A stretch of DNA of 64,000 nt from Henriciella sp. GTDB lineage: Bacteria > Pseudomonadota > Alphaproteobacteria > Caulobacterales > Hyphomonadaceae. Within the stretch, counting starts at the first letter, position 1, and the number at the start of each line of letters is the position of its first letter. The position numbers were made by a program, and so were the translations under genes. This document shows positions 1-64,000 of this stretch, piece by piece. Below the pieces are notes generated by a model. That model was not told where the DNA came from. It made no database searches and was given only the letters and a program-made list of their open reading frames with translations. The stretch is taken from assembly GCA_030066975.1 (NCBI GenBank), contig JASJAO010000006.1, positions 124,001 to 188,000 of the forward strand, written 5' to 3'.

Positions 1-346
1 GCATTTCAGCGATGGTGACATCCTGCTTACCAGCGGCGCCAAACGCGTCCCAGATGTCAGAGACCTTTGTGTGATAGCCTGCAGGCACTCCATCGATCAC
101 ACTGGCCAGGACCAGAGCCGCAATCGGCTTGGTGGTCGAGAAGACCGGTACGATTGTGTGCTTGTCCCAACGCTTGGATTTTGCACGATCACTCCAGCCC
201 CCATGCAGATCGACAATCAGTTCGCCGTCGAGAAAAGCCGAAAAGCCCGCGCCCAGTTCCTTGTCTTCGGCAAAATTCGCCTCGAACGCCTCTTTTACCG
301 GCTCAAAGCCCGGGGCGACATGGCCAGAGATGGGATACTCAGTCAT
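1..346 (-). CDS. Serine hydrolase, beta-lactamase/esterase family VIII type (partial, 3' end outside window)
   Basis: The first 115 residues are present and the rest lies beyond the window edge. Residues 70-73 read S-T-T-K, the SxxK nucleophile motif of class C beta-lactamases and family VIII esterases, preceded by the usual D-L-H-G-G-W segment near residue 46. Such cytoplasmic enzymes (EstB-like) usually hydrolyse short-chain esters or beta-lactam-like amides; the substrate cannot be told here. The ATG at 344-346 lies 9 nt after the stop of the upstream acetyltransferase, so the two are probably co-transcribed. The YxN and KTG-equivalent motifs would be in the missing part. The family call is firm, the function is not. 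Confidence 0.8.
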   Translation of the reverse strand, partial: MTEYPISGHVAPGFEPVKEAFEANFAEDKELGAGFSAFLDGELIVDLHGGWSDRAKSKRWDKHTIVPVFSTTKPIAALVLASVIDGVPAGYHTKVSDIWDAFGAAGKQDVTIAEM

Positions 347-355
347 TTCGGTCTT

Positions 356-826
356 CTACAACTGTTTCGTCATTTGCGCCCGCATCAGTTTCTCGGCGCC
401 GATATGCACTTCCTGGCGGAGTTCCAGGGTAAACCCCATCGCGGCAAAGGCGGGTTGCGCCATCAGGCTCGCATGGGTCATCAGCTCGGTTTCGCCGTGA
501 TCTCTCGCGTATCTCTCTATCATCTCAAACAGTCTGCGAAACAAGCCGCTGCCCTGGGCCTGCGGGCGGATATAGGCAAAATCGATATAGCCGCCCGGCT
601 CAATCGTCATGAAGCCGAGGATTTCCGTGTCCTGGGTGCCGAGAAAGATCTCTTTGCCCGACAAACGGTCTGCCCAGGATGCACCGCGACGGGGGGCGGG
701 GGCCCACGCCTTTGACTGGTCCCGGGTGTACTGGGTTGGGCCATTGTGAATGGCGTCAAACATCACCTCGCCCAGCGTATCGAAGTCCGATTTCTGACCT
801 CGGCGAATTTCTACAGTGGAAACCAT
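356..826 (-). CDS. GNAT-family N-acetyltransferase
   Basis: A protein of 156 residues with the GNAT layout: an N-terminal strand-helix (residues 3-25), a central beta-hairpin rich in aromatic and Gly residues, and the acetyl-CoA loop R-P-Q-A-Q-G-S-G followed by a helix (about residues 95-115), ending in A-A-M-G-F, the typical beta-bulge strand of the family. The acyl acceptor is unknown. I chose the ATG at 824-826 because an upstream in-frame start would add 15 residues that do not resemble the fold. It probably heads a two-gene operon with the serine hydrolase 9 nt downstream and is divergent from the CitE-like gene. Confidence 0.8.
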   Translation of the reverse strand: MVSTVEIRRGQKSDFDTLGEVMFDAIHNGPTQYTRDQSKAWAPAPRRGASWADRLSGKEIFLGTQDTEILGFMTIEPGGYIDFAYIRPQAQGSGLFRRLFEMIERYARDHGETELMTHASLMAQPAFAAMGFTLELRQEVHIGAEKLMRAQMTKQL

Positions 827-910
827 TATTGAACCTGGAAGGTGGTTGATTTTGCCTGCGCAAGCGGGCACTCGTGTCGCGAATATGTCCCCTCGTCAAG
901 GAGATCCTGA

Positions 911-1798
911 ATGTCTGTATCCGCACATCGCCCGCGCCGGTCCTGCCTGTACATGCCCGGTGCCAATGCACGGGCTCTGGAAAAAGCCAAGGGGCTCGCC
1001 GCAGATACACTGATCTTCGATCTTGAAGACGCAGTGGCGCCGGACGCCAAAACCGAGGCGCGGCAAACCGTGTGTGACGCGGTTCAGGCGGGCGGCTATG
1101 GCCCGCGCGAAGTGGTGATCCGGATCAATGGGCTGGATACCGAATGGGGGCTCGAGGACATCAAGGCCGCCGTCGCAGCCGGACCTGATGCGATCCTGGC
1201 TCCGAAAGTTATCGATGGCGGCGACATTGACCGGCTCGATGATGCGATGACCCGCGCCGGTGCGAGCGAGGACATGGGCCTCTGGGTAATGATCGAGATG
1301 CCGAAAGCGCTGTTCAACATTCACGACATTGCCGAAGCCGTCGGGCGCACCCGCTTGAAAGCCTTCGTGATGGGCACCAATGACCTCGCCAAGGAGTTGC
1401 GTGCGATCAATAATCCGCCGGAGCGCACTGCGTTCCAGACTGCGCTCAGCCTGACCGTGGCCGCGGCCCGGGCGTATGACCTGCTGGCCATTGATGGCGT
1501 GTTCAATGGCATTGGCGACGAGGCGGGGCTAGAGGCTGAAACCCGGCAGGGGCGCCTCCTCGGGTTTGATGGCAAGACCCTGATCCACCCGTCCCAACTG
1601 GAGCCCGCAAACCGCATCTTTGCACCCGCAGAGGCCGATGTGGAACAAGCCAAGGCCGTGATTGCCGCCTTTGCAGACCCCGCCAATGCCGGCCAGGGTG
1701 TGCTGAAAGTGAACGGCAAGATGACTGAGCTTCTGCACCTGGAAGAGGCGAACAGAACGGTTGCGGTCGCCGACGCCATTGCGGCCATGGATAGCTGA
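911..1798 (+). CDS. HpcH/HpaI aldolase family, CitE-like acyl-CoA lyase
   Basis: The 295-residue protein matches the CitE-like TIM-barrel family (citrate lyase beta chain, malyl-CoA and citramalyl-CoA lyases or thioesterases). Landmarks are R-S-C-L-Y-M-P-G near residue 10, the metal region F-D-L-E-D-A-V at 36-42, a V-I-R-I-N-G strand, M-I-E-M-P around residue 130, G-T-N-D-L-A-K and the late G-K-T-L-I-H-P segment. These enzymes use Mg2+ to cleave or form C-C bonds in dicarboxyl-CoA esters. No citrate lyase alpha or gamma genes are nearby, which argues against a citrate lyase complex and for a stand-alone malyl/citramalyl-CoA type activity; this is inference. A TauE/SafE exporter gene begins 5 nt downstream. 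Confidence 0.85.
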   Translation: MSVSAHRPRRSCLYMPGANARALEKAKGLAADTLIFDLEDAVAPDAKTEARQTVCDAVQAGGYGPREVVIRINGLDTEWGLEDIKAAVAAGPDAILAPKVIDGGDIDRLDDAMTRAGASEDMGLWVMIEMPKALFNIHDIAEAVGRTRLKAFVMGTNDLAKELRAINNPPERTAFQTALSLTVAAARAYDLLAIDGVFNGIGDEAGLEAETRQGRLLGFDGKTLIHPSQLEPANRIFAPAEADVEQAKAVIAAFADPANAGQGVLKVNGKMTELLHLEEANRTVAVADAIAAMDS

Positions 1799-1803
1799 AC
1801 ACA

Positions 1804-2550
1804 GTGATCACAGATCCTGTTTTCTGGATCATTGCGATCTTTTCGGTTCTGGTCACGGGCGTATCCAAAGGCGGCTTTGGTGGACTGGCTCTGCTGGCTG
1901 TGCCGCTCATGGCGCTGGTGGTCTCGCCGATTCAGGCGGCCGGCATCATGCTGCCCATTCTCATTGTCATGGATTGGGTCAGCGTCTGGTCGTATCGCAA
2001 ACAGTGGAACCGCTCGTTGCTCTGGCTGATGTTGCCCGGCGCGATTGTCGGGATCGCGATCGGCGGCTTACTGGCGGGATACGTCAATGACCAGTTCGTG
2101 CGCCTCTGCGTCGGCGTGATTGCTGTCGTGTTTCCGATCTATGCCGTCTTCAAGCCCAAGGGGAGAGTGGACATTATCAAGGGCAATCGCCCGCTCGGCG
2201 TTCTCTCGGGCGCGGTTGCCGGGTTTACCAGTTTCGTCGCCCATGCGGGCGGGCCGCCTTTCCAAGCCTATGCGATACCTCAAGAGCTTGAAAAGCGCAC
2301 CTATGCCGGCACAGCGGTGATGTTTTTCTTTGTCGTGAACATGGTGAAAGTTTTGCCTTATGCCTTGTTGGGCCAGTTTGATCAGACCAATCTCACCACG
2401 TCACTCTTATTGATCCCGTTCGCGCCGATTGGTGTGCTGTTCGGGGTCTGGCTGCTGAATCGGATCGATCAGGCCCTGTTTTACCGCATTATGTACGCGA
2501 TTATTTTCACGGTGGGGGTCAAACTGCTCTGGGACAGTGTGGTTCTTTAG
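1804..2550 (+). CDS. Sulfite exporter TauE/SafE family membrane protein
   Basis: A polytopic inner-membrane protein of 248 residues, starting with GTG 5 nt after the CitE-like gene. Several hydrophobic spans are visible (about residues 3-25, 35-58, 72-120, 135-155, 170-195, 225-245). The G-V-S-K-G-G-F-G-G motif near residue 18 is characteristic of TauE/SafE permeases, as is the second H-A-G-G-P-P-F loop near residue 145. Members export sulfite, sulfoacetate or other small organic anions. The substrate is unknown; tight linkage to an acyl-CoA lyase suggests an organic acid, which is inference only. Confidence 0.88.
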   Translation: MITDPVFWIIAIFSVLVTGVSKGGFGGLALLAVPLMALVVSPIQAAGIMLPILIVMDWVSVWSYRKQWNRSLLWLMLPGAIVGIAIGGLLAGYVNDQFVRLCVGVIAVVFPIYAVFKPKGRVDIIKGNRPLGVLSGAVAGFTSFVAHAGGPPFQAYAIPQELEKRTYAGTAVMFFFVVNMVKVLPYALLGQFDQTNLTTSLLLIPFAPIGVLFGVWLLNRIDQALFYRIMYAIIFTVGVKLLWDSVVL

Positions 2551-2683
2551 ACTATTTCTCTCCTGACAGCGTTCAGTCAAAGCCGGTTTGCTCACAATAA
2601 CAGGAGCGCTGAGTATTTTCATTGCGCGCAATTTTGTTTTCCAATTCTATGAACGGGAGAGAGGATTCTGAGAGAGGGTGTTC

Positions 2684-4360
2684 ATGACACACACATCGAG
2701 GCGGTTACCGGGCGGTAAGGCTTTGGCGATTGTGGCGCTAGCCACATTAGCGGCTTGTGGTGGCGGCGGGGGTGGATCTTCGCCGACACCGACAACCCTG
2801 ACGACGTCTCCGCCGCCCCCGGAACCGACGCCGACCGAACCGGCTGTGAGCTTCGTCGAGGGCGTGTTTGAACCGGCCAGCACATTCAAGGATCAGTGTG
2901 AAGCGCCCCGCAGCGGGGTCGACATCGAAGGCAATGCCTTCCCTGATGAGGCCGGCAGCCTGCTTGAAGAGCTGTTCTGGCTACGCTCATGGACGAATGA
3001 GACCTATCTCTGGAACGATCAGGTCGAGGATCGCGACCCGTCCACGTTTGACGATCGGCTCGATTATTTCGCGGTTCTGAAAACTGATGCCACGACCGCA
3101 TCCGGCGAGGATCTCGACGATTTCCATTTCAGTGAACCGACGGATGAATTCCTTGAGCGCCGCAACTCTGCGGCAAGTTCGGGGTATGGTGCCAGTATCG
3201 TGGCCTTCTCAACCAGTGTGCCGCGCGACTATCGTATTCGCTATACCGAGCCGGACTCGCCCGCCTCAGACGTGGTCAACGGTCTGGTCAACTTCCCCCG
3301 CGGCGCCCGCATTCTTGAAGTGGACGGCGTGGACCTGGTGAATGGCGGTAGCACCCAGGCCGAGATCGATATTCTCAATGCTGGCCTGTTTCCTGCCACA
3401 GCGGGTGAAACCCACACATTCGTTATTCAGGACGCCGGGAGCACAAGCTCGCGCACGGTGACTCTGATCTCAGAGGACATTGCCCAACAGCCCGTCAATC
3501 GGTTCAGCACGATTGATACATCAACCGGTAAAGTCGGCTATATCCTGTTCAACACGTTCAGTCCGTTCTCATCTGAGGCTGATATCGCCAATGCCATCAC
3601 CGCGATGAAGACGGAAGGCGTCAGCGATCTGGTTCTGGATCTGCGCTATAATGGCGGCGGCCTGCTCGCCGTCGCGGCTCAACTTGGCTACATGATCGCA
3701 GGCGACGCCCAAACCGCTGGCAAGACGTTCGAACTGCTGCAGTTCAATGACGATGCGGGCAATGTGAACCCGGTGACCGGGGAACGAAATGACCCGATCC
3801 CGTTCATCGATACCGGTATCGGCTTCTCGCTCGCAGACGGGACACCACTCGACAGCCTCGACTTGTCCCGGGTTTTCATTCTCTCAACAGCTGGCACCTG
3901 CAGCGCCAGTGAGGCGGTGATCAACGGCCTGCGCGGGATCGATGTCGAGATCATCCTGATTGGCGATATCACGTGCGGAAAGCCCTATGGTTTCTACCCG
4001 ACAGATAATTGCGGTGAGACCTATTACACGATCCAGTTTCGCGGCGTGAATGAAAAGAATTTCGGCGACTATTCCGATGGATTTGTGCCGATGAACTCCA
4101 CCTTCAATTTCGGCGAGCGCGTGTCCGGCTGTATCGTGCCGGACGACTATAATAACGAACTCGGTGACCCCGCTGAAGGCCTGCTCGCAGCGGCCTTACA
4201 GTATCGCGAAGATGGCTCCTGTCCGGTGGCCTCGGCGACGCAACAGACGGCCCCTCAAACGGTCTATATTGGGTCCAGCCGTTTTCAGGTCGGCACCACA
4301 TTCCTGACGCAGGAAGAGGATATTCTTGCGAACAATCGAGACATGCGGATGCCGAAATAA
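2684..4360 (+). CDS. S41-family peptidase, secreted lipoprotein with PDZ-like domain
   Basis: A 558-residue protein. Its N-terminus has a Lys/Arg-containing start, a hydrophobic stretch and the lipobox L-A-A-C at residues 22-25, followed by a Gly-run and a Pro/Thr linker. A PDZ-like segment around residues 170-240 precedes an S41 (tail-specific protease) catalytic region. The likely nucleophile is in T-C-S-A-S-E-A (about residue 407) and the general-base Lys in C-G-K-P-Y-G (about residue 430). Many Cys residues in the C-terminal half fit an extracytoplasmic location. I prefer the ATG at 2684, because GAGAGAGG lies about 7 nt upstream, over the GTG at 2678. A small lipoprotein gene follows after 22 nt, probably in one operon. 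Confidence 0.85.
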   Translation: MTHTSRRLPGGKALAIVALATLAACGGGGGGSSPTPTTLTTSPPPPEPTPTEPAVSFVEGVFEPASTFKDQCEAPRSGVDIEGNAFPDEAGSLLEELFWLRSWTNETYLWNDQVEDRDPSTFDDRLDYFAVLKTDATTASGEDLDDFHFSEPTDEFLERRNSAASSGYGASIVAFSTSVPRDYRIRYTEPDSPASDVVNGLVNFPRGARILEVDGVDLVNGGSTQAEIDILNAGLFPATAGETHTFVIQDAGSTSSRTVTLISEDIAQQPVNRFSTIDTSTGKVGYILFNTFSPFSSEADIANAITAMKTEGVSDLVLDLRYNGGGLLAVAAQLGYMIAGDAQTAGKTFELLQFNDDAGNVNPVTGERNDPIPFIDTGIGFSLADGTPLDSLDLSRVFILSTAGTCSASEAVINGLRGIDVEIILIGDITCGKPYGFYPTDNCGETYYTIQFRGVNEKNFGDYSDGFVPMNSTFNFGERVSGCIVPDDYNNELGDPAEGLLAAALQYREDGSCPVASATQQTAPQTVYIGSSRFQVGTTFLTQEEDILANNRDMRMPK

Positions 4361-4382
4361 GTTTGCCAGAGAGGAGGATGAC

Positions 4383-4730
4383 ATGCGCAATATATCTCTT
4401 CTGGTCGCCTCGTTATGGCTCGGGGCCTGCCAGGTGACGGTGGCTCCGGTTCCGGCCGTGCTCGACCCTTCAGACCCGGCTGCCGTTGAGGCTCTGAAAC
4501 AGTCGCTGGCAGAGGCGGTGGGCAAGGCGCGTGTCGAGCTTGGCCCGGAGGACCTCGCGACAAGTTCCAGCGTGTCGGTTCTGCCCGCGCCGCTTAACCC
4601 GAACGAGACGCACAGCCTCGCCATGCCGGAGCAGTTCGATATCGTGATCGAAGATGGGGCATGCCGCCTGATCCATCGCAAGAGCGGTGAAACCTATCCG
4701 TTGAAAGGCGCGACCTGCCGTCCCGCTTAA
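4383..4730 (+). CDS. Small lipoprotein of unknown function
   Basis: A 115-residue product. The start at 4383 is set by a strong GAGAGGAGG site 6 nt upstream. Residues 1-15 form a lipoprotein signal ending in L-G-A-C. The mature part has an acidic/alanine-rich helix (A-V-E-A-L-K-Q-S-L-A-E-A-V) and a short beta-rich C-terminus with two Cys residues (E-D-G-A-C-R-L and K-G-A-T-C-R-P), possibly a disulfide. I do not recognise a family. It sits 22 nt behind the S41 lipoprotein and ends convergent to ctpA, so it is probably the partner or accessory of the S41 protein. Confidence 0.75.
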   Translation: MRNISLLVASLWLGACQVTVAPVPAVLDPSDPAAVEALKQSLAEAVGKARVELGPEDLATSSSVSVLPAPLNPNETHSLAMPEQFDIVIEDGACRLIHRKSGETYPLKGATCRPA

Positions 4731-4746
4731 GCGGATGCCGCTTTAA
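4727..4746. terminator. Weak bidirectional hairpin between convergent genes
   Basis: A short inverted repeat, AAGCGG-atg-CCGCTT, spans the 12-bp gap and both stop codons of the small lipoprotein gene and ctpA, with T/A-rich flanks on both sides. The stem is only about 6-7 bp, so termination activity is uncertain. Confidence 0.3.
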
Positions 4747-6065
4747 CCGGCGCGCAGGTTGCCGCTGGCCAGCACCTGTCCGGCCCGCAGCAATTCAAGC
4801 GCGCGTTCCAGTTGGTAATCATCGCCCTCATAATCGACCGGCGGCTGATCGTCTGGGATGTGCGGCTTCACCCGGTCGAGACCATCCTCATTGCCGAGCG
4901 AATTGGGCAGATCAACCTCTGTGTAGCGTTGCACCCTGGCCATTTCTTCTTCGCTCATGCGCCTGTTAGCGACCTCCAGATCCGGAGAGATGCCGGTGGC
5001 CTGAATGGAGCTGCCGGAAGGGGTGTAGTAGCGCGCCGTGGTCAGCCGGATCGCGCCGCGCTCACCGCCAAGCGGGATCACGGTCTGAACCGAACCTTTG
5101 CCGAAACTGGTCATCCCCAGCACCGTCGCCCGATCACGATCCTGCAAGGCGCCCGCGACAATCTCCGAGGCAGAAGCTGAGCCCTGATTGATCAGCACCA
5201 CGATCGGCACATTCTTGAACTCTTCACCCCCGCGCGCATTGTAGCGGGCAATATCGCCAGACCGGCGTCCAACGGTTGAGACCACCTCGCCGCCGGACAG
5301 GAACAGGTCGCTGACCGAGATCGCCTGATCGAGCAGGCCGCCGCCATTGTTGCGCAAGTCGAGAATAAGCCCGGCCGGGCGGCGTCCAAGCTCATCCTTG
5401 GCTTCGGCGATCGCATTCTCAAGCAATTCGGTCGTGCGCTCATTAAAGGTCGAGATGCGGAAATACGCGATGTCGCCGTCTTCAGCGCGCCAGGTCACGG
5501 ACTTGGGCTGGATCACTTCGCGCACCAGCGTCACATCAAACGGGTCTTCGCCCGCGCGGAGGACGGTAACGGTCAGTTCGGTGCCCGGTTCGCCGCGCAT
5601 ATCGCGCACCGCATCATCCAGGTTCAGGCCAATAATCGGACGCCCATTGATGGAGGTGAACAAGTCGCCGGGTTGTAGACCGGCCCGGCTGGCCGGCGTG
5701 TCATCCATCGGCGTCACGACTTTGACGAAGCCGTCTTCCATCGTCACTTCGATGCCAAGCCCACCATACTCGCCGGACGTGGTCACCTGCATGGCCTCAA
5801 AATCAGAGGCGGAGAGAAAACTGGAATGCGGATCGAGCGAGTTGAGCATGCCGTCAATCGCGGCCTCAATCGCTTCGACTTCATTGATATCCTCAACATA
5901 GTCGGCCTTCGCCCGTGCCAGGACTTCAGTGAACAGATCCAACTGCTGATAGGTCGCCATACGGCTTGCGTCGCGTTTGGCATCGGGCCAGGCGACGGCG
6001 GAGACCCCGACACCTACAGCTCCGATCACAATGCCCAGCGCGGCTCCTGTCAGCATGGCTCTCAT
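4743..6065 (-). CDS. ctpA: Carboxy-terminal processing protease CtpA (S41A)
   Basis: A 440-residue protein with an N-terminal membrane anchor or signal (residues 4-27), a PDZ domain around residues 85-165 (G-G-L-G-I-E-V, then G-L-Q-P-G-D) and a C-terminal S41 domain. The catalytic Ser lies in G-S-A-S-A-S-E-I-V-A-G and the Lys in F-G-K-G-S-V-Q, with L-D-L-R-N-N-G-G-G-L-L upstream; all family hallmarks are present. CtpA trims or degrades periplasmic proteins from their C-termini, including cell-wall hydrolases. It begins 25 nt after the EnvC-like gene, an arrangement common in alphaproteobacteria that links the protease to peptidoglycan remodelling. Confidence 0.95.
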   Translation of the reverse strand: MRAMLTGAALGIVIGAVGVGVSAVAWPDAKRDASRMATYQQLDLFTEVLARAKADYVEDINEVEAIEAAIDGMLNSLDPHSSFLSASDFEAMQVTTSGEYGGLGIEVTMEDGFVKVVTPMDDTPASRAGLQPGDLFTSINGRPIIGLNLDDAVRDMRGEPGTELTVTVLRAGEDPFDVTLVREVIQPKSVTWRAEDGDIAYFRISTFNERTTELLENAIAEAKDELGRRPAGLILDLRNNGGGLLDQAISVSDLFLSGGEVVSTVGRRSGDIARYNARGGEEFKNVPIVVLINQGSASASEIVAGALQDRDRATVLGMTSFGKGSVQTVIPLGGERGAIRLTTARYYTPSGSSIQATGISPDLEVANRRMSEEEMARVQRYTEVDLPNSLGNEDGLDRVKPHIPDDQPPVDYEGDDYQLERALELLRAGQVLASGNLRAG

Positions 6066-6090
6066 TCGTGCGTTCTCCTATCTTGCGGCG

Positions 6091-7320
6091 CTAACCGCGT
6101 GTCATCCAGTTGGCCGGGTTCATCGGTTTACCCTGTTTCCTGACCTCCATATAGAGTTCAGGTTCAGGCATGACACGTTGGGTCATGCGGGCAACCGGCT
6201 CACCGCGTTTCACAGTCTGTCCAACTTCTACATAAGTATCAGACATGCCACTTAGAAGGACATGGTAGTCATCAGACGTCGAAAGAATCAAGAGCTGGCC
6301 ATAGGTGCGGAACGGGCCTGAAAACTCAACCTTCCCGTCCACCGGGGCCGTGACCTGCGCCTCAGCGCGCGTCGCAAAGGCCAGACCTTCAGATTTGCTG
6401 CCGCCGGGCATGGTATCGCCCCACTTGCGCACGAGGCGTCCTGCGGCTGGCTGTAACAGTCCGCCGATCAAGGCCCGCCCGGGCGTTGTAGCCTGACGCG
6501 GCACGGGCGTGCGCGGCGCATCCGAGCGTATTCCAGCATTCGGGGAGGCCGCTGCAAATTGCAGGTTCGGCTTGATCGCTGGGGCGGCCGGTGCATTCGC
6601 CTCCAGCGCCGCGAGCAGCCCGCGAATCGTGTCGGCTTCCCGGCCCAGCAGGGTCACCCGGTCTCGCAGCACGGACAGATCGCCGTTCACATCTTCAAAG
6701 GCGGCCCGCTTGGTCGCGGTCATTTGCAGAATTTCCGCTTTCTTCAGGCTGAGCGCGGCTTCAGCGGCCTCCAGTCGTGCCACTTCGCGCAGAACCTGCT
6801 GCTCCAGCTTGCGAAGATCGGTGATCTCTTCAGCGAGTGCGTGGGTCTGATCCTTTACCTGTGGGGTGGTGTAGCCCATCAGGATGGCCGCACGGATCGC
6901 GGCATTCGCATCGCCTGGATTGGTCACAAGCGCCGGAGGGCGGTGACGTCCGGAAACCGCCAGTGATGCCATCAGGGAATCCAGTGCGGTCTCATTCTCG
7001 ACGAGATCCCGCTTGGCCGAGGATTGCCGCGCCCGCAGGGAAACCAGTTTCAGCTCGGATGCCGTGGCTTGTTCCTCACGCCGCTGGCTCTCCATCGCCG
7101 CGGCAATCAGCTTGCGTTCCAGGCCTTCAAGATCAGAGGCCGTTTCCCCGCTCGCGGTCTCAAGCGCCTGCAGGGCTTCCAACGCTGCATCGCGTTCGGC
7201 TTCTAGTTTTTCAAGGTCATCGCGCGACACATCCCCGTTCGCAGCAAAGGCCGGCATGGCCAGGGCCATCACCAAAGCCAGCGATGCGGTCCGAAAGAGA
7301 GAGGAGCCTTGTACGCGCAT
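6091..7320 (-). CDS. EnvC/LdpF-type murein hydrolase activator (degenerate LytM)
   Basis: A 409-residue periplasmic protein with a signal peptide (residues 1-26, ending A-F-A-A), a long coiled-coil of Glu/Leu/Ala heptads (about 30-240) and a C-terminal LytM/M23 domain (about 285-409). Active M23 enzymes have a zinc site HxnD...HxH. Here the closing motif reads E-L-Y-M-E-V-R-K-Q-G instead of LHFEV, and the first zinc His is also missing, so the domain should not cleave peptidoglycan. This matches the EnvC/LdpF class, which activates amidases at division sites. It is upstream of ctpA in the same transcription direction. Confidence 0.88.
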   Translation of the reverse strand: MRVQGSSLFRTASLALVMALAMPAFAANGDVSRDDLEKLEAERDAALEALQALETASGETASDLEGLERKLIAAAMESQRREEQATASELKLVSLRARQSSAKRDLVENETALDSLMASLAVSGRHRPPALVTNPGDANAAIRAAILMGYTTPQVKDQTHALAEEITDLRKLEQQVLREVARLEAAEAALSLKKAEILQMTATKRAAFEDVNGDLSVLRDRVTLLGREADTIRGLLAALEANAPAAPAIKPNLQFAAASPNAGIRSDAPRTPVPRQATTPGRALIGGLLQPAAGRLVRKWGDTMPGGSKSEGLAFATRAEAQVTAPVDGKVEFSGPFRTYGQLLILSTSDDYHVLLSGMSDTYVEVGQTVKRGEPVARMTQRVMPEPELYMEVRKQGKPMNPANWMTRG

Positions 7321-7437
7321 GATTCCCTTTATGCCATGCAGGGCGTGATCAGGACATTAACAGTCGCGTGAAGGTTTCACGCGTCTCAACCGTGACAGGA
7401 TTCGCATCAGGTGTGGCTTTTGACGACGCAGCGCCGC

Positions 7438-8403
7438 TCACATCACACCGGCTTTCAGCAGGTCATGCATGTGCAGAGCGCCAACAGGTGTCTGCCCCTC
7501 GACCACGATCAGCTGCGTGATCCGGCGCTCATTCATCAGGGCCAGCGCTTCGCTTGCCAGTGTGCCAGGCTCGACGGTGATCGGATCACGAGTCATCGCG
7601 GTATCCACGATTTCGGCAATTTCGCCGCGCGCCATCAATCGGCGGATGTCGCCATCGGTGACCATGCCAGCGACAGTTTGATCGTTCGCGCTGACCACCA
7701 CAATGAAGCCAAGGCCGCCATTTGACATCGCCGACAAGGCATCGCCCATACGCGTGCCGACTGTGACGCGCGGCAGCTTTGTGCCGACGCTCATCAGATC
7801 TCCGACCGTGCGCAGCATCGCACCGAGCTTGCCGCCCGGATGAAAGATCTTGAAATCCTCGGCGGTAAACCCGCGCTGCTCCAGCACCGCCACAGCCAGC
7901 GCATCGCCGAGCGCCATGGACAGCGTCGTGCTGGTCGTCGGTGCGCGGGTCTCGCCGCAAGCCTCCGGTGCGTCTGGAATGGTGAGGCAGATATCTGCGG
8001 CCGATCCCAGGGTCGAGCCTTCTACGGCCGTCATCGCGATCAGCGGGATCGCAAACCGGCGCGTATACTCGATCAGGTCCGACAGCTCTTTGGTTTCGCC
8101 GGAACGCGACAAGGCAATGACCACATCTGCGCTGGCAATCATGCCGAGGTCGCCATGGCTCGCTTCGGTCGGGTGAATATAGAGGCTTGGCGTACCGGTT
8201 GAGGCCATGGTCGCGGCAATCTTGCGCGCCACGTGGCCGCTTTTGCCGACACCGGCCAGCACGATCCGTCCGGACGCGCGGCTGCAAGCTTCAACCGCGG
8301 CGATGAACGCCTCGCCCAACGAGGCCTCCAGTTGCGACAGCGCATCGCGTTCGATTTCGATGACACGACGCCCGGCGTCGAGCACAGCTTCTTTGTCGGT
8401 CAT
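7438..8403 (-). CDS. kdsD: Arabinose-5-phosphate isomerase KdsD/KpsF
   Basis: A 321-residue protein with an N-terminal SIS sugar-isomerase domain (about residues 30-185; G-V-G-K-S-G near 53, H-P-x-E-A-S-H-G-D-L-G near 80, L-S-R-S-G-E-T-K-E) and two CBS domains (about 200-321). It converts D-ribulose 5-phosphate to D-arabinose 5-phosphate, the first step of Kdo synthesis for lipopolysaccharide. I place the start at 8403, where ATG overlaps the stop of the upstream gene (ATGA), rather than six codons earlier; this also gives the family length. The two genes are translationally coupled. Confidence 0.93.
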   Translation of the reverse strand: MTDKEAVLDAGRRVIEIERDALSQLEASLGEAFIAAVEACSRASGRIVLAGVGKSGHVARKIAATMASTGTPSLYIHPTEASHGDLGMIASADVVIALSRSGETKELSDLIEYTRRFAIPLIAMTAVEGSTLGSAADICLTIPDAPEACGETRAPTTSTTLSMALGDALAVAVLEQRGFTAEDFKIFHPGGKLGAMLRTVGDLMSVGTKLPRVTVGTRMGDALSAMSNGGLGFIVVVSANDQTVAGMVTDGDIRRLMARGEIAEIVDTAMTRDPITVEPGTLASEALALMNERRITQLIVVEGQTPVGALHMHDLLKAGVM

Positions 8404-9014
8404 GAGCCGGTCACGCCCCATTTGCCTTGTTTCCGGAACTCGATCCTCTGAATATCCACAGACCGGGCCTTGCCATCAATGACCGGGCGGATCGCGAAAT
8501 AGTCAAACGCGACAGAATCTGCGAGCAGCTTTTCCGGCACGTTGTAATCAAACCGATACGTCTCCCAGCCGGGTTTCAGATTGAACCGGATCCAACCTGT
8601 CTCGCCCGCTTTGCCGGTCGAGTAATTCACTTCAAACGCTTCTGCGCCACTTGCGCCAGAGGGGCGGGCGGTGATCAGCAGTCTCAGTTTTTGTCCCGCA
8701 TACTGATATTCAAGATCGGCTGCGAGTTTGAAATGAGAGTTGAATTCCGGGTCGTCGCGGTGATCTTCTGCGATCGCCTCAAGCGTCAGATACGCTTCAT
8801 CAACCGGTCCGCCGACACGGTTCAATTCAACGGAGGGGCCGGCTTCCATCCGGCACAGATCCCGGCCTTCAACAATCGCATAGGAATAGTCTGCTGGACC
8901 CGCGCCGCCGCTGACCGGTCCGCAAAGCCGTCTTTCATCGTCGGACACCATCGCCCCGGTCACCATCAGGATGGCGACGAGTAGAACGATTGGAAAGAAC
9001 ACGATGTCCTTCAA
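8400..9014 (-). CDS. Membrane-anchored periplasmic protein of unknown function
   Basis: A 204-residue protein if translation starts at the TTG at 9012-9014, which has GGAG 9 nt upstream; a GTG at 9002 is an alternative. One transmembrane segment (about residues 3-21) is followed by an extracytoplasmic domain dominated by beta strands, ending in a W-x-x-Y-x-F-D-Y-x-V-P pattern. That pattern is reminiscent of galactose-binding-like jelly-roll folds. It overlaps kdsD by 4 nt. LptC often sits in this position in other bacteria, but I see no clear LptC signature. A role in the lipopolysaccharide pathway is suggested only by the coupling. Confidence 0.7.
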   Translation of the reverse strand: MKDIVFFPIVLLVAILMVTGAMVSDDERRLCGPVSGGAGPADYSYAIVEGRDLCRMEAGPSVELNRVGGPVDEAYLTLEAIAEDHRDDPEFNSHFKLAADLEYQYAGQKLRLLITARPSGASGAEAFEVNYSTGKAGETGWIRFNLKPGWETYRFDYNVPEKLLADSVAFDYFAIRPVIDGKARSVDIQRIEFRKQGKWGVTGS

Positions 9015-9150
9015 GGTCCGGGGCTCCTGCGACGCCAAGGGCGGGTTAAGTGGCTGGAAAACATGCTTTGCCTCTGATAGCAACGCGGCGATTGCAAGGC
9101 GACCGCCGTTTACATGGGGGTGCCATAATACTTTGTCACGGATTTGACCG

Positions 9151-9864
9151 ATGCCCACATTAGTTCTGACACGCCATGGCCAAAGCCAATGGAACCTCGA
9201 AAATCGCTTCACCGGTTGGTGGGATGCTGACCTGACCGCAAAAGGCGAGGCGGAAGCCAAACAAGGCGGCGAGCTTCTGGTCGCGGCGGGCATTGCGCCA
9301 ACCCGCGCTTTTACAAGTTACCAGACCCGCGCCATCCGCACCCTCTGGATCAGCCTGCTCGCGATGGATCGCGCCTGGCTGCCGGTTGAGAAACACTGGC
9401 GTCTCAACGAGCGTCACTATGGCGGTCTGACTGGTCTCGACAAAGCCCAAACCGCTGAAAAGCACGGTAAGGATCAGGTCCATATCTGGCGCCGGTCCTA
9501 TGACGTTCCGCCGCCGCCTCTGGACGCTGGCTCTGAGTTCGACCTCTCCCAGGATCCGCGCTATGCCGGTGTACCGGTGCCGTCTTCGGAAAGCCTGAAA
9601 CTGACGCTTGAACGCGTCCTGCCTTATTGGGAGAGCGATATCGCCCCGGTCCTGAAAGCCGGTGAAGACACGATCATCTCCGCCCATGGCAATTCGCTGC
9701 GCGCCCTGGTCAAGCATCTGTTCAACGTGCCGGACGCGACCATTACCGGTGTTGAAATCCCGACTGGTAATCCACTGGTGATTGAGCTGAACGATGCGCT
9801 TGTCCCTATCTCAGCCCGTTATCTGGACGAGAGCCGCGCGCGGGATCTGCCAGATCTGCCGTGA
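9151..9864 (+). CDS. gpmA: 2,3-bisphosphoglycerate-dependent phosphoglycerate mutase
   Basis: A 237-residue glycolytic enzyme interconverting 3- and 2-phosphoglycerate. The phosphohistidine motif T-R-H-G-Q-S is at residues 7-12, followed by N-x-x-x-R-F-T-G-W-W-D, E-R-H-Y-G-G-L-T-G-L-D-K around 88-98 and the second catalytic S-A-H-G-N-S-L-R near 180. Length and motifs are those of the dPGM family. Its stop codon overlaps the GTG start of purU (GTGA), so it heads an operon with folate genes, an unusual partner for a glycolytic enzyme. Confidence 0.95.
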   Translation: MPTLVLTRHGQSQWNLENRFTGWWDADLTAKGEAEAKQGGELLVAAGIAPTRAFTSYQTRAIRTLWISLLAMDRAWLPVEKHWRLNERHYGGLTGLDKAQTAEKHGKDQVHIWRRSYDVPPPPLDAGSEFDLSQDPRYAGVPVPSSESLKLTLERVLPYWESDIAPVLKAGEDTIISAHGNSLRALVKHLFNVPDATITGVEIPTGNPLVIELNDALVPISARYLDESRARDLPDLP

Positions 9865-10715
9865 GCGAGCACCGCTACATCCTGCGGGCGGCGGCTCCTG
9901 ATGCCATTGGCATTATCGCTGACGTCATGGGGCACCTCGCGAGCCATCGCCTCAGCGTGACGGAGAACCATGATTTCGGCGACCCGCAATCCAATCGCTT
10001 TTTCATCTGGGCCAAGTTTGAGGCCGAACCCGGCTTTCAGCCAACTGCCTTTGAGGACGGGTTTTCAGCGCTGGCTGAGCGCCGGTCCATGGACTGGTCG
10101 CTGCGCCGCGAGACCGAGAAGCCGCGCGCTCTCGTGCTCGCTTCCAAAGGCGATCATTGCCTGAATGATCTCCTCTACCGCCATCGCCGCAATCGTCTCG
10201 GCGCAGAAATCACCGCGATCGTCTCCAACCATATGGACGCGCAGTGGCACGCAGACCGCCACGACGTGCCCTTCTTTCATGTCCCGGTCACCGCCGCTAC
10301 AAAACCGCAGGCCGAAGACCGATTGCGCGCGCTGATCAGTGAGACCCAATCCGATTTCGTCGTCCTCGCCCGCTATATGCAGGTCCTGACCGATCAGCTC
10401 AGCACGGAATTGACCGGACGCTGTATCAATATTCACCATTCCGCCCTGCCGAGCTTTAAGGGTGCACGGCCTTACCATCAGGCCCATGAGCGCGGCGTGA
10501 AACTGATCGGCGCCACCGCCCATTACGTCACGGCCGATCTCGACGAAGGCCCGATTATCGCGCAGGATGTTGCTCCGGTTGACCATCGCCTTTCGGCAGA
10601 GCGCATGGTTGAACTTGGCCGCGATATTGAAGCGCGCGTCCTCGCCCGTGCCGTTACGGCGCACGCGGAAGGCCGTGTCTTCCTGAACGGCAAACGCACA
10701 ATTGTGTTTGAGTAG
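9861..10715 (+). CDS. purU: Formyltetrahydrofolate deformylase
   Basis: A 284-residue protein that hydrolyses 10-formyl-THF to formate and THF, balancing the one-carbon pool. It has an N-terminal ACT domain (residues 1-80) and a formyltransferase-like catalytic domain (about 88-284). The catalytic set is visible as the N-I-H-H-S-x-L-P-S-F-K-G-A segment near residue 195 and H-Y-V-T-x-x-L-D-E-G-P-I-I-x-Q near 225. It starts with GTG overlapping gpmA by 4 nt and is followed after 5 nt by a RibD-like deaminase gene. Confidence 0.94.
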   Translation: MSEHRYILRAAAPDAIGIIADVMGHLASHRLSVTENHDFGDPQSNRFFIWAKFEAEPGFQPTAFEDGFSALAERRSMDWSLRRETEKPRALVLASKGDHCLNDLLYRHRRNRLGAEITAIVSNHMDAQWHADRHDVPFFHVPVTAATKPQAEDRLRALISETQSDFVVLARYMQVLTDQLSTELTGRCINIHHSALPSFKGARPYHQAHERGVKLIGATAHYVTADLDEGPIIAQDVAPVDHRLSAERMVELGRDIEARVLARAVTAHAEGRVFLNGKRTIVFE

Positions 10716-10720
10716 AGCCA

Positions 10721-11161
10721 ATGCCCCGTCACACCCACCATATGCAGCGCGCTCTTGAACTCGCTCGGTATCAGGCCGGACGCACCGGCCGAAATCCGAG
10801 TGTCGGCTGCGTCATCGTGGACCGCGACGGCCGGGTCCTCTCTGAGGCCGCAACCGGCGATGGCGGCACGCTCCATGCCGAACAAACCGCGCTGCAGCGT
10901 CTACCACTCGGCGCCGCTGCGGGCGGGACGGCCTATGTCACGCTCGAACCCTGCCGTGAGCGCTCCGCCGGGGGCGCGTCCTGTTCAGAACAACTCGTCT
11001 CTGCGGGCGTTGCCGCGGTTTATCTCTCAACGCTCGACCCGCATCCCAACGGGGCGGGCGGCGCAGCCCGCCTGCGCGCAGCCGGTATTCGTGTGGAAAC
11101 GGGCCTGCTGCAAGACGAAGCAGACGCGTTTTACGCTGATTTCTTTGCGCAAATTACATAA
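10721..11161 (+). CDS. Stand-alone RibD-type pyrimidine deaminase domain protein
   Basis: A 146-residue cytidine-deaminase-fold protein. The zinc site is complete: H-A-E at about residues 50-52 and P-C-R-E-R...C at about 72-84. The N-x-S-V-G-C-V-I-V motif is typical of the deaminase half of RibD. The reductase half of a bifunctional RibD is absent, since the ORF ends right after the deaminase. It follows purU by 5 nt and precedes folE, which makes GTP-derived pterin. It could supply the riboflavin deaminase step or act on another amino-pyrimidine or pterin. The substrate motif usually written M-x-D-P-N-P is T-L-D-P-H-P here, so the substrate is uncertain. Confidence 0.75.
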   Translation: MPRHTHHMQRALELARYQAGRTGRNPSVGCVIVDRDGRVLSEAATGDGGTLHAEQTALQRLPLGAAAGGTAYVTLEPCRERSAGGASCSEQLVSAGVAAVYLSTLDPHPNGAGGAARLRAAGIRVETGLLQDEADAFYADFFAQIT

Positions 11162-11247
11162 ATCTCAGTCTTATTTTGATCCGGTTTAATCGCTTGACCG
11201 TAAGTCACTATGGAAACCAGGATCGTTTGGTCCTATGTTTCTGTCAT

Positions 11248-11300
11248 CGCCCTGAGGGTACAAACCCCGGGCGGGCGTTAAGTCCAGGTTGGCAGGGTCC
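11248..11300 (+). promoter_or_regulatory. Candidate folE-leader riboswitch (folE motif / THF-II-like)
   Basis: About 60-115 nt upstream of folE lies a compact folded element. CGCCC (11248-11252) pairs with GGGCG (11269-11273), enclosing an internal UGA and a second stem GGGU (11256-11259) with ACCC (11264-11267). It is followed by a GGCAGGGUCC segment just before a short ATG (11305). A tetrahydrofolate riboswitch class (folE motif, THF-II) is known upstream of folE in Alphaproteobacteria. Position, size and nested stem-internal-loop form agree, but I could not run the covariance model. Confidence 0.45.
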
Positions 11301-11363
11301 TTGAATGGTCATCATTGCTGGCACGGCTCGACCTCCGTCCCTCAGAATTAAGGATTACCGATT

Positions 11364-11984
11364 ATGGCCATGGATGCCATCACCCCTAAAGATCAGATTA
11401 CTGGTGCCGACGAGATTGAGCGCCCGAGCATGGAAGAGGCCATGGACGCGGTGCGCACACTGTTGTCCTGGGCCGGTGACGACCCACGCCGCGAAGGCCT
11501 GATCGACACCCCAAAACGTGTCGTCAAAGCCTATAAGGAATTCTTCGCCGGCTATGAAATGGACCCGGTGGCAGAGCTCGCACGCACCTTTGAAGACGTC
11601 CAGGGCTATGACGATATCGTTATGCTGAAAGACATCGATGTGGAGAGCCATTGTGAGCACCACATGGTGCCCATTCTCGGCAAAGCGCATGTGGCCTATA
11701 TGCCGACCCAGCGCGTGGTCGGGATTTCAAAGATTGCCCGCGTCGTCGAGATTTTCGGCAAGCGCCTGCAGACCCAGGAAACCATGACGGCGCAAGTCGC
11801 TGATTGTATCACTGATGCGCTGCAGCCCGCGGGTGTCGCGGTTCTGATCGACGCCAAGCACCAGTGCATGACCACACGCGGCGTCCACCACAAAAACGTC
11901 GCGACGATCACGACCCAGTTCACCGGCGTGTTCAAAACCGACAAGGACCTGCGCAACCGCTTCCTCCGCTTCGCCGGACAATAA
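11364..11984 (+). CDS. folE: GTP cyclohydrolase I
   Basis: A 206-residue enzyme converting GTP to 7,8-dihydroneopterin triphosphate, the first step of folate synthesis. The zinc and active-site residues are present: C-E-H-H-M-V-P near residue 95 and H-Q-C-M-T-T-R-G-V around 168-176, plus D-T-P-K-R-V near 50. The start at 11364 has AAGGA about 9 nt upstream; a second in-frame ATG lies two codons later. It carries its own leader with a candidate THF-sensing element and ends in a good rho-independent terminator. Confidence 0.96.
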
Positions 11985-12009
11985 CGCGCAGCCTGACCCA
12001 AATCCCAAA

Positions 12010-12039
12010 CGCCTCGGCCCTCCAGCCGGGGCGTTTTTT
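12010..12039 (+). terminator. Rho-independent terminator of folE
   Basis: A 9-bp stem pairs CGCCTCGGC (12010-12018) with GCCGGGGCG (12025-12033), with a 6-nt loop and a run of six T. Confidence 0.85.
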
Positions 12040-12087
12040 GTTGTCTAGTGGGTGTGATGGGTGAAACCCCTCGCGACGGAGGTTCCC

Positions 12088-12228
12088 ATGCCAGAGCGCT
12101 TGTGGACGCACACCCCTGACGGGGGCCATGACATTACAGTTGGTCTTCAACCAGAGCCCAAGTCTCGCCGGAGCAGGGACACTCAACAGGTCTTCCTGAG
12201 CAGAGAGAGACATTGGACCAGCGGCTGA
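12088..12228 (+). CDS. Possible small protein (46 aa), unknown
   Basis: An ATG at 12088 follows a clear GGAGG with 6-nt spacing and opens a 46-codon frame ending at TGA 12228. The product is polar and basic in its second half (K-S-R-R-S-R-D) and ends R-H-W-T-S-G. I recognise no family and see no signal or membrane segment. It lies in a 302-nt gap between the folE terminator and the serpin gene. The ribosome binding site is the main support. Confidence 0.4.
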   Translation: MPERLWTHTPDGGHDITVGLQPEPKSRRSRDTQQVFLSRERHWTSG

Positions 12229-12286
12229 GTTGGGTCGGGTTTAACCCTCTGAAGCGAACCAGTTTCAGAACCCCAGAAATCCTCTC

Positions 12287-13561
12287 TTACTTTGGCGGAG
12301 TTACAAAGCGCCCCATGAACAGGATGAGGCCGGTAGTGTTGTCTTTGATGACGAAAAAGAACGGGTGATCCGCATAGAATTCTTTCGGTTCGACGATTGG
12401 TCGGCGTCCCCCCGAAACAGCGACCATTACCACCGCTGTGGCGGCAGCCGCCTCAGTTCCCTCTTCATCAATCTCCAAAAATGTTTGATGAACGACATCG
12501 TCGATTTTGAGCTTCAAAGGGAGCATGCTGAAACACGGTTCGTTCGGGTTTTTGCTTGGATCTGCGATCCCGGAGAATTCGGCCTTTCCCGTGAAGGAGT
12601 TCACCATACCCAAGGATTTAAGAGCTTCTTTAAGCTGCAATCGCTGCTTCATTTCAATCTTGGGCAGTTTCACTTTAACGCGCTCCGGCTCCGACGCGGC
12701 CAGCATGTTGATCCATTGATCGACGCGCGAAACCGTCATTTTCTCTTCGAATTTAGACAGTCCATCTTCAGCATCCGGAAGAAAGACAACCATTGATAGG
12801 TCATCATTCAGGTATGGCAGTTCGAGCGCTTTGAAGCCTGGGCGTTTGAGGTACTTGAAATGGGCGGTTTGATTCATCATGCGAAGGTCGGTTTTTTCGC
12901 CAACCCAAGACGTGAATTCCTCATTGCCCGTCATACCACCTTTGAAAGGCTGCGCCCATTTCGCATCCAAATAGATTGTATTCACGAGCACCATACGCGT
13001 GCACTCATGGACGTTTGAGGGGCTCAATAGATCGAGGATGCGATCCTCAGTTTTTTCCGCAACCCAGTCATTGATGGCTTCTCTCGCGCTCTCGAACTGA
13101 GTTCGAAAGTCCAGCTTCTTTTGCGGAGCTTTATAGGTCTCTTTAACGAGCGCAGCAAAATCCGGTTCCACGACGACTCGCTTATCAACAAAGATCCGAT
13201 TGTTGATACGAAGCCTGTTAGCACCATCACTCTGCTGCACACCGCTTAGCACCTCGCCCATCGTGGTATGAAACTCGTCTTCAGGCAGAGCGAAGTGCAA
13301 CGTTTCGGCCATCTCAGTGGCGGTCTCATCTCGAGCACCAGCATAGGTCATCGCCAAGGCTGTCGAGATGCTGGCAGGCGAAACGAAAATATTGTCAGTC
13401 TCAGGGGTATCAGAGGTTTGCCTGTAGAGATCTAATCCTAGGGCTAGATTTCCATCGACGACGCTTTTGGTCTGCAATGTCGTTTCGTAGGGTGACGGGG
13501 CCGAGACACAACCCGCCGCGCTCAGTGCAATTAGTGCTGCAATGGAGTGCGTGCTTTTCAT
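12287..13561 (-). CDS. Serpin-family serine protease inhibitor, lipoprotein
   Basis: A 424-residue serpin with a lipoprotein signal (L-S-A-A-G-C, Cys at about residue 18). Hallmarks are N-I-F-V-S-P-A-S-I-S-T-A-L-A-M near 57, N-x-I-Y-L-D-A-K-W near 196, L-P-Y-L-N-D-D-L-S-M near 250 and the C-terminal D-H-P-F-F-F-V-I-K-D-N near 400. The reactive-centre hinge reads E-E-G-T-E-A-A-A-A-T (P17-P8), the Gly/Thr/small-residue pattern of inhibitory serpins. Counting 17 residues from the first hinge Glu puts P1 at a Val before Ser-Gly-Gly, which suggests an elastase-like or subtilisin-like target. It would sit in the envelope and trap proteases. It looks like an acquired accessory gene, being flanked by non-core small ORFs. 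Confidence 0.93.
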   Translation of the reverse strand: MKSTHSIAALIALSAAGCVSAPSPYETTLQTKSVVDGNLALGLDLYRQTSDTPETDNIFVSPASISTALAMTYAGARDETATEMAETLHFALPEDEFHTTMGEVLSGVQQSDGANRLRINNRIFVDKRVVVEPDFAALVKETYKAPQKKLDFRTQFESAREAINDWVAEKTEDRILDLLSPSNVHECTRMVLVNTIYLDAKWAQPFKGGMTGNEEFTSWVGEKTDLRMMNQTAHFKYLKRPGFKALELPYLNDDLSMVVFLPDAEDGLSKFEEKMTVSRVDQWINMLAASEPERVKVKLPKIEMKQRLQLKEALKSLGMVNSFTGKAEFSGIADPSKNPNEPCFSMLPLKLKIDDVVHQTFLEIDEEGTEAAAATAVVMVAVSGGRRPIVEPKEFYADHPFFFVIKDNTTGLILFMGRFVTPPK

Positions 13562-13773
13562 TTGAGGTCACCAAACTATTCGACCCAAAAGTAAGCGAAC
13601 GGCAGCTAAAGATTGATGAACCTGATAGGAAAATTTGCACCTCGCTCAAACCGAGGGGAGACGTCATGAACGTCTATTTTAAGACGCTTTGTGCCGCTTG
13701 ATTAGCTTCGCTTTCTCGTTGGATATACCGCCATCAATCCTCCCCCTGAAATTCTCGCGTACACTCCCTCCCC

Positions 13774-14148
13774 ATGGACATCCGCTTCACCCTTGCCGCT
13801 GTGGCTCATCTCCCGGTCTATCTTTGGCCCTGGGTCTGGTGGCAGCTGTTTGCGGTCAAGCGCTGGTGCCGGATCAACAATCGTAAGGTCCTCTGGCAGG
13901 CGGATGAGCACGGTAAAGTCTGGGTGACCTATGTGTCTGACGATGAGAAAGACCTCACCGCCTGGTGCCACCAACAGGCCAAGCTCTATCGCCCACACTG
14001 GTACGCCTTGTACAACGAGTCCGGCGAAATGCATCTCAGCGCCATCCACTTCTGGATGGGCCGGATCATGGAATGCGGCGAGCGGTTCATGCGCCGCGCG
14101 GTGTCTCAGGCGGCGCGGATGACGCCCGCCATCGAGGATTCAAGCTAA
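13774..14148 (+). CDS. Conserved-looking hypothetical protein with N-terminal hydrophobic segment
   Basis: A 124-residue protein. Residues 6-28 are hydrophobic and rich in Trp/Tyr (Y-L-W-P-W-V-W-W), followed by a Lys/Arg-rich loop and a soluble domain with many Trp, His and acidic residues. I cannot name a family. The sequence looks like a real gene rather than an antisense shadow, because the opposite strand lacks a plausible protein. It ends two bases before a large palindromic repeat. Confidence 0.6.
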   Translation: MDIRFTLAAVAHLPVYLWPWVWWQLFAVKRWCRINNRKVLWQADEHGKVWVTYVSDDEKDLTAWCHQQAKLYRPHWYALYNESGEMHLSAIHFWMGRIMECGERFMRRAVSQAARMTPAIEDSS

Positions 14149-14149
14149 A

Positions 14150-14265
14150 GCCCCCTCCGCCCTTCGGGCACCTCCCCCGCTCGCGGGGGAGGATCGCCTG
14201 AGGCGCTTCCGATTCTATCCTCCCCCGTTTACGGGGGAGGTGGGCGCGAAGCGCTCGGAGGGGGC
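14150..14265. repeat. Large imperfect palindromic repeat (REP/BIME-like)
   Basis: A 116-bp GC-rich palindrome. The outer 10-bp arms GCCCCCTCCG (14150-14159) and CGGAGGGGGC (14256-14265) are perfect, and inner arms CACCTCCCCCG and CGGGGGAGGTG repeat the pairing. Each half also folds on itself as a CTCCCCCG...CGGGGGAG hairpin. It lies entirely between genes and has no coding potential. This form is typical of mobile intergenic REP-type elements. Confidence 0.8.
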
Positions 14266-14412
14266 GGGTCTCCTAACCGCGCAACCCTCTTCTACCAAAA
14301 TCAGTTTCCCCCCACCGCCGCATCCGCGGCCGCCCGTGCTGGCTTCAGCCTAATTTGAGGCGCTTGACCAATTCCCCATTGCCTTCACAATCAACACTAC
14401 GGGGAGGTCAAA

Positions 14413-14796
14413 ATGGACATTCAAACATCAAAACCAACCATCTTTCTGGCCACGAAAAATGCCGAGGCGGCGCGGGCCTTCTATGAAGGCGTCCTGGGAT
14501 TGACGCTCGAAGCGGATGATCCGTTTGCCCTGGTCTATCAGCTGTCCGGGGCGGAGTTGCGCCTCTCGAAAGTCCCTGATTTTACCCCGCTCCCTTTTAC
14601 TGTGCTCGACTGGCAGGTTGCTGATATCATGGCCGCCCATGCCGATTTGTCGGCCAACGGCGTCGACTTTCTGGTCTTTGACGGCATGGGTCAGGATGAC
14701 CATCAGGTCTGGACCAGCCCGGATGGCGGCGCAAAAATCCTCTGGTTCAAAGACCCGGACGGGAATGTTCTGTCGGTCTCTCAGCGTTTGAAGTAG
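14413..14796 (+). CDS. VOC-superfamily protein (glyoxalase/bleomycin-resistance fold)
   Basis: A 127-residue protein with the paired beta-alpha-beta-beta-beta modules of the vicinal-oxygen-chelate fold: A-R-A-F-Y-E-G-V-L-G-L near residue 20 and F-K-D-P-D-G-N-V-L-S near 115, both family signatures. The GGGGAGG site lies 7 nt before the ATG. Possible roles include a small-molecule binding or isomerising enzyme; metal ligands cannot be assigned with certainty. The gene stands alone. Confidence 0.85.
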   Translation: MDIQTSKPTIFLATKNAEAARAFYEGVLGLTLEADDPFALVYQLSGAELRLSKVPDFTPLPFTVLDWQVADIMAAHADLSANGVDFLVFDGMGQDDHQVWTSPDGGAKILWFKDPDGNVLSVSQRLK

Positions 14797-14894
14797 CTGA
14801 GTCTTGAGGCGCGGCGGTTTTGCTCAAGACCCAACCTGGATTTTCTTGACTCGCGGCCTGTTCGTTCTTATTGATAATCAATAAGGAGACTAAA

Positions 14895-15296
14895 ATGATG
14901 CGGGCTGAAATTGTTCGACTGGGATTGCACAAGGTCGATTTGAAGATCGTGTCCGATGATGAAATGCAGGTGCTGCAATGGCGGCGAAAACTGTTTCGTG
15001 ATGAGGTTTTGCTGAACGGTAAGCTGCAGGCTTATTCGGCTGGATTGTGGGGGCGGGAACAGGTCTATGGTCTCGTCTTTGGCCGCGACCTTGAAGGCCA
15101 GGGCGGCGAGAAAGTCATGTTCATGATCGATCCGTCCAGTAATGACTGGAACTGGAGCCAGGATCAGGTGCGCGGGGTTCGGCTTGAGGCCAAAGACGGA
15201 CCGATTGTCGCTTATGGAAGCCTGGATCCAAAGTCGCTGGAAAAGCCTGCGACCTTCTCCGACTGGATGAAGAAGACGATGGGCATGGAGTGGTAG
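14895..15296 (+). CDS. Hypothetical protein, 133 aa
   Basis: An AAGGAG site 6 nt upstream sets the ATG at 14895. The product is soluble, mixed alpha/beta, with several Trp residues and no signal peptide. I do not recognise the family. It is followed by a stem-loop at 15310, suggesting a single-gene transcript. Confidence 0.65.
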   Translation: MMRAEIVRLGLHKVDLKIVSDDEMQVLQWRRKLFRDEVLLNGKLQAYSAGLWGREQVYGLVFGRDLEGQGGEKVMFMIDPSSNDWNWSQDQVRGVRLEAKDGPIVAYGSLDPKSLEKPATFSDWMKKTMGMEW

Positions 15297-15309
15297 GCTC
15301 CAAATGTGA

Positions 15310-15337
15310 AACCGGATCAGTTTTCACTGACCCGGTT
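15310..15337. terminator. Stem-loop between convergent genes
   Basis: AACCGG plus TCAGT (15310-15321) pairs with ACTGA plus CCGGTT (15326-15337), with one A/C mismatch and a 4-nt loop. A short T-rich stretch follows on the plus strand. It can serve the 14895 gene; the T tract is weak. Confidence 0.5.
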
Positions 15338-15364
15338 CCATTTCTCTGCACGCCAGGGTGGGGG

Positions 15365-16198
15365 TTAGCGCGCAGAAACCAGCGGGCCTTTCAGCACCAG
15401 CGTATTGGTGCGCGCGGTGACCACGATATCCAGCGCGGCTGTGTCAGCATCGCCGAGACGCATCGCGCGAAGGCGGGGAACGCCGCCTCTCGCCAGCAAC
15501 TCGCCTGACACCTGATCTGTCAGACCCCAGCCAATCGCTTCGTGACGCGGATCGGCCAGCGTCGCGCGGATCGGGGCAGTTCTTGCGAGGGTCAAGGGCA
15601 GGGCATTGTTCAACTCGCCTTCGACGGTCGCAAACACCTGGACAGTGTAAGTGCGTCCTTCAGCCTGTACCACAGCAAGGCCGACATCGCTGAAGCCGTC
15701 ATGAACCAGGTTCAGTCCGTTCTGCTGATCCTGCAGCATGGAGACATAGATCGCGTTGGCATCAGAACCCGCCTCTGTAATCAGAACGTTCGCGCCCGTG
15801 TCGCCAAATAGGACTGTGCGATCGAAGGCCCGCATCCTGTATAAGTGATCGCGGCCTTCCTTGTCCTGATGGCTGGCATAATCTCTGGCTGCCATATCCA
15901 GTGCATGCGCGGCGGCCGCCAGATCGAGACTGGCGCGACGTTGCAGAGGCATCAGCCCAACCCCGATGCGATCGGTGTTCATCAGTTCGATGATCTGGTC
16001 GCTGAGGTCGGCATTCAGGGTATCAGAGGATTCAATACAGGCAGAGGCCTCAGCCACATAAGCCGAAAGCGGCTGGTCATAACCATTGCTGGCCTGACAC
16101 GCGCTCTCAGACATGGCCGCTGGAGCGAAGGCGAGTCCACCGGCGGCCGCAAAAGCCAGCAGCGAGATGGATTTCAGTGTGTCATATTTCTGTAACAT
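15365..16198 (-). CDS. CAP/SCP-domain secreted protein
   Basis: A 277-residue protein with a signal peptide (about residues 1-30) and a CAP (SCP/PR-1) domain. The pattern I-I-E-L-M-N-T-D-R followed by L-D-L-A-A-A-A-H-A-L-D-M-A-A-R-D-Y-x-S-H is the bacterial CAP opening, and a second conserved block (V-G-L-A-V-V) lies near residue 185. A C-terminal beta-rich extension follows. Bacterial CAP proteins are secreted and of mostly unknown function. I chose ATG 16198; an upstream TTG frame runs through the inverted repeat that covers the promoter. No Shine-Dalgarno is visible, so a leaderless transcript is possible. Confidence 0.75.
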   Translation of the reverse strand: MLQKYDTLKSISLLAFAAAGGLAFAPAAMSESACQASNGYDQPLSAYVAEASACIESSDTLNADLSDQIIELMNTDRIGVGLMPLQRRASLDLAAAAHALDMAARDYASHQDKEGRDHLYRMRAFDRTVLFGDTGANVLITEAGSDANAIYVSMLQDQQNGLNLVHDGFSDVGLAVVQAEGRTYTVQVFATVEGELNNALPLTLARTAPIRATLADPRHEAIGWGLTDQVSGELLARGGVPRLRAMRLGDADTAALDIVVTARTNTLVLKGPLVSAR

Positions 16199-16201
16199 AA
16201 C

Positions 16202-16234
16202 TGACACATACCTATTGTGACAGGTATGTGTCAA
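16202..16234 (-). promoter_or_regulatory. Promoter overlapped by a perfect 12-bp inverted repeat (candidate operator)
   Basis: Reading the minus strand, TTGACA (16234-16229) and TATGTG (16210-16205) are spaced 18 bp, which places transcription start at or next to the CAP gene's ATG. The perfect arms TGACACATACCT (16202-16213) and AGGTATGTGTCA (16222-16233), separated by 8 bp, cover both promoter boxes. A dimeric repressor bound here would block RNA polymerase. Confidence 0.6.
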
Positions 16235-16289
16235 TCCAAAAAGTCCGTTGCCGGATCATTAATAATCCGAAACCGGACATAAAAGCAAG

Positions 16290-16318
16290 AAAGCCGCCCG
16301 GATGAGGGGCGGCTTTCG
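16290..16318 (-). terminator. Rho-independent terminator of pnp
   Basis: On the minus strand GAAAGCCGCC pairs with GGCGGCTTTC around a short loop, followed by TTGCTTTT. It lies about 30 nt after the pnp stop. Confidence 0.8.
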
Positions 16319-16346
16319 ATCGGGTTTTCACTGTTCGGGTGGCAGC

Positions 16347-18470
16347 CTATTCTGCTTCGGCCACCACTTCCTTACCGGTTTCCTGATCGATATTCTTCAT
16401 CGACAGGCGAACTTTGCCGCGATCGTCAAAGCCCATCAGCTTGACATAAACGCTTTGGCCTTCGGACACGACATCCTTAGGGTGTCCGATCCGCTCATTC
16501 GCCATCTGGCTGACATGAACCAGGCCGTCTTTCGGGCCGAAGAAGTTCACGAACGCGCCGAAATCCTTGATGGAGACAACTTTGCCTTCGTAAATCTCAC
16601 CGACTTCCGGTTCAGCGACGATTTCCTTGATCATCTTAAGCGCGGTTTCGATGGACGGGCGGTCTATGGCAGAGACCTGCACCGTGCCATCATCATCGAT
16701 GTTCACCTTGGCACCAGACTCCTCGACAATGCCGCGGATCACTTTACCGCCGGAGCCGATCACGTCGCGGATCTTGTCAGACGGTACTTTGATGATTTCC
16801 ATTTGCGGTGCGTTGTCGGCAAGTTCGGTACGCACTTCATCCAGGCCTTTCGCCATTTCACCCAGAATGTGCGCGCGGCCGCCTTTGGCCTGCTCAAGCG
16901 CCGTTTCCATGATCTCTTTGGTGATCCCGGCAATCTTGATGTCCATCTGCAGGGAAGTCAGGCCCTTCTCGGTCCCAGCCACTTTAAAGTCCATATCGCC
17001 GAGATGGTCTTCATCCCCCAGGATATCAGACAAGACCGCAATCCCGTCATCATCCTTGATCAGGCCCATCGCGATACCCGATACCGGACGCTTCAGGGGC
17101 ACACCAGCGTCCATCATGGCAAGCGAACAGCCGCAGACGGTCGCCATGGACGACGAGCCGTTCGACTCGGTAATCTCTGACACCATGCGAATCGTGTAAG
17201 GGAAGTCTTCATGCTCTGGTAGAACTGCGCGAAGGGCGCGCCAGGCCAGTTTCCCGTGACCGGTTTCACGTCGGCTGGTGCCACCCATTCTGCCTGTTTC
17301 ACCAACAGAGTAGGGCGGGAAGTTATAGTGAAGCATGAACTTCTCTTTGCGCGTACCGTCCAGGCCATCGATGAATTGCTCATCATCGCTGGTGCCGAGC
17401 GTGGCCACACAGATCGCCTGCGTCTCACCGCGGGTGAATAGGGCAGAGCCATGCGTGCGCGGCAGGAAACCGGCTTCGGCGAGGATCGGACGGACCTGAT
17501 CGAGTGAGCGACCATCGATCCGCTTGCCGGTCTTGATGATATCGCCGCGAACGACTTTCGCTTCAGCCTTTTTGAAGGCGGAACCAAACACGTTGGGCTC
17601 CATGCCGTCCGGCTTCTCTTCCGTGGCAACCAGCGCTTCAGCCGCTTTCTCGCGGGCTTCCCCAACCGCGGCCTGACGCTCCAGCTTCTCGGTGATCGAG
17701 TAGGCTTTCGAGAGGTCTGCACCAACCAGGTTCTGGATGGCGGCGAGTTCCTCAGACAAATCTTCGGCTTCAAACTCGAACGGTTCTTTGGCCGCAGCTT
17801 CGGCGAGTTTGATGATCGCATCGATCACCGGCTGCATGGCGTCATGACCGGCCATAACCGCGCCAAGCATGACGTCTTCCGGCAGTTCATTGGCTTCCGA
17901 CTCAACCATCATCACCGCGTCAGATGTCCCCGCAACCACCAGATCGAGATCTGACTCTTCGAGCTCATCCACGGTTGGGTTGATGATGTAAGCGCCGTCC
18001 TTATAGCCGACGCGCGCAGCGCCGATCGGGCCCATGAAGGGGGCACCGGACAGCACCAGCGCGGCAGAGGCGCCGATCATGCCGATAATATCCGGATCGT
18101 TTTCGAGATCATAAGAGACCGCGGTGAGAACCACCTGAACTTCATTCTTGAAGCCATCGACAAAGAGCGGGCGGATCGGACGGTCGATCAGACGAGACGT
18201 CAGTGTCTCTTTTTCTGTCGGGCGCCCTTCGCGCTTGAAGAAGCCACCGGGAATGCGGCCGGAGGCATAGTATTTTTCCATATAGTTGACCGTCAGCGGG
18301 AAGAAGTCCTGTCCCGGCTTCGCAGATTTCGCGAAGGTTGCGGTCGCCAGGACCGTGCTTTCACCATAGGTGATCATCACGGAACCATCAGCTTGACGTG
18401 CCACCTGGCCCGTCTCGATTTTCAGTGTCCGGCCGGCCCATTCCAGCGAGACTGATTGTTTATCAAACAT
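16347..18470 (-). CDS. pnp: Polynucleotide phosphorylase
   Basis: A 707-residue phosphorolytic 3'-5' exoribonuclease of the RNA degradosome. There are two RNase PH domains (about 10-220 and 315-545, with F-F-K-R-E-G-R-P near 78 and G[10 protein letters not shown] in the second), a helical linker, then KH (about 555-615; G-S-G-G-K-V-I-R) and S1 (about 622-695; G-A-F-V-N-F) RNA-binding domains. The length is normal. It follows rpsO, the conserved order, with a terminator-like hairpin between them. Confidence 0.98.
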
Positions 18471-18492
18471 ACGTTTTGCTTTCTTACATACG

Positions 18493-18524
18493 AAAAACCC
18501 GCTCGCCCCTATGGCCAGCGGGTT
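18493..18524 (-). terminator. Hairpin between rpsO and pnp
   Basis: On the minus strand AACCCGCT pairs with AGCGGGTT followed by TTTTCG, 10 nt after rpsO. In other bacteria the rpsO-pnp junction carries a partial terminator and an RNase III site, and this hairpin sits in the same place. Confidence 0.75.
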
Positions 18525-18533
18525 GTTTTGAGC

Positions 18534-18803
18534 CTAGCGGCGGATGCCGAGCTCCTTGATGAGGGCGGTGTAGCGCGCCTCTTCTTTCCTCTTCACATAA
18601 TCGAGGAGTTTACGACGCGTGGCGACCATGGTCAGGAGCCCGCGGCGTGAGTGATTGTCTTTCTTATTGGTCTGGAAGTGTTCGGTCAGATTGTTGATCC
18701 GCTCTGTCAGGATCGCAACCTGGACTTCCGGGGAGCCCGTATCGCCTTCGGTGCGGGCAAATTTCTTGATCAGTTCAGCTTTACGCTGTGCAGTGATCGA
18801 CAT
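18534..18803 (-). CDS. rpsO: 30S ribosomal protein S15
   Basis: An 89-residue S15 starting M-S-I-T-A with the conserved D-T-G-S-P-E-V-Q, H-x-x-x-x-K-K-D-x-H-S-R-R-G-L and R-R-K-L-L-D-Y motifs. It binds 16S rRNA and is needed for small-subunit assembly. I use ATG 18803, 8 nt from the AGAAAGAG site and the standard length, rather than the ATG two codons earlier. The usual upstream neighbour truB is absent here. Confidence 0.97.
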
Positions 18804-19006
18804 CGGCATACTCTTTCTGTTTCGCCATGTGGCGGTTGATGTGTCGGCCCGATGGCCAGTGTTTGGGGAGGGCGCCGTACCATTCAGCTGTGGCCAGGAT
18901 GTCGTCCAGCCGAGCTAGAAAGCGCGAAAGCTCACCTCAATCGCGCGCGTATCGCACTTTTGCGTAGGTTTGGGAAGGGGGCTGTGCAGGCTCCCAGTTT
19001 GCCGGT

Positions 19007-19624
19007 TCAGCTGCGCTCTGCGAGCTTGGCCTTTAGCAGTGCATTCTCCTGTCGCAGCCCTTCAAGCTCATCGGCCATGGGGGACAGACTGGCGGCCAGT
19101 TCCTCGGTTGTGAAGCGCTGCGTGATGAATTGCGGGCAGTTCCAGTCAAAGGCTTCCAGAGAGATTGTAAACAGACGCTCCACCTTGCCTTCTCCCGCAA
19201 TGGCCAACTGCCCTGCCAGGGCCGGGTTTTGATCGGCCTCCACAACGCGCGCATGACCGAGCAGTTTCAAGCGGCGGCGATTGACATAGTCCATCAGGAA
19301 GAGCGACACGCGATCATCTGTCTTGAAATTGCCAACGGACACATACTGGCGATTGCCGCGATAATCGGCAAAACCGATTTCGGTCGGGCTCAGCACTTTC
19401 AGGAACCCGGTCGGGCCGCCGCGATGCTGAACATAGGGCCAGCCTGTCTCTGAAACACTCGCCATATAGAAACTGTTGCGCGCCTGAATAAAGGCGATCT
19501 CGGGCTCCGAAAGACCATCCGGGGCAGGGCGGGCTTCCATGCCGGAATAGACTTCGCGCGAACCACGTCGCTCTTGCTCGGCCTTTACGCTGTTGGTGAA
19601 GGCGATCGAGCCATATTGTTTCAT
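19007..19624 (-). CDS. Pyridoxamine 5'-phosphate oxidase-family (FMN-binding split barrel) protein
   Basis: A 205-residue protein. Residues 40-150 match the PNPOx-like split barrel (F-Y-M-A-S-V-S-E-x-G-W-P-Y-V-Q-H-R-G-G near 52-70, then I-G-F-A-D-Y-x-G-N-R-Q-Y). The C-terminal 30 residues form a short coiled coil (E-L-E-G-L-R-Q-E-N-A-L-L-K-A-K-L). Such proteins bind FMN or F420 and often act as small-molecule oxidoreductases; true PdxH activity is unlikely from the sequence. Monocistronic. Confidence 0.82.
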   Translation of the reverse strand: MKQYGSIAFTNSVKAEQERRGSREVYSGMEARPAPDGLSEPEIAFIQARNSFYMASVSETGWPYVQHRGGPTGFLKVLSPTEIGFADYRGNRQYVSVGNFKTDDRVSLFLMDYVNRRRLKLLGHARVVEADQNPALAGQLAIAGEGKVERLFTISLEAFDWNCPQFITQRFTTEELAASLSPMADELEGLRQENALLKAKLAERS

Positions 19625-19814
19625 CGTAATCTCCTATGGTGCTGCGCGCTAAGTAGGGGTTGAGCCCCGCCATCAAACCCTATGATCGTGGACCAGCGAT
19701 CACGTCCTGGTGATGTGTATTGTCTGTCTCGAGTTGAAGGGGGCTCCCCAAATTGCCGCATTCCGGCCATAAGTGTAAGGCTTAGTCAACGCGCTCGGAT
19801 CGGATGGTGGGCCT

Positions 19815-22001
19815 ATGGCATTGTGCATCACGAACAGTCTTCGTTTTCTATGTCTCCTTGTGATTGTGGTGATGGCCATGGTGACCGCCAGCGCCAGCGA
19901 GGAGCGCCGCATCGCACTCGTCATCGGTAATGGCGCTTATCAGAATGTGCCCGCACTGCCCAATCCTGGGAATGACGCGGCTGATCTCGCCGAAGCGCTG
20001 ACGCTGGCGGGGTTTGAGGTGATCGAAGGCCGCGATCAGACTCATCAGGAGATGATGCAGACCATCCGGGAATTTGTCGAATTGCTGGACGGAGCTTCCA
20101 CGGGGTTCTTTTTCTATGCCGGGCATGGCCTGCAGGTGGACGGGCGCAACTATATGCTGCCGGTCGATACCGTTCTGCGTAACGAACAGGCACTGCAATT
20201 CGAAGCCGTCGACATGAACCTGGTTCTGGCCCAGATGGAGCGCGAGCCGAGGGTCAATGTCATCGTGCTTGATGCCTGCCGCGACAATCCGTTTGCGGCG
20301 TCTTTGCAGCGGTCGCTCTCAGGCGGCGGTTTGGCCCCGATGGAGACTGAGGCCGTCGGTACGCTGATCGTGTATTCGACCCAGCCTGGGGCCACAGCGG
20401 CTGATGGAACCGGGCGCAACAGCCCGTTCACGCATGCCTTCCTGCAGCACGCGAACACGCCGGGCCTTGAACTGCAGCAGATGATGCGCCGGGTGCGCGC
20501 CAGCGTGATTGATGAGACAGGCAATGCGCAGGTGCCGTGGGATCACTCGTCGCTGACGGGCGATGTGTTTTTGGTGCCACCGCCGGAAGGGGTCGACAGT
20601 GATGCCGCCGCCATCGCACCGCTGGAACTGAGCGATAGCCAGATCCAGCTGCAGCTCTGGAATGACGCGAAGAGCTCTCAGTCAATTGCCGAACTCACCG
20701 CCTTTGTTGAACAATACCCCGAAGGCCCATTCAGATCGGCGGCCGAGGCGCGCATTCGCGGTCTGGAGCTGGAGGCGCGCCAGTCCGGCGATACCGTCGC
20801 CGATGCGGTCAGTCGACAAGTCGCCTATGGCGTCGCAATCGAAGAGCCGAAGGAGCCCTACGAGTTCTACGCCAATGCGCGCGTCTATGAGCTGCGCGGG
20901 GATGCCGCGAATGCGGTGCGCATGTATGAGAAATATCTGACTTTCTCCCCGGACTATGTCGATCCGCACTATCAGTATCAGCGCTATCTGCGCGCCACGG
21001 AAGGACGAACGGCCGCGCGGGAAATCTATAATGAGATGAAATTTGACCGACCGGATGACCGCACCCTGCAATATGCGGCGGCGCTGTTGCAGAGCCCCGG
21101 TCAACGCAAGGTTCAGCTTGAAGCCTTTTTAGACCATCATCCGGATTTTGCCCCGGCGCTCTACGCTCTAAGTCTTGATTACTCGCAGCGACGACTTGGC
21201 GCCCAGACCACCGCGGACAAACGCCGCGAACGCGAATTGCTCGACCGGTTCATCGAACTGCATGAGCGCGGTGAGTATGTGAAATATTTCATCGATAAAC
21301 CCGCCGCGGAGACGGAGATCGAAGACGCTGAAAACCGCCTCGCGGCGCTGTCCGTGATGTCAGAGGAGGCGATGGAGACCCCGGTTTCGGTCAGCTTTAG
21401 CTATACAAATAGTGGGTTCTTAATCACCGCTTCGATCGCCGATCTCAGTTACGGCGAAGTGTCTTACAGGCTGCCAGGGGAAGCATTCACTTCACTGGGG
21501 TTTTTCGATTTTCAGGACTATCGCGGGCGTCTCGTTGCAAAGCGCTCTTTCGAACTTCCGATCGAGACAAAAGAGACAGAGATAGAGATCAAGTACCTTG
21601 ACTCCAATGGCATTGAGCAAGGCCCGTATTCCTTTCCATTCGACCCCGAGCCGGTTCTCTACGAAGCCGCCAAGTCCGGAATCTCAGGCAGCGAGCATCA
21701 GTGGATCGTCTATCAATATCAGGAAGCGGACGACGATGATCCCGCATATGTGAGCGTCATTTTTCCTGCGAGCTATTATCCATGCGCCTTGGAGAAGGTG
21801 ATGTATGCCATTGATAGTGATTTGCCGGATACGGAGCTCTCACTGAGTGTTTGCGAGCCTCTCAAGCCCAACCATGTTGATGCGGAAACAGTTATGGCCA
21901 ACTGGCTCCAAATCCCACCCGAGACCGGCTATCTCTCCCTGCAGGTCACCTACAAGGATGGCGAAGTGTCTGAGGTCAAACGCTATCCGGTAAAGTGGTG
22001 A
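19815..22001 (+). CDS. Secreted caspase-like (peptidase C14) protein, 728 aa
   Basis: A signal peptide (residues 8-27) precedes a caspase-fold p20-like domain (about 31-260). The His/Cys dyad is present: H104 in F-Y-A-G-H-G and C155 in L-D-A-C-R-D-N-P. The central part (about 275-500) is helical and TPR-like (Y-A-N-A-R-V-Y-E-L-R-G-D-A-A-N-A-V-R-M-Y-E-K-Y). The last 200 residues are beta-rich and aromatic, probably a binding domain. Bacterial orthocaspases of this kind usually cleave after Arg/Lys; here export to the periplasm or beyond is predicted. It ends 7 bp from the convergent RHH-PII gene. A second secreted caspase lies at 54763. Confidence 0.88.
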   Translation: MALCITNSLRFLCLLVIVVMAMVTASASEERRIALVIGNGAYQNVPALPNPGNDAADLAEALTLAGFEVIEGRDQTHQEMMQTIREFVELLDGASTGFFFYAGHGLQVDGRNYMLPVDTVLRNEQALQFEAVDMNLVLAQMEREPRVNVIVLDACRDNPFAASLQRSLSGGGLAPMETEAVGTLIVYSTQPGATAADGTGRNSPFTHAFLQHANTPGLELQQMMRRVRASVIDETGNAQVPWDHSSLTGDVFLVPPPEGVDSDAAAIAPLELSDSQIQLQLWNDAKSSQSIAELTAFVEQYPEGPFRSAAEARIRGLELEARQSGDTVADAVSRQVAYGVAIEEPKEPYEFYANARVYELRGDAANAVRMYEKYLTFSPDYVDPHYQYQRYLRATEGRTAAREIYNEMKFDRPDDRTLQYAAALLQSPGQRKVQLEAFLDHHPDFAPALYALSLDYSQRRLGAQTTADKRRERELLDRFIELHERGEYVKYFIDKPAAETEIEDAENRLAALSVMSEEAMETPVSVSFSYTNSGFLITASIADLSYGEVSYRLPGEAFTSLGFFDFQDYRGRLVAKRSFELPIETKETEIEIKYLDSNGIEQGPYSFPFDPEPVLYEAAKSGISGSEHQWIVYQYQEADDDDPAYVSVIFPASYYPCALEKVMYAIDSDLPDTELSLSVCEPLKPNHVDAETVMANWLQIPPETGYLSLQVTYKDGEVSEVKRYPVKW

Positions 22002-22008
22002 GGCGCGA

Positions 22009-22506
22009 CTAGCTCAGAGCATCGGTGTCGCGTTCACCGGTGCGGATGCGGATCACCTCATCCAGCGAGTGTACAAACAGTTTGCCGTCGCCGATTTTGC
22101 CGGTGCCGGCGATCTTACGGATCGTGTCCGTCACCTGGTTCAGAATGCCTTGCCCGACCGCGATTTCCAGGCGCAGTTTCGGCACTTCGACCGTTTCATA
22201 CTCAGCGCCGCGATAGATCTCGGTCTGGCCGCGCTGGCGACCAAAGCCTTTGACCTGTGTGACCGTGATGCCTTCGACGCCGAGATCGATCAGCGCTGTG
22301 CGGATCTCTTCATATTTGTGCGGCCGAACAACCGCTGTGATCATATGCATGGGGTGTTCCTTGTCATAACGCAGCCCGAGCTGCACCAGGCGTCGAATGG
22401 CTTCTGATCGTGACGGTAAATCGCCTTGGCCACGCCGCCATTCATCGACTGTTTTTGAAAAATCCTGTGAGGCCACAAGCTGAATTCGTTGATCGAGTTT
22501 ATCCAT
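22009..22506 (-). CDS. Ribbon-helix-helix domain fused to a nitrogen regulatory PII protein
   Basis: One uninterrupted frame of 165 residues. Residues 1-52 have the RHH form: a strand (R-I-Q-L-V-A), helix 1 (F-S-K-T-V-D-E-W-R-R) and helix 2 opening L-P-S-R-S-E-A-I-R-R-L-V-Q-L-G-L, as in CopG-type DNA-binding proteins. Residues 53-165 are a full PII: K-G-F-G-R-Q-R-G near the T-loop, the modifiable Tyr in R-G-A-E-Y, the B-loop T-G-K-I-G-D-G-K and C-terminal R-I-R-T-G-E. PII proteins sense ATP/ADP and 2-oxoglutarate, so DNA binding could be controlled by nitrogen or energy state. The start at 22506 has AGGAG only at a long 13-nt spacing. A second start at 22350 has its own ribosome binding site and would give normal 113-aa PII. 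No glnA or amtB is adjacent. Confidence 0.85.
   Translation of the reverse strand: MDKLDQRIQLVASQDFSKTVDEWRRGQGDLPSRSEAIRRLVQLGLRYDKEHPMHMITAVVRPHKYEEIRTALIDLGVEGITVTQVKGFGRQRGQTEIYRGAEYETVEVPKLRLEIAVGQGILNQVTDTIRKIAGTGKIGDGKLFVHSLDEVIRIRTGERDTDALS
22348..22362 (-). promoter_or_regulatory. Internal ribosome binding site and start for free PII
   Basis: Inside the fusion frame AAGGA (22362-22358) lies 7 nt before ATG 22350-22348, followed by a second in-frame ATG two codons on. Initiation here gives PII without the RHH domain. It is either a second translation product or the relic of two once-separate genes. Confidence 0.6.
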
Positions 22507-22576
22507 TGATCCGCTATCTCTCCTGCACTCGACCTTTAGAAAACACGGTTTTGCTGAAAATACAAATATCAGCGTG

Positions 22577-22605
22577 TTGACAAAATTACACACTTTGCGT
22601 ATATC
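22577..22605 (+). promoter_or_regulatory. Sigma70-type promoter for the YRG-repeat mini-protein
   Basis: TTGACA (22577-22582) and TATATC (22600-22605) are separated by exactly 17 bp, about 65 bp upstream of the ATG at 22671. It lies in the divergent region shared with the RHH-PII gene, so the RHH domain could act on it. Confidence 0.75.
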
Positions 22606-22670
22606 GCTCCTGTCACAGAACGGATCGCTGCCTGCACAGAAGCGTTCCAACCGCGCGAAAGGAGATCGCC

Positions 22671-22850
22671 ATGACCAAATTGATGTATCGCGGTGTCGCC
22701 TATGACACTGAGCAAAAGCCCGCGCCTACACTTGCAGAGCAAATGCGCAAAAAAGATCTGGTCTATCGCGGTATCGCGCATGACGGTGTGCGCCCGGTGG
22801 AAACGGCTCCGGCGTTTGAGCACGTCTATCGCGGCGTTCGCTTTATCTGA
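22671..22850 (+). CDS. DUF4278-like small protein with three YRG repeats
   Basis: A 59-residue protein with AAAGGAG 6 nt before the ATG. It contains three copies of a short motif, M-Y-R-G-V-A-Y, V-Y-R-G-I-A-H and V-Y-R-G-V-R-F, spaced about 25 residues apart. This resembles the DUF4278 family (Y-R-G-x-x-Y), small proteins of unknown role that usually have one or two such motifs. It is divergent from the RHH-PII gene, has a strong own promoter and a terminator, and so is probably well expressed as a single unit. Confidence 0.75.
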   Translation: MTKLMYRGVAYDTEQKPAPTLAEQMRKKDLVYRGIAHDGVRPVETAPAFEHVYRGVRFI

Positions 22851-22897
22851 TCAAACCCCTCGGGCGGGACCCGTCCCCAATCGTGTCCCGTTCATCC

Positions 22898-22928
22898 AAG
22901 GCTGCCCTGTCCTGGGCAGCCTTTTTGT
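22898..22928 (+). terminator. Rho-independent terminator of the YRG-repeat gene
   Basis: AAGGCTGCCC (22898-22907) pairs perfectly with GGGCAGCCTT (22914-22923), loop of 6 nt, followed by T residues. Confidence 0.88.
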
Positions 22929-22941
22929 TTGAGCAGAACCC

Positions 22942-23469
22942 TTATCGCGCCCCATCCTCAAAGCTCGCGAGCGCCCATTCAGCGAAGTTTGCCAGATTAC
23001 CACCGGAGAACAAGAATCCTCCGATTCCCGCGGCATGCGCAGCTTGAATGTCGGTGTCCTTGTCACCGATCAGGAAACTCGATTCGCGTTTTACGGGAAA
23101 TTCAGCCATGGCTTTCAGGATCATGCCGGGCTTGGGTTTGCGGTCAAAACAGTCCTTGCGATAGCGCGGATCCGTGCCATCGGCGTGGTAGGGGCAGTAA
23201 TAGATCTTGTCGACGTCCGTTCCGGCTTCCGCCATGGTCGTTTGCAGCGCCGCATGAACCGCGCGCATATCGTCTTCTGTGTAGAGACCAAAGGCGATAC
23301 CGCTTTGATTGGTGACGATAAAGATGAGCCAGTCCCGGGCACGAAACGCCTTGAGACAGTCCATTGCACCCTCGATCCATTCAAGGTCCTCAACCCTTGA
23401 AACATAACCCCGATCGACATTCAGGACACCATCGCGATCAAGGAACAGGGCAGGGCGAAGGTTAGACAT
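22942..23469 (-). CDS. gmhB: D-glycero-beta-D-manno-heptose-1,7-bisphosphate 7-phosphatase
   Basis: A 175-residue HAD-IIIA phosphatase: nucleophile motif F-L-D-R-D-G-V-L-N at residues 9-17, T-N-Q-S-G-I near 53, zinc-loop C-P-Y-H...C...R-K-P-K-P-G around 92-115 and the acidic G-D-K-x-T-D-I motif near 136. GmhB removes the 7-phosphate during ADP-heptose synthesis for the lipopolysaccharide core. A histidinol-phosphatase role is the alternative for this family, but no his genes are close. Confidence 0.88.
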   Translation of the reverse strand: MSNLRPALFLDRDGVLNVDRGYVSRVEDLEWIEGAMDCLKAFRARDWLIFIVTNQSGIAFGLYTEDDMRAVHAALQTTMAEAGTDVDKIYYCPYHADGTDPRYRKDCFDRKPKPGMILKAMAEFPVKRESSFLIGDKDTDIQAAHAAGIGGFLFSGGNLANFAEWALASFEDGAR

Positions 23470-23592
23470 GAAAGACCTTTAAACCAGAGTCTCGCTCTGC
23501 GCGAGAGGGCTTGCCGCACGGGGCAAGTTCTGAACAAAATACACGTCAGGATCGCAAAGAACGATCCCAATACGCCTTGGGAGGGCAATTTT

Positions 23593-23859
23593 ATGGAACA
23601 ATTACTACCACTTCTTCTGAATGGTGCCGGGGGTGCCATTATCGGGCCAATTCTATCCAAACTGCTTGGCGGCAAGGGCGCGACAGGTCTGCTGGCCGGG
23701 ATTGCTGGCGGTCTGGCCGGCGGCTATGGCATGGACGCCGTTGGCCTGCAGCTGTTGAGCGGAACCGGTCTGGTCGGCATGCTGGGTGAACTGCTTCAAG
23801 GCGGTGTCGGCGGCGGCATCCTTGGCGGCATTATCGGGCTCGTCAATCGCGCAAAATAG
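23593..23859 (+). CDS. Small glycine-rich membrane-like protein
   Basis: An 88-residue protein with GGGAGGG upstream. It is nearly all Gly, Leu, Ile and Ala, with two or three G-rich hydrophobic helices (I-G-P-I-L-S-K-L-L-G-G, L-L-A-G-I-A-G-G-L-A-G-G-Y-G, G-V-G-G-G-I-L-G-G-I-I-G-L-V). These read as glycine-zipper segments able to insert in a membrane. No family name is certain. It has its own terminator. Confidence 0.7.
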   Translation: MEQLLPLLLNGAGGAIIGPILSKLLGGKGATGLLAGIAGGLAGGYGMDAVGLQLLSGTGLVGMLGELLQGGVGGGILGGIIGLVNRAK

Positions 23860-23882
23860 GCGGATCTAGATCAACAATCCAG

Positions 23883-23909
23883 GAGGCGCGTGTTTGCGCG
23901 CCTCTTTTT
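23883..23909. terminator. Rho-independent terminator after the glycine-rich gene
   Basis: GAGGCGCG (23883-23890) pairs perfectly with CGCGCCTC (23897-23904), followed by TTTTT. It lies just before the convergent MFS gene's 3' end. Confidence 0.85.
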
Positions 23910-23917
23910 GCGTCCGA

Positions 23918-25180
23918 CTATTTCGGATGTGCAGCGGGGCTCATCGCTCGGCGATTGACCCCAACCCCGATGGCAAACGGAATGCACGCCGTTGCCGTAA
24001 TGATGGCCGCCAGCAAGAAGGCCGCGCCGGGGAAGTAGATCGGCGCGTCGGGGGCCGAGAATGTCTGCAGTGTTTGGCTCATCAGGACGGGACTGAAGAT
24101 CAGAGTCATCGCCATCATACTCGCCTGAGCGCCCTGGAGTTCGCCTTGCGCGTTCGGCGGGGTCAGGGTCGAGGTGATCGTGTTGATCGCTGGCATGGCC
24201 ACCCCGCCAAGTGCGGAGACGAGAATGACAGCATAGGCTGCCCAGGGCGCACCGGCGATCGAGAACAAGGCGAGCGCCACCGCATTCATGGTCAGCCCGA
24301 AGGCTGCGGCGCGCATCGGACCGAACCGCTTGATCAGATACCCGGTCAGGATGGCTTGTGAAATCGCAGATCCGATGCCCACCACGCCGAGCGAGAGCCC
24401 GATCTCGAACTCGCTCCAGTCATAGCGGATTTCGCCATGGAAGTTCCAGGTGCTCGGATAGACCGCATGGGCGATCTGGAACAGGCCGATGGCGACAATG
24501 AACCAGGCCACCTTCGGCAGTTTGGAAAAGTGGACCAAGGCCCCGAACGGATTGGCGCGGGCAAAGTTGAATACGCGGCGATTCTCGACCGGGAGGCTCT
24601 CTGGCAGGACGAACAATCCATAGAGAAAGTTGAGGCCCGCAATACCCGCTGCAGCAAAGAAGGGCAGTCGCGTGTCGATCTCGCCGAGCAGGCCCCCTGC
24701 AACCGGCCCCAGAATGAAGCCGATCCCGAAGGCGGCGCCCATCATGCCGAACGCCCGCCCGCGATCTTCCGGCTCGGTGACGTCGGCAATGTAAGCGTTC
24801 GCGACGGAATAAGTGGCTGAGAACAGTCCGCCCAGGGCCCGGCCGAAGAACAGGAAAGCCAGCGTTGGTGCCAGCGCCATAATCAGCATATCGATGCCCA
24901 ACATGCCAATCGAGGCCAGCAAGACCGGGCGGCGGCCATAGCGATCCGAAAGCCCGCCCAGGATCGGCATCGCGAAAAAGTTGGCGATCGCGAAAGTCGC
25001 ACTCAACCAGCCGCCAATCGCGACCGATTCTTCAGCCGTGCGCCCGGTCAGCTCAAACAGCAAGGCTGGCATCACCGGCATGATCAGTCCAAAGGACAGC
25101 ATGTTCAGGATAACCGCCACCACGACGAAAAAGAATGCATTCTTGCCGGGTTTCGTCGCAGGCGCGCGTGTTTCACTCAT
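23918..25180 (-). CDS. MFS transporter of the TetA/TCR drug:H+ antiporter type
   Basis: A 420-residue protein with 12 predicted membrane helices. The motif A loop after helix 2 reads G-G-L-S-D-R-Y-G-R-R-P-V-L-L and motif C in helix 5 reads G-x-x-x-G-P-V-A-G-G, the signature of DHA1 antiporters; overall it looks like TetA-class proteins. It exports hydrophobic drugs or metabolites; no tetR-like regulator is adjacent, so substrate and induction are unknown. Confidence 0.88.
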   Translation of the reverse strand: MSETRAPATKPGKNAFFFVVVAVILNMLSFGLIMPVMPALLFELTGRTAEESVAIGGWLSATFAIANFFAMPILGGLSDRYGRRPVLLASIGMLGIDMLIMALAPTLAFLFFGRALGGLFSATYSVANAYIADVTEPEDRGRAFGMMGAAFGIGFILGPVAGGLLGEIDTRLPFFAAAGIAGLNFLYGLFVLPESLPVENRRVFNFARANPFGALVHFSKLPKVAWFIVAIGLFQIAHAVYPSTWNFHGEIRYDWSEFEIGLSLGVVGIGSAISQAILTGYLIKRFGPMRAAAFGLTMNAVALALFSIAGAPWAAYAVILVSALGGVAMPAINTITSTLTPPNAQGELQGAQASMMAMTLIFSPVLMSQTLQTFSAPDAPIYFPGAAFLLAAIITATACIPFAIGVGVNRRAMSPAAHPK

Positions 25181-25300
25181 GCGCCTGCTTTGCGGCGATT
25201 ACTGGCCGAGGTCAAACTTTTCTGTTTCAGGAGGCCGCTCGCGCGTGCGCTTTGCGCGGTCGCATACGGAGCCGAGCCTTAACGCGTCGCAGGTCGCTCG

Positions 25301-27280
25301 TCAGTTCGCGACAACGCCTGAGAAAGCAAGGCCCAGGTCGCGATAATACGCCACCCGCTGTTCCTGATCGGGGGTCAGCAGCATCAGTCGGGACGCCCCG
25401 ACCAGCTGGCTGGGGCGCAGACCTTCATGCGCGACAATCATCATGTCATGCCAGATCCGGGATGGCAGGCCACCGCCTGTCACTTCGGTCATCGGCGTAT
25501 CATCATCATTCCCGGTCCAGACCCCGCCCAGCAGTTCAGCGCTGAAACCCACGAACCAGGCATCTCGAAACGACTGACTGGTGCCGGTTTTGCCCGCGAT
25601 CGGCCAACGCTCAAGATCGGCGGCTTTGCCCGTACCATCTCGCACAACCGAGGCCAGCATGCCGGCCATCAGATCGGCATTCTCTTTCGGGTAGACCACA
25701 GCGGCTTCGTATTCAGGGCGTTCATACAGAATCTCACCGCGCGAGGATTCGATCTTCGCGACCAGATAAGGATCAACCCGCTTGCCACCGGTCATGAACG
25801 GTCCATAGGCGCGTGTCAGTTCCCAGAGGCTGACCTCCTGACTGCCGAGTGCAATTGAGGGCAGGGGGCGCAGCGTTGAATTGATCCCGAACCGTTGCGC
25901 CAGTTTGATGATGCTGTCTTCACCGGCTTCCTGACCGAGCAGGGCGGCGATTGTGTTCAGGCTGTCGCGCAGGGCTTCATTCACCGTAACCGGGCCGACA
26001 TAGACGCGGGAAAAGTTCTTCGGCGCCCATTTATCAATAACGACGGGTTCATCAATGCGCACATCATAGGGCGTGATTCCTGCCTCAAGCGCTGCGGCAT
26101 AGACAAAGGGTTTGAACGCCGACCCAGGCTGGCGTTTGGCCTGTGTCGCCCGATTGTACTGGTTCTCAAGATAATCTCGACCGCCATACAGCGCGACGAT
26201 CTCGCCGGTTTTTTTCATGATGATCGCGGCAGCCTGTCCGGCATTGGCTTCCTCAGATTCCTCCTGCATGCGTGCTTCGATCACCTCGACAATCTGGTTC
26301 TGCACATCGCGATCAACCGTCAATGTGATCACCAGATCGTCGGGAACGACCGGTAAAAGCCGTTCAGCCCGCTCTTTTGCAAGGTCCAGGATATAGCCGA
26401 ATTGCGGGTCTTTCTCAGACGGTTCGGTCAGGGTGACATCCGAATCCATCGCGATCTGGGCACTTTCAGGCGTGATGAACCCGGCCGCGACCATTTCCGA
26501 CAGAACGTAAGTCTGGCGGGTCTTGGCATCACCCATATTGCGGTTCAGCGCGAGGCGAGACGGCGCCTGTGGCAGGGTGGCCAGCAAGGAGGCTTCAGCC
26601 AGGGTCAGGTCCTGCGGGTCTTTGCCGAAATAGAACCGCGCTGCGGCCCCCAGGCCGTAAAATCCCGAGCCGAAATAGATCTGGTTCAGATACAGCTCGA
26701 GGATCTGATCCTTCGAGACACGCTTTTCCAACTGGCGCGCCAGACGGACTTCCTGGACTTTGCGTTTGATCGTCTGTTCCGAAGACAGGATCAGGTTTTT
26801 GACCACCTGTTGCGTAATCGTTGATGCGCCCGAGACGGTCCTGCCCGATGTCGCGTTCGACCAGAGCGCACGGATCATGGCCTGCGTGTCGGCGCCATCA
26901 TGATCGTAGAAGCGTTTGTCTTCTGCCGCGATGAACGCCCGCGGGACGTAGGCTGGCAATTCTTCCAGCGTCACTTTGCGGCCATAGCGCGGGCCGCGGA
27001 TCGCCAGCGTATTGCCGCTCGCATCGACAAACTCGATTGCGGCCCCGGCGTTCACTTCCCACAGCTCATCTGTTTCCGGCAAAGTCGGCATGCCGCGATA
27101 CAGGCTCTGCCAATAGAGAAAGGCCGATAGCCCCCCAATCAGCACAAGCCCTGCAGCTGCAATGAGACCGTATTTCAACACTGGCCGCCGTTTCCCCGCT
27201 TTGGCTCGGCCACGGGCTTTAGACGGCGCAGACCTTCTGGGCTGCCGTTTCAAACCTGGCTTCTGTTTCTTCACTGCCAC
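25301..27280 (-). CDS. Class A penicillin-binding protein (PBP1 type)
   Basis: A 659-residue bifunctional peptidoglycan synthase. A basic cytoplasmic tail and one membrane span (about residues 35-57) precede the GT51 domain (about 95-270; A-A-E-D-K-R-F-Y-D-H-D-G, then S-G-A-S-T-I-T-Q-Q, and the R-K-V-Q-E segment). The transpeptidase domain (about 335-640) has the active Ser in P-G-S-A-F-K-P-F, then S-L-N and the K-T-G-T triad near 570. The length is short for PBP1A, closer to the compact PBP1C/PBP2D-like alphaproteobacterial enzymes. Confidence 0.93.
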   Translation of the reverse strand: MAVKKQKPGLKRQPRRSAPSKARGRAKAGKRRPVLKYGLIAAAGLVLIGGLSAFLYWQSLYRGMPTLPETDELWEVNAGAAIEFVDASGNTLAIRGPRYGRKVTLEELPAYVPRAFIAAEDKRFYDHDGADTQAMIRALWSNATSGRTVSGASTITQQVVKNLILSSEQTIKRKVQEVRLARQLEKRVSKDQILELYLNQIYFGSGFYGLGAAARFYFGKDPQDLTLAEASLLATLPQAPSRLALNRNMGDAKTRQTYVLSEMVAAGFITPESAQIAMDSDVTLTEPSEKDPQFGYILDLAKERAERLLPVVPDDLVITLTVDRDVQNQIVEVIEARMQEESEEANAGQAAAIIMKKTGEIVALYGGRDYLENQYNRATQAKRQPGSAFKPFVYAAALEAGITPYDVRIDEPVVIDKWAPKNFSRVYVGPVTVNEALRDSLNTIAALLGQEAGEDSIIKLAQRFGINSTLRPLPSIALGSQEVSLWELTRAYGPFMTGGKRVDPYLVAKIESSRGEILYERPEYEAAVVYPKENADLMAGMLASVVRDGTGKAADLERWPIAGKTGTSQSFRDAWFVGFSAELLGGVWTGNDDDTPMTEVTGGGLPSRIWHDMMIVAHEGLRPSQLVGASRLMLLTPDQEQRVAYYRDLGLAFSGVVAN

Positions 27281-27364
27281 GCGAAGGCTCCGTTCAAGAT
27301 CCGTCGCGAACGTGTAAGTCCGCCAAGATTACGGCGGGGTGAAGGCCGGTCAAATTAACTGTAA

Positions 27365-27847
27365 TTAGTTTCGCATCGGGGCCGGACAGTCCGGACCATC
27401 GGGTTTGCGCTGGCCAGCTGGCGCGCGTTCGGCCAGGATCTTGGCCAGTTTCAGGCGTGCGGAGATGTCCTTGCGTTTCAGCGGGCGCATCACACAGGAA
27501 ATCGGCTCGCCGGTGTCGGCTGCAACAATCACGGCGATTCCCGTGATCCCGCCATACCAGTCCCACAGGTATCCAGCCTTGTTTGCATCGGCGAGACGAA
27601 TTGCATCTGCGAACGCCGCGGCCTTTCTGAGTTCGTCGGCTTTTCGACCCGCATCGGTCACATCCAGGTTGACCAGTTCGATCGTCCCTTCTGGATATTC
27701 TGACATGGCATCATCAATGCGCGGGTTCAGAATCTGGCAATTGGAACACCAATCAGCCGTAAAATTGATGATTCGCAGCACCGGATCCGCCTGAGCGCTT
27801 GCTGTGCCGAAGAGCAGGAAGACAAGCCCGATAAAGAAGTGACGCAT
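27365..27847 (-). CDS. Secreted thioredoxin-like protein with atypical CSNC motif
   Basis: A 160-residue protein with a signal peptide (residues 1-20, ending A-Q-A) and a thioredoxin fold: I-N-F-T-A-D-W-C-S-N-C near residue 28 and D-V-T after the second strand. The active-site dipeptide is Ser-Asn instead of Gly-Pro, and the cis-Pro region reads T-G-I-A, so redox potential and partners should differ from thioredoxin. A late Cys (S-C-V-M-R-P) and a C-terminal Cys are extra. It lies upstream of the PBP gene in the same direction. Confidence 0.78.
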   Translation of the reverse strand: MRHFFIGLVFLLFGTASAQADPVLRIINFTADWCSNCQILNPRIDDAMSEYPEGTIELVNLDVTDAGRKADELRKAAAFADAIRLADANKAGYLWDWYGGITGIAVIVAADTGEPISCVMRPLKRKDISARLKLAKILAERAPAGQRKPDGPDCPAPMRN

Positions 27848-27913
27848 ATCTGGTCTCCAAATGCGTTGGTGCGTCTAGCACACGGTGTCTTGATCGATCA
27901 CATCACAGAGGCG

Positions 27914-29215
27914 TTATCCGCTGCGCCCGAATACCCGGTTGAAAATATGGTCCACACGCTGGAAGTGGTAAGCATCATCGAACAAACTTTCGAGTTTCTC
28001 GTTTGAGAGTTTCGCCGTAACGTCACTGTCAGCTTTCAGGTGATCCAGAAACGCGCCCTCACCGGCCCATGTCTTCATCGCATTGCGTTGAACCATCCGA
28101 TAGCTGTCTTCCCGCGAGTTGCCTGATTCGACCAGGGCGAGCAACACGCGCTGCGAATTGTGCAAGCCGCCCATCTTGTCCATTACGGCTTGCATATTCT
28201 CGGGATAAACTAGGAGGTTCTCGATGACGCCCGCCAGCCGGTGCAGGGCGAAATCGAGATGGATTGTTGTATCCGGGCCAATCCCGCGCTCGACAGAAGA
28301 ATGCGAAATATCGCGCTCATGCCACAAGGCAACGTTCTCCATCGCCGGAACCACCGCCATGCGGACCAGGCGTGCCAGGCCGGTCAGGTTTTCTGTGAGA
28401 ACCGGGTTGCGCTTATGCGGCATCGCGGACGAGCCCTTCTGGCCCTTGGAAAAGAACTCCTCGGCCTCGTAAAGCTCAGTTCGTTGCAGGTGACGGATCT
28501 CTGTTGCCAGACGCTCGATCGATGAGGCGATGACCCCTAAAGCGGCGAAGTAGGCGGCATGGCGATCGCGCGGGATCACCTGTGTCGAGACCGGTTCAGG
28601 GGAGAGGCCAAGTTTCTCGGCGACATAGTCCTCAATACGCGGGTCAATATTGGCGAAGGTCCCGACCGCGCCGGATATCGCGCACGTGGCGACTTCCTCT
28701 CGGGCGGTCTGGAGCCGTTTCCGGGCCCGCTGAAACTCGGCATGAAAGGTGGCGAGTTTCAGTCCGAACGTGGTCGGTTCAGCATGAATGCCGTGACTGC
28801 GCCCAATCGTCGGCGTCAGTTTGTGTTCAAAAGCGCGCTTTTTCAGGGCTGCCAGAACCCGGTCCACGCCTTCCATCAGCAGGTCTGTTGCCCGCACCAG
28901 TTGCACATTCAGACAGGTGTCGAGCACATCCGAGGAGGTCATGCCCTTATGAAGGAACCGCGCCGGCTGGCCGACATGTTCGGCGACATTGGTCAGAAAC
29001 GCGATCACATCATGTTTGACCTCGGCTTCGATCTCATCGATCCGCGCCACTTCGAACTGACCCTTCTCCCTGACTATTGCGGAGGTTCCGGCCGGGATCT
29101 GACCCAGATTCTCCATTGCTTCAGCGGCCAGGGTCTCAATTTCCAACCAGATGCTATACTTGGTTTCAGGGGTCCAAATCGCCGTCATGGCGGGGCGGGC
29201 ATAGCGAGGAATCAT
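27914..29215 (-). CDS. purB: Adenylosuccinate lyase
   Basis: A 433-residue enzyme of the fumarase/aspartase superfamily, acting twice in purine synthesis (SAICAR to AICAR and adenylosuccinate to AMP). The signature S-S-A-M-P-H-K-R-N-P is at about residue 262, H-K-G-M-T-S-S-D near 87 and T-I-G-R-S-H-G-x-H-A-E near 135. Starts with M-I-P-R-Y as usual for the shorter bacterial class. Confidence 0.96.
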   Translation of the reverse strand: MIPRYARPAMTAIWTPETKYSIWLEIETLAAEAMENLGQIPAGTSAIVREKGQFEVARIDEIEAEVKHDVIAFLTNVAEHVGQPARFLHKGMTSSDVLDTCLNVQLVRATDLLMEGVDRVLAALKKRAFEHKLTPTIGRSHGIHAEPTTFGLKLATFHAEFQRARKRLQTAREEVATCAISGAVGTFANIDPRIEDYVAEKLGLSPEPVSTQVIPRDRHAAYFAALGVIASSIERLATEIRHLQRTELYEAEEFFSKGQKGSSAMPHKRNPVLTENLTGLARLVRMAVVPAMENVALWHERDISHSSVERGIGPDTTIHLDFALHRLAGVIENLLVYPENMQAVMDKMGGLHNSQRVLLALVESGNSREDSYRMVQRNAMKTWAGEGAFLDHLKADSDVTAKLSNEKLESLFDDAYHFQRVDHIFNRVFGRSG

Positions 29216-29443
29216 GATCGGCCTTCAATCTGTTGGCGCGCGTATATCTCCTGAATGTCGTCACCGCAAATCCTCGTTTGGGAGGTGGTGCGTGAGCGAT
29301 ACTCCGTTAACCTCATAGCCGACGGGAAATGTTGACGATTTCACTGGTCGCGTCTGACATACCAGCGTATAGATATTTCGTTATCGAAATGGGCTGTGGG
29401 GTCCAGACGGCTGCTTTCGAGGAGTTGAAGGCGGTAAGAGAGT

Positions 29444-29478
29444 TTGGTTAACTGAACTCAAGCGTGTAGAATCACGCT
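29444..29478 (+). promoter_or_regulatory. Promoter with an inverted repeat around its -10 box
   Basis: TTGGTT (29444-29449) and TAGAAT (29467-29472) are spaced 17 bp. The -10 hexamer is framed by perfect arms AGCGTG (29461-29466) and CACGCT (29473-29478). AAGGGG lies 7 nt before the ATG at 29499. The rest of the 283-nt gap upstream (29216-29440) shows nothing further that I can support. Confidence 0.65.
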
Positions 29479-29498
29479 TACACTAAGGGGAATACAAC

Positions 29499-30476
29499 AT
29501 GAATAAGTATCTAATCGCGACAGTGTCGGCGACGACGCTTGCTGGCGTGGCTTTCGGTCAGGCGGCAGATATGCCACCAACAGCAAACCCAGGCGAGTGT
29601 TTTGCTCGCGTGCTGATCCCGGAAACCACACAAGTTGTGACAGAACAGGTTATCGATCGTGAAGCCTCGTTCGAGATCAACGTCATTCCAGCGGCTTATG
29701 AAACTGTGACAGAGCAGCGTCTGGTGAAAGAAGGCACTACCGTCTTCAAAACCATTCCTGCCGTTTACGACACAGTGACAGAAGTCATCGAAGTCGAGCC
29801 TGCCCGTGAAGAGAAAATCGTTGTTCCAGCTCAGTACGAAACCTACACGGAACAGGTTCTGATCCGTGAAGCGTACACAACCTGGAAGCCAGGTGCAGGT
29901 CTGTTCGGTCGCGGTGACGCGGGCGTCATTCCAGCCAGCGGTGTAGCAGCGAACGGTGATGCTGTGGCAACCGGCGAATTGCTGTGTATGGTGGAAGTAC
30001 CAGCACAGTATGACACGGTCACACGCACACGCCTTATTTCTCCGGAAAGAACTGATATTCAGATCATTCCAGCGGTAACAAAGACTGTTGAAAAGCAGGT
30101 TGTCGTGACACCACCACAAGTGGTCGAAGAAACCATCCCTGCTGAGTATGAGACAGTGACGCTGCAGCAACTGGTCACACCGGCTTATGAAGAGCGCATC
30201 GAAATTCCAGCGACTTACAAAACCGTTGAGAAGCGTGTTGTCACCGGCGGTGGCGGCCTCGAATGGCGTGAAGTGCTTTGTGACACGAACACAACTTCTG
30301 CGAAAATCAGCGAGATCCAGACCGCTCTGACAGCGGCTGGCTATACTGTACCTGCAGATGGCGAGTTCGGACCAGCAACTTTGAACGCAATGGAATCCTA
30401 TCAGCGGGCCAATGGCCTGCCAGTCGGCTACCTGACCGTTTCGACAGTTGAAAGCCTCGGTGTTTCACCGTTCTAG
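29499..30476 (+). CDS. Secreted repeat protein with C-terminal peptidoglycan-binding domain
   Basis: A 325-residue protein: signal peptide (1-20), then about seven degenerate copies of a 20-25 residue unit of the type I-P-A-x-Y-E-T-V-T-E-Q (about residues 50-245), then a PG_binding_1 domain (about 265-325; I-Q-T-A-L-T-A-A-G-Y, G-E-F-G-P-A-T). The repeats should form a beta-strand rich rod or surface layer tethered to the wall. Its codon choice differs from neighbours, with Pro mostly CCA and Thr often ACA. That points to translational selection in a highly expressed gene or to a different origin. It has its own strong promoter and terminator. Confidence 0.78.
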   Translation: MNKYLIATVSATTLAGVAFGQAADMPPTANPGECFARVLIPETTQVVTEQVIDREASFEINVIPAAYETVTEQRLVKEGTTVFKTIPAVYDTVTEVIEVEPAREEKIVVPAQYETYTEQVLIREAYTTWKPGAGLFGRGDAGVIPASGVAANGDAVATGELLCMVEVPAQYDTVTRTRLISPERTDIQIIPAVTKTVEKQVVVTPPQVVEETIPAEYETVTLQQLVTPAYEERIEIPATYKTVEKRVVTGGGGLEWREVLCDTNTTSAKISEIQTALTAAGYTVPADGEFGPATLNAMESYQRANGLPVGYLTVSTVESLGVSPF

Positions 30477-30502
30477 GATTTCAACGTTCTAGACTATTTG
30501 GT

Positions 30503-30532
30503 CCCCGCAAGTTCGCTTGCGGGGGCTTTTTT
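30503..30532 (+). terminator. Rho-independent terminator of the repeat protein gene
   Basis: CCCCGCAAG (30503-30511) pairs perfectly with CTTGCGGGG (30516-30524) over a stable TTCG tetraloop, then GCTTTTTT. It ends at the stop codon of the convergent ispH. Confidence 0.92.
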
Positions 30533-31475
30533 ATGTGCGCTCCAGCACCCGCGGCAGCTTGAAGACAACGCTCTCGGTGGCTGTTGTCACCTCTTCAACG
30601 GAAATGTCGAAGCGCGCGCGGCAGGCCGCAATCAGGCCCTGAACCAGGTCCTCCGGCGCGCTGGCCCCGGCGGTAAGGCCCAGCGTATTGACGCCGTCAA
30701 ACCAGGACCAGTCGACATCTTCCGCACTCGCGACGAGTTTGGCTTCGTTCGAGCCCGCCCGTTTGGCAACTTCAACGAGACGTTTTGAGTTCGAGGAGGT
30801 TTCTGCCCCGATGACCAGGAACAGCTCGGCGCGCTCGGCCATGACTTTAACGGCTTCCTGGCGATTCGTGGTGGCGTAGCAGATGTCTTCCTTGTGTGGC
30901 GCGCTGATGCCAGGAAACCGGGCTTGCAAGGCGGCGACGATTTCTGCGGTATCATCGACGCTCAGCGTGGTCTGGGTGACAAAGGCCAGATTGTCCGGAT
31001 CTCGCGGTTGAAAGGCCGCCACATCCTCGATGGTTTCGATCAGGGTCATCGCCTCATCCGGCAGCTGCCCCATCGTGCCGATGACTTCAGGGTGGCCCGT
31101 GTGACCAATCAGAACAATCTCGCGCCCGGCGCGGTGATGACGCTCGGCTTCGACGTGAACTTTTGACACCAGCGGGCAGGTGGCGTCGACATAGACCATA
31201 TTCCGCGCCGCTGCTGCCGCCGGTATGGCTTTCGGCACGCCGTGGGCTGAAAACACAACCGGACGATCGTTCGGACAGTCTTCCAGCTCTTCCACAAAAA
31301 CAGCGCCCATCTGTTCGAGCCGCGACACGACATGCTGATTGTGAACGATTTCATGCCGGACATAGACTGGTGCGCCCCATTTGCCGAGCGCTTCTTCGAC
31401 AATCTGGATCGCGCGGTCGACGCCGGCGCAGAACCCACGCGGCGCAGCGAGCAGAACAGTCAGGGGGCGGTTCAT
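30531..31475 (-). CDS. ispH: 4-hydroxy-3-methylbut-2-enyl diphosphate reductase
   Basis: A 314-residue iron-sulfur enzyme, last step of the MEP isoprenoid pathway, making IPP and DMAPP. The three cluster Cys are visible: F-C-A-G-V-D-R-A near residue 15, D-A-T-C-P-L-V near 100 and the one in [11 protein letters not shown] near 200. Also H-E-I-V-H-N at about 42. The leader contains a tandem 19-bp duplication that repeats its ribosome binding site. Confidence 0.96.
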
Positions 31476-31511
31476 ATTAACGCTTCCTCATGTTATTAAC
31501 GCTTCCTCATG
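31475..31511 (-). repeat. Tandem 19-bp duplication in the ispH leader
   Basis: TATTAACGCTTCCTCATG occurs twice in a row with a 19-bp period (starting 31475 and 31494). On the minus strand each copy contains GAGGAAG, a usable ribosome binding site, and a four-codon frame ATG-AGG-AAG-CGT-TAA. The second frame ends one base before the ispH ATG. Confidence 0.85.
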
Positions 31512-31615
31512 CTACGTCGCACATAGGCCGTTGCACCGCGTGCTTGTGCCCGGTAACACTCTCGCGAAGAGATGGATAGCCTCGACCTTGAGGCCAAGAG
31601 TGACAAGGCATCGCA

Positions 31616-32173
31616 ATGCGTATTTCAGTCCTTTTTGTGGCATTCGGTATGTTGGCCGCCTGTGGTGGCGGCGAAATCGCGGAATCCTTCGATACCCGCC
31701 GCAATGTCGGGGCCTGTCCGACCGCAGGGGCCATCTACACCGCCTCGCGCATCGTGGAGCTGGCTGACGAGACCAATAGTTTCAGCAATATCACCTATAC
31801 GGGTGAAGTCGTCGACGTGCGCATGTACTGCCGCTATGCCGGAGGGGATCCGGTCAGCGCAGAGATCGAAATCGACTTTGCCTTCGGAAAGGGCCCACAG
31901 GGCACCGAGCGGACCAAAGACTATACTTATTGGGTCGCAGTTGCCCGGCGCAGCGGAAAGGTCCTGAACAAGGAGTTTTTCACCGTTCGCGCTGACTTCG
32001 ACGAGGGCGATATCGTTGGGCGGTCCGAACTGATCCAGAACATCCTCATCCCGCGCGTGGATGAAACGATTTCCGCGGCAAACTTTGAGGTTCTGGTCGG
32101 GTTCGATCTCACCGAAGAGCAATTGACCTTTAACAAGGAAGGTCACCGCTTCCGCTTGAACGCCGGACAGTAA
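31616..32173 (+). CDS. Lipoprotein of unknown function
   Basis: A 185-residue lipoprotein with signal M-R-I-S-V-L-F-V-A-F-G-M-L-A-A-C (lipobox L-A-A-C at 13-16), then G-G-G. The mature domain is beta-rich with two Cys (G-A-C-P and M-Y-C-R) and an even mix of charged residues, one compact domain. I do not know the family. It lies 24 nt before argS and may share its transcript. Confidence 0.72.
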   Translation: MRISVLFVAFGMLAACGGGEIAESFDTRRNVGACPTAGAIYTASRIVELADETNSFSNITYTGEVVDVRMYCRYAGGDPVSAEIEIDFAFGKGPQGTERTKDYTYWVAVARRSGKVLNKEFFTVRADFDEGDIVGRSELIQNILIPRVDETISAANFEVLVGFDLTEEQLTFNKEGHRFRLNAGQ

Positions 32174-32197
32174 GACCAGATTTTCGGAGAGACTCTC

Positions 32198-33991
32198 ATG
32201 GCGAATCTCGCAGCCCAACTAACGGGCGCGTGCGTGGCAGCGTTTGAAGCTGAAGGTTTGGAAGCGCGTTGGGGCGCAGTCAAACAGTCCGATCGTCCAG
32301 AGCTGGCTGATTTTCAGTGCAATGCCTGTATGGGCGCGGCCAAACAGGCCAAGACCAACCCGCGTGAGCTGGCAGCCAGAATCGCGCCGCGTATCGCTGA
32401 GCACCCCGCCGTCGCGCGAGTGGATGTCGCCGGGCCCGGCTTTCTCAACATCGTCGTCACTGATGAGGCGCTGTCTGCCCTGGCTGAAGCGGTACGTAGC
32501 GATCCACGGGCAGGGGCAGAAAGAGCGTCCGAGACCGAAAAGATCGTGGTCGACTTTGGCGGCCCCAATGTCGCAAAGCCGATGCATGTCGGACATATCC
32601 GGTCCGCGGTGATTGGCGACACGATCGTACGTCTGCTGCGCTTTATGGGGGATGATGTGACCGGGGATGCCCACCTTGGTGACTGGGGCCTGCAAATGGG
32701 GCTTCTGATCGTGGCGGTAAAGGACGAGCAGCCGAATCTGCCCTATTTCGAGACGGGCAATGACGGTCCCTTTCCGACCGATCCTCCCATCGACATGGAA
32801 GATTTGTCCCGGCTCTATCCGATGGCGTCTGCCCGCTCCAAGGAGGATGAGGCCTATATGAGCCGTGCGCAGGCCGCTGTCGCCGAGATGCAGGCTGGGC
32901 ATCCCGGTTACCGCGCATTGCTGAAACACTTCATCCAGGTCTCGGTCGCGGCCTTGAAGACAGATTACGCGTTTCTGGATGTCAGTTTCGATCTCTGGAA
33001 AGGTGAAAGTGACGTCGATGCGCTGATCCCGGACGTGGTCCAGCTGTTCAAGGACAAAGGCCTTGCGGTTGAGGATGACGGCGCGGTGATTGTCGATGTG
33101 GCCCGCCAGGACGAAAACGTCCCGATCGAAGGCAAGACCCAGCTCAAGAACCCGATGCCGCCAATCATGCTGGTCAACTCCCGCGGTGGCACAGGCTATC
33201 ACACGACCGATCTTGCCACGATCAAGGATCGTGTCGACACGATTTCCCCGGACCGGATGCTCTATGTCGTCGATCAGAGACAGGCGCTGCACTTCGAACA
33301 GGTCTATCGCGCAGCTGACAAGGCGGGTCTGTTCAGCGCCGACCGGCTCGAGCATCTCGGCTTCGGCACGGTCAACGGCAAGGACGGCAAGCCGTTCAAA
33401 ACCCGTGCTGGCGGAACTTTGAGGCTCTCCGACCTCAATGCGATGGCGCTGGAAGAGGCGACGAGGAGGATCAGCGAGACCAATCTCTCCGGCGATATTG
33501 GTCCGGAAGAGAAAGACGAGATCGGGCGTCTGGTCGCGCGCGCTGCTTTGCGCTTTGCCGACCTTCAGAACCAGCGTACGACGAATTACGTGTTCGATCT
33601 GGAGCGCTTTACGAGTTTCGAAGGCAAGACGGGGCCGTATCTGCTGTACGCCGTGGCACGGTTGAAGTCGCTGTTGCGCACGGCCAAGGCGGACGGTCAC
33701 CATCCGGGAGCGATCCAGATCGAGAGCGCGGCAGAGCGGAAACTGGCCCTGACGCTGGACGGCTTCACATTGGCGCTCAATCTCGCGCGCGACAAACGTA
33801 TGCCGCACTTCATCTGTGAACACGTCTACACGCTGGCTCAGGCGTTCAGCGCGTTTTATGGCGCACATCCGATTGCCAAAGAGGCTGATCCGGCGCTGCG
33901 GGCCTCGCGTCTGGGGCTGTGTGAAGCGGTGCTGGCACAGTTAACGGTCGGACTGAACCTGCTGGGGATTACGGCGCCTGAACGCATGTAA
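32198..33991 (+). CDS. argS: Arginyl-tRNA synthetase
   Basis: A 597-residue class I synthetase. The N-terminal Add-1 domain (1-115) is followed by the catalytic core with the HIGH-type motif M-H-V-G-H-I-R-S-A at about residue 129 and G-D-W-G-L-Q-M-G, then A-L-H-F-E-Q-V near 367 and the anticodon-binding domain with L-Q-N-Q-R-T-T-N-Y near 455. The canonical KMSKS is absent, as is normal for many ArgS. It attaches Arg to tRNA-Arg. Confidence 0.97.
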   Translation: MANLAAQLTGACVAAFEAEGLEARWGAVKQSDRPELADFQCNACMGAAKQAKTNPRELAARIAPRIAEHPAVARVDVAGPGFLNIVVTDEALSALAEAVRSDPRAGAERASETEKIVVDFGGPNVAKPMHVGHIRSAVIGDTIVRLLRFMGDDVTGDAHLGDWGLQMGLLIVAVKDEQPNLPYFETGNDGPFPTDPPIDMEDLSRLYPMASARSKEDEAYMSRAQAAVAEMQAGHPGYRALLKHFIQVSVAALKTDYAFLDVSFDLWKGESDVDALIPDVVQLFKDKGLAVEDDGAVIVDVARQDENVPIEGKTQLKNPMPPIMLVNSRGGTGYHTTDLATIKDRVDTISPDRMLYVVDQRQALHFEQVYRAADKAGLFSADRLEHLGFGTVNGKDGKPFKTRAGGTLRLSDLNAMALEEATRRISETNLSGDIGPEEKDEIGRLVARAALRFADLQNQRTTNYVFDLERFTSFEGKTGPYLLYAVARLKSLLRTAKADGHHPGAIQIESAAERKLALTLDGFTLALNLARDKRMPHFICEHVYTLAQAFSAFYGAHPIAKEADPALRASRLGLCEAVLAQLTVGLNLLGITAPERM

Positions 33992-34117
33992 TGGGCCCGA
34001 TTGTTAACGAAAGTCTCCAAATAGTTGCCAGCTTCCTAACAAAGCTTGGGGTTTTCCCAGAAAAAATGAAGATAAAGCGCCATTCTGGTAACTTTAACGC
34101 AACAGGGTGCGCCTAGG

Positions 34118-34135
34118 GTCATCATCAATGATGAC
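34118..34135. promoter_or_regulatory. Perfect inverted repeat before the 141-aa gene
   Basis: GTCATCAT (34118-34125) and ATGATGAC (34128-34135) form an 8-bp palindrome with a 2-bp centre, immediately before the AAGGAG site of the next gene. It could be an operator or a small leader hairpin. Confidence 0.4.
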
Positions 34136-34153
34136 ACAAGGAGCGCCAATCTG

Positions 34154-34579
34154 ATGCTGAAAAACATGATCAAATCTGCTGCAGAAGCCACCGGCTTGAC
34201 GCAAGCCAAAGCCAAAGAAGCCATTGGTATCGTGTTAAACACTGCAGAGCGTCAGGGGTCGCCGCTGTCCGAAGCGATTTTCCGCAAGATGCCAGGTGCG
34301 CGTACGCTTTCAGCGAAAACCGGCGCAGAGATTGGCGCAGACACCAGTCCGATCGCGCGCTTGATTGAGCAGACCCCGGGCGGCCGTCGCTATATCGGCG
34401 AGGGCATGTTCACCAATCTCCACAAGGCCGGTCTTGGGCACGACCAGATCGCCAAACTGCTGCCATCGATCAGCGGCTATATGAACATGACCTACGGCAT
34501 GGACGCGTTTGGCCATATCGGAGATCTGGTTGTGGCGGACATGGCGGGTGCAGCAGGCAAATCAGCCGTCGCCGCCTAA
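34154..34579 (+). CDS. Small conserved-looking hypothetical protein, 141 aa
   Basis: AAGGAG lies about 11 nt before the ATG. The product is helical, Ala/Gly-rich, without signal peptide; the segment F-T-N-L-H-K-A-G-L-G-H-D-Q-I near residue 90 looks like a helix-turn-helix-like or DUF2780/YidB-type repeat, but I am not sure of the family. It has its own terminator. Confidence 0.65.
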   Translation: MLKNMIKSAAEATGLTQAKAKEAIGIVLNTAERQGSPLSEAIFRKMPGARTLSAKTGAEIGADTSPIARLIEQTPGGRRYIGEGMFTNLHKAGLGHDQIAKLLPSISGYMNMTYGMDAFGHIGDLVVADMAGAAGKSAVAA

Positions 34580-34603
34580 CACCCTGATCGAGTTCTTGTG
34601 TTA

Positions 34604-34642
34604 AAAAGGCCCTTTGCCGCATCGGCATCGGGTCTTTTCTTT
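34604..34642 (+). terminator. Terminator after the 141-aa gene
   Basis: AAAAGGCCC pairs with GGGTCTTTT (one G-T pair) with an inner GCCG-CGGC hairpin; TTTTCTTTT ends the structure. Confidence 0.75.
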
Positions 34643-34669
34643 TGTAAGGCAGCGATCTAAGGCAGGCGC

Positions 34670-34993
34670 ATGACCGATCTGACTGTTGCGTATTCCAAAC
34701 TCGTTTTCGACCAGGATGGCGTTTCACATGCCCCGGTTCAGGCAGGTGACACAGTCGGGACGGCAGCGCTGTTGCTGCGTTCCATCGAACATGAAGTCGC
34801 TGCGCTCACCGGTGATGCGCCGGCTGAACTTGTCACCGTCTCAACCGATATAACCGGCAAGATCTCGTCCGGTGAGGCGGTGTTCAAGACCCGACTGGAT
34901 CGCAAGACCCGGACATTGATCTTCATTGGCGGCGAAGCCACGCAAGACGATCGGTCGATCCTGCGCATGACCACAATTTACCGTATCGGCTAG
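34670..34993 (+). CDS. Hypothetical protein, possible hotdog-fold
   Basis: A 107-residue soluble protein. The two last strands, A-V-F-K-T-R-L-D-R-K-T-R-T-L-I-F-I-G-G-E-A and I-L-R-M-T-T-I-Y-R-I, have the spacing of a hotdog thioesterase sheet, but the catalytic residues of the family are not evident. The convergent enoyl-CoA hydratase gene ends 25 nt further on. Function unknown. Confidence 0.55.
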   Translation: MTDLTVAYSKLVFDQDGVSHAPVQAGDTVGTAALLLRSIEHEVAALTGDAPAELVTVSTDITGKISSGEAVFKTRLDRKTRTLIFIGGEATQDDRSILRMTTIYRIG

Positions 34994-35018
34994 CGACCTG
35001 GCCAGCGCTCTGGCGCAT

Positions 35019-35870
35019 TTACATCGGCTTGGTACGCAGCGGCAGCAAGTCGGGGAATTCGGCCTCACGTTTTTCAGCTCTCGCCTCAAAGGCTTCCTGC
35101 ATGTGCGAGGGAGGGAACATCCCGGAATTCCAGACACCGATATAGTCAAGCGTATCGGCGGTGGAGTGGTCGCGGCCATAATTGATCAGCACTTTGCAGC
35201 CCGTGACGGCGAGCGGGCTCTTGGAGGCGATCTCCCTGGCGACGCCCATAACCGCGTCGAGCATCTCTTCCTGGGTCTCGAATACGTCGTTGACGAGGCC
35301 GATTTCTTTGGCTTTGTCTGCGCCCAGACGCTCTCCGGTATAGGCCAGTTGCTTGACCCAACCTTCAGGAATGTAGCGCTGCAGCCGCGGGAATGTGCCG
35401 ACATCGGCGGTCATCGCAATATTGGTTTCCTGGATGCAGAAGAACGCATCCTTGGTGCACCAGCGGATGTCGCCTGCTGAAATCATATCAATTGCACCGC
35501 CAATCACACCGCCCTGACACGCGATCAGGACCGGCATACGCGCCTCTTCAAGCGCGTTGAAAGAGGATTGGATCTGACGGACATTTGACCGGAAGGCTTC
35601 CGCGGCAACATGGCGATCTACCTTGCCGTGGGTGATATTCCCATCGCCAGCAAAGACGGACAGATCCATCCCGGCGGAAAAGTGTTTCCCGGTGGACGAG
35701 ATGACAATCACCCGCGCGGCAGCCGAGACATCGATGTCTTTGACGATGGCGGGAAGTTCGTTCCAGAACGCCTTATTCATGGCATTCATAACTTCTGGTC
35801 GGTTCAGTTTGATGTGCGCGATCTTGTCTTCGATCGAGACGCTGAAACAGTCATAAGTTTTCTTAAGCAT
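35019..35870 (-). CDS. Enoyl-CoA hydratase/isomerase family protein
   Basis: A 283-residue crotonase. Landmarks are N-R-P-E-V-M-N-A-M near residue 23, the oxyanion-hole segments H-F-S-A-G-M-D-L near 63 and C-Q-G-G-V-I-G-G-A near 115, and E-T-N-I-A-M-T-A-D-V-G near 145. The Asp in the last motif, in place of the usual Glu, is typical of dienoyl-CoA isomerases (ECH1-like). The start at 35870 has GGGAG 7 nt upstream; the longer frame is not needed. It probably moves double bonds during beta-oxidation of unsaturated fatty acids. Confidence 0.88.
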   Translation of the reverse strand: MLKKTYDCFSVSIEDKIAHIKLNRPEVMNAMNKAFWNELPAIVKDIDVSAAARVIVISSTGKHFSAGMDLSVFAGDGNITHGKVDRHVAAEAFRSNVRQIQSSFNALEEARMPVLIACQGGVIGGAIDMISAGDIRWCTKDAFFCIQETNIAMTADVGTFPRLQRYIPEGWVKQLAYTGERLGADKAKEIGLVNDVFETQEEMLDAVMGVAREIASKSPLAVTGCKVLINYGRDHSTADTLDYIGVWNSGMFPPSHMQEAFEARAEKREAEFPDLLPLRTKPM

Positions 35871-36009
35871 AGCGGCGCTCCCTGTGTCGTGTGCTAAACT
35901 AGTGGACAACGCCATCTGAAACCAGATTGACCTTGGGACAGCTGAAACCCCCTTTGAAATCGGGTGGAAATCGGGTTTGATGCGCGCTGTCCACAAAGGG
36001 GAGACGACA

Positions 36010-36759
36010 ATGCGTTCAGCCACACTTGCCGCTCTGGTAATCTGCTTGGTGCCCGCCAGCTGTGAAACCGGCTCGGGTCAGGAATTCGGAACGGTGCTCG
36101 GGGAAATTCTCGGCCCGGCGACAACCGGAGTAACGGGGGACTCGTCGGCCCTGTCGACACTCGAGATTGACGCTGCGCTGCGGCAAGCTCTCGAAATCGG
36201 AGCGACACGGGTCTCTGATCAGATTGGCGTCACTGATGGCTTCTGGAAGGATCCACAGATTCAGATTCCGCTGCCCGGACGCCTGGGTGAGGTTCAAGAG
36301 CAACTCTCCGGTATCGGCCTGTCTGCGCCGCTGGATGATTTGCAGCTGCGCATGAACCGGGCCGCCGAACAAGCTGTACCGGCGGGCAAGACCATTGTCA
36401 TTGATGCGGTCAAATCGATCACGATCGAAGATGCGATTGGCCTGCTGAATGGCGGCGATACCGCAGCGACAGATTTCCTGCGCGCACGAACGGAAACCAA
36501 TCTGCGCGGCATCTTCGCGCCCTATGTCGAAGACGCGCTCAACACATCCGGTGCCTATCAGGCGCTGGATTCAGCGGTTTCTACAGTTCCGCTACTGGCC
36601 ATTGCCGCGACCGATTATAAATCCGACCTGACCAATCATGCCGTAGAGCTTGGACTGGACGGCCTGTTCAACTATCTGGCCCTGGAAGAGAAAAAGATTC
36701 GAGAAGATCCTGTGGCCCGGACAACTGACTTGCTGAGAAGGGTGTTCGGCTCAGTCTAA
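36010..36759 (+). CDS. DUF4197 family lipoprotein
   Basis: A 249-residue protein with a short signal (M-R-S-A-T-L-A-A-L-V-I-C-L-V-P-A-S-C) and the DUF4197 pattern: F-W-K-D-P-x-I-Q-I-P-L-P-G-R-L near residue 78, L-R-M-N-R-A-A-E near 115, S-I-T-I-E-D-A-I-G-L-L-N-G-G near 140 and the C-terminal D-P-V-A-R-T-T-D-L-L-R-R-V-F-G. The family is widespread and of unknown function, mostly exported. The gene ends 3 nt before an alpha/beta hydrolase gene, so the two are coupled. Confidence 0.88.
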   Translation: MRSATLAALVICLVPASCETGSGQEFGTVLGEILGPATTGVTGDSSALSTLEIDAALRQALEIGATRVSDQIGVTDGFWKDPQIQIPLPGRLGEVQEQLSGIGLSAPLDDLQLRMNRAAEQAVPAGKTIVIDAVKSITIEDAIGLLNGGDTAATDFLRARTETNLRGIFAPYVEDALNTSGAYQALDSAVSTVPLLAIAATDYKSDLTNHAVELGLDGLFNYLALEEKKIREDPVARTTDLLRRVFGSV

Positions 36760-36762
36760 AGC

Positions 36763-37716
36763 ATGCGTAGATTTACTTACGAAACCCCCGAAGGCGACAT
36801 GTCCGCCTTGGAGTTTGGCAATCCTGCCGATCGCCTGGCCGCGCTATGGCTGCACGCGACCGGCTTCAATGCAATGACCTACCAGTCGATCCTGGCGCCG
36901 CTCGGTTTGCGGACGAAGGTGCAGGCCGTCGATCTGCGTGGACATGGGCGTTCGACGCTGCCCGCCAATCCGGGGAAACTTAAATCCTGGAATGTCTATC
37001 GCAATGATGTGATTGGATTTCTGGAGCGCGAGGCGCCGACCAAACCGGTTGTACTCGGCGGACATTCCATGGGCGGATGCGTGGCCCTGATGGTGGCCGC
37101 AGCGCGCCCGGAGAAAGTCGCCGGTCTGGTCCTGGTCGATCCGGTCATCCTGCCACCGACAGTGTATCGCAGTCGCCATCTCTGGCCGTTTGGAGGGGAC
37201 AAATCAGGCATGTCCCGTCAGGCGCGCCGACGTCGGGCAGAGTTTGGTTCTCAGGAAGAGATCATTGAAAGCTATACCGGGCGCGGTGCGTTCAAGACCT
37301 GGCGCGAGCCGTTTCTACATGACTATCTGCTCGATGCATTTGATCGTGTGGATGACAATGATCTCGACAGTGAGGATCAGACCTGGCGCTTGCTCTGTCA
37401 TCCCAGATGGGAGGCCGCGACGTTTAGCGGTCAACGCCACCGGCCGTGGCAAGCGCTTTCCAAAGTGCGCAAGCACAAGATCCCGATCACCATTCTAAGG
37501 CCTGAGCACGATTCAGTGATCACCGATCAAGTCGCGATGGGGCTCAACAGGAAATGTCCGCATCTGGTGTTGAAGGAACGCCTGAATTCGACTCATTTTC
37601 TGCCAATGGAAGCGCCGTATGATGTCCGCGATCAGTTGTCAGCCTACATCTCAAGCCTGATTGAGGGTCTGAGCGATGATGAGGTTGGAACAGTCAAGCG
37701 CAGCCTTCGTGCCTGA
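36763..37716 (+). CDS. Alpha/beta hydrolase
   Basis: A 317-residue cytoplasmic hydrolase. G-G-H-S-M-G-G at about residue 105 is the nucleophile elbow, R-P-E-H-D-S-V-I near 245 carries a likely acid region and S-T-H-F-L-P-M-E near 285 the catalytic His. H-A-T-G-F-N near 31 is the oxyanion strand. The substrate is unknown; esters and lactones are typical. Starts 3 nt after the DUF4197 gene. Confidence 0.88.
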   Translation: MRRFTYETPEGDMSALEFGNPADRLAALWLHATGFNAMTYQSILAPLGLRTKVQAVDLRGHGRSTLPANPGKLKSWNVYRNDVIGFLEREAPTKPVVLGGHSMGGCVALMVAAARPEKVAGLVLVDPVILPPTVYRSRHLWPFGGDKSGMSRQARRRRAEFGSQEEIIESYTGRGAFKTWREPFLHDYLLDAFDRVDDNDLDSEDQTWRLLCHPRWEAATFSGQRHRPWQALSKVRKHKIPITILRPEHDSVITDQVAMGLNRKCPHLVLKERLNSTHFLPMEAPYDVRDQLSAYISSLIEGLSDDEVGTVKRSLRA

Positions 37717-37719
37717 TCG

Positions 37720-38643
37720 CTAAACGCGCAAGCCCTCGGGTGCGATCTCCTGAAGAAGTTTCAGCTGGTCAGGCGGTGTGGGGATGATTTTTCGCGTGGT
37801 CAGATCCAGCGTCACGGTGACCGCTTCACTTGTGATCCAGGCCTCTCCGGTATCCGGATCGAGCACCCAATGCGCCAGGGAATGGGTTTTCTCGGTAACG
37901 CCCGCGAGCGATGTGTGGATCACAAAGCGGTCGCCCGCTCGAGGCCACTTTCGATAAACCATCCGATATTCCAGAACCGCTCCGCCCGTGTCGGCAACCG
38001 CCTTGCTGGCGGCAACGGCCAAGCGCCAATCATAAAGCAGATTGGGCACCGAGTCCGACAGGCGGCCCATGAACCAGGCGGCCTGCATGCGTCCATGGAC
38101 ATCGCATTGGTTCGGCGCAACCAGTCCGCGGCCAATCTCTGGTGCCCCGATTTTTTCCGCCGTCTCGAGCCGGGCATCCTGAGGTGGCAAAGGCGCATCG
38201 TTGAGGTTCAAGCTGCGCGGCCGTGTGTCTTCCGGCGGTGTTTCCGTCAGCGCTTCCAATTGAGCGCGCGAGCGCGTGCTCCACGGGAACTTTGCTCCTG
38301 TCTTTGCAGCAACATGAAACACGCGTGTCCGAAACGCGGCAGCCGGGCGCCCGTCGCGGTGTCTCATTTCCTGATAGATAAGCGCGCTCGTATCGTCCCA
38401 TTCCAGAACACAGCCGGACATCGTCAACGGTTCACCGGGGCGTGATTCGCGGATAAACCGCATATGCTGTTCCACTGGCAACAGCGTGGAGCTGGCGTTC
38501 GCTCGGTAGGCGTGCGGCATATGAATTGCGGCCGCAAACGCCCCCAGACCCTCGAATGCCTTTTCGAGATAGACCCGCACATTCATGTGCCCCATCTCAT
38601 CACAATCCCAAGCGTTGGTGCTGCCCTTCCACAGCGGGATCAT
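37720..38643 (-). CDS. Acyl-CoA/acyl-ACP thioesterase with tandem hotdog domains
   Basis: A 307-residue protein with two hotdog repeats: D-C-D-E-M-G-H-M-N-V near residue 17 and the second block Q-C-D-V-H-G-R-M near residue 175. Such double-hotdog proteins hydrolyse acyl thioesters. The start at 38643 overlaps the zur stop as ATGA, so the two are translationally coupled; the ORF could begin six codons earlier but that would sit within zur. The coupling to a metal regulator has no obvious biochemical reason. Confidence 0.85.
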   Translation of the reverse strand: MIPLWKGSTNAWDCDEMGHMNVRVYLEKAFEGLGAFAAAIHMPHAYRANASSTLLPVEQHMRFIRESRPGEPLTMSGCVLEWDDTSALIYQEMRHRDGRPAAAFRTRVFHVAAKTGAKFPWSTRSRAQLEALTETPPEDTRPRSLNLNDAPLPPQDARLETAEKIGAPEIGRGLVAPNQCDVHGRMQAAWFMGRLSDSVPNLLYDWRLAVAASKAVADTGGAVLEYRMVYRKWPRAGDRFVIHTSLAGVTEKTHSLAHWVLDPDTGEAWITSEAVTVTLDLTTRKIIPTPPDQLKLLQEIAPEGLRV

Positions 38644-39119
38644 GAGGCGCAGTCCCGGCACACCCCACGTGCTTCGATGATCGCCTGCTCGAGTGCAAAG
38701 CCCGCTGCCTCGGTCTCCGCCCGCAGCGCTGCCGCCGTTTCAACCGTATGCAATTCTTCAGCACTGCCGCAATCATTACAGATCAGGAAGATGGCTGAGT
38801 GGCTATGACCCGTGTGCCCACAGGCAACATAGGCGTTCAAACTCTCAATTTTGTGGGCCAGACCGACATCCTGCAGGAAGTCCAGGGCCCTATAGACCGT
38901 TGGCGGTTTCGCTGCGCCTTCACCGTCGAGTTTGTTCAATAAGTCATAGGCTTTGGCTGGCTCCGGAGATTCCAGCAACAGCTGCAGCACTTTGCGCCGG
39001 ATACGCGTAAGCTTTTGGCCCCGTTGAGCCGTTAGCTGTTCAGCTTCCTCAAGAAAGGTTTCGACATCCGTCGGGCTGCACGGTCTGTTCGCGTGAATGT
39101 GTGAATGCGATTCTGACAT
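38640..39119 (-). CDS. zur: Fur-family zinc uptake regulator (Zur-like)
   Basis: A 159-residue Fur-family repressor. The DNA-recognition segment P-P-T-V-Y-R-A-L-D-F-L is at about residue 68. The dimer-site zinc ligands appear as C-G-H-T-G-H-S-H and two C-x-x-C pairs (C-N-D-C near 113 and C-R-D-C near the C-terminus); the His-rich start (H-S-H-I-H) is common in Zur. The start at 39119 follows GGGA by 4 nt; a longer frame begins at 39128. Zur represses zinc import when Zn is ample. Confidence 0.82.
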   Translation of the reverse strand: MSESHSHIHANRPCSPTDVETFLEEAEQLTAQRGQKLTRIRRKVLQLLLESPEPAKAYDLLNKLDGEGAAKPPTVYRALDFLQDVGLAHKIESLNAYVACGHTGHSHSAIFLICNDCGSAEELHTVETAAALRAETEAAGFALEQAIIEARGVCRDCAS

Positions 39120-39218
39120 GTGTCCCATCTTGGGTGATCGGCACGGAATGTGAAGGGGGAAACCACCATTCATTCATGGTTCAGTACAGATTGGATACCG
39201 CGCACGGAGGACTGAGAG

Positions 39219-39587
39219 GTGTCAGTGACTGAAGTCGAAGCCCAGAAAATTCTCCTGGCGCATGTCGCCTATGTGGACGGGCGCGTCCGTGACGCTGAGA
39301 TCAAGACGGCGATTGCGATGGCCAAAGAGTGCGGCGGGTTTGGACGCTTGCGCAAAAGCGACGTGGTCACGGAACTCAAATTTCTTCTAAAGCACCGGAT
39401 CGAAGACGCTGTTGAAGTGATGCTGAAATCCCGCCCGCGTGTGCGCGAGCGGTTGGTCCAGTTATTGTGGGTGATGGCGATATGCGACGGCGAACTTCAT
39501 TCCACTGAAGAGGAACTGATATATCAGATCGCCGATGACCTGCAGGTCGACCGGGCGACGCTCGCGCTTCAACAGCCTCAATTGTAA
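39219..39587 (+). CDS. TerB-like helical protein
   Basis: A 122-residue all-helical protein opening with GTG (39219; a GTG at 39225 is an alternative). H-V-A-Y-V-D-G-R-V-R-D-A-E near residue 15 and V-M-A-I-C-D-G-E-L-H-S-T-E-E near 87 are the two D-G-x-x motifs typical of TerB-domain proteins, which bind divalent metals and act in stress responses. A tellurite role is not shown. It is divergent from zur. Confidence 0.72.
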   Translation: MSVTEVEAQKILLAHVAYVDGRVRDAEIKTAIAMAKECGGFGRLRKSDVVTELKFLLKHRIEDAVEVMLKSRPRVRERLVQLLWVMAICDGELHSTEEELIYQIADDLQVDRATLALQQPQL

Positions 39588-39596
39588 TTACGTGGG

Positions 39597-40535
39597 TCAG
39601 CCCGGTTTGATGACCGGTGTATTCAGGCCCCGCGCGATACCGCGGCGCAGATTCTCTCGCTTCACTCTGAACAGTTCGGCCGGACGCCCCCCCGTCCCGC
39701 TTTCCTGCTGACCCGTCCCTTCGACGAGACCGGTGCGATCGAGGGCGCGGCGAAAATTCTGTTTGTGCAGCGTTTGCCCCAGAATGGCTTCCGCGGTGCG
39801 CTGCAGGGCAGATAACGTGAACCGCTCCGGCATGATCTCGAAGATGATTGGGCGATAGCGGATCTTGGACCGCAGGCGTCCAATCGCGGTCGCCAAGATG
39901 CGGCGGTGGTCGCTCGCCATCGGTTCGCCCAAGCGGGCGCCGGGCAGGGGTAGAGATTGATCACGCGCGCACTCTTCCACCAAACCCGCTTCATACAAGA
40001 GTTCATACCGCTCAAGCACGGCCTCATCGATCCAAGGATGGCCTTCCAGACCGAAAGCGAGCTCAGCGCGCGACTGGCGTTCATCACTGCCCGCCGCCCA
40101 GGTCCGCAGTTTTGGCGCAATTACAGAATCCAGCAGCGCCGGACGACCGTGGCGATGGTCTTCCCAGGGGAAATGGCGATACCAGCCGCGCCAGCGCGCT
40201 TCGAACGCATCCGGCAGGCGTTCGGCTTCCGGCGTCATCGCGATATAGCCGACGCTGACAATGCGCGTCCCGTCCGGCGCATCAAACAGATTGGCCTCCG
40301 GACGCTCGCGGTCACGGTCACCGAACGTATAGAGCTGCTCGACATAGCCGAGTTGAAACCCGGTTTGTTGTTTCACCCAGCCGCGCAAGGCGAGTTCGAA
40401 CGTGCGATGCACTTCAGGATCAAACGCCCCGAAGGGCAGGGCCGCGAGACCGCCTTGTCGACGTGTGGTCAGGACTCTCGGCTTCTCTCCATCATAGGCG
40501 ACAATTACAACCGACAGGCCGATGATCAGGCTCAC
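39597..40535 (-). CDS. NAD metabolism regulator, NrtR-like (Nudix plus winged helix)
   Basis: A 312-residue protein. The N-terminal half (1-170) has the Nudix-like fold (T-T-R-R-Q-G-G-L-A-A-L-P-F-G, F-E-L-A-L-R-G-W-V-K-Q-Q-T-G) without a full catalytic Nudix box. The C-terminal half contains a winged-helix region (P-E-R-F-T-L-S-A-L-Q-R, N-F-R-R-A-L-D-R-T-G) followed by a basic tail. This matches alphaproteobacterial NAD regulators, which bind NAD-pathway metabolites. It overlaps the HD-hydrolase gene by 4 nt, a partnership seen in related genomes. Confidence 0.8.
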   Translation of the reverse strand: MSLIIGLSVVIVAYDGEKPRVLTTRRQGGLAALPFGAFDPEVHRTFELALRGWVKQQTGFQLGYVEQLYTFGDRDRERPEANLFDAPDGTRIVSVGYIAMTPEAERLPDAFEARWRGWYRHFPWEDHRHGRPALLDSVIAPKLRTWAAGSDERQSRAELAFGLEGHPWIDEAVLERYELLYEAGLVEECARDQSLPLPGARLGEPMASDHRRILATAIGRLRSKIRYRPIIFEIMPERFTLSALQRTAEAILGQTLHKQNFRRALDRTGLVEGTGQQESGTGGRPAELFRVKRENLRRGIARGLNTPVIKPG

Positions 40536-41152
40536 GCTGCGGTCTCCATCGCCGACAGCAGGTCTTCGGTCCGGCCGATAAAGGCCGCTTGTGCCATCTC
40601 CACGGTTTGAGGTGACAGCGACAGCCGGATGTCGGACGGCGGGGGGCCAAAGAAGCGGTCGGCTTCCAGAGCCGAGAACCCCGCCAGTTGCGTGGCTTCA
40701 AACCAGGCACAGATATTATCGGCGCGCTTGATCAGCCGCTTCAGGCTGGCCGGGGTTTCCGCTGGCAGGCCAAATCGCGCGTGGATGGCGTGCGCCAGCC
40801 GCGCTTCGATGTCTTTATAGGAATCACCAAGCACAGCCTTGAACGGGGAGATCATGTCCCCGATCACATATTCCGGCGCATCATGCAGCACCGCCATCAG
40901 GCGCGACTTGGGGTCGAGCCGCGGTTCGAGTTCAACTGTCAGCTGTTCGACAATCACGCTGTGCTGTGCCACCGAAAACGCGTGCGTGCCTCGCGTCTGG
41001 CCGTTCCAGCGCGCGACACGGGCGAGACCATGCGCAATGTCTTCAATCTCGACATCAACCGGGGAGGGGTCCATCAGATCCAGCCGGCGGCCCGATAGCA
41101 TCCGTTGCCAGACGCGTGCAGGTGGTTTTCGGGAAGATAGTCTCGAACTCAT
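40532..41152 (-). CDS. HD-domain phosphohydrolase (YfbR-like)
   Basis: A 206-residue cytoplasmic hydrolase. Metal ligands are seen in F-S-V-A-Q-H-S near residue 60, L-H-D-A-P-E near 90 and K-R-A-D-N near 142. YfbR-type enzymes remove phosphate from deoxynucleoside monophosphates. Its coupling to the NAD regulator through ATGA suggests a role in nucleotide or NAD turnover. Confidence 0.85.
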   Translation of the reverse strand: MSSRLSSRKPPARVWQRMLSGRRLDLMDPSPVDVEIEDIAHGLARVARWNGQTRGTHAFSVAQHSVIVEQLTVELEPRLDPKSRLMAVLHDAPEYVIGDMISPFKAVLGDSYKDIEARLAHAIHARFGLPAETPASLKRLIKRADNICAWFEATQLAGFSALEADRFFGPPPSDIRLSLSPQTVEMAQAAFIGRTEDLLSAMETAA

Positions 41153-41301
41153 GGTTCCTGTTTACGCAAATGCGCCCGTTGGTAAAGAAATGCCGCTGTT
41201 TTGATTACCAATTGCCTCGATTGAGCCCGTTTTGACTCAGGTCTCGTTAAGACGTGACGCGCATCATAAGGGCAACAAAAGAATACGACCGAGGCGTGGT
41301 G

Positions 41302-41445
41302 ATGATTGAAGCAATGATGGAATGGGCTGCAAAGCCAAGTGCAGCATGGTGGGTCCTTGCCGGCGCGGCGCTGATTATCGTGATCGAAGCAGCCCGCGTC
41401 AGCAAGACGACGCTTTGGGGCGACATGATTGATGACGACGAATAA
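41302..41445 (+). CDS. Small single-span membrane protein (47 aa)
   Basis: ATG 41302 is preceded by GAGG with about 7-nt spacing. Residues 15-28 form one hydrophobic segment (W-W-V-L-A-G-A-A-L-I-I-V-I-E), and the tail is acidic (D-M-I-D-D-D-E). An earlier GTG at 41254 would add 16 residues. No known family. It lies 12 nt before the 3' end of the convergent phoX. Confidence 0.6.
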   Translation: MIEAMMEWAAKPSAAWWVLAGAALIIVIEAARVSKTTLWGDMIDDDE

Positions 41446-41457
41446 AGCTGTCGAATA

Positions 41458-42849
41458 TCAAGAAACAACCAGGTTCTGCCAGGGTCCGGTAATCGCGTAG
41501 GTCGCGCCCGGCGTCTGGACATTCACAAACAAAGTCGTTCCATCCGGTGAGAAACAGGCGCCCGCAAATTCGCTCTTACCAGGATGAGCGTTACGAGCGA
41601 TCGTATAGACGTCGCCTGTTGGGCTGAGGCCATGCACAAACTGGTCATTGTCGCCGTCCTCACAGATGATGAGATGGCCCCATGGCGCGGCGACCAGATT
41701 ATCGCACATGTCCATGACTTGCGCGCTCGGGCTTTCATAATGCAGGACCAGTTGTCCCGGCGCTGACGCTTCATCGGCGGTGCCCTCATAGGCGCTTGGC
41801 CGGTACCGCCAGATCTGTCCTTTCTTCGCTTTGCCGCCCGTCGTACAGGCGAAATAGACAGCGGTGCCTTGCGGTTCGACCGCCCAGGCCATGCCTTCCC
41901 CACGAACGAAACGGGCCGCACCCGCGGCATGGCCGCGAAGGTGAAGATCGCCGTCCGGGGCCTTGACATGGTCAAGATCAATCCAGCGCACCGGTAGAGC
42001 CGTTCCAGCGATAAAATCGGTGCCAGATCGGTTATGCGTTTCGGCACCGGCTTGATCCATCAAGGCCAGCGCTTGCAAGCGGCCACCTTGCACAAGCTCG
42101 CCCTTCGCGTTCGGCAGGAACCGGTAGAACAGGCCCTCTTCATGATCTTCGGTCAGATAGACGATCCCGGTTCGCGGATCGACAGCGGCGGCTTCGTGCT
42201 TGAAACGGCCCATATCGGTCAGGGCGATGGGTTGGACCGGCCCCGGGCTTGTCGACGGCACCTCAAACACGAAGCCATGGGCTTTTCCGGCATGTCGCCC
42301 GGGCAATTCATAGGTTTCTTCGCACGTGAGCCAGCTGCCCCAGGGCGTCACGCCTCCCGCGCAATTCGTGGCCGTCCCCGCCAGCGACAGATGAGAGCTC
42401 TCCAGGTTCTGTGTCTTCGTGTTGTAGACGAGCGTGGTTGTGCCGCCTTTCAACGGCGCGCCGTCCGGACTGAAATCATAGATCATGTCCTTGAACGGAA
42501 ACGCCTGATCGGCTGGCACCTTGTCGAACGCGCCGACCTCGTTACGACCGGCGGAGATTTCATGGTTGCGAACCAAACGCACCTTTTCCGGGGCACCCTC
42601 CACAGCAAACGCGCCCATACCGTCATGGCGGGCCGGGACCAGCAGGCCGTCGCTCATCGTCTCCCCGGTTGGGGAGATGCGGACGTAGGAAAAGCCGGGC
42701 GATAGATCGAGCCACCCTTCCGGATCGGCGATCAATCCTACGCTTTCCGCGCTTTGTGTTGAGGAACAGCCCGATAGGGCGGTATAAGCCGGAGCCGCAC
42801 TCGCCATGGCAACAGCAGATCGAAGAAAGTGGCGGCGGGATGCAAACAT
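41458..42849 (-). CDS. phoX: PhoX-type (DUF839) exported phosphatase, Tat lipoprotein
   Basis: A 463-residue protein with a twin-arginine signal S-R-R-H-F-L-R-S and a lipobox ending S-G-C (about residue 28). The rest is a beta-propeller-like DUF839/PhoX domain: V-R-N-H-E, C-A-G-G-V-T-P-W-G-S-W-L-T-C-E-E, L-T-E-D-H-E-E-G and C-E-D-G-D-N-D-Q are metal-site blocks seen in PhoX (Fe/Ca). It would release phosphate from organic phosphates in the envelope. It is shorter than classical PhoX, so the substrate may differ. No Pho box was identified. Confidence 0.83.
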   Translation of the reverse strand: MFASRRHFLRSAVAMASAAPAYTALSGCSSTQSAESVGLIADPEGWLDLSPGFSYVRISPTGETMSDGLLVPARHDGMGAFAVEGAPEKVRLVRNHEISAGRNEVGAFDKVPADQAFPFKDMIYDFSPDGAPLKGGTTTLVYNTKTQNLESSHLSLAGTATNCAGGVTPWGSWLTCEETYELPGRHAGKAHGFVFEVPSTSPGPVQPIALTDMGRFKHEAAAVDPRTGIVYLTEDHEEGLFYRFLPNAKGELVQGGRLQALALMDQAGAETHNRSGTDFIAGTALPVRWIDLDHVKAPDGDLHLRGHAAGAARFVRGEGMAWAVEPQGTAVYFACTTGGKAKKGQIWRYRPSAYEGTADEASAPGQLVLHYESPSAQVMDMCDNLVAAPWGHLIICEDGDNDQFVHGLSPTGDVYTIARNAHPGKSEFAGACFSPDGTTLFVNVQTPGATYAITGPWQNLVVS

Positions 42850-42911
42850 AGGTCTCTCCAGATGTTACTCTGGTCTTAGAGACTGATTGTGACAGCGTCG
42901 ATACGAGACGC

Positions 42912-44033
42912 TTAAGCAGCTTTCTCGACGAAGACTGTGCCTGCCGAATAGCCAGCGCCAAACGAACAGATCAGGCCTTTCTCGCCGGGCGCGATGTCAC
43001 TTTGATGTTTGTGAAAGGCAATAATCGACCCCGCAGACGACGTGTTGGCATAAGTGTCGAGGACCGTCGGGCTTTCCTCTGGCGTTGCATCACGTCCCAG
43101 CACTTTTGCAGCAATCAACCGGTTCATGTTCGCATTCGCCTGATGCAACCACATTCGCCGCAGGTCGGGCGCCTGAAGGCCCAGTCGATCCAGTTCCGCC
43201 TGGATCATTCTGGCGACCATGGGCACCACTTCCTTGAACACTTTGCGTCCTTCCTGAACGAACAGTTTGTCGGAGGCTCCCACGCCTTCAGGCGCGGCCC
43301 GGTTCAGGAACCCGAAATTGTTGCGAATATTGTTGGAGAACTGCGTCTTCAGATTCGTACCGAGGATTTTCCAGTGATTGGCCGGGGCAATTTCTTCGGC
43401 TTCGATCAGGACGGCCGTGGCCACGTCACCGAAAATGAAATGACTGTCGCGATCGGTGAAATTCAGGTGTCCCGAACAAATCTCCGGGTTGACCATCAAG
43501 ACAGATTTCGCACTGCCGGAGCGAACGAAATCAGCGGCGGTTTGAATGCCGAACGTGGCGCTGGAACACGCCACGTTCATATCAAAGGCGAAACCCTCAA
43601 TCCCGAGCGCGTCTTGCACTTCAACTGCCATCGCCGGATAGGCGCGCTGCATATTCGATGCAGCACAGAGCACCGCGTCCACATCTTTCGGGTCTCGGCC
43701 CGCCGCCTCCAGCGCCTGGCGTGCGGCTTTGACCGCAATCTCGGCGAGGACGGAAATTTCCTCGTTCGGACGCTCGGGTATGCTGGGGCGCATAATGTCC
43801 GGGTCGACCACGCCGGATTTGTCGATCACATAGCGGGATTTGATGCCAGAGGCTTTCTCGATGAACTCTACGCTCGATTGCGGTTTTGGCTCGACCGACC
43901 GGGCTTCGATCTCTGCGGCATGTTCAGCATTCCACTTGTCCGACCAGGCGTTGAAACTTTCCACCAATTCTTCGTTTGAAACTGAGTGGGGCGGGGTCCA
44001 AAGGCCGGTGGCCGAGATCACGGGGGTGCTCAT
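42912..44033 (-). CDS. 3-oxoacyl-ACP synthase III family (FabH-like) enzyme
   Basis: A 373-residue thiolase-fold enzyme. The Cys nucleophile is in N-V-A-C-S-S-A-T-F-G at about residue 160, the His in W-L-H-Q-A-N-A-N-M-N near 300 and the Asn in Y-A-N-T-S-S-A near 333, a full Cys-His-Asn triad. An insertion of about 40 residues near the N-terminus (N-A-W-S-D-K-W-N-A-E) sets it apart from FabH of fatty acid synthesis; related proteins make condensations in specialised lipid pathways. Monocistronic. Confidence 0.88.
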   Translation of the reverse strand: MSTPVISATGLWTPPHSVSNEELVESFNAWSDKWNAEHAAEIEARSVEPKPQSSVEFIEKASGIKSRYVIDKSGVVDPDIMRPSIPERPNEEISVLAEIAVKAARQALEAAGRDPKDVDAVLCAASNMQRAYPAMAVEVQDALGIEGFAFDMNVACSSATFGIQTAADFVRSGSAKSVLMVNPEICSGHLNFTDRDSHFIFGDVATAVLIEAEEIAPANHWKILGTNLKTQFSNNIRNNFGFLNRAAPEGVGASDKLFVQEGRKVFKEVVPMVARMIQAELDRLGLQAPDLRRMWLHQANANMNRLIAAKVLGRDATPEESPTVLDTYANTSSAGSIIAFHKHQSDIAPGEKGLICSFGAGYSAGTVFVEKAA

Positions 44034-44120
44034 ACAGGCGTCCTTTTCAGCCGCTTCAACGCGGCGTTTGTTCTGCCGACATAGGTAGTATGAGCGTTTC
44101 GTGTCGTCGAGATGCTTTTG

Positions 44121-45317
44121 TCAATTGAACCAGACCGCAAACATCAATCCATCACCGCGCGTCATCCGCGTGAACTGGGTCCAGGCCGCCATATCGGCCA
44201 GCGGACCGCGCTCAAGGTAAGGCGTTGCGGCCGTGCCATGCAGCCAGAGAATGATATCGAGATCGCCGGGCTCCTGCAGGAATTTCGCAACATTGATCCC
44301 AACGCCTTCAGTTGCGTTATAGGCATTGTCGAACCGCCAGTACGGCACAAGGGCCTCACCGTCCAAGACAGCCTCGATATCGTCCAGAACCGCCTGCCAG
44401 CCCTCAGCCATCTCTGCCGTCACTTCGACCCCGAACGCAGACTGCTGGTTGGGATTTGGCAGCCATTCCGCCTGATTGTCGGTCTCTTCCATCACCGCCG
44501 TCCAGAAGGCTTTGTTTTCAGCAATCATCGCCGTGAAATGGCGGTGCGCACTTTGGGTTCGCGCTTGATCGGGAACCCCGCGCAGGGTCAGCAGTACGGC
44601 GGCAATGGTGTCAATATCGTCATTGCTGAGAAACATGCCGTCAATCTGGCCGTGCGCATCCATCTCCTGACGGCCTTCATAGACGGTCCGGATTGCAGGT
44701 GTCGGATCTGCGGCCAAGGTCAGTTCCGCCATGCCGGACATCACATGGACATAGGCTTTCAGCCAATGCGCATCAGCGCGATCGAAACGGATGATGCCGT
44801 CAAAGCCTGCTTCGGGCTCTGCATTTAGATCCTCCATTACGGCCAAGCCACTTTCCCAGAGATCTCGTTCGCCATTCTGATTGATGTCGAACCAGATCGC
44901 ATCGATCGGAAAGTCGACGGCAAAGTCTTCGCCTGCCATTTCAAGGACCGCCTCTGCGTCCGCGAGATGAGTCAGCGCTTCTAGCATCGCGTTTTCCAGA
45001 AAAGCTGGATCAAACTCGCCGTCTGGATTGGCGGGCAGGGCGTTGCGCATACCGGGCAGCAGTGCCAAAGGTTGCGCCGAATTCTGATAACGCACTTGCA
45101 TGATGGCCTCAGCCGCGCGCAGGAACTCAAGACCACCGATTAGAAATCCGGTTTCTGCGCTCTCCGGCCGCTGCTCCAGGTTTTCAAGCGCGGCGGACAG
45201 GCCTTGTTCGGCCAGCACGGTGTCCCATGGCTGCAGGTCAGCCGGCTGTATTTCAGCAGCCGGGCTGCAAGCGCTCAGCGCGGCAGCTGCAAGGGCAGAC
45301 ATCAAAAAGGTACGCAT
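44121..45317 (-). CDS. Lipoprotein with possible Ca-binding loop, unknown function
   Basis: A 398-residue lipoprotein: signal M-R-T-F-L-M-S-A-L-A-A-A-A-L-S-A-C (lipobox L-S-A-C), then a largely helical, acidic domain. Residues around 160 (F-D-I-N-Q-N-G-E-R-D-L-W-E) look like an EF-hand-type calcium loop. I choose ATG 45317 over one four codons upstream because it gives a normal signal. Function is unknown. Confidence 0.75.
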   Translation of the reverse strand: MRTFLMSALAAAALSACSPAAEIQPADLQPWDTVLAEQGLSAALENLEQRPESAETGFLIGGLEFLRAAEAIMQVRYQNSAQPLALLPGMRNALPANPDGEFDPAFLENAMLEALTHLADAEAVLEMAGEDFAVDFPIDAIWFDINQNGERDLWESGLAVMEDLNAEPEAGFDGIIRFDRADAHWLKAYVHVMSGMAELTLAADPTPAIRTVYEGRQEMDAHGQIDGMFLSNDDIDTIAAVLLTLRGVPDQARTQSAHRHFTAMIAENKAFWTAVMEETDNQAEWLPNPNQQSAFGVEVTAEMAEGWQAVLDDIEAVLDGEALVPYWRFDNAYNATEGVGINVAKFLQEPGDLDIILWLHGTAATPYLERGPLADMAAWTQFTRMTRGDGLMFAVWFN

Positions 45318-45368
45318 ATCACTCTCCATAGTGAGCGTACGCTTACTAACTTATTCAGGGCGCTCTGT

Positions 45369-45560
45369 CTAGCGCTCTTGCCGTTTTTCCATCCGCCGGT
45401 CGCGGGCTTCCTGTTCGGCCTGGTGGCGACAGTCCAATCGCTCAACTGTGTCGATCAACTCATCACACTGGGCAGTCGCCTGGTCATCATAGGCGTCCTG
45501 CAGGACGAAACAGCCGGGCAGCAAAAACAGGGAACCCAAGCCCAAAACCTTACGTATCAG
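45369..45560 (-). CDS. Small Cys-containing lipoprotein with a CTG start (tandem copy B)
   Basis: A 63-residue frame beginning with CTG (45560-45558) whose last two bases overlap the TGA of the preceding gene; GGAG lies 5 nt before it. Read from CTG the signal is good: I-R-K-V-L-G-L-G-S-L-F-L-L-P-G-C, with lipobox L-P-G-C. No ATG, GTG or TTG is available upstream in this frame; an internal TTG would give only a very short signal. The mature part shares the pattern Q-C-(x)n-C-(x)n-A-x-D-R-R with the neighbour, so it is a diverged duplicate. It looks missed by standard start rules. Confidence 0.6.
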   Translation of the reverse strand: MIRKVLGLGSLFLLPGCFVLQDAYDDQATAQCDELIDTVERLDCRHQAEQEARDRRMEKRQER

Positions 45561-45811
45561 TCTTGCTCCACGCCGCCAATAAACCGGTTCAGCTCCCGCC
45601 GCTCGGCATCCTCGACGTCCTGTTGCCGGTCTTCATCGGCCGCACGGCGGTCCCGTTCTGCATCCTGCAGCGCTTCAGCAATGCACCGATCCCGAAAATT
45701 CTTGTCCGCGATCGACCGGCATTGGTCGAAGGCATTGCCGGAATCGACCTCGCGCGCGCTGACACACCCTGTCAGCGCAAGAACGACCACAAGCAGACTG
45801 ATCTGTTTCAT
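45557..45811 (-). CDS. Small Cys-containing lipoprotein (tandem copy A)
   Basis: An 84-residue lipoprotein, signal M-K-Q-I-S-L-L-V-V-V-L-A-L-T-G-C (lipobox L-T-G-C). The mature part has two Cys 13 residues apart (Q-C-R-S-I... R-C-I) followed by a strongly charged helix (D-A-E-R-D-R-R, D-R-Q-Q-D-V-E-D-A-E). It overlaps the tag gene by 4 nt upstream and the CTG-started copy B downstream, so tag, A and B form one operon. Function unknown. Confidence 0.75.
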   Translation of the reverse strand: MKQISLLVVVLALTGCVSAREVDSGNAFDQCRSIADKNFRDRCIAEALQDAERDRRAADEDRQQDVEDAERRELNRFIGGVEQD

Positions 45812-46395
45812 CGATAGAACTCCTGCACCTCAGCATGCCGGGGGCAGCCGATTTCGTGATCATTGTATAGACCGCACGCCTGCATCCAGGCGTAGACAAT
45901 TGTAGGGCCGACGAACTTGTGTCCGCGCTTTTTCAGTTCCTTTGACAGCCGCTCTGAGATTTCAGTCTTTGTTGGACCGTCGCGAAAATTCTCGAACCGA
46001 TTGATGATCGGCTGACCCTCCACGAAAGACCAGCACCAGTCGGCAAAGTCTTCTCCGCGATCCGCAGCATCCAGAAAAGCTCTCGCATTGCCGATACAGG
46101 ACTCAATTTTCTTTGGGCTGCGGATAATGCCCGGATTGGTCAGCGCCTTATCGATCCGTTTCTGGTCCCAGCGCGCAATCTTTTCCGGGTCGAACCCATC
46201 AAACTCTTCCCGCATGGTCTCACGTTTGCGCAGGATCGTGATCCAGGCGAGGCCGGCCTGCATGCCGTCCAGTTGTAGTTTCTCCCAGAGCGCGCGGTCT
46301 TCATATTCCGGCACGCCCCATTCCTGATCATGATAGTCGCGGTAAAGCGGGTCATCAGCTGGCGCCCAGGCGCAGGGTAGGTAAGACTCAGTCAT
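45808..46395 (-). CDS. tag: DNA-3-methyladenine glycosylase I
   Basis: A 195-residue base-excision repair enzyme removing 3-methyladenine. C-A-W-A-P-A-D-D-P-L-Y near residue 7 and Y-H-D-Q-E-W-G-V-P near 20 open the fold, with H-E-I-G-C-P-R-H near 180 closing the zinc site (Cys, His, Cys, His). It overlaps ygfZ by 8 nt and the lipoprotein gene by 4 nt. Confidence 0.95.
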   Translation of the reverse strand: MTESYLPCAWAPADDPLYRDYHDQEWGVPEYEDRALWEKLQLDGMQAGLAWITILRKRETMREEFDGFDPEKIARWDQKRIDKALTNPGIIRSPKKIESCIGNARAFLDAADRGEDFADWCWSFVEGQPIINRFENFRDGPTKTEISERLSKELKKRGHKFVGPTIVYAWMQACGLYNDHEIGCPRHAEVQEFYR

Positions 46396-47284
46396 GCGCC
46401 ACGAATGACGTCATTTCCGTTTGAAGCCAATCCGGTTTTTCGATTTTGACCAGGTGATCATCGACCGTGATGGCGCTTTTCGCCGCTTCCGCTTTCGCCA
46501 TTCGATCAACGCGCAGCAGGGCGAGCGCGGCATGACCCTCCGCGCTGGTCGTTCGACCAATCACCGCTGGTGCCATCACGTCCGACCCTGCTTCGAGGCT
46601 CTGATTGGCCGCGGCAGAGATCATGAGTGTGCGCTTGCGGATCGTGCCGCGGCGGTGCATTCGGCTGACCACTTCCTGACCGACAAAGCAGCCTTTCTTG
46701 AGATCAACCCCGTCGAACTGATCCATATTGATGTCGGACGGAAACACAGATGCGGTTTCAAAATCCGCGCCTTGCTCCGGAATACCCTGTGCGATTCGAT
46801 CGGCGTGATAAACGTCCAGTGGCCGGGACCATTCGGCGGGGTGATAGCCATACCAGGCGGCCCAGTCTTCCTGTGTCGCAAATGCCCGCAACCGTCCGTT
46901 TGGATAGCGCGGATCGACAAACACAAATCGCGCTCCGGATACCGGTCGCACACCGTGCGCGGCGGGATCTGTCCCTGCGATCACGAACAGATTCTGCTCG
47001 ATGACAATCTCGACCGCACTGCGCAGGCGGAACATTTTCAGGCGCTTGGCAAACGCCTCGGCGATATCCTGATCGACGTCCAGCAGCACGCCGTCGGCGG
47101 TCCGGAGCGCCAGATAGTCGGCAATCACTTTGCCCTGCGGGGTGAGCAAGGCGCCATAGCGCGCCTCCCCGGGGCGCCAGTTCTCCGTGTTGTTGGTGAC
47201 CAGCCGCTCCAGCAGAGTGATTGTATCTGGGCCGGTGAGCGAAATCACGGCGCGATGGGGCAAATAGGTGAAAGGCGAAGACAT
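46388..47284 (-). CDS. ygfZ: Folate-binding protein YgfZ (Fe-S cluster assembly factor)
   Basis: A 298-residue GcvT-like protein. K-K-G-C-F-V-G-Q-E-V-V-S-R-M near residue 202 is the YgfZ signature Cys motif. L-V-T-N-N near 30 and A-R-Y-G-A-L-L-T-P-Q-G-K around 42 fit the folate site. Such proteins help Fe-S cluster biogenesis or repair in a folate-dependent way. I choose ATG 47284, matching the family N-terminus (P-H-R-A-V-I-S-L-T-G-P-D), not the longer frame. Confidence 0.9.
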   Translation of the reverse strand: MSSPFTYLPHRAVISLTGPDTITLLERLVTNNTENWRPGEARYGALLTPQGKVIADYLALRTADGVLLDVDQDIAEAFAKRLKMFRLRSAVEIVIEQNLFVIAGTDPAAHGVRPVSGARFVFVDPRYPNGRLRAFATQEDWAAWYGYHPAEWSRPLDVYHADRIAQGIPEQGADFETASVFPSDINMDQFDGVDLKKGCFVGQEVVSRMHRRGTIRKRTLMISAAANQSLEAGSDVMAPAVIGRTTSAEGHAALALLRVDRMAKAEAAKSAITVDDHLVKIEKPDWLQTEMTSFVAHD

Positions 47285-47613
47285 GCGCAGCCATGTAGGG
47301 GCACAAGCTGCGTTTGTCATGGCCTGAGCAAAAACAAGGGGGGCGACCCCGACGGTATGGGATTGAGGGACGGTCGCCGGGGTCGATATAGGTCCTGAAG
47401 GGGGAGACAGGCACCTATGAAATGAAACCTGACGCCGAGGGAATAAGCGCCGTTTCAACGGTTCCTTCGCTTGGGAGTTTCGAAGGGAACAGAACTGATA
47501 TGGGGTCAAATGCCCGCACGTCATTCACGACTTGATCAAACCGAAATCACGTGATGGTGATCATGAAAAAGATCACGCCCAAACGGGCGGTGATTCTGAG
47601 GGAGACCCACGCC
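47285..47613. other. 329-nt divergent intergenic region
   Basis: Lies between ygfZ and the ligase gene. I see no further gene. It holds the palindrome ATCACGTGAT (47546-47555) and, overlapping it, GTGATC...GATCAC arms around position 47556-47576. These are near the ligase start and could be operator half-sites. Confidence 0.5.
47546..47555. promoter_or_regulatory. Palindrome ATCACGTGAT, candidate operator
   Basis: A perfect 10-bp palindrome about 60 bp before the start of the feruloyl-CoA synthetase-like gene, followed by a second partial inverted repeat. Ferulate catabolic genes are often controlled by MarR-type repressors binding such sites. No MarR gene is in the window, so the binder is unknown. 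Confidence 0.35.
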
Positions 47614-49476
47614 ATGCAGACCGCTGAGATTCCGTTTCGGGACGTGCCCTATCTGCCCCAGAAACTAAAGGTTGAACGTCGCAGCGACGGCACCATCCTG
47701 ATCGACAATGGCCAGCCGCTAAAGCCCTATCCCAAGCATATGCTCGCGCCGATCAAGCAGTGGGCTGAGACCGCGCCAGACCGGATCTGGCTGGCACAGC
47801 GTCACCCAGTGAACCCCAGCGAGCCCGGCTGGCAGCAAGTCACTTACCAGGAGGCGTGGCGCTCGATCCAACGCCTTGCCCAAGGGTTCATAGCGCAAGG
47901 GCCGCCAGGCCCAGTCATGATCTTGTCCCGCAACACACTCGATCACGCCCTGATCATGTATGCGGCTATTTTGGCAGGGTGCCCGGTCGTGCCTGTGACG
48001 CCTGCCTATGCGCTGCTCAGTCAGGACTTTCAGCGCCTCGACTATGTCGACAAGCTGATCGAGCCGAAACTGATCTATGTCGAGGATGGCCAGCAATATC
48101 AGCGCGGCCTTGACGGTATGGAAATCGGCGATCGGCTGGTCATCTACTCCCGCAACGCACCCGACGGCTATCGCTCGCTCGATCTCGACGCGTTCGCACG
48201 CGACCCGGATCCTGCCAGTCTGCAGCAGGCCTCGGACAGTCTGACACCCGAAACGGTCGCGAAATACATGATGACGTCCGGCTCCACAGGCGATCCGAAA
48301 GCCGTCATCAACACGCATGAAATGATTGCGGCCAATGCCAAGATGGTCCGCTCGATCTGGGACGAGCAGCGCCTCGATGAGATTTGCGGTGGGCCGCAGG
48401 TCATGTGCAATTTCCTGCCGTGGAGCCACACCTATGGCGCCAATGCCATCCTCCACAATATCACCGATTGGGGCGGCACCTTGTACATCGACTGGGGCGC
48501 GCCGACGCCGGACCGGCTGCCGGAAATGCTGCGTAACCTCAGCGAGGTGTCGACGACCCAGCACACGACCGTGCCGGCCGCCTGGGCCGCGCTTGCGACA
48601 GAATTTGAGCGCAACGCGCAGCTCGCAGAGACCTTCTTCAAACGCATTGTCTGTATGGCCTATGGAGGCGCGGCGATGGGGCAGGATATTTATGAGCGCA
48701 TTCAGACCGTCGCCGTGGCGGAGACCGGTCAGCGAATATCCCTGTCAGCGGGCTATGGTGCGACTGAGACCTCTCCAACGGCCAGCAATGTCCACTGGCC
48801 GAACGATACAATGGGGCTGATTGGCTGTCCGTTGCCGGGCAACACGTTCAAACTGGTGCCGCATGCCGGTTCCTATGAGCTGCGCGTGAAAGGCGTGAAC
48901 GTCACGCCCGGCTATTTCCGCAATCCGGACAAGACCAAAGCCGCGTTCGACGAAGAAGGCTTTTACTGCCTGGGTGATGCGGTTCGCTTCGCCGATGAGC
49001 AGGATCCCAACAAAGGGCTCGCCTTTGATGGTCGCACGGTTGAGGAGTTCAAGCTGGCGAATGGCACCTGGGTGTCAGCAGGCAAGTTGCGAGTTCAGGT
49101 GGTGCAGGCGACCGATGGTGTCCTGTCTGACGTGGTGGTCTGTGGTCTCAACCGCGATGACATCCGCCTGCTTGGATTTCTCAATCAGACGTACTGTCAG
49201 AAACTGGTCGGTGATTCGCGTCCCTTGGCTGAACTTGTTGACGCTCCGGAAGTCATCGGAGCGGTCCGAAGCGCGTTATATAATCACAATATTCAGCATC
49301 CGAATACTGCATCCCGCATCGCCGGGATTAAGCTCATGCCAACCCCGCCAAACGCGGATTCAGGTGAGATCACTGAAAAGGGATATCTCAATCAATTCAA
49401 GGTTCAAGCGATCCGCGCTGCCGATATAGATCGTCTTTATCAGACTGAAAATGACCCAGAAGTTTTGTTACTGTGA
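47614..49476 (+). CDS. Feruloyl-CoA synthetase-like AMP-forming acyl-CoA ligase
   Basis: A 620-residue ANL-superfamily ligase. The phosphate-binding loop reads M-M-T-S-G-S-T-G-D-P-K near residue 225, Y-G-A-T-E-T-S-P near 400, and the last part has F-D-G-R-T-V-E-E-F-K near 480. The family activates hydroxycinnamates or similar aromatic acids to CoA thioesters. I use ATG 47614 with GGGAG 8 nt upstream; an upstream frame exists. The neighbouring ThDP enzyme and LysR gene suggest an aromatic or keto-acid catabolic locus. Confidence 0.85.
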   Translation: MQTAEIPFRDVPYLPQKLKVERRSDGTILIDNGQPLKPYPKHMLAPIKQWAETAPDRIWLAQRHPVNPSEPGWQQVTYQEAWRSIQRLAQGFIAQGPPGPVMILSRNTLDHALIMYAAILAGCPVVPVTPAYALLSQDFQRLDYVDKLIEPKLIYVEDGQQYQRGLDGMEIGDRLVIYSRNAPDGYRSLDLDAFARDPDPASLQQASDSLTPETVAKYMMTSGSTGDPKAVINTHEMIAANAKMVRSIWDEQRLDEICGGPQVMCNFLPWSHTYGANAILHNITDWGGTLYIDWGAPTPDRLPEMLRNLSEVSTTQHTTVPAAWAALATEFERNAQLAETFFKRIVCMAYGGAAMGQDIYERIQTVAVAETGQRISLSAGYGATETSPTASNVHWPNDTMGLIGCPLPGNTFKLVPHAGSYELRVKGVNVTPGYFRNPDKTKAAFDEEGFYCLGDAVRFADEQDPNKGLAFDGRTVEEFKLANGTWVSAGKLRVQVVQATDGVLSDVVVCGLNRDDIRLLGFLNQTYCQKLVGDSRPLAELVDAPEVIGAVRSALYNHNIQHPNTASRIAGIKLMPTPPNADSGEITEKGYLNQFKVQAIRAADIDRLYQTENDPEVLLL

Positions 49477-49627
49477 GGCCAGATTCATGTATTTCCGAGT
49501 ATATCTGCAAATTTGTTGAAGGATGGGGTTGTATTCAAGACAAGCCCATCAGATATTGGGCCCGTGAGGCTGATGGAAAACATCGCTCACAGCCATATCC
49601 CCTTTGTGGCTCGTCTACGGACCGATG

Positions 49628-49661
49628 CAGGACGATTTGCTGACCTTGGCAGATCGTCCTG
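49628..49661 (+). terminator. Stem-loop between ligase and ThDP enzyme genes
   Basis: CAGGACGAT (49628-49636) pairs perfectly with ATCGTCCTG (49653-49661), loop 16 nt with a partial inner stem, then a T-rich tract. It probably terminates or attenuates the ligase transcript. Confidence 0.5.
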
Positions 49662-49735
49662 TATTCGTTTAGTCCACTGTTTTATATAGATTTGTATGTT
49701 ACACCTGACACATCAAAACAGGTCGGAGGGGTAGA

Positions 49736-51301
49736 ATGATGGAACAGCAGGGCACGCTGACAGGCGCACAGGCACTGGTTGCCACTTTGGCAGACAATGG
49801 CGTGGGGGCTTGTTTCGCCAATCCGGGCACATCGGAAATGCATCTTGTGACGGCGCTTGACGGTGAACCGCGGATCCGGTCTGTCCTCTGCCTGTTTGAA
49901 GGCGTCGCAACCGGGGCGGCGGACGGCTATGCCCGGGTCACCGGACTGCCCGCGATGACGCTTTTGCATCTGGGTGCAGGCTATTTGAACGCCGGTGCCA
50001 ACATCCACAATGCTGGCCGCGCCAACACGCCCATGATCAATGTAATCGGCGATCATGCGGTGCCGCACCTCAAATATGACGCCCCTTTGACGTCCGACAT
50101 CCTGGGACTTGCGGCACCGAACTCTGCCTGGATCAAGTCTGCGGACAAGGTTGCCGACACGGGCAAACTGGCGAGCGAGGCGTTTGCAGCAAGCTTTGGC
50201 CCCAAGCCGGCACCTGTCTCACTTATCCTTCCAGCTGACAGCGCCTGGGAGCAGGGGGGGATCAAAGGCCCAAAGGTGACGCCGCCTTCGCTTCGGCGGG
50301 TGTCCGACGCCCAGATCGAAGCGGCTTGCGAGGCCATCAAGGCCGCAGAGCGTCCGGTCCTGCTCATCAACGGCACCGCGCTTGGCGCAACCGGGCTTGC
50401 GGCGGCGGCTCGATTAAAGGCCGCGGGTGTCCGCGTCATGACGGATACGTTCTATCCGAAGATGCGTCGCGGCGCGGGCATATTTGCACCTGAACGCATG
50501 CAGTATTTTGCTGAAGGCGCCATGGCGGATCTCGAAGGCAGCGATCTCATGCTGGTCGCGGGCACCAGCCTTCCCGTTGCCTTCTTCTCATACCCCGGCA
50601 AACCCAGCCTGCTCGTGCCTGAAGGGTGTCAGACGTTCGACCTGGGCAGCGCAGAGACAGACAGCGCCGACACGCTCACCCGCCTGGCCGACGCACTGAA
50701 CGCGGCCGCCAGCGCGCCAATGGCCGAGCTCAGCCTGCCGGACCAGCCCACGGGCGAGCTGACAGCTGCGACGGTCGGACAGAGCCTCGCCCGACACCTG
50801 CCAGAGAACGCTCTGGTTTCAGACGATGGCGTGTCGAACGGTTTGATGTCTTACCTGCCCACCCAGAACGCCCAACCGCACGACTGGATGATGCTGACTG
50901 GCGGCGCAATCGGTCTCGGCATGCCGCTCGCCTTGGGGGCCGCTATTGCTGCGCCGGACCGTAAAGTCATCTGCCTCAGCGGTGACGGGGCCGGCATGTA
51001 CACCAACCAGGCCCTGTGGAGCATGGCCCGTGAAAAGGCCGACGTCACCACAATCGTTTTCGTCAATCACTCCTACCGCATCCTCAATATCGAGCTCTAT
51101 CGCACTGGCGCGGGCAATCCCGGCCCCACCGCGAAAGACATGCTCTCGATTGGCGGGCCGGATATTGACTGGGTCGCGCTGTCTCAATCCATGGGCGTCC
51201 CGGCGATTGAGGCAACAACTGCCGAGGCCTTTGACAAAGCTCTGGAACAGGCGATCAGCGCGCCCGGGCCCAGACTGATCGCTGCCATCGTTCCGGGCTG
51301 A
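49736..51301 (+). CDS. Thiamine-diphosphate-dependent decarboxylase/ligase (acetolactate-synthase family)
   Basis: A 521-residue protein with the three ThDP domains. C-L-F-E-G-V-A-T-G-A-A-D-G-Y-A near residue 53 has the catalytic Glu; G-D-G-A-G-M-Y... (about residue 418) is the G-D-G motif followed by N-H-S near 443. The sequence is closest to stand-alone acetolactate-synthase-like and benzoylformate-decarboxylase-like enzymes; no regulatory subunit gene is adjacent. The substrate is a 2-keto acid. Confidence 0.87.
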   Translation: MMEQQGTLTGAQALVATLADNGVGACFANPGTSEMHLVTALDGEPRIRSVLCLFEGVATGAADGYARVTGLPAMTLLHLGAGYLNAGANIHNAGRANTPMINVIGDHAVPHLKYDAPLTSDILGLAAPNSAWIKSADKVADTGKLASEAFAASFGPKPAPVSLILPADSAWEQGGIKGPKVTPPSLRRVSDAQIEAACEAIKAAERPVLLINGTALGATGLAAAARLKAAGVRVMTDTFYPKMRRGAGIFAPERMQYFAEGAMADLEGSDLMLVAGTSLPVAFFSYPGKPSLLVPEGCQTFDLGSAETDSADTLTRLADALNAAASAPMAELSLPDQPTGELTAATVGQSLARHLPENALVSDDGVSNGLMSYLPTQNAQPHDWMMLTGGAIGLGMPLALGAAIAAPDRKVICLSGDGAGMYTNQALWSMAREKADVTTIVFVNHSYRILNIELYRTGAGNPGPTAKDMLSIGGPDIDWVALSQSMGVPAIEATTAEAFDKALEQAISAPGPRLIAAIVPG

Positions 51302-51330
51302 TCCGCGATCGGCTTGGAACACATTTGAAA

Positions 51331-51666
51331 CTAATATGCAGAGAAATCTGTTCGTATCGCTTTTGTCCCGACGCGTTCCTCGTGATGGGCCAGAAGCTCT
51401 GCATCGCCCGTTTTTAGTACAAACTGGTTGAGCATGGGCAGCACACAATCGCGCACAAGCAGGCGTCTCACCGGCGGGACCCGGCTATGGATACCACACA
51501 CGCGTTCAGCCTTGCGCTTCGCCCGCAGATAGGTTTCGCCAACCGGAGCGGAGCGATCATAGGTGAACGCTACGTCCATAGGCACCTCATTCAGCGCGCC
51601 AGCCTGTGGCGCTATCATGGCCAGGCCGAGGAAGAGTACGGCTGCAAGTTTCAATGTCCGGTTCAT
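51331..51666 (-). CDS. UrcA family protein
   Basis: A 111-residue exported protein: signal 1-24, then V-P-M-D-V-A-F-T-Y-D-R-S-A-P-V-G-E-T-Y-L-R-A-K-R-K-A-E-R-V-C as the UrcA opening pattern (read here in short parts), followed by R-D-C-V-L-P. Two Cys probably form a disulfide. UrcA proteins are small secreted proteins of unknown function found in Caulobacterales and Sphingomonadales. The chosen start is ATG 51666. Confidence 0.75.
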   Translation of the reverse strand: MNRTLKLAAVLFLGLAMIAPQAGALNEVPMDVAFTYDRSAPVGETYLRAKRKAERVCGIHSRVPPVRRLLVRDCVLPMLNQFVLKTGDAELLAHHEERVGTKAIRTDFSAY

Positions 51667-51777
51667 GAGAGTCTCCTCTGGTTTGCTCTTTGCGAGCGAG
51701 GTCAGAGATGACATGCAGCGAGTGTGCTCGGAATCGCGGCTTTCGAGACGGCTCCATGAGAAAAACTCTTGGATACC

Positions 51778-52650
51778 CTAAATCGCTGGAACTCCGGCAA
51801 TATCCGTTTTCAGCCAGTCCACGACGGCCGCGACGTGACGATCGCGGGACGCCTGCGGCAGCATTGCAATATAGTAGGTATACGGCCAATCTGCGATAGG
51901 TTCCCCAAACTGCATCAGTCGGCCTTGCTCGATATGATCCCGCACGATCAGCTCCGGCAACAGGGCCATGCCCTGGGCGCTGAGTGCGGCACAAATCGCT
52001 ACAACGAACTCTTCCACAATGATGGGTGTTCCTTTGCGGGTGAGCCGGTCACCACGCTGATCTTCCCAGGCGCGCCACTCATTCGTCGAGAAGACTTGCA
52101 GCCGCCTCATTTTCGGCTTGGTCAGATCAAAGGATGGATGGCACACAGGAACGAGGTCGGCGGTCCCGATGCGATCACAGACCAGATCAGGGGAAATCCC
52201 GCGCCCATAACGGATGCTGAAATCAATTTCCTCGCGTGAATGATCGACCAGTCGGTCCGAGGTCAGTATTTCCAACTGGATATTCGGAAAGGCTTGCTCA
52301 AGCCGGTCCAGACGAGGGGCGAGATAGCTTGACGCGAAGGATGCGAGTGTCGAAATCCGTACTTTCTGTGACCGGGGTGAGCGGCGCTCATACCGCGAAA
52401 AGCCGGACATCAGCATGTCGAAGGCTGGCAATGTGACATCCTTGATAGAATTGCCCTCGACCGTCAGTTCCAAGCCTGTTGCGGTGCGTTCGAACAGTTT
52501 CGTGCCAATAAAATCCTCCAGGGCCAGCACCTGTTTGCTGACCGCCCCTTGAGTAACGCCGAGTTCATCGGCCGCCCGTGAAAAGTTGAGGTGCCGGCAG
52601 GCGGCGTGAAAGGCTTTGATCGAATTGAGAGGAGGAAGTCGGTTCAACAT
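51778..52650 (-). CDS. LysR-family transcriptional regulator (GcvA-like)
   Basis: A 290-residue LTTR. The N-terminal winged helix (residues 8-66; F-H-A-A-C-R-H-L-N-F-S-R-A-A-D-E-L-G-V-T-Q-G-A-V-S as the recognition region, F-E-R near 55) is followed by an effector-binding domain (about 92-290). N-terminal P-P-L-N-S-I-K-A-F is typical of the GcvA branch. It may regulate the neighbouring keto-acid or aromatic genes; no operator is proven. Confidence 0.92.
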   Translation of the reverse strand: MLNRLPPLNSIKAFHAACRHLNFSRAADELGVTQGAVSKQVLALEDFIGTKLFERTATGLELTVEGNSIKDVTLPAFDMLMSGFSRYERRSPRSQKVRISTLASFASSYLAPRLDRLEQAFPNIQLEILTSDRLVDHSREEIDFSIRYGRGISPDLVCDRIGTADLVPVCHPSFDLTKPKMRRLQVFSTNEWRAWEDQRGDRLTRKGTPIIVEEFVVAICAALSAQGMALLPELIVRDHIEQGRLMQFGEPIADWPYTYYIAMLPQASRDRHVAAVVDWLKTDIAGVPAI

Positions 52651-52734
52651 GCCGGTGATCTAACAAAATCCCTAGATGAACGCGATGGTTCAGGCCTGGC
52701 ATTCTCCAAAATCCGCATGACTTTTTGGCATGGC

Positions 52735-52740
52735 TATAAT
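52735..52740 (+). promoter_or_regulatory. Consensus -10 box upstream of the folded leader
   Basis: A perfect TATAAT lies at 52735-52740 on the plus strand, about 275 nt before the Sel1-like gene. The -35 region is poor (TCCGCA at 17-bp spacing). A transcript starting near 52747 would include the folded leader elements. I see no further gene in the 359-nt gap 52651-53009. Confidence 0.4.
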
Positions 52741-52827
52741 GAGAAAACAGCGAGGTTGGGGTTCGAGAGACCGAATGCCGGTGCGTTCCGACCGCCGTTT
52801 CGATGTTGCAGATCGGCGACCGGGGTC

Positions 52828-52894
52828 TAAAGTTAACCCGAGGCAGTGCATTCATTAATACACTGCAATTTCAGGACTTTGAGCGTTAACTTTA
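52828..52894 (+). ncRNA. Candidate structured leader element (nested stem-loops)
   Basis: TAAAGTTAAC (52828-52837) pairs perfectly with GTTAACTTTA (52885-52894), and GCAGTG (52843-52848) with CACTGC (52861-52866) lies inside. It has no coding content and is upstream of two further hairpins, so it may be part of one leader RNA. Confidence 0.45.
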
Positions 52895-52957
52895 ATGCAA
52901 AGCCTGTCCGGCAATCTGCCTCCATCGCTGGGGTGTAAGGCGATGTGATGGTGGGTG

Positions 52958-52984
52958 TCCCGGACGCTAAAAATAGCGCCGGGA
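52958..52984 (+). promoter_or_regulatory. Strong hairpin with AAAA loop in the Sel1-gene leader
   Basis: TCCCGG-A-CGCTA (52958-52969) pairs with TAGCG-CCGGGA (52974-52984): 11 base pairs, one bulged A and a 4-nt loop. It lacks a T tract, so it is not a terminator. Confidence 0.65.
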
Positions 52985-52986
52985 GA

Positions 52987-53009
52987 CCTCTCAAAAGAGA
53001 GGAAAGCGA
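52987..53009 (+). promoter_or_regulatory. Hairpin sequestering the ribosome binding site
   Basis: CCTCTC (52987-52992) pairs with GAGAGG (52997-53002) over an AAAA loop. GAGAGG is the Shine-Dalgarno of the gene starting at 53010 (7-nt spacing). In the folded state the ribosome site is covered, which suggests control by temperature, a ligand, a small RNA or a protein. Confidence 0.6.
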
Positions 53010-53288
53010 ATGGCTTATTCTGATATTAGTGAGGGCGTGGAGCCTGAGTTTGGTCTCGTGGCAGACGCTGCGACAGGCGAAGAACTTTACCGTGTGGGCC
53101 TGGCCTATTCGGAAGGCGTTGACTGCGAGCAGGATCTGATCGCGGCGCACAAATGGTTTAATCTCGCTGTGCTCAAGGGTCACGAGGACGCCAAGATCTG
53201 CCGCGAAGAAATGGCCGACATGCTCGACAAGGAAGACATCAAGTCTGCCCTTGCCGCTGCCCGCGCCTGGCTGCAGCTCGCAAACTAA
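53010..53288 (+). CDS. Sel1-repeat-like small protein
   Basis: A 92-residue helical protein with Sel1 pattern: E-E-L-Y-R-V-G-L-A-Y-S-E-G near residue 24 and D-L-I-A-A-H-K-W-F-N-L-A-V-L-K-G-H around 42. One Sel1 unit plus an Ala-rich C-terminal helix. Sel1 modules are protein-interaction scaffolds. It is downstream of the folded leader with a hidden ribosome site, so translation is probably conditional. Confidence 0.75.
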   Translation: MAYSDISEGVEPEFGLVADAATGEELYRVGLAYSEGVDCEQDLIAAHKWFNLAVLKGHEDAKICREEMADMLDKEDIKSALAAARAWLQLAN

Positions 53289-53293
53289 CCAAC

Positions 53294-53761
53294 TTACTCG
53301 GCAAAGCTTGCAAACAGGTCCGTACCGACAAACGCAGCTGCCGGGCAGGGCATAGTCTCATCGCTCTCAGCGCCGGTCCGACAGGTCAACTCGTGCAGGC
53401 TCACGGATAAGTCTGAGCACGGCATGTCGTAAGGGTCGAACAGGCTGAGCGGCGTGGTGGCGGCCAGAACATCGCCCTCGCCATCTTCGGACGTGTCAAT
53501 GATCGCAAAGCCGCTGGATGCGAAGCTTTCGCCATTGATCAGGTAAGTCACGTTGAGGCGGATCGACTCCAAGTCAGAGCGATAGGCATAGGCGACATTC
53601 GGATTGCATTGCCCTTCGGGCGTTTCCGGATTGGCCTCAAAGCTGACACGCAGGGCTCCACCGAGATCGGCATAAGGGTCCGTTGAGGCAGGCGGGTCTC
53701 CCTGACACGCAACTAGAATTGCAGCGCTCGCAAGCGCCAATGCTATCGGCTTCATCCTCAT
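53294..53761 (-). CDS. Lipoprotein of unknown function, Cys-rich
   Basis: A 155-residue lipoprotein with signal ending I-L-V-A-C-Q-G (lipobox L-V-A-C). The mature domain has several Cys (Q-C-N-P, M-P-C-S, L-T-C-R, M-P-C-P), probably disulfide-bonded, and is beta-rich. The start is ambiguous: ATG 53761 or 53755. It follows chvI by 20 nt in the same direction and may be cotranscribed. Confidence 0.7.
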   Translation of the reverse strand: MRMKPIALALASAAILVACQGDPPASTDPYADLGGALRVSFEANPETPEGQCNPNVAYAYRSDLESIRLNVTYLINGESFASSGFAIIDTSEDGEGDVLAATTPLSLFDPYDMPCSDLSVSLHELTCRTGAESDETMPCPAAAFVGTDLFASFAE

Positions 53762-53781
53762 CGTCCCCCGCACTTCACGTC

Positions 53782-54477
53782 TCAGCTTTCATTATAGCGA
53801 TAACCAACCCCATACAGGGTCTCGATCGCGTCGAAGTCCTTGTCGCTTTCCCGAAACTTCTTGCGCAGCCGTTTGATGTGGCTGTCAATCGTGCGGTCGT
53901 CGACATAGATCTGGTCGTCATAGGCCGCATCCATAAGCTGATCGCGCGATTTTACATAGCCCGGGCGGGTGGCGAGCGCTTGCAGGATCAGAAACTCAGT
54001 CACCGTCAGGCGCACCGGATGGCCGTCCCAGGAACAGGCATGGCGGTTCGGGTCCAGCGTCAGACGACCCCGGACAATCGGCTTCAAATCGCCATCTTCT
54101 GCGCCGGTATCGCCGCCCCGCGCCCGGCGCAGGACCGCCTTGACCCGCTCTGACAGCAGCCGGTTCGAACAGGGTTTGCGGACAAAATCATCGGCGCCGA
54201 TATTGAACCCGATCACTTCGTCAATTTCTTCATCCTTGGAGGTCAGGAAGATCACCGGCAGTTCAGAGGTCTGACGCAACCGCTTGAGCAGCTCCATACC
54301 ATCCATTTTCGGCATCTTCACATCCAGAATGGCAATGTCAGGCGTGCTGTCAGTCAGGCCCGTCAGCGCTGAGAGGCCGTCATGATAAGTCTGAACATTA
54401 TAGCCTTCGGCTTCAAAAAAGATCTTCAGGGACGCAACGATATTCTCGTCATCATCTACCAGGGCCAGCGTTGTCAT
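53782..54477 (-). CDS. chvI: ChvI-type response regulator (OmpR family), orphan
   Basis: A 231-residue regulator. The receiver domain (1-120) has D-D-D at 8-10, phosphoacceptor Asp in A-I-L-D-V-K-M-P near 52 and K-P near 105; the winged helix (about 135-231) has the R-x-x-L-x-x-x-A-Y and [16 protein letters not shown] segments. The sequence [14 protein letters not shown] and R-P-like loops are typical of ChvI, which with ChvG controls acid and envelope-stress genes. After K-P it has Cys where ChvI usually has Phe. No chvG, hprK or PTS gene follows, which is unusual. Confidence 0.85.
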
Positions 54478-54704
54478 CTATCAACCTCCTCGTGCCAAAC
54501 GCCCAGTTTCGTCCGGGCTGACATCTGCAGCGCTGTTGAACCATGGTTCGAAGGCCGCCGGAAGCCCCCGGCTTCTGGATTGTCAGTAAAACCAAGGCTT
54601 TGAGGCCGCGGAATGGGCACATTACGGCCTTTTCACGAAACCTGATCGCAGGGCTGCCACAATTCTTAACGGCATTGATCGCTCCACCGTTGCCGATCAA
54701 ACGC

Positions 54705-54734
54705 TTCACAGATCCGGAATCATCGGCTTATACT
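54705..54734 (+). promoter_or_regulatory. Promoter of the second caspase-like gene
   Basis: TTCACA (54705-54710) and TATACT (54729-54734) are spaced 18 bp, 29 bp before the ATG at 54763. Each box differs from consensus at one position. It lies in the 285-nt divergent region shared with chvI. Confidence 0.6.
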
Positions 54735-54762
54735 CTGGTTAATCTTCATGGGACCGTAGATT

Positions 54763-56658
54763 ATGTTGCGTTGGATTTTTGCCTTGTTTTCGGCTTTGGC
54801 TCTCACCGTCACAGCCGCCGCTCAGAACAAAAAAGTCGCGCTGGTGATTGGGAACAGCCAATATGAGATGACCGGGTGGGCCCTGCCCAATCCGACCAGC
54901 GACGCCCGTTTGATCGCCAATACACTCGAAACGATCGGGTTTGATGTCACGCTCGAAACAGATTTGACCGAAGAAGAGATGGAAGACGCGTTCGCCGAAC
55001 ACGGGGCGCGTCTGACCGCGGCGGGCGACGGTGCCGTCGGGGTGTTTTATTTCGCCGGCCACGGCGTTCAGTCCCAGGGGTTCAACTATCTCATCCCTGT
55101 CGATGCCCGCGCGCAGACCGAGCAGGACATCTGGCGTCAGGCTCCACGTCTCGGCGAAGCGCTTCAGTTCATTCGCAGCGCCGGCAACAGTGTCAATTTC
55201 ATCATCCTTGATGCCTGCCGCAACAATCCATTGCCGAGTGCTAATCGCGATGTCAGTGGCGGTCTCGCCCCGGTCGGGCGTGCCAATGGTTTGCTGATCG
55301 CCTACGCGACCGAGCCAGGGTTTACCGCGTCAGATGGTGATGGCGCCAACAGCCCGTTCACGACCGCACTCGCCTCCGTTCTTCCGACCGAAGGCCTGAT
55401 TGCAGAACAGGTCTTCAAACGTGTTGCTGACCGCGTCCGCGCCTCGACCGAAGGGGCCCAGAACCCGTTCTATAATTCAGGGCTGACTGGCGATGATTTC
55501 TGCTTTGCCTCCTGCAATGCGCGCGACGAGACCGGCGTCACAGAAACTGAGCGGATGGTGTTCGAGCTTTCCAGCGCGCCTTGCGAGTATGCCGCCTTCC
55601 TTGACCAGTATCCCGACAGCCCCTTGGCCGGACTTGCGCGCGCCCGCGCTGTTGACTGCAACGCCTCAGCCGCCACCACCTCCGGACGCGATCTTGAAGA
55701 GAACGCTGATGACGCCCTTGGCGAAGCGGATTTTGAGTTTGCCGATGGTCCAGGCGATGAAGAAGAGCTGGCCGTCGTGCCAATCCTGAGCGCCGGTGCC
55801 AGTTTCGCGGAGTCGCTTGCCTGTGTGGGCGACTATGCCAAGGCCGGACGCTGTGAGCCGAACGACTGGTCAGAAGTCTATCAGAACTGTCGGACATACG
55901 ACCATGTCGTCCTGAATGACAATCGCCTGCTCAATCAGGTCGCCGATGGCCAATGCAATGCAGACAACTGGCCGGCGCTCTCCAAGCGCTACACTTTGGA
56001 CCAGGTCAAGGAGGTCGAGTTCCGAGAGAAAGCGGCTGCCTTGCCCGGTGACTTCACCAGTTCTCTGGTATGTATCGACGCCTATGTCCGCAATGGCAAA
56101 TGTGTGGCTGACCGCTGGAGCGAGATCAACGAGGTCTGCCGGACGTATGAGCATGACCGTCTGAATGATGGCGTTTTCCAGACCGCTGTCCGGGCGGGCC
56201 AATGCAACACAGAAGACTGGACTCTGTTGCAGATGAAGATTGGTGCGGTCTCCGGCATGGTCCAGCAATCGACCTCATTCGGCTATGCGCAACAAAAGCA
56301 GCAGATCCGCCGAACCCAGGAAGAGATTCAGCAAACCCAGGCCTACTCAAACTTGCCATCCTTGGAAGCCTTGCCGTGCTCCATCAGCGATAATGTCACG
56401 ACGGACAATCTCGCCTGCGTCGAGTTTCAGGGCGGACGGTTTGAATTCGTCGGCGATGCGACCTGGATTGAGTATGGCCCCAAAGGGCCACGGTTTGAGT
56501 TCGTTGAACAGGAGCGCTCGGCCGAAGGTGTGGTTCTGTTTGACGCCTCGCGCGACTTCACGATGACGATAGACCTGGACCGCGGCACCGTGCGTTTCGC
56601 TGAGATAACCAAGGCCGGCTATCAGGACATCTACAAGATCGTCAACGCGTATCGCTAA
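54763..56658 (+). CDS. Secreted caspase-like (peptidase C14) protein with Cys-rich repeats, 631 aa
   Basis: Signal peptide (1-20), then a caspase-fold domain (about 23-250) with H100 in Y-F-A-G-H-G and C152 in L-D-A-C-R-N-N-P. The C-terminal half carries two Cys-rich copies of about 57 residues, starting at Cys354 and Cys437, each with four conserved Cys and the patterns W-S-E-(V/I)-(Y/N) and C-R-T-Y. A further domain follows to the end. The repeats resemble a disulfide-bonded binding module; the family is unknown to me. Divergent from chvI. Confidence 0.87.
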
Positions 56659-56661
56659 GCC

Positions 56662-58002
56662 TCAGCTGTAAACCGCCAGCGCCTGATCCATCACGCGCTC
56701 AAGGTCTTTCATTGTTGTGACGTGCGTCATCGTATTGCAGTAGGGGCGATAACGCAGCATCTCGCTGTCTCCGCTGCCCCATTGTCCTTCGCCCTCGGGT
56801 GTCAACCAGATCACGCGTTTGGCCCGTGCGGCCAGGTCCTGAAACAGGTCGATGCGCGGATCGCCATAATTCGATCGCCCGTCACCGAGAATGATCACGG
56901 TCGTGCGCCGGTCAAGGACATGCCAGTGCTCGGTTTTCAGGTCTGACAGGGACTGGCCATAATCGGTCGTGCTCATGCCGATCGTGTTGATGATGTCATC
57001 CATCGCGGTGTTGAAGTCCTGCCGCTCCAGCGTATCCCCGACCGCTTTCAATCGACCGGAAAAGGCGAAACTCTCAATGTCCGGCACCACATCATTCAGG
57101 CTGTAGAGCAGCATCAGAAAGAAGCGGACAACTTGCGCCACCGACCCGGACACGTCGCAGATCGCCACGATTTTCGCCCGGTCTTTCTTTGTCTGCTTCC
57201 AGGCGAGCTCAAACGGCACGCCATCAAACCCGGCATTGGCCCGGAGCGTCTTGCGAATGTCCAACTGCCCGCGATTCTTTTTGCGCCGCCGCCGTGAGTG
57301 TTTCGTGGCCAGGCGCTTCGCCATTTTCTCGACCAGCGCGCGCATCCGCTCCAGATCCCGCCGGTCGAGCGCGGTGATCGATTTCTCTGACAAAAAGTCC
57401 TGCCGGAACAGTTCCGTTGCTCCGGCCCCAAAGGTCTCAAAGGCTTGCTGGGCATGTTCGCGCGCGCGGCTCAGCATCTCTTGACGGCCATCAATCAGGT
57501 CCTGGGCCCGTTGATCCCCGTCCGGAGAGCGGGCCCGAAACGCGTCCATCATTTCGCTCTCAAGCCGCTCAACGCCGAGCGCCTTCATCATCTGTTGGCT
57601 GTAATAGGGCACCTGCGTGGCAAACTGGATGTCGGCGAGGTCGACGTCTCGCGCCGCTTGCTCCATCGCAATCGCAATCTGCGTCTCGTCGCCACTTTCC
57701 AGAAGCGAGAGCATATCCGGCGCGGCGTCACCGCCTTGATCCGTTTCAGTCTCGGCGCTCTCCGAATCCGAGGTGTTGGGCGTCTGTGACCGGGAAAAAT
57801 AGAGGTCGAACAACCGATCATGAGTCGCTTTCTCGGCGGGTGATTTCGCCAGAACGCAGCGCAGCGTATCCGACAGTCTTTCGCGATCCTCATACCCGAT
57901 GATCGACACCGCCCGCGCCGCATCAATCGATTCCCCGGTCGACACCCGTACATCAGCAGACCGCAGGGCCCGAATGAAATCAGTGAGAACCTGCTCTGCC
58001 AT
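56662..58002 (-). CDS. VWA-domain protein, CoxE-like
   Basis: A 446-residue cytoplasmic protein with a long charged N-terminal part (1-230) and a C-terminal von Willebrand A domain (about 265-430). The MIDAS residues are seen in D-V-S-G-S-V near 275, a Thr in S-T-T-D-Y-G near 350 and D in L-G-D-G-R-S near 385. It is transcribed just after a MoxR-type AAA ATPase. Such MoxR-VWA pairs load or mature metal enzymes and other complexes; the client is not in the window. Confidence 0.87.
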   Translation of the reverse strand: MAEQVLTDFIRALRSADVRVSTGESIDAARAVSIIGYEDRERLSDTLRCVLAKSPAEKATHDRLFDLYFSRSQTPNTSDSESAETETDQGGDAAPDMLSLLESGDETQIAIAMEQAARDVDLADIQFATQVPYYSQQMMKALGVERLESEMMDAFRARSPDGDQRAQDLIDGRQEMLSRAREHAQQAFETFGAGATELFRQDFLSEKSITALDRRDLERMRALVEKMAKRLATKHSRRRRKKNRGQLDIRKTLRANAGFDGVPFELAWKQTKKDRAKIVAICDVSGSVAQVVRFFLMLLYSLNDVVPDIESFAFSGRLKAVGDTLERQDFNTAMDDIINTIGMSTTDYGQSLSDLKTEHWHVLDRRTTVIILGDGRSNYGDPRIDLFQDLAARAKRVIWLTPEGEGQWGSGDSEMLRYRPYCNTMTHVTTMKDLERVMDQALAVYS

Positions 58003-58010
58003 ATCGGCCT

Positions 58011-58958
58011 CTAGACACGCGTCACTTCGCGCGTGAGTTTCGGCAGATCGCGGTCGACCGCCGCAATATCGCTTTCATGCTTCAGCAAGACGTTCAGCGT
58101 CGAGCGGACCAGCTCTTCGTCCAACTCGCTGGCATGCATCAGGAGCAGGGTCCGAGCCCAGTCCACGGTCTCCGAAATCGACGGCCGCTTACGAATGTCG
58201 AGGTCGCGCAGCCCTTGAACGAAACCGACCAATTGCTTCAGCAGGTCGTCAGAAACACCGTCGACCCGTGCGCGAACAATCTGACGCTCGCGCTCGGCTT
58301 CCGGGAAGTCGATGTGCAGATGCAGACACCGGCGCTTCAGCGCGTCGCCCAGCTCACGAATATTGTTGGACGTGAGCACCACAAGCGGTGGGACATTGGC
58401 CCGAATGGTGCCGATCTCCGGAACCGTGACCTGATAGTCAGACAGAACTTCCAGCAGATAGGCTTCAAACTCCTCGTCCGACTTATCTATTTCGTCGATC
58501 AGCAGGACCGAACCCCGATCTTGCTGCATCGCGGTCAAAAGCGGGCGCGGTTCCAGAAAGCTCTCTGAAAAGAACAGATCTTCAAACCCGGTGAGCTTGG
58601 TGAAAGCCGCGTCCAGCGTTGCGGCTCCCTCCATCACTTCGCCCAGTTTCTCTTTCAGCAGCTGGGTGTAAAGCAGCTGTTTGCCATACTTCCACTCATA
58701 CAGCGCTTTGCCTTCATCAAGGCCTTCATAGCATTGCAGGCGGGTCATCGGCACATCCAGAAACCGCGCCATGGAGGCGGCGAGATCGGTCTTGCCAACG
58801 CCAGCCGGGCCTTCGATCAGAACCGGTTTGCGGAGATGGTGAGCGAGATAGATCGCGGTCGAAATCTCTCTTGTGGAGATATAGCCGACGCTGCCCAATC
58901 CTGAGGTAATGGCCTCGATCGAGGTGAGCGCTTCATAGCCGGTACTGTCTTGAGTCAT
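58011..58958 (-). CDS. MoxR-family AAA+ ATPase
   Basis: A 315-residue ATPase. Walker A G-P-A-G-V-G-K-T at about residue 54, Walker B V-L-L-I-D-E-I-D near 152, sensor and Arg-finger regions present, with the L-T-S-N-N near 195. The VWA gene follows after 8 nt, so they form one operon. MoxR proteins act as chaperones, usually for a VWA partner. Confidence 0.92.
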   Translation of the reverse strand: MTQDSTGYEALTSIEAITSGLGSVGYISTREISTAIYLAHHLRKPVLIEGPAGVGKTDLAASMARFLDVPMTRLQCYEGLDEGKALYEWKYGKQLLYTQLLKEKLGEVMEGAATLDAAFTKLTGFEDLFFSESFLEPRPLLTAMQQDRGSVLLIDEIDKSDEEFEAYLLEVLSDYQVTVPEIGTIRANVPPLVVLTSNNIRELGDALKRRCLHLHIDFPEAERERQIVRARVDGVSDDLLKQLVGFVQGLRDLDIRKRPSISETVDWARTLLLMHASELDEELVRSTLNVLLKHESDIAAVDRDLPKLTREVTRV

Positions 58959-59035
58959 GTCGTTGACGTAAACGGCAAGCTGCCGGTCTGCAAGTCTGTC
59001 CTTGCGACAGGCTGTGAGGATTTGCGCAGCGCTTT

Positions 59036-59614
59036 TCAGGCCTCAGCCTTCAAGCCAAGATCTTCCAGCAGCAGCGCAAACCGATCATGGCCCCAATACT
59101 TTGCATTGCCATAGACCGCAAAGGGCACACCGAACGGCTCATCCTCATTGATCAGGGCCTTACACTCGGCCAGGGCCGCATCAATACTGGTGTCGTTCAG
59201 CGCCCTGTCCACAAACGCTGCCGACAGTCCATTCTGCTTCGCACAGTCCAGCAACACATCCGGGTTAGAGATGTTCTTGCCGTCGCCCCATCTTGCATCT
59301 GATGCGGTCAAAGCAAACGCAATATCCTTGCCCTCGGTTCGCGCTGCCAACTGGACACGCGCGGCCGGTATCAGGTCGACTTCAAACGGGTTTGGGATCG
59401 CAATCGGCAGACCCATACGGCTGGTCATACGCACCGCGTCATAGCCGAAATAGGCCCGCTTGGCCGGGCTGGAGACCGGGTCCATGAAGTCCACGCTGTC
59501 GGGCCATTCGAACAGCGGGATCAGGTCAAAGTCCACACCTGCGCGCACCAGAAGATGCAGACCCAGTCTGGAGAAAGGACTGCGGAAACTGTGATAGACG
59601 CGCGGCTTTGACAT
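59036..59614 (-). CDS. DsbA-family/HCCA-isomerase-like thioredoxin-fold protein
   Basis: A 192-residue protein with the opening V-Y-H-S-F-R-S-P-F-S-R-L-G, as in 2-hydroxychromene-2-carboxylate isomerases (S-P instead of the C-x-x-C of DsbA), followed by the helical insertion and F-V-D-R-A-L near residue 135, then G-V-P-F-A-V-Y. It is probably a cytoplasmic glutathione-dependent isomerase or transferase. Start ATG 59614 has GGAG 6 nt upstream. Confidence 0.7.
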   Translation of the reverse strand: MSKPRVYHSFRSPFSRLGLHLLVRAGVDFDLIPLFEWPDSVDFMDPVSSPAKRAYFGYDAVRMTSRMGLPIAIPNPFEVDLIPAARVQLAARTEGKDIAFALTASDARWGDGKNISNPDVLLDCAKQNGLSAAFVDRALNDTSIDAALAECKALINEDEPFGVPFAVYGNAKYWGHDRFALLLEDLGLKAEA

Positions 59615-59670
59615 TGAGGGCTCCAAACACTTGGGGCGCCGTTTCAGCGCCCCGCTTCCAGTTATTGCGA

Positions 59671-60696
59671 CTAGCTCAGTTTGACCAGCATCTTGCCTTT
59701 GTTGCGGCCGGAGAACAGTCCGATAAAGGCATGCGGAGCCTCTGCAACGCCCTCCATGACGGTCTCTTCAAACTTCAGTTTTCCAGATCCGATCCACTCG
59801 GCCATATCGGCCATGAATTGCGGTTGCATGTCGACATGAGTTGAGACGATGAAACCTTTGATCTGCAGTTGTTTGCCGACAATCTGGATGACATTGTTCG
59901 GACCGGGGCTGGGCTCGGTATCATTATACTGGCTGATCATCCCGCAGATCGCCATGCGCGCGAATGGACGCGCCAGCTCAATGGCTGCCTGAAAATGATC
60001 CCCGCCAACATTGTCGAAGTAGACATCGATGCCTTTAGGGGCAGCCTGTTTCAACGCCGCCAGCAACTCGTCATACGTCGCCGCCTCACGATAATCGACG
60101 CAGGCGTCGGCACCGAGTGATTTCACGTAAGCGACCTTTTCCGCGCCGCCGGCTGAGCCGATCACGGTACAGCCTTTGATCTTGGCGATCTGAACAACCG
60201 CTGAGCCAACGGCGCCAGCCGCGCCTGAGACAAAAACCGTATCGCCTTCTTTCAGTTCTGCCACGCGCAGAATACCCGCATAGGCGGTCAGGCCCGGCAT
60301 CCCCGCAATGCCGAGAAACGCACTGTCCGGCAGACCCGTGCCCGCAGGCAGCTTGTTGGCCATCACAGCTTCCGGCGCGGCGGTCCAGGCTTCGCGCCAA
60401 CCTGCCATCGACAAGACCAGATCGCCTTCTGCATAGTCCGGGTGGTTGGAGGCGGTCACATGGCCGACCGTCCCACCCTGCAACAGTTCGCCGATCTGAA
60501 ACGGCGGAACATAGCTTTCGCGGTCATACATCCGCCCGCGCATGTACGGATCGACCGACATCCAGCTGTTGCGCACCTGGATCTCGCCCGCGCCCGGCGC
60601 CGGGACGTCGCTCGTCTGCAGGTCAAAATCGGCGAGGGTTGGTTCTCCTACCGGGCGTTTGGCCAAAGCCCATCCGCGAGATGTAAGCGATGTCAT
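59671..60696 (-). CDS. NADP-dependent oxidoreductase, MDR family (PTGR/CurA-like)
   Basis: A 341-residue zinc-less medium-chain reductase. S-V-D-P-Y-M-R-G-R-M near residue 48 and the nucleotide loop S-G-A-A-G-A-V-G-S near 155 mark the family; Y-F-D-N-V-G-G near 227 also. These enzymes reduce the double bond of enones using NADPH. The start has GGAGG upstream. Unlinked to its neighbours. Confidence 0.9.
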   Translation of the reverse strand: MTSLTSRGWALAKRPVGEPTLADFDLQTSDVPAPGAGEIQVRNSWMSVDPYMRGRMYDRESYVPPFQIGELLQGGTVGHVTASNHPDYAEGDLVLSMAGWREAWTAAPEAVMANKLPAGTGLPDSAFLGIAGMPGLTAYAGILRVAELKEGDTVFVSGAAGAVGSAVVQIAKIKGCTVIGSAGGAEKVAYVKSLGADACVDYREAATYDELLAALKQAAPKGIDVYFDNVGGDHFQAAIELARPFARMAICGMISQYNDTEPSPGPNNVIQIVGKQLQIKGFIVSTHVDMQPQFMADMAEWIGSGKLKFEETVMEGVAEAPHAFIGLFSGRNKGKMLVKLS

Positions 60697-60888
60697 ATCA
60701 GTTCCTCCGTCTTGTCTGTTGGCCTTCATTTGGGACGTGTGAGGAATGAAAGAAAGGGGTGACCTAGCGGTGCCCCGTTCATTGGCGGTAAGAAACCGTA
60801 ATGCGTTTTGATCAAGACAGCTGGACCGTTCGCTTGCGAGGTCACAAGACTGGGTGCAAGGGAGGCGCAGTTGAGTTCGGAGTACTGA

Positions 60889-61818
60889 ATGTCAAAGCTC
60901 AAGACCGGGCTGATCGGGGCAGGCGTGTTTGGCGGCTATCATGCCGACAAGATCAGCGCGTCTGACCGCACCGAATTTGTCGGCCTGTTTGATCCCGATT
61001 CTGCGCGGTGCGAAGCGCTTGCGAAGCGTGAAGGCGTGAAGGCCTTTGCCACCCAGTCTGATTTGCTCGCCGCCTGCGACGCCGTCCTCGTCGCCTGCCC
61101 AGCGACTTATCACGAAGCGGTCGTCCGCGACGCCTTGAATGCCGGGTGTCATGTCATGGTCGAAAAACCGCTGGCGCTCACCGGTCATGCGGCTGATCAA
61201 CTGGCAGCGCTCGCTGACGAAAAGCACCTCGTTCTGCAAGTGGGTCACCAGGAACGGTTCGTGCTGCAGGCCATGGGTCTGTTTGATATCCCGGACACGC
61301 CGACTGCCATTGAGGCCTATCGTATGGGCCCGCCCGCACCTGATGGCCGGGCAGGGGACGTTTCCGTCATTTGGGATCTGATGACCCATGATCTGGATAT
61401 GGTGGCCAAGCTGATGGGCGCCGCCAACAGTCACCTGGCGCAGGTTGAGGCGAAAGGGCGTAGGGCGCACACCGCTCATATCGACGAAGCCACAGCCCAC
61501 GTCACCTATGCCTGCGGTCAGGCCGAAGTGACGGCCAGTCGCTGTGCAGAGACGCGCGACCGCCGCATGATCCTGACTTATCCGACCGGCACAATCGCTA
61601 TCGATTTCCTCACCCGCGCGATCGAAAACACCACGTCTTACGCCGTAAAAGCCGACGTGTCCGACACGCTGCCTGATCCCCTCGGCGCGGCCGATGAAGC
61701 GTTCTTTGCCGCCTGTCTCGGGGATCGCGACTGCGCCATTCCCGGACGCGAAGCCGCTCAGGCGGTTCATTTGGCTGAACAGGCCGAACTTTCAGCCCTG
61801 CATACAATTGGAGCCTGA
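60889..61818 (+). CDS. Gfo/Idh/MocA oxidoreductase, GnnA-like UDP-GlcNAc dehydrogenase
   Basis: A 309-residue protein with the Rossmann G-A-G-V-F-G at residues 11-16 and E-K-P near 92, the conserved Lys-Pro of the family. It is followed at 3 nt by a DegT/DnrJ aminotransferase. The combination fits GnnA/GnnB, which make UDP-2,3-diamino sugars for lipid A in many alphaproteobacteria. The equivalent WbpB/WbpE pair is an alternative; no wbpD-like acetyltransferase is present, which favours GnnA. Confidence 0.8.
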   Translation: MSKLKTGLIGAGVFGGYHADKISASDRTEFVGLFDPDSARCEALAKREGVKAFATQSDLLAACDAVLVACPATYHEAVVRDALNAGCHVMVEKPLALTGHAADQLAALADEKHLVLQVGHQERFVLQAMGLFDIPDTPTAIEAYRMGPPAPDGRAGDVSVIWDLMTHDLDMVAKLMGAANSHLAQVEAKGRRAHTAHIDEATAHVTYACGQAEVTASRCAETRDRRMILTYPTGTIAIDFLTRAIENTTSYAVKADVSDTLPDPLGAADEAFFAACLGDRDCAIPGREAAQAVHLAEQAELSALHTIGA

Positions 61819-61821
61819 CCT

Positions 61822-62994
61822 ATGGCGTATACAGACATCGACACCAGCGTCCTGATTGACCTTCCTGACGACGCCCCAATTCAGCTGTTTGACCTGAAGA
61901 CCCAACAGGCAGCCATCCGCCCGGCGCTGGAAAGGCGCTGGATCGATATCCTTGACCATGGTCGCTATATCGGCGGTCCGGAAGTGACCGAATGCGAGGA
62001 AAAGCTTGCCGCCTTTACCGGTGCCGCAGATGCGGTCGCGGTGGGGTCCGGCACACAGGCTTTGGTGATGCCGCTCCTCGCCATGGGGCTCGGGCCGGGT
62101 GATGCGGTCTTCATTCCAGGCTTCACCTATAACGCGACCGCCAACGCGGTTCTGCTCGCAGGCGCCTTTCCGGTCATCGTCGACATCGATCCGAAGACCT
62201 TCAACATGGATCCGGCGGACCTGCAGCGGCGCATCGAAGCGGTGAAAGCCGAAGGTGACCTCACCCCACGCTGTGTGATGCCGGTCGACCTTTATGGCCT
62301 GCCTGCCGACTATGACGCCATTCAGGCGGTCGCGGACGCACACAATCTGCGTGTCGTGGCCGATGGGGCGCAGGCGTTTGGCGGCAAGGATAAAGGCAAA
62401 TGGGTCGGCAATCTCGCCGAGATTACCGCCACCAGTTTCTACCCGACCAAGACACTCGGCGGCTATGGCGATGGCGGCGCGATCCTGTGTCAGGATGCCG
62501 ATTTCGCCGACCGCATGCGCTCAATCCGCTGGCACGGCACAGGCGATAATCGCAAGGAATCGATCCGGGTCGGCATCAATGGACGTTGCGACTCGATCCA
62601 ATGCGCGGTCGTCGCAGAAAAACTCGGCCTGTTCGAAGCTGAACGCGCGCGCCGCATCGCCGCGGCTGCCGTCTATGATCAACGCCTTGAAGGCATCATA
62701 GACCACCAGATCGCGCTTGAAGGACAGGAAAACGGCTACGGCCTCTACACCGTCCGGGTCCGCAACCGTGACGCAGTCCGCGCCGCGCTCAGCGATGCCA
62801 AGATCCCGTCCGGCATCTATTACGACATGGCGATCCACCAGATGCCCGCCTTCGCCCATTGCGCCGAAGCCGGCTCACTTCCGGAATGCGAAAAGGCCGC
62901 ACAGGAAAGCCTCAGCCTGCCCATGCATCCCTACCTGTCAGAGGCTCAGATCCACAAAGTTTGCGACGTTCTAATCGCGGCCCACAACGCCTAG
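61822..62994 (+). CDS. DegT/DnrJ/EryC1 aminotransferase, GnnB-like
   Basis: A 390-residue PLP enzyme. T-S-F-Y-P-T-K-T-L-G near residue 213 has the PLP Lys; D-G-A-Q-A-F-G near 180 carries the Asp, and S-G-T-Q-A-L near 78 the phosphate site. It would transfer an amino group to the 3-keto sugar made by the upstream enzyme. It overlaps the convergent membrane protein gene by 24 nt. Confidence 0.85.
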   Translation: MAYTDIDTSVLIDLPDDAPIQLFDLKTQQAAIRPALERRWIDILDHGRYIGGPEVTECEEKLAAFTGAADAVAVGSGTQALVMPLLAMGLGPGDAVFIPGFTYNATANAVLLAGAFPVIVDIDPKTFNMDPADLQRRIEAVKAEGDLTPRCVMPVDLYGLPADYDAIQAVADAHNLRVVADGAQAFGGKDKGKWVGNLAEITATSFYPTKTLGGYGDGGAILCQDADFADRMRSIRWHGTGDNRKESIRVGINGRCDSIQCAVVAEKLGLFEAERARRIAAAAVYDQRLEGIIDHQIALEGQENGYGLYTVRVRNRDAVRAALSDAKIPSGIYYDMAIHQMPAFAHCAEAGSLPECEKAAQESLSLPMHPYLSEAQIHKVCDVLIAAHNA

Positions 62995-63540
62995 ATCGGA
63001 CAAATCCACTTCTTCAAAGGCCGGATCATCGTCCATTGATGCTGTCTCTTGGCGGGCAGCTAAAAGGGTCCGATAGCCGACGAACAAGAGATAACAGACC
63101 AGCCCAGCCAATCCGGCACTCAGCGCGAAGGTCAGCGGCCAGACGCCAGCGCCGATCAGACCTTGTGACGTGGCGGGGTCCAGATCTTCCAGATACCGTC
63201 CCCAGGGACCGTTCACGCCGTGCATCAGGATCGACGTGTGCAGGCCCGTGAGAAACATCACAAACAGACTGGGCGACCAAGCTGCAAGGCTGACCCAGCG
63301 CCGCCAATACGCCTGTCCCATCCAGGCTGCGCTCATCACAAAGACGGACGCGCCGACCAAAACCGCGCCCAGAGGCGACAGCACCAGCATTTCGATCTCT
63401 GTGGACAAGAACGAGTTCGCGATCGAGAATGTGTTCATCAGCATAAACAAGCTGACCAGAAACCCGACGCCCCCAACCAGACAGGCAGTCCTGTAAGACG
63501 CCCAATCTGCGGGCGAAAGCTTGAAGGAAGGTTCCAACAT
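62971..63540 (-). CDS. Hypothetical membrane protein with four spans
   Basis: A 189-residue protein with hydrophobic segments at about 20-38, 55-75, 88-105 and 130-160, and an acidic C-terminus (D-D-D-P-A-F-E-E-V-D). No family recognised. Its 3' end overlaps the GnnB-like gene. Confidence 0.65.
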   Translation of the reverse strand: MLEPSFKLSPADWASYRTACLVGGVGFLVSLFMLMNTFSIANSFLSTEIEMLVLSPLGAVLVGASVFVMSAAWMGQAYWRRWVSLAAWSPSLFVMFLTGLHTSILMHGVNGPWGRYLEDLDPATSQGLIGAGVWPLTFALSAGLAGLVCYLLFVGYRTLLAARQETASMDDDPAFEEVDLSDLGVVGRD

Positions 63541-63716
63541 TTCAGCGGCTTAGCAGCTCGAAGTTAAACCTTCGCTGAACCGCCTGTTTGAATTGCATTC
63601 AAACCCAACCGCCTTATCAGCGCGCCGATCAATCGCCGCGGGCAGCGGGCGTGCCAGCCAGGACTGAGTCTCAGCGTCTTTGCTTCTCCCCACGGCAATA
63701 GCGTATCTCATCAGTC

Positions 63717-64000
63717 ATGACCCAACTATACGATAAGATCGGCTTGAACTATGCCGATCTCCGGAAACCTGACGCGAGAATCGCGAAGCGAATCGATGCG
63801 GCCCTCGGTGATGCAATCACGGTGCTCAATGTCGGCGCTGGGGCAGGGTCATACGAACCTGAAGGTCGTCAGATCACGGCTGTCGAACCGTCGGCTGAAA
63901 TGATCAGACAACGACCGGATTCAGGCGCAAAGATCATTCAGGGGAGCGCAGAAAACCTCCCCTTTGATGACAATTCATTCGACGCCTCCATGGCCGTCCT
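63717..64000 (+). CDS. Class I SAM-dependent methyltransferase (partial, 3' end outside window)
   Basis: The first 94 residues are in the window. M-T-Q-L-Y-D-K-I-G-L-N-Y is a typical start, followed by motif I N-V-G-A-G-A-G-S-Y-E near residue 38 and V-E-P-S near 57; D-x-x-F-D-D-N-S-F-D near 86 matches motif II. It would bind S-adenosylmethionine; the acceptor is unknown. No stop codon occurs before the window edge. The 176-nt gap before it (63541-63716) shows nothing else that I can support. Confidence 0.8.
   Translation, partial: MTQLYDKIGLNYADLRKPDARIAKRIDAALGDAITVLNVGAGAGSYEPEGRQITAVEPSAEMIRQRPDSGAKIIQGSAENLPFDDNSFDASMAV

Follow-up and report, generated by a model that had tools for sequence, protein, structure and literature searches.

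A PII signal protein carrying a ribbon-helix-helix-like domain in Henriciella, a probable one-component repressor of DUF4278 genes

In Henriciella sp., a single gene joins an N-terminal ribbon-helix-helix (RHH)-like domain to a complete PII signal protein. In comparisons across genomes this fusion goes together with a 16-bp operator-like site and a family of small DUF4278 genes. We consider it likely that the fusion is a one-component transcription factor, that is, a PII-sensing repressor of DUF4278 genes and probably also of itself. PII proteins are among the most studied and widespread of signal proteins, and the canonical ones are known for acting by binding partner proteins. A search of open-licence PMC papers (titles and the beginnings of abstracts) found no description of an RHH-PII fusion.

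The gene lies at 22009..22506 on the minus strand of the window, by which we mean the whole 64,000-nucleotide stretch that was analysed. Its frame starts with an ATG at 22506, ends with a stop codon at 22009-22011, contains no internal stop and encodes 165 residues; its assignment rests on this single frame and on full-length relatives. Residues 53-165 (22012..22350, minus strand) form the PII domain: residues 53-158 match Pfam PF00543 (E 2.3e-23, 82.9 bits against a cut-off of 25), residues 53-164 match the NCBIfam P-II model (E 7.8e-39), and the nearest PDB chains are PII proteins. The T-loop tyrosine (Y103, corresponding to PII Y51), the B-loop TGKIGDGK and the C-terminal RIRTGE are all present, and the motifs presumed to serve ATP and 2-oxoglutarate are retained. 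The NCBIfam GlnB and GlnK equivalog models give 132.9 and 126.1 bits, below their cut-offs of 181 and 202. By that equivalog standard, the sensor part is a PII, yet neither GlnB nor GlnK.

Residues 1-50 (22357..22506, minus strand) are connected to the PII domain by a short linker. The Pfam RHH_1 model scores 14.1 bits on the whole protein and 16.9 bits on the isolated domain (E 0.006), short of its cut-off of 20.5. However, a profile built from the fusion's own RHH domain finds short RHH-like proteins in further genomes, one of which exceeds the RHH_1 cut-off with 22.6 bits. A separate profile comparison used three proteins retrieved by that same profile and is not independent of it. Given the RHH_1 scores, we grade the RHH assignment of this putative DNA-binding domain as likely, not proven. 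NikR models match the N-terminus at E 0.02-0.05 (14.8 and 13.8 bits against equivalog cut-offs of 83 and 175), and the C-terminal part of the fusion is PII and not the metal-binding domain of NikR. No RHH chain was found among the PDB matches of the RHH profile; the eight weak matches (beta-propeller/WD-repeat proteins and a lipase) were judged to be chance. The sequence-only reading from which this work started, a single frame holding an RHH domain and a full PII with its T-loop tyrosine, B-loop and C-terminal motif, is therefore confirmed, its RHH part as a likely domain below the curated cut-off.

It is very unlikely, in our estimate, that the protein is a PII of the usual kind, with an N-terminal extension used for oligomerisation or for contacts with proteins instead of DNA. 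The low RHH_1 score is what such an explanation has in its favour. The strand and helix residues of the domain are strongly conserved, the strand DQRIQLVAS being invariant in 10/10 aligned members; the short relatives are RHH-like, one of them in what we read as a phage-like neighbourhood; and the distribution of the operator-like site described below matches that of the fusion, all of which speak against a mere extension.

The phage-like neighbourhood is that of the nearest short RHH-domain relative (G499:C1:365757-368903), which by our reading sits among several small RHH-like ORFs and a phage-type regulator. PHROGs likewise gives a phage transcriptional repressor (E 0.002), and on both counts the domain may plausibly stem from a repressor of phage type. 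The possibility that the fusion itself travels as phage cargo was considered and dropped, as scanning viral contigs for two peptide patterns turned up no relative that could be confirmed. No PII gene was found next to the other RHH-like matches in 17 loci of 2.5-3.1 kb each, and a GDGK in one of these loci (L064) is a chance occurrence, not a PII.

The sequence-only reading had proposed to look for N-terminal RHH domains on the PII proteins of related genomes, and such fusions were found in the window's own family, in families f54 and f14 and in a Parvibaculum MAG. Within the genus, 4/29 genomes have the full-length fusion, the three copies outside the window being 76-83% identical to it (76-82% when compared over the full length); the remaining 25/29 align only from query residue 26 or later, and these matches are their ordinary PII genes. 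In the family, 27/105 genomes from six genera carry the fusion, one of them (G077) with an altered C-terminal frame; the search matched 31/105 genomes, and G002, G028, G048 and G063 were excluded as weak partial matches. Among 299 genomes sampled from the order, 36 match the RHH profile, of which 11 do so strongly (E<1e-30) and all belong to the window's own family, the other 25 being weaker (E 4e-10 or worse). A class sample of 385 genomes yielded the fusion in one f14 genome and four f54 genomes; its 11 matches at E<=1e-9 comprise the window's own protein, these five fusions, the short RHH gene of G499 and four other RHH-like matches, two of which are located close to contig ends. In f54, a distant family with small genomes, the fusion is present in 14/18 genomes and in 6/6 of the better assemblies. 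Finally, a scan of contigs from named organisms, whose second pattern was a general PII motif and which is not a census, gave at least one full-length fusion (the Parvibaculum MAG) among the 80 loci listed. Its fusion branches with the f14 copy, and thus the MAG may belong to family f14.

The 33 loci that were compared (the window's own plus 32 more, which cover six genera of its family, f54, f14 and Parvibaculum) all place the PII methionine 48 residues after D5. There is practically no chance that a sequencing or assembly error fused two genes here, because the frame and spacing of the junction are identical in all 33 loci, 32 of which come from other genomes. Neither of the two outcomes that the sequence-only reading had named as fatal to it, a lost stop codon between the parts or separate genes in related genomes, came about; the relatives retain a single frame. 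An error would find nothing in its favour in the window itself, although one relative does have a changed C-terminal frame: in locus L047 (G077) the frame shifts near the B-loop and leaves an open frame of 150 codons, which reflects an error of assembly or else a defective copy.

In a tree, the PII domains of 29 fusions are split from 111 other PII sequences by one branch with support 100/99, in an alignment of few columns, with the bootstrap unsettled and a long-branch warning; L047 was omitted for its changed frame and near-copies were entered once. The window's genome has a further PII ahead of what we read as a glutamine-synthetase-like gene, and a second PII. Hence, the fusion is an additional PII and not a replacement for the ordinary one. 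A more distant PII relative in the window's genome (L004, G000:C11:91093-91377) lies beside a transporter-like membrane protein, by our reading possibly an SbtA/SbtB-like pair.

The fusion gene probably yields free PII as well, from a second start within the same mRNA. As the sequence-only reading had pointed out, a Shine-Dalgarno-like AAGGA (22358..22362, minus strand) precedes an internal ATG (22348..22350, minus strand) that would begin a free PII of 113 residues, and the comparison supports this start. The methionine at PII position 1 is invariant in 33/33 fusions while the linker before it is variable, and an SD-like core of 4-5 bases lies upstream of it in 30/33. Furthermore, codon 49, which forms the core and encodes K, R, E or Q, ends in G in 27/27 copies. 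In the rest of the fusion genes, G is the last letter of 53% of the Glu codons, 67% of the Lys codons and 88% of the Gln codons; the count covers 27 distinct copies from the window's own family (f1), which are related and so not independent.

Divergent to the fusion, on the plus strand at 22671..22850, lies a gene for a 59-residue DUF4278 protein with three YRG motifs. It scores 30.7 bits against Pfam PF14105 (gathering score 25.3), with the domain spanning residues 2-57, and 13/13 YRG proteins match DUF4278 at E<=0.1. Because DUF4278 leaves no space for it, the protein has no IF7-like C-terminal part and by that feature would count as neither IF7 nor IF17. An AGGAG resembling a Shine-Dalgarno sequence (22660..22664, plus strand) precedes the gene, and a terminator-like hairpin follows it (22898..22923, plus strand), one of three such sites in the stretch where shuffles gave 1.0. 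On the other side of the fusion gene, a caspase-domain (Peptidase_C14) protein of 728 residues is encoded convergently at 19815-22001 on the plus strand. No glutamine riboswitch was found between 21500 and 23500 of the window, where the two matches below the gathering score are to unrelated families.

The promoter of the DUF4278 gene (22577..22605, plus strand) is sigma-70-like: TTGACA, 17 bp and TATATC, the latter with 4/6 consensus letters. A consensus promoter scan, which demands T as the last letter of the -10 hexamer, left it unlisted. Between the two divergent genes, at 22577..22592, lies the operator-like site, TGTGTAATTTTGTCAA on the minus strand and TTGACAAAATTACACA on the plus strand, which covers the -35 hexamer and part of the spacer; its form conserved in the genus is TGTGTAANTTTGTCAA. 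We compared 20 such promoters (18 from the family, that of Parvibaculum and that of G662). The start codon is 57-108 bp past the edge of the site in 20/20, and TTGACA lies within the site in 18/20, TTGAC having formed part of the pattern used to collect these promoters. The hexamer 17 bp further on has at least 4/6 letters of TATAAT in 13/20 and 3/6 in the rest. This placement relative to -35 and -10 suits a repressor.

Across genomes, the site goes together with the fusion and the target family. At up to one mismatch, the site occurs once, and exactly, in each of the four fusion genomes of the genus and in 0/25 genomes lacking the fusion, although a reversed-pattern control gave six matches against the four of the real pattern. 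Across the 105 genomes of the family there are 26 sites at up to one mismatch, against 11 for the reversed control. All 16 exact sites are in genomes with the fusion (11/27, versus 0/78 without it; Fisher 5e-8, with relatedness ignored). A triple-YRG ORF follows 14 of them and a diverged relative follows each of the remaining two, recognized by the family profile in G084 (E 9e-5) and by eye in G082. Of the ten one-mismatch sites, five are in four fusion-less genomes, none of them at a YRG gene, and the five in fusion genomes include one at a clear YRG gene, one at a diverged member (by eye) and three at none. Genus g7 has its fusion elsewhere in the genome, yet in 6/6 of its genomes with exact sites these sites stand at genes of the YRG family, and each genome has two such sites if the one-mismatch site of G080 is counted. 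In f54, TGTGTAA lies 38-62 bp before the start of 9/9 first YRG genes with a readable upstream, and three of these nine sites continue as a better palindrome, TGTGTAA-N-TTATACA.

The fusion genes themselves have the motif. TGTGTAA is found within 200 bp upstream of the fusion start in 29/33 loci (shuffled mean 0.5), the four exceptions all being in f54. In genus g10, a variant derived from the fusion upstreams, TGTGTAASTTGCTA, occurs once each in 9/15 genomes searched, only at the fusion. These sites upstream of the fusion fit autoregulation.

Taken together, these distributions support, as distinct from show, that the fusion acts directly on DNA through the conserved operator-like site at its own upstream and at DUF4278 promoters. 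The site and the regulator are linked by co-occurrence, and a different regulator could own the site. We regard it as quite unlikely that such a regulator governs the fusion together with the DUF4278 genes, with the RHH domain directed at other targets or no longer able to bind DNA. The 13 fusion genomes of g10, none of which has a YRG match, would fit it, as would the nature of the link; yet none of the 78 family genomes without the fusion has an exact site, DQRIQLVAS is as invariant as expected for a DNA-reading strand, and the fusion retains a variant site in genomes for which no target gene turned up.

By profile, 16/27 family fusion genomes have no credible YRG match, one of which (G083) has a diverged member by eye; a weak match in G077 (E 0.007) was dropped for having a single YRG only. 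Of the 18 YRG matches in fusion genomes, 2 lack the site. In f54, a YRG gene lies within 1.5 kb of the fusion in 10/14 loci and none lies within 1.5 kb in 4/14, and G650 has a YRG gene with no fusion match and no TGTGTAA in the locus. Three of the four fusion/YRG pairs of the genus (L006, L007 and L008, not the window's) adjoin what we read as a truB-like gene. In g7 the same holds for two or more YRG genes that are unlinked to the fusion (L191, L203), a pattern suggestive of a later relocation of the fusion. By our reading, a response-regulator-like protein is divergent to the fusion in four loci of genera g7, g8 and g10 (L042, L058, L056, L040).

For the one-component repressor that we favour, the following course of events would apply. 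RHH pairs from PII trimers would bind the site and block RNA polymerase, repressing the DUF4278 gene and also the fusion, through a site that is shared or its own. The affinity for DNA would be set by the ATP/ADP and 2-oxoglutarate that PII binds, and nitrogen status would thereby decide when DUF4278 proteins are made, most likely under excess as in cyanobacteria; this direction, with repression when nitrogen is limiting and release when it is in excess, is guessed from the analogy. The DUF4278 proteins could then act on glutamine synthetase or another nitrogen target, and the second start within the gene would supply free PII from the fusion mRNA.

Alternatively, the fusion might bind the site while its PII part acts only through partners such as AmtB, GlnD or GlnE, either as a tether that recruits PII or these partners to DNA or as a sink, so that ligands do not set DNA affinity. 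Partner binding likely persists, as the T-loop tyrosine and the other PII motifs are kept, and the short linker between the domains would suit a tether too. We nevertheless hold this to be unlikely, as the motifs presumed to serve ATP and 2-oxoglutarate are kept as well and would be needless for a mere tether.

PII forms trimers, whereas RHH domains function in pairs. An elaboration of the ligand-responsive repressor, which we find doubtful, has RHH-PII and free PII forming 2:1 trimers with one RHH dimer each, which read 2-oxoglutarate and ATP/ADP at DUF4278 promoters, the YRG proteins being possible T-loop mimics on PII targets or glutamine synthetase. If true, the 2:1 mixed trimer would reconcile a sensor of three chains with a DNA-binding domain of two. 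As for mimicry, the position equivalent to PII Tyr51 is occupied by Y, H or F in the middle YRG motif of 14/16 sequences, in the first motif of 5/16 and in the third of 6/16; the resemblance to the T-loop YRGAEY may be chance.

What is described for DUF4278 in cyanobacteria bears on the role of the target. According to PMC6316151, DUF4278 is the N-terminal part of IF17, a small glutamine-synthetase inactivating factor, and glutamine-riboswitch aptamers mainly accompany DUF4278 genes. The same paper reports that a 7-kDa DUF4278 protein of Prochlorococcus is boosted under nitrogen excess, and that the N-terminal part of IF17 is dispensable for function, yet promotes stability (PMC6316151). Given this dispensability, inhibition of glutamine synthetase by the 59-residue protein is only a lead. 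What carries over from cyanobacteria is that nitrogen status governs the DUF4278 family there, and would do so here through a sensor of unrelated type.

If PII carries a DNA-binding domain, it would couple nitrogen and energy status directly to promoters, as a switch with a short operator and a nearly dedicated target family. Nitrogen control of DUF4278 would then exist in two phyla through sensors that are unrelated to each other, the glutamine riboswitch in cyanobacteria and PII-RHH here, and control by RHH-PII, if true, would be the protein-based counterpart of the cyanobacterial riboswitch. The finding gives a handle on the function of DUF4278 proteins, and RHH-PII would offer a natural design for a 2-oxoglutarate biosensor.

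Among known systems, the fusion resembles GlnB and GlnK in having a complete PII domain that includes the T-, B- and C-loop motifs; it differs in its N-terminal RHH-like domain and in its branch separate from the 111 other PII sequences, and whereas canonical PII acts through protein binding, the fusion would bind DNA. NikR has the same order of RHH and ferredoxin-like sensor, and matches the N-terminus weakly; however, its sensor is a metal-binding, ACT-like tetramer, while the PII of the fusion would read ATP/ADP and 2-oxoglutarate. The N-terminus of cyanobacterial gifB/IF17 and the PMM1846-type proteins, under glutamine riboswitches, are likewise DUF4278 effectors subject to a nitrogen-status sensor (PMC6316151). 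There the sensor is an RNA, with NtcA acting on transcription, in contrast to a PII-RHH protein here, and IF17 has its IF7-like part separate from the DUF4278 portion. Finally, the PII-PipX-NtcA axis of cyanobacteria also has promoter activity decided by the state of PII; there PII acts through a co-activator and a separate regulator (PMC6316151), whereas the fusion would combine the sensor and the DNA-binding part in one chain.
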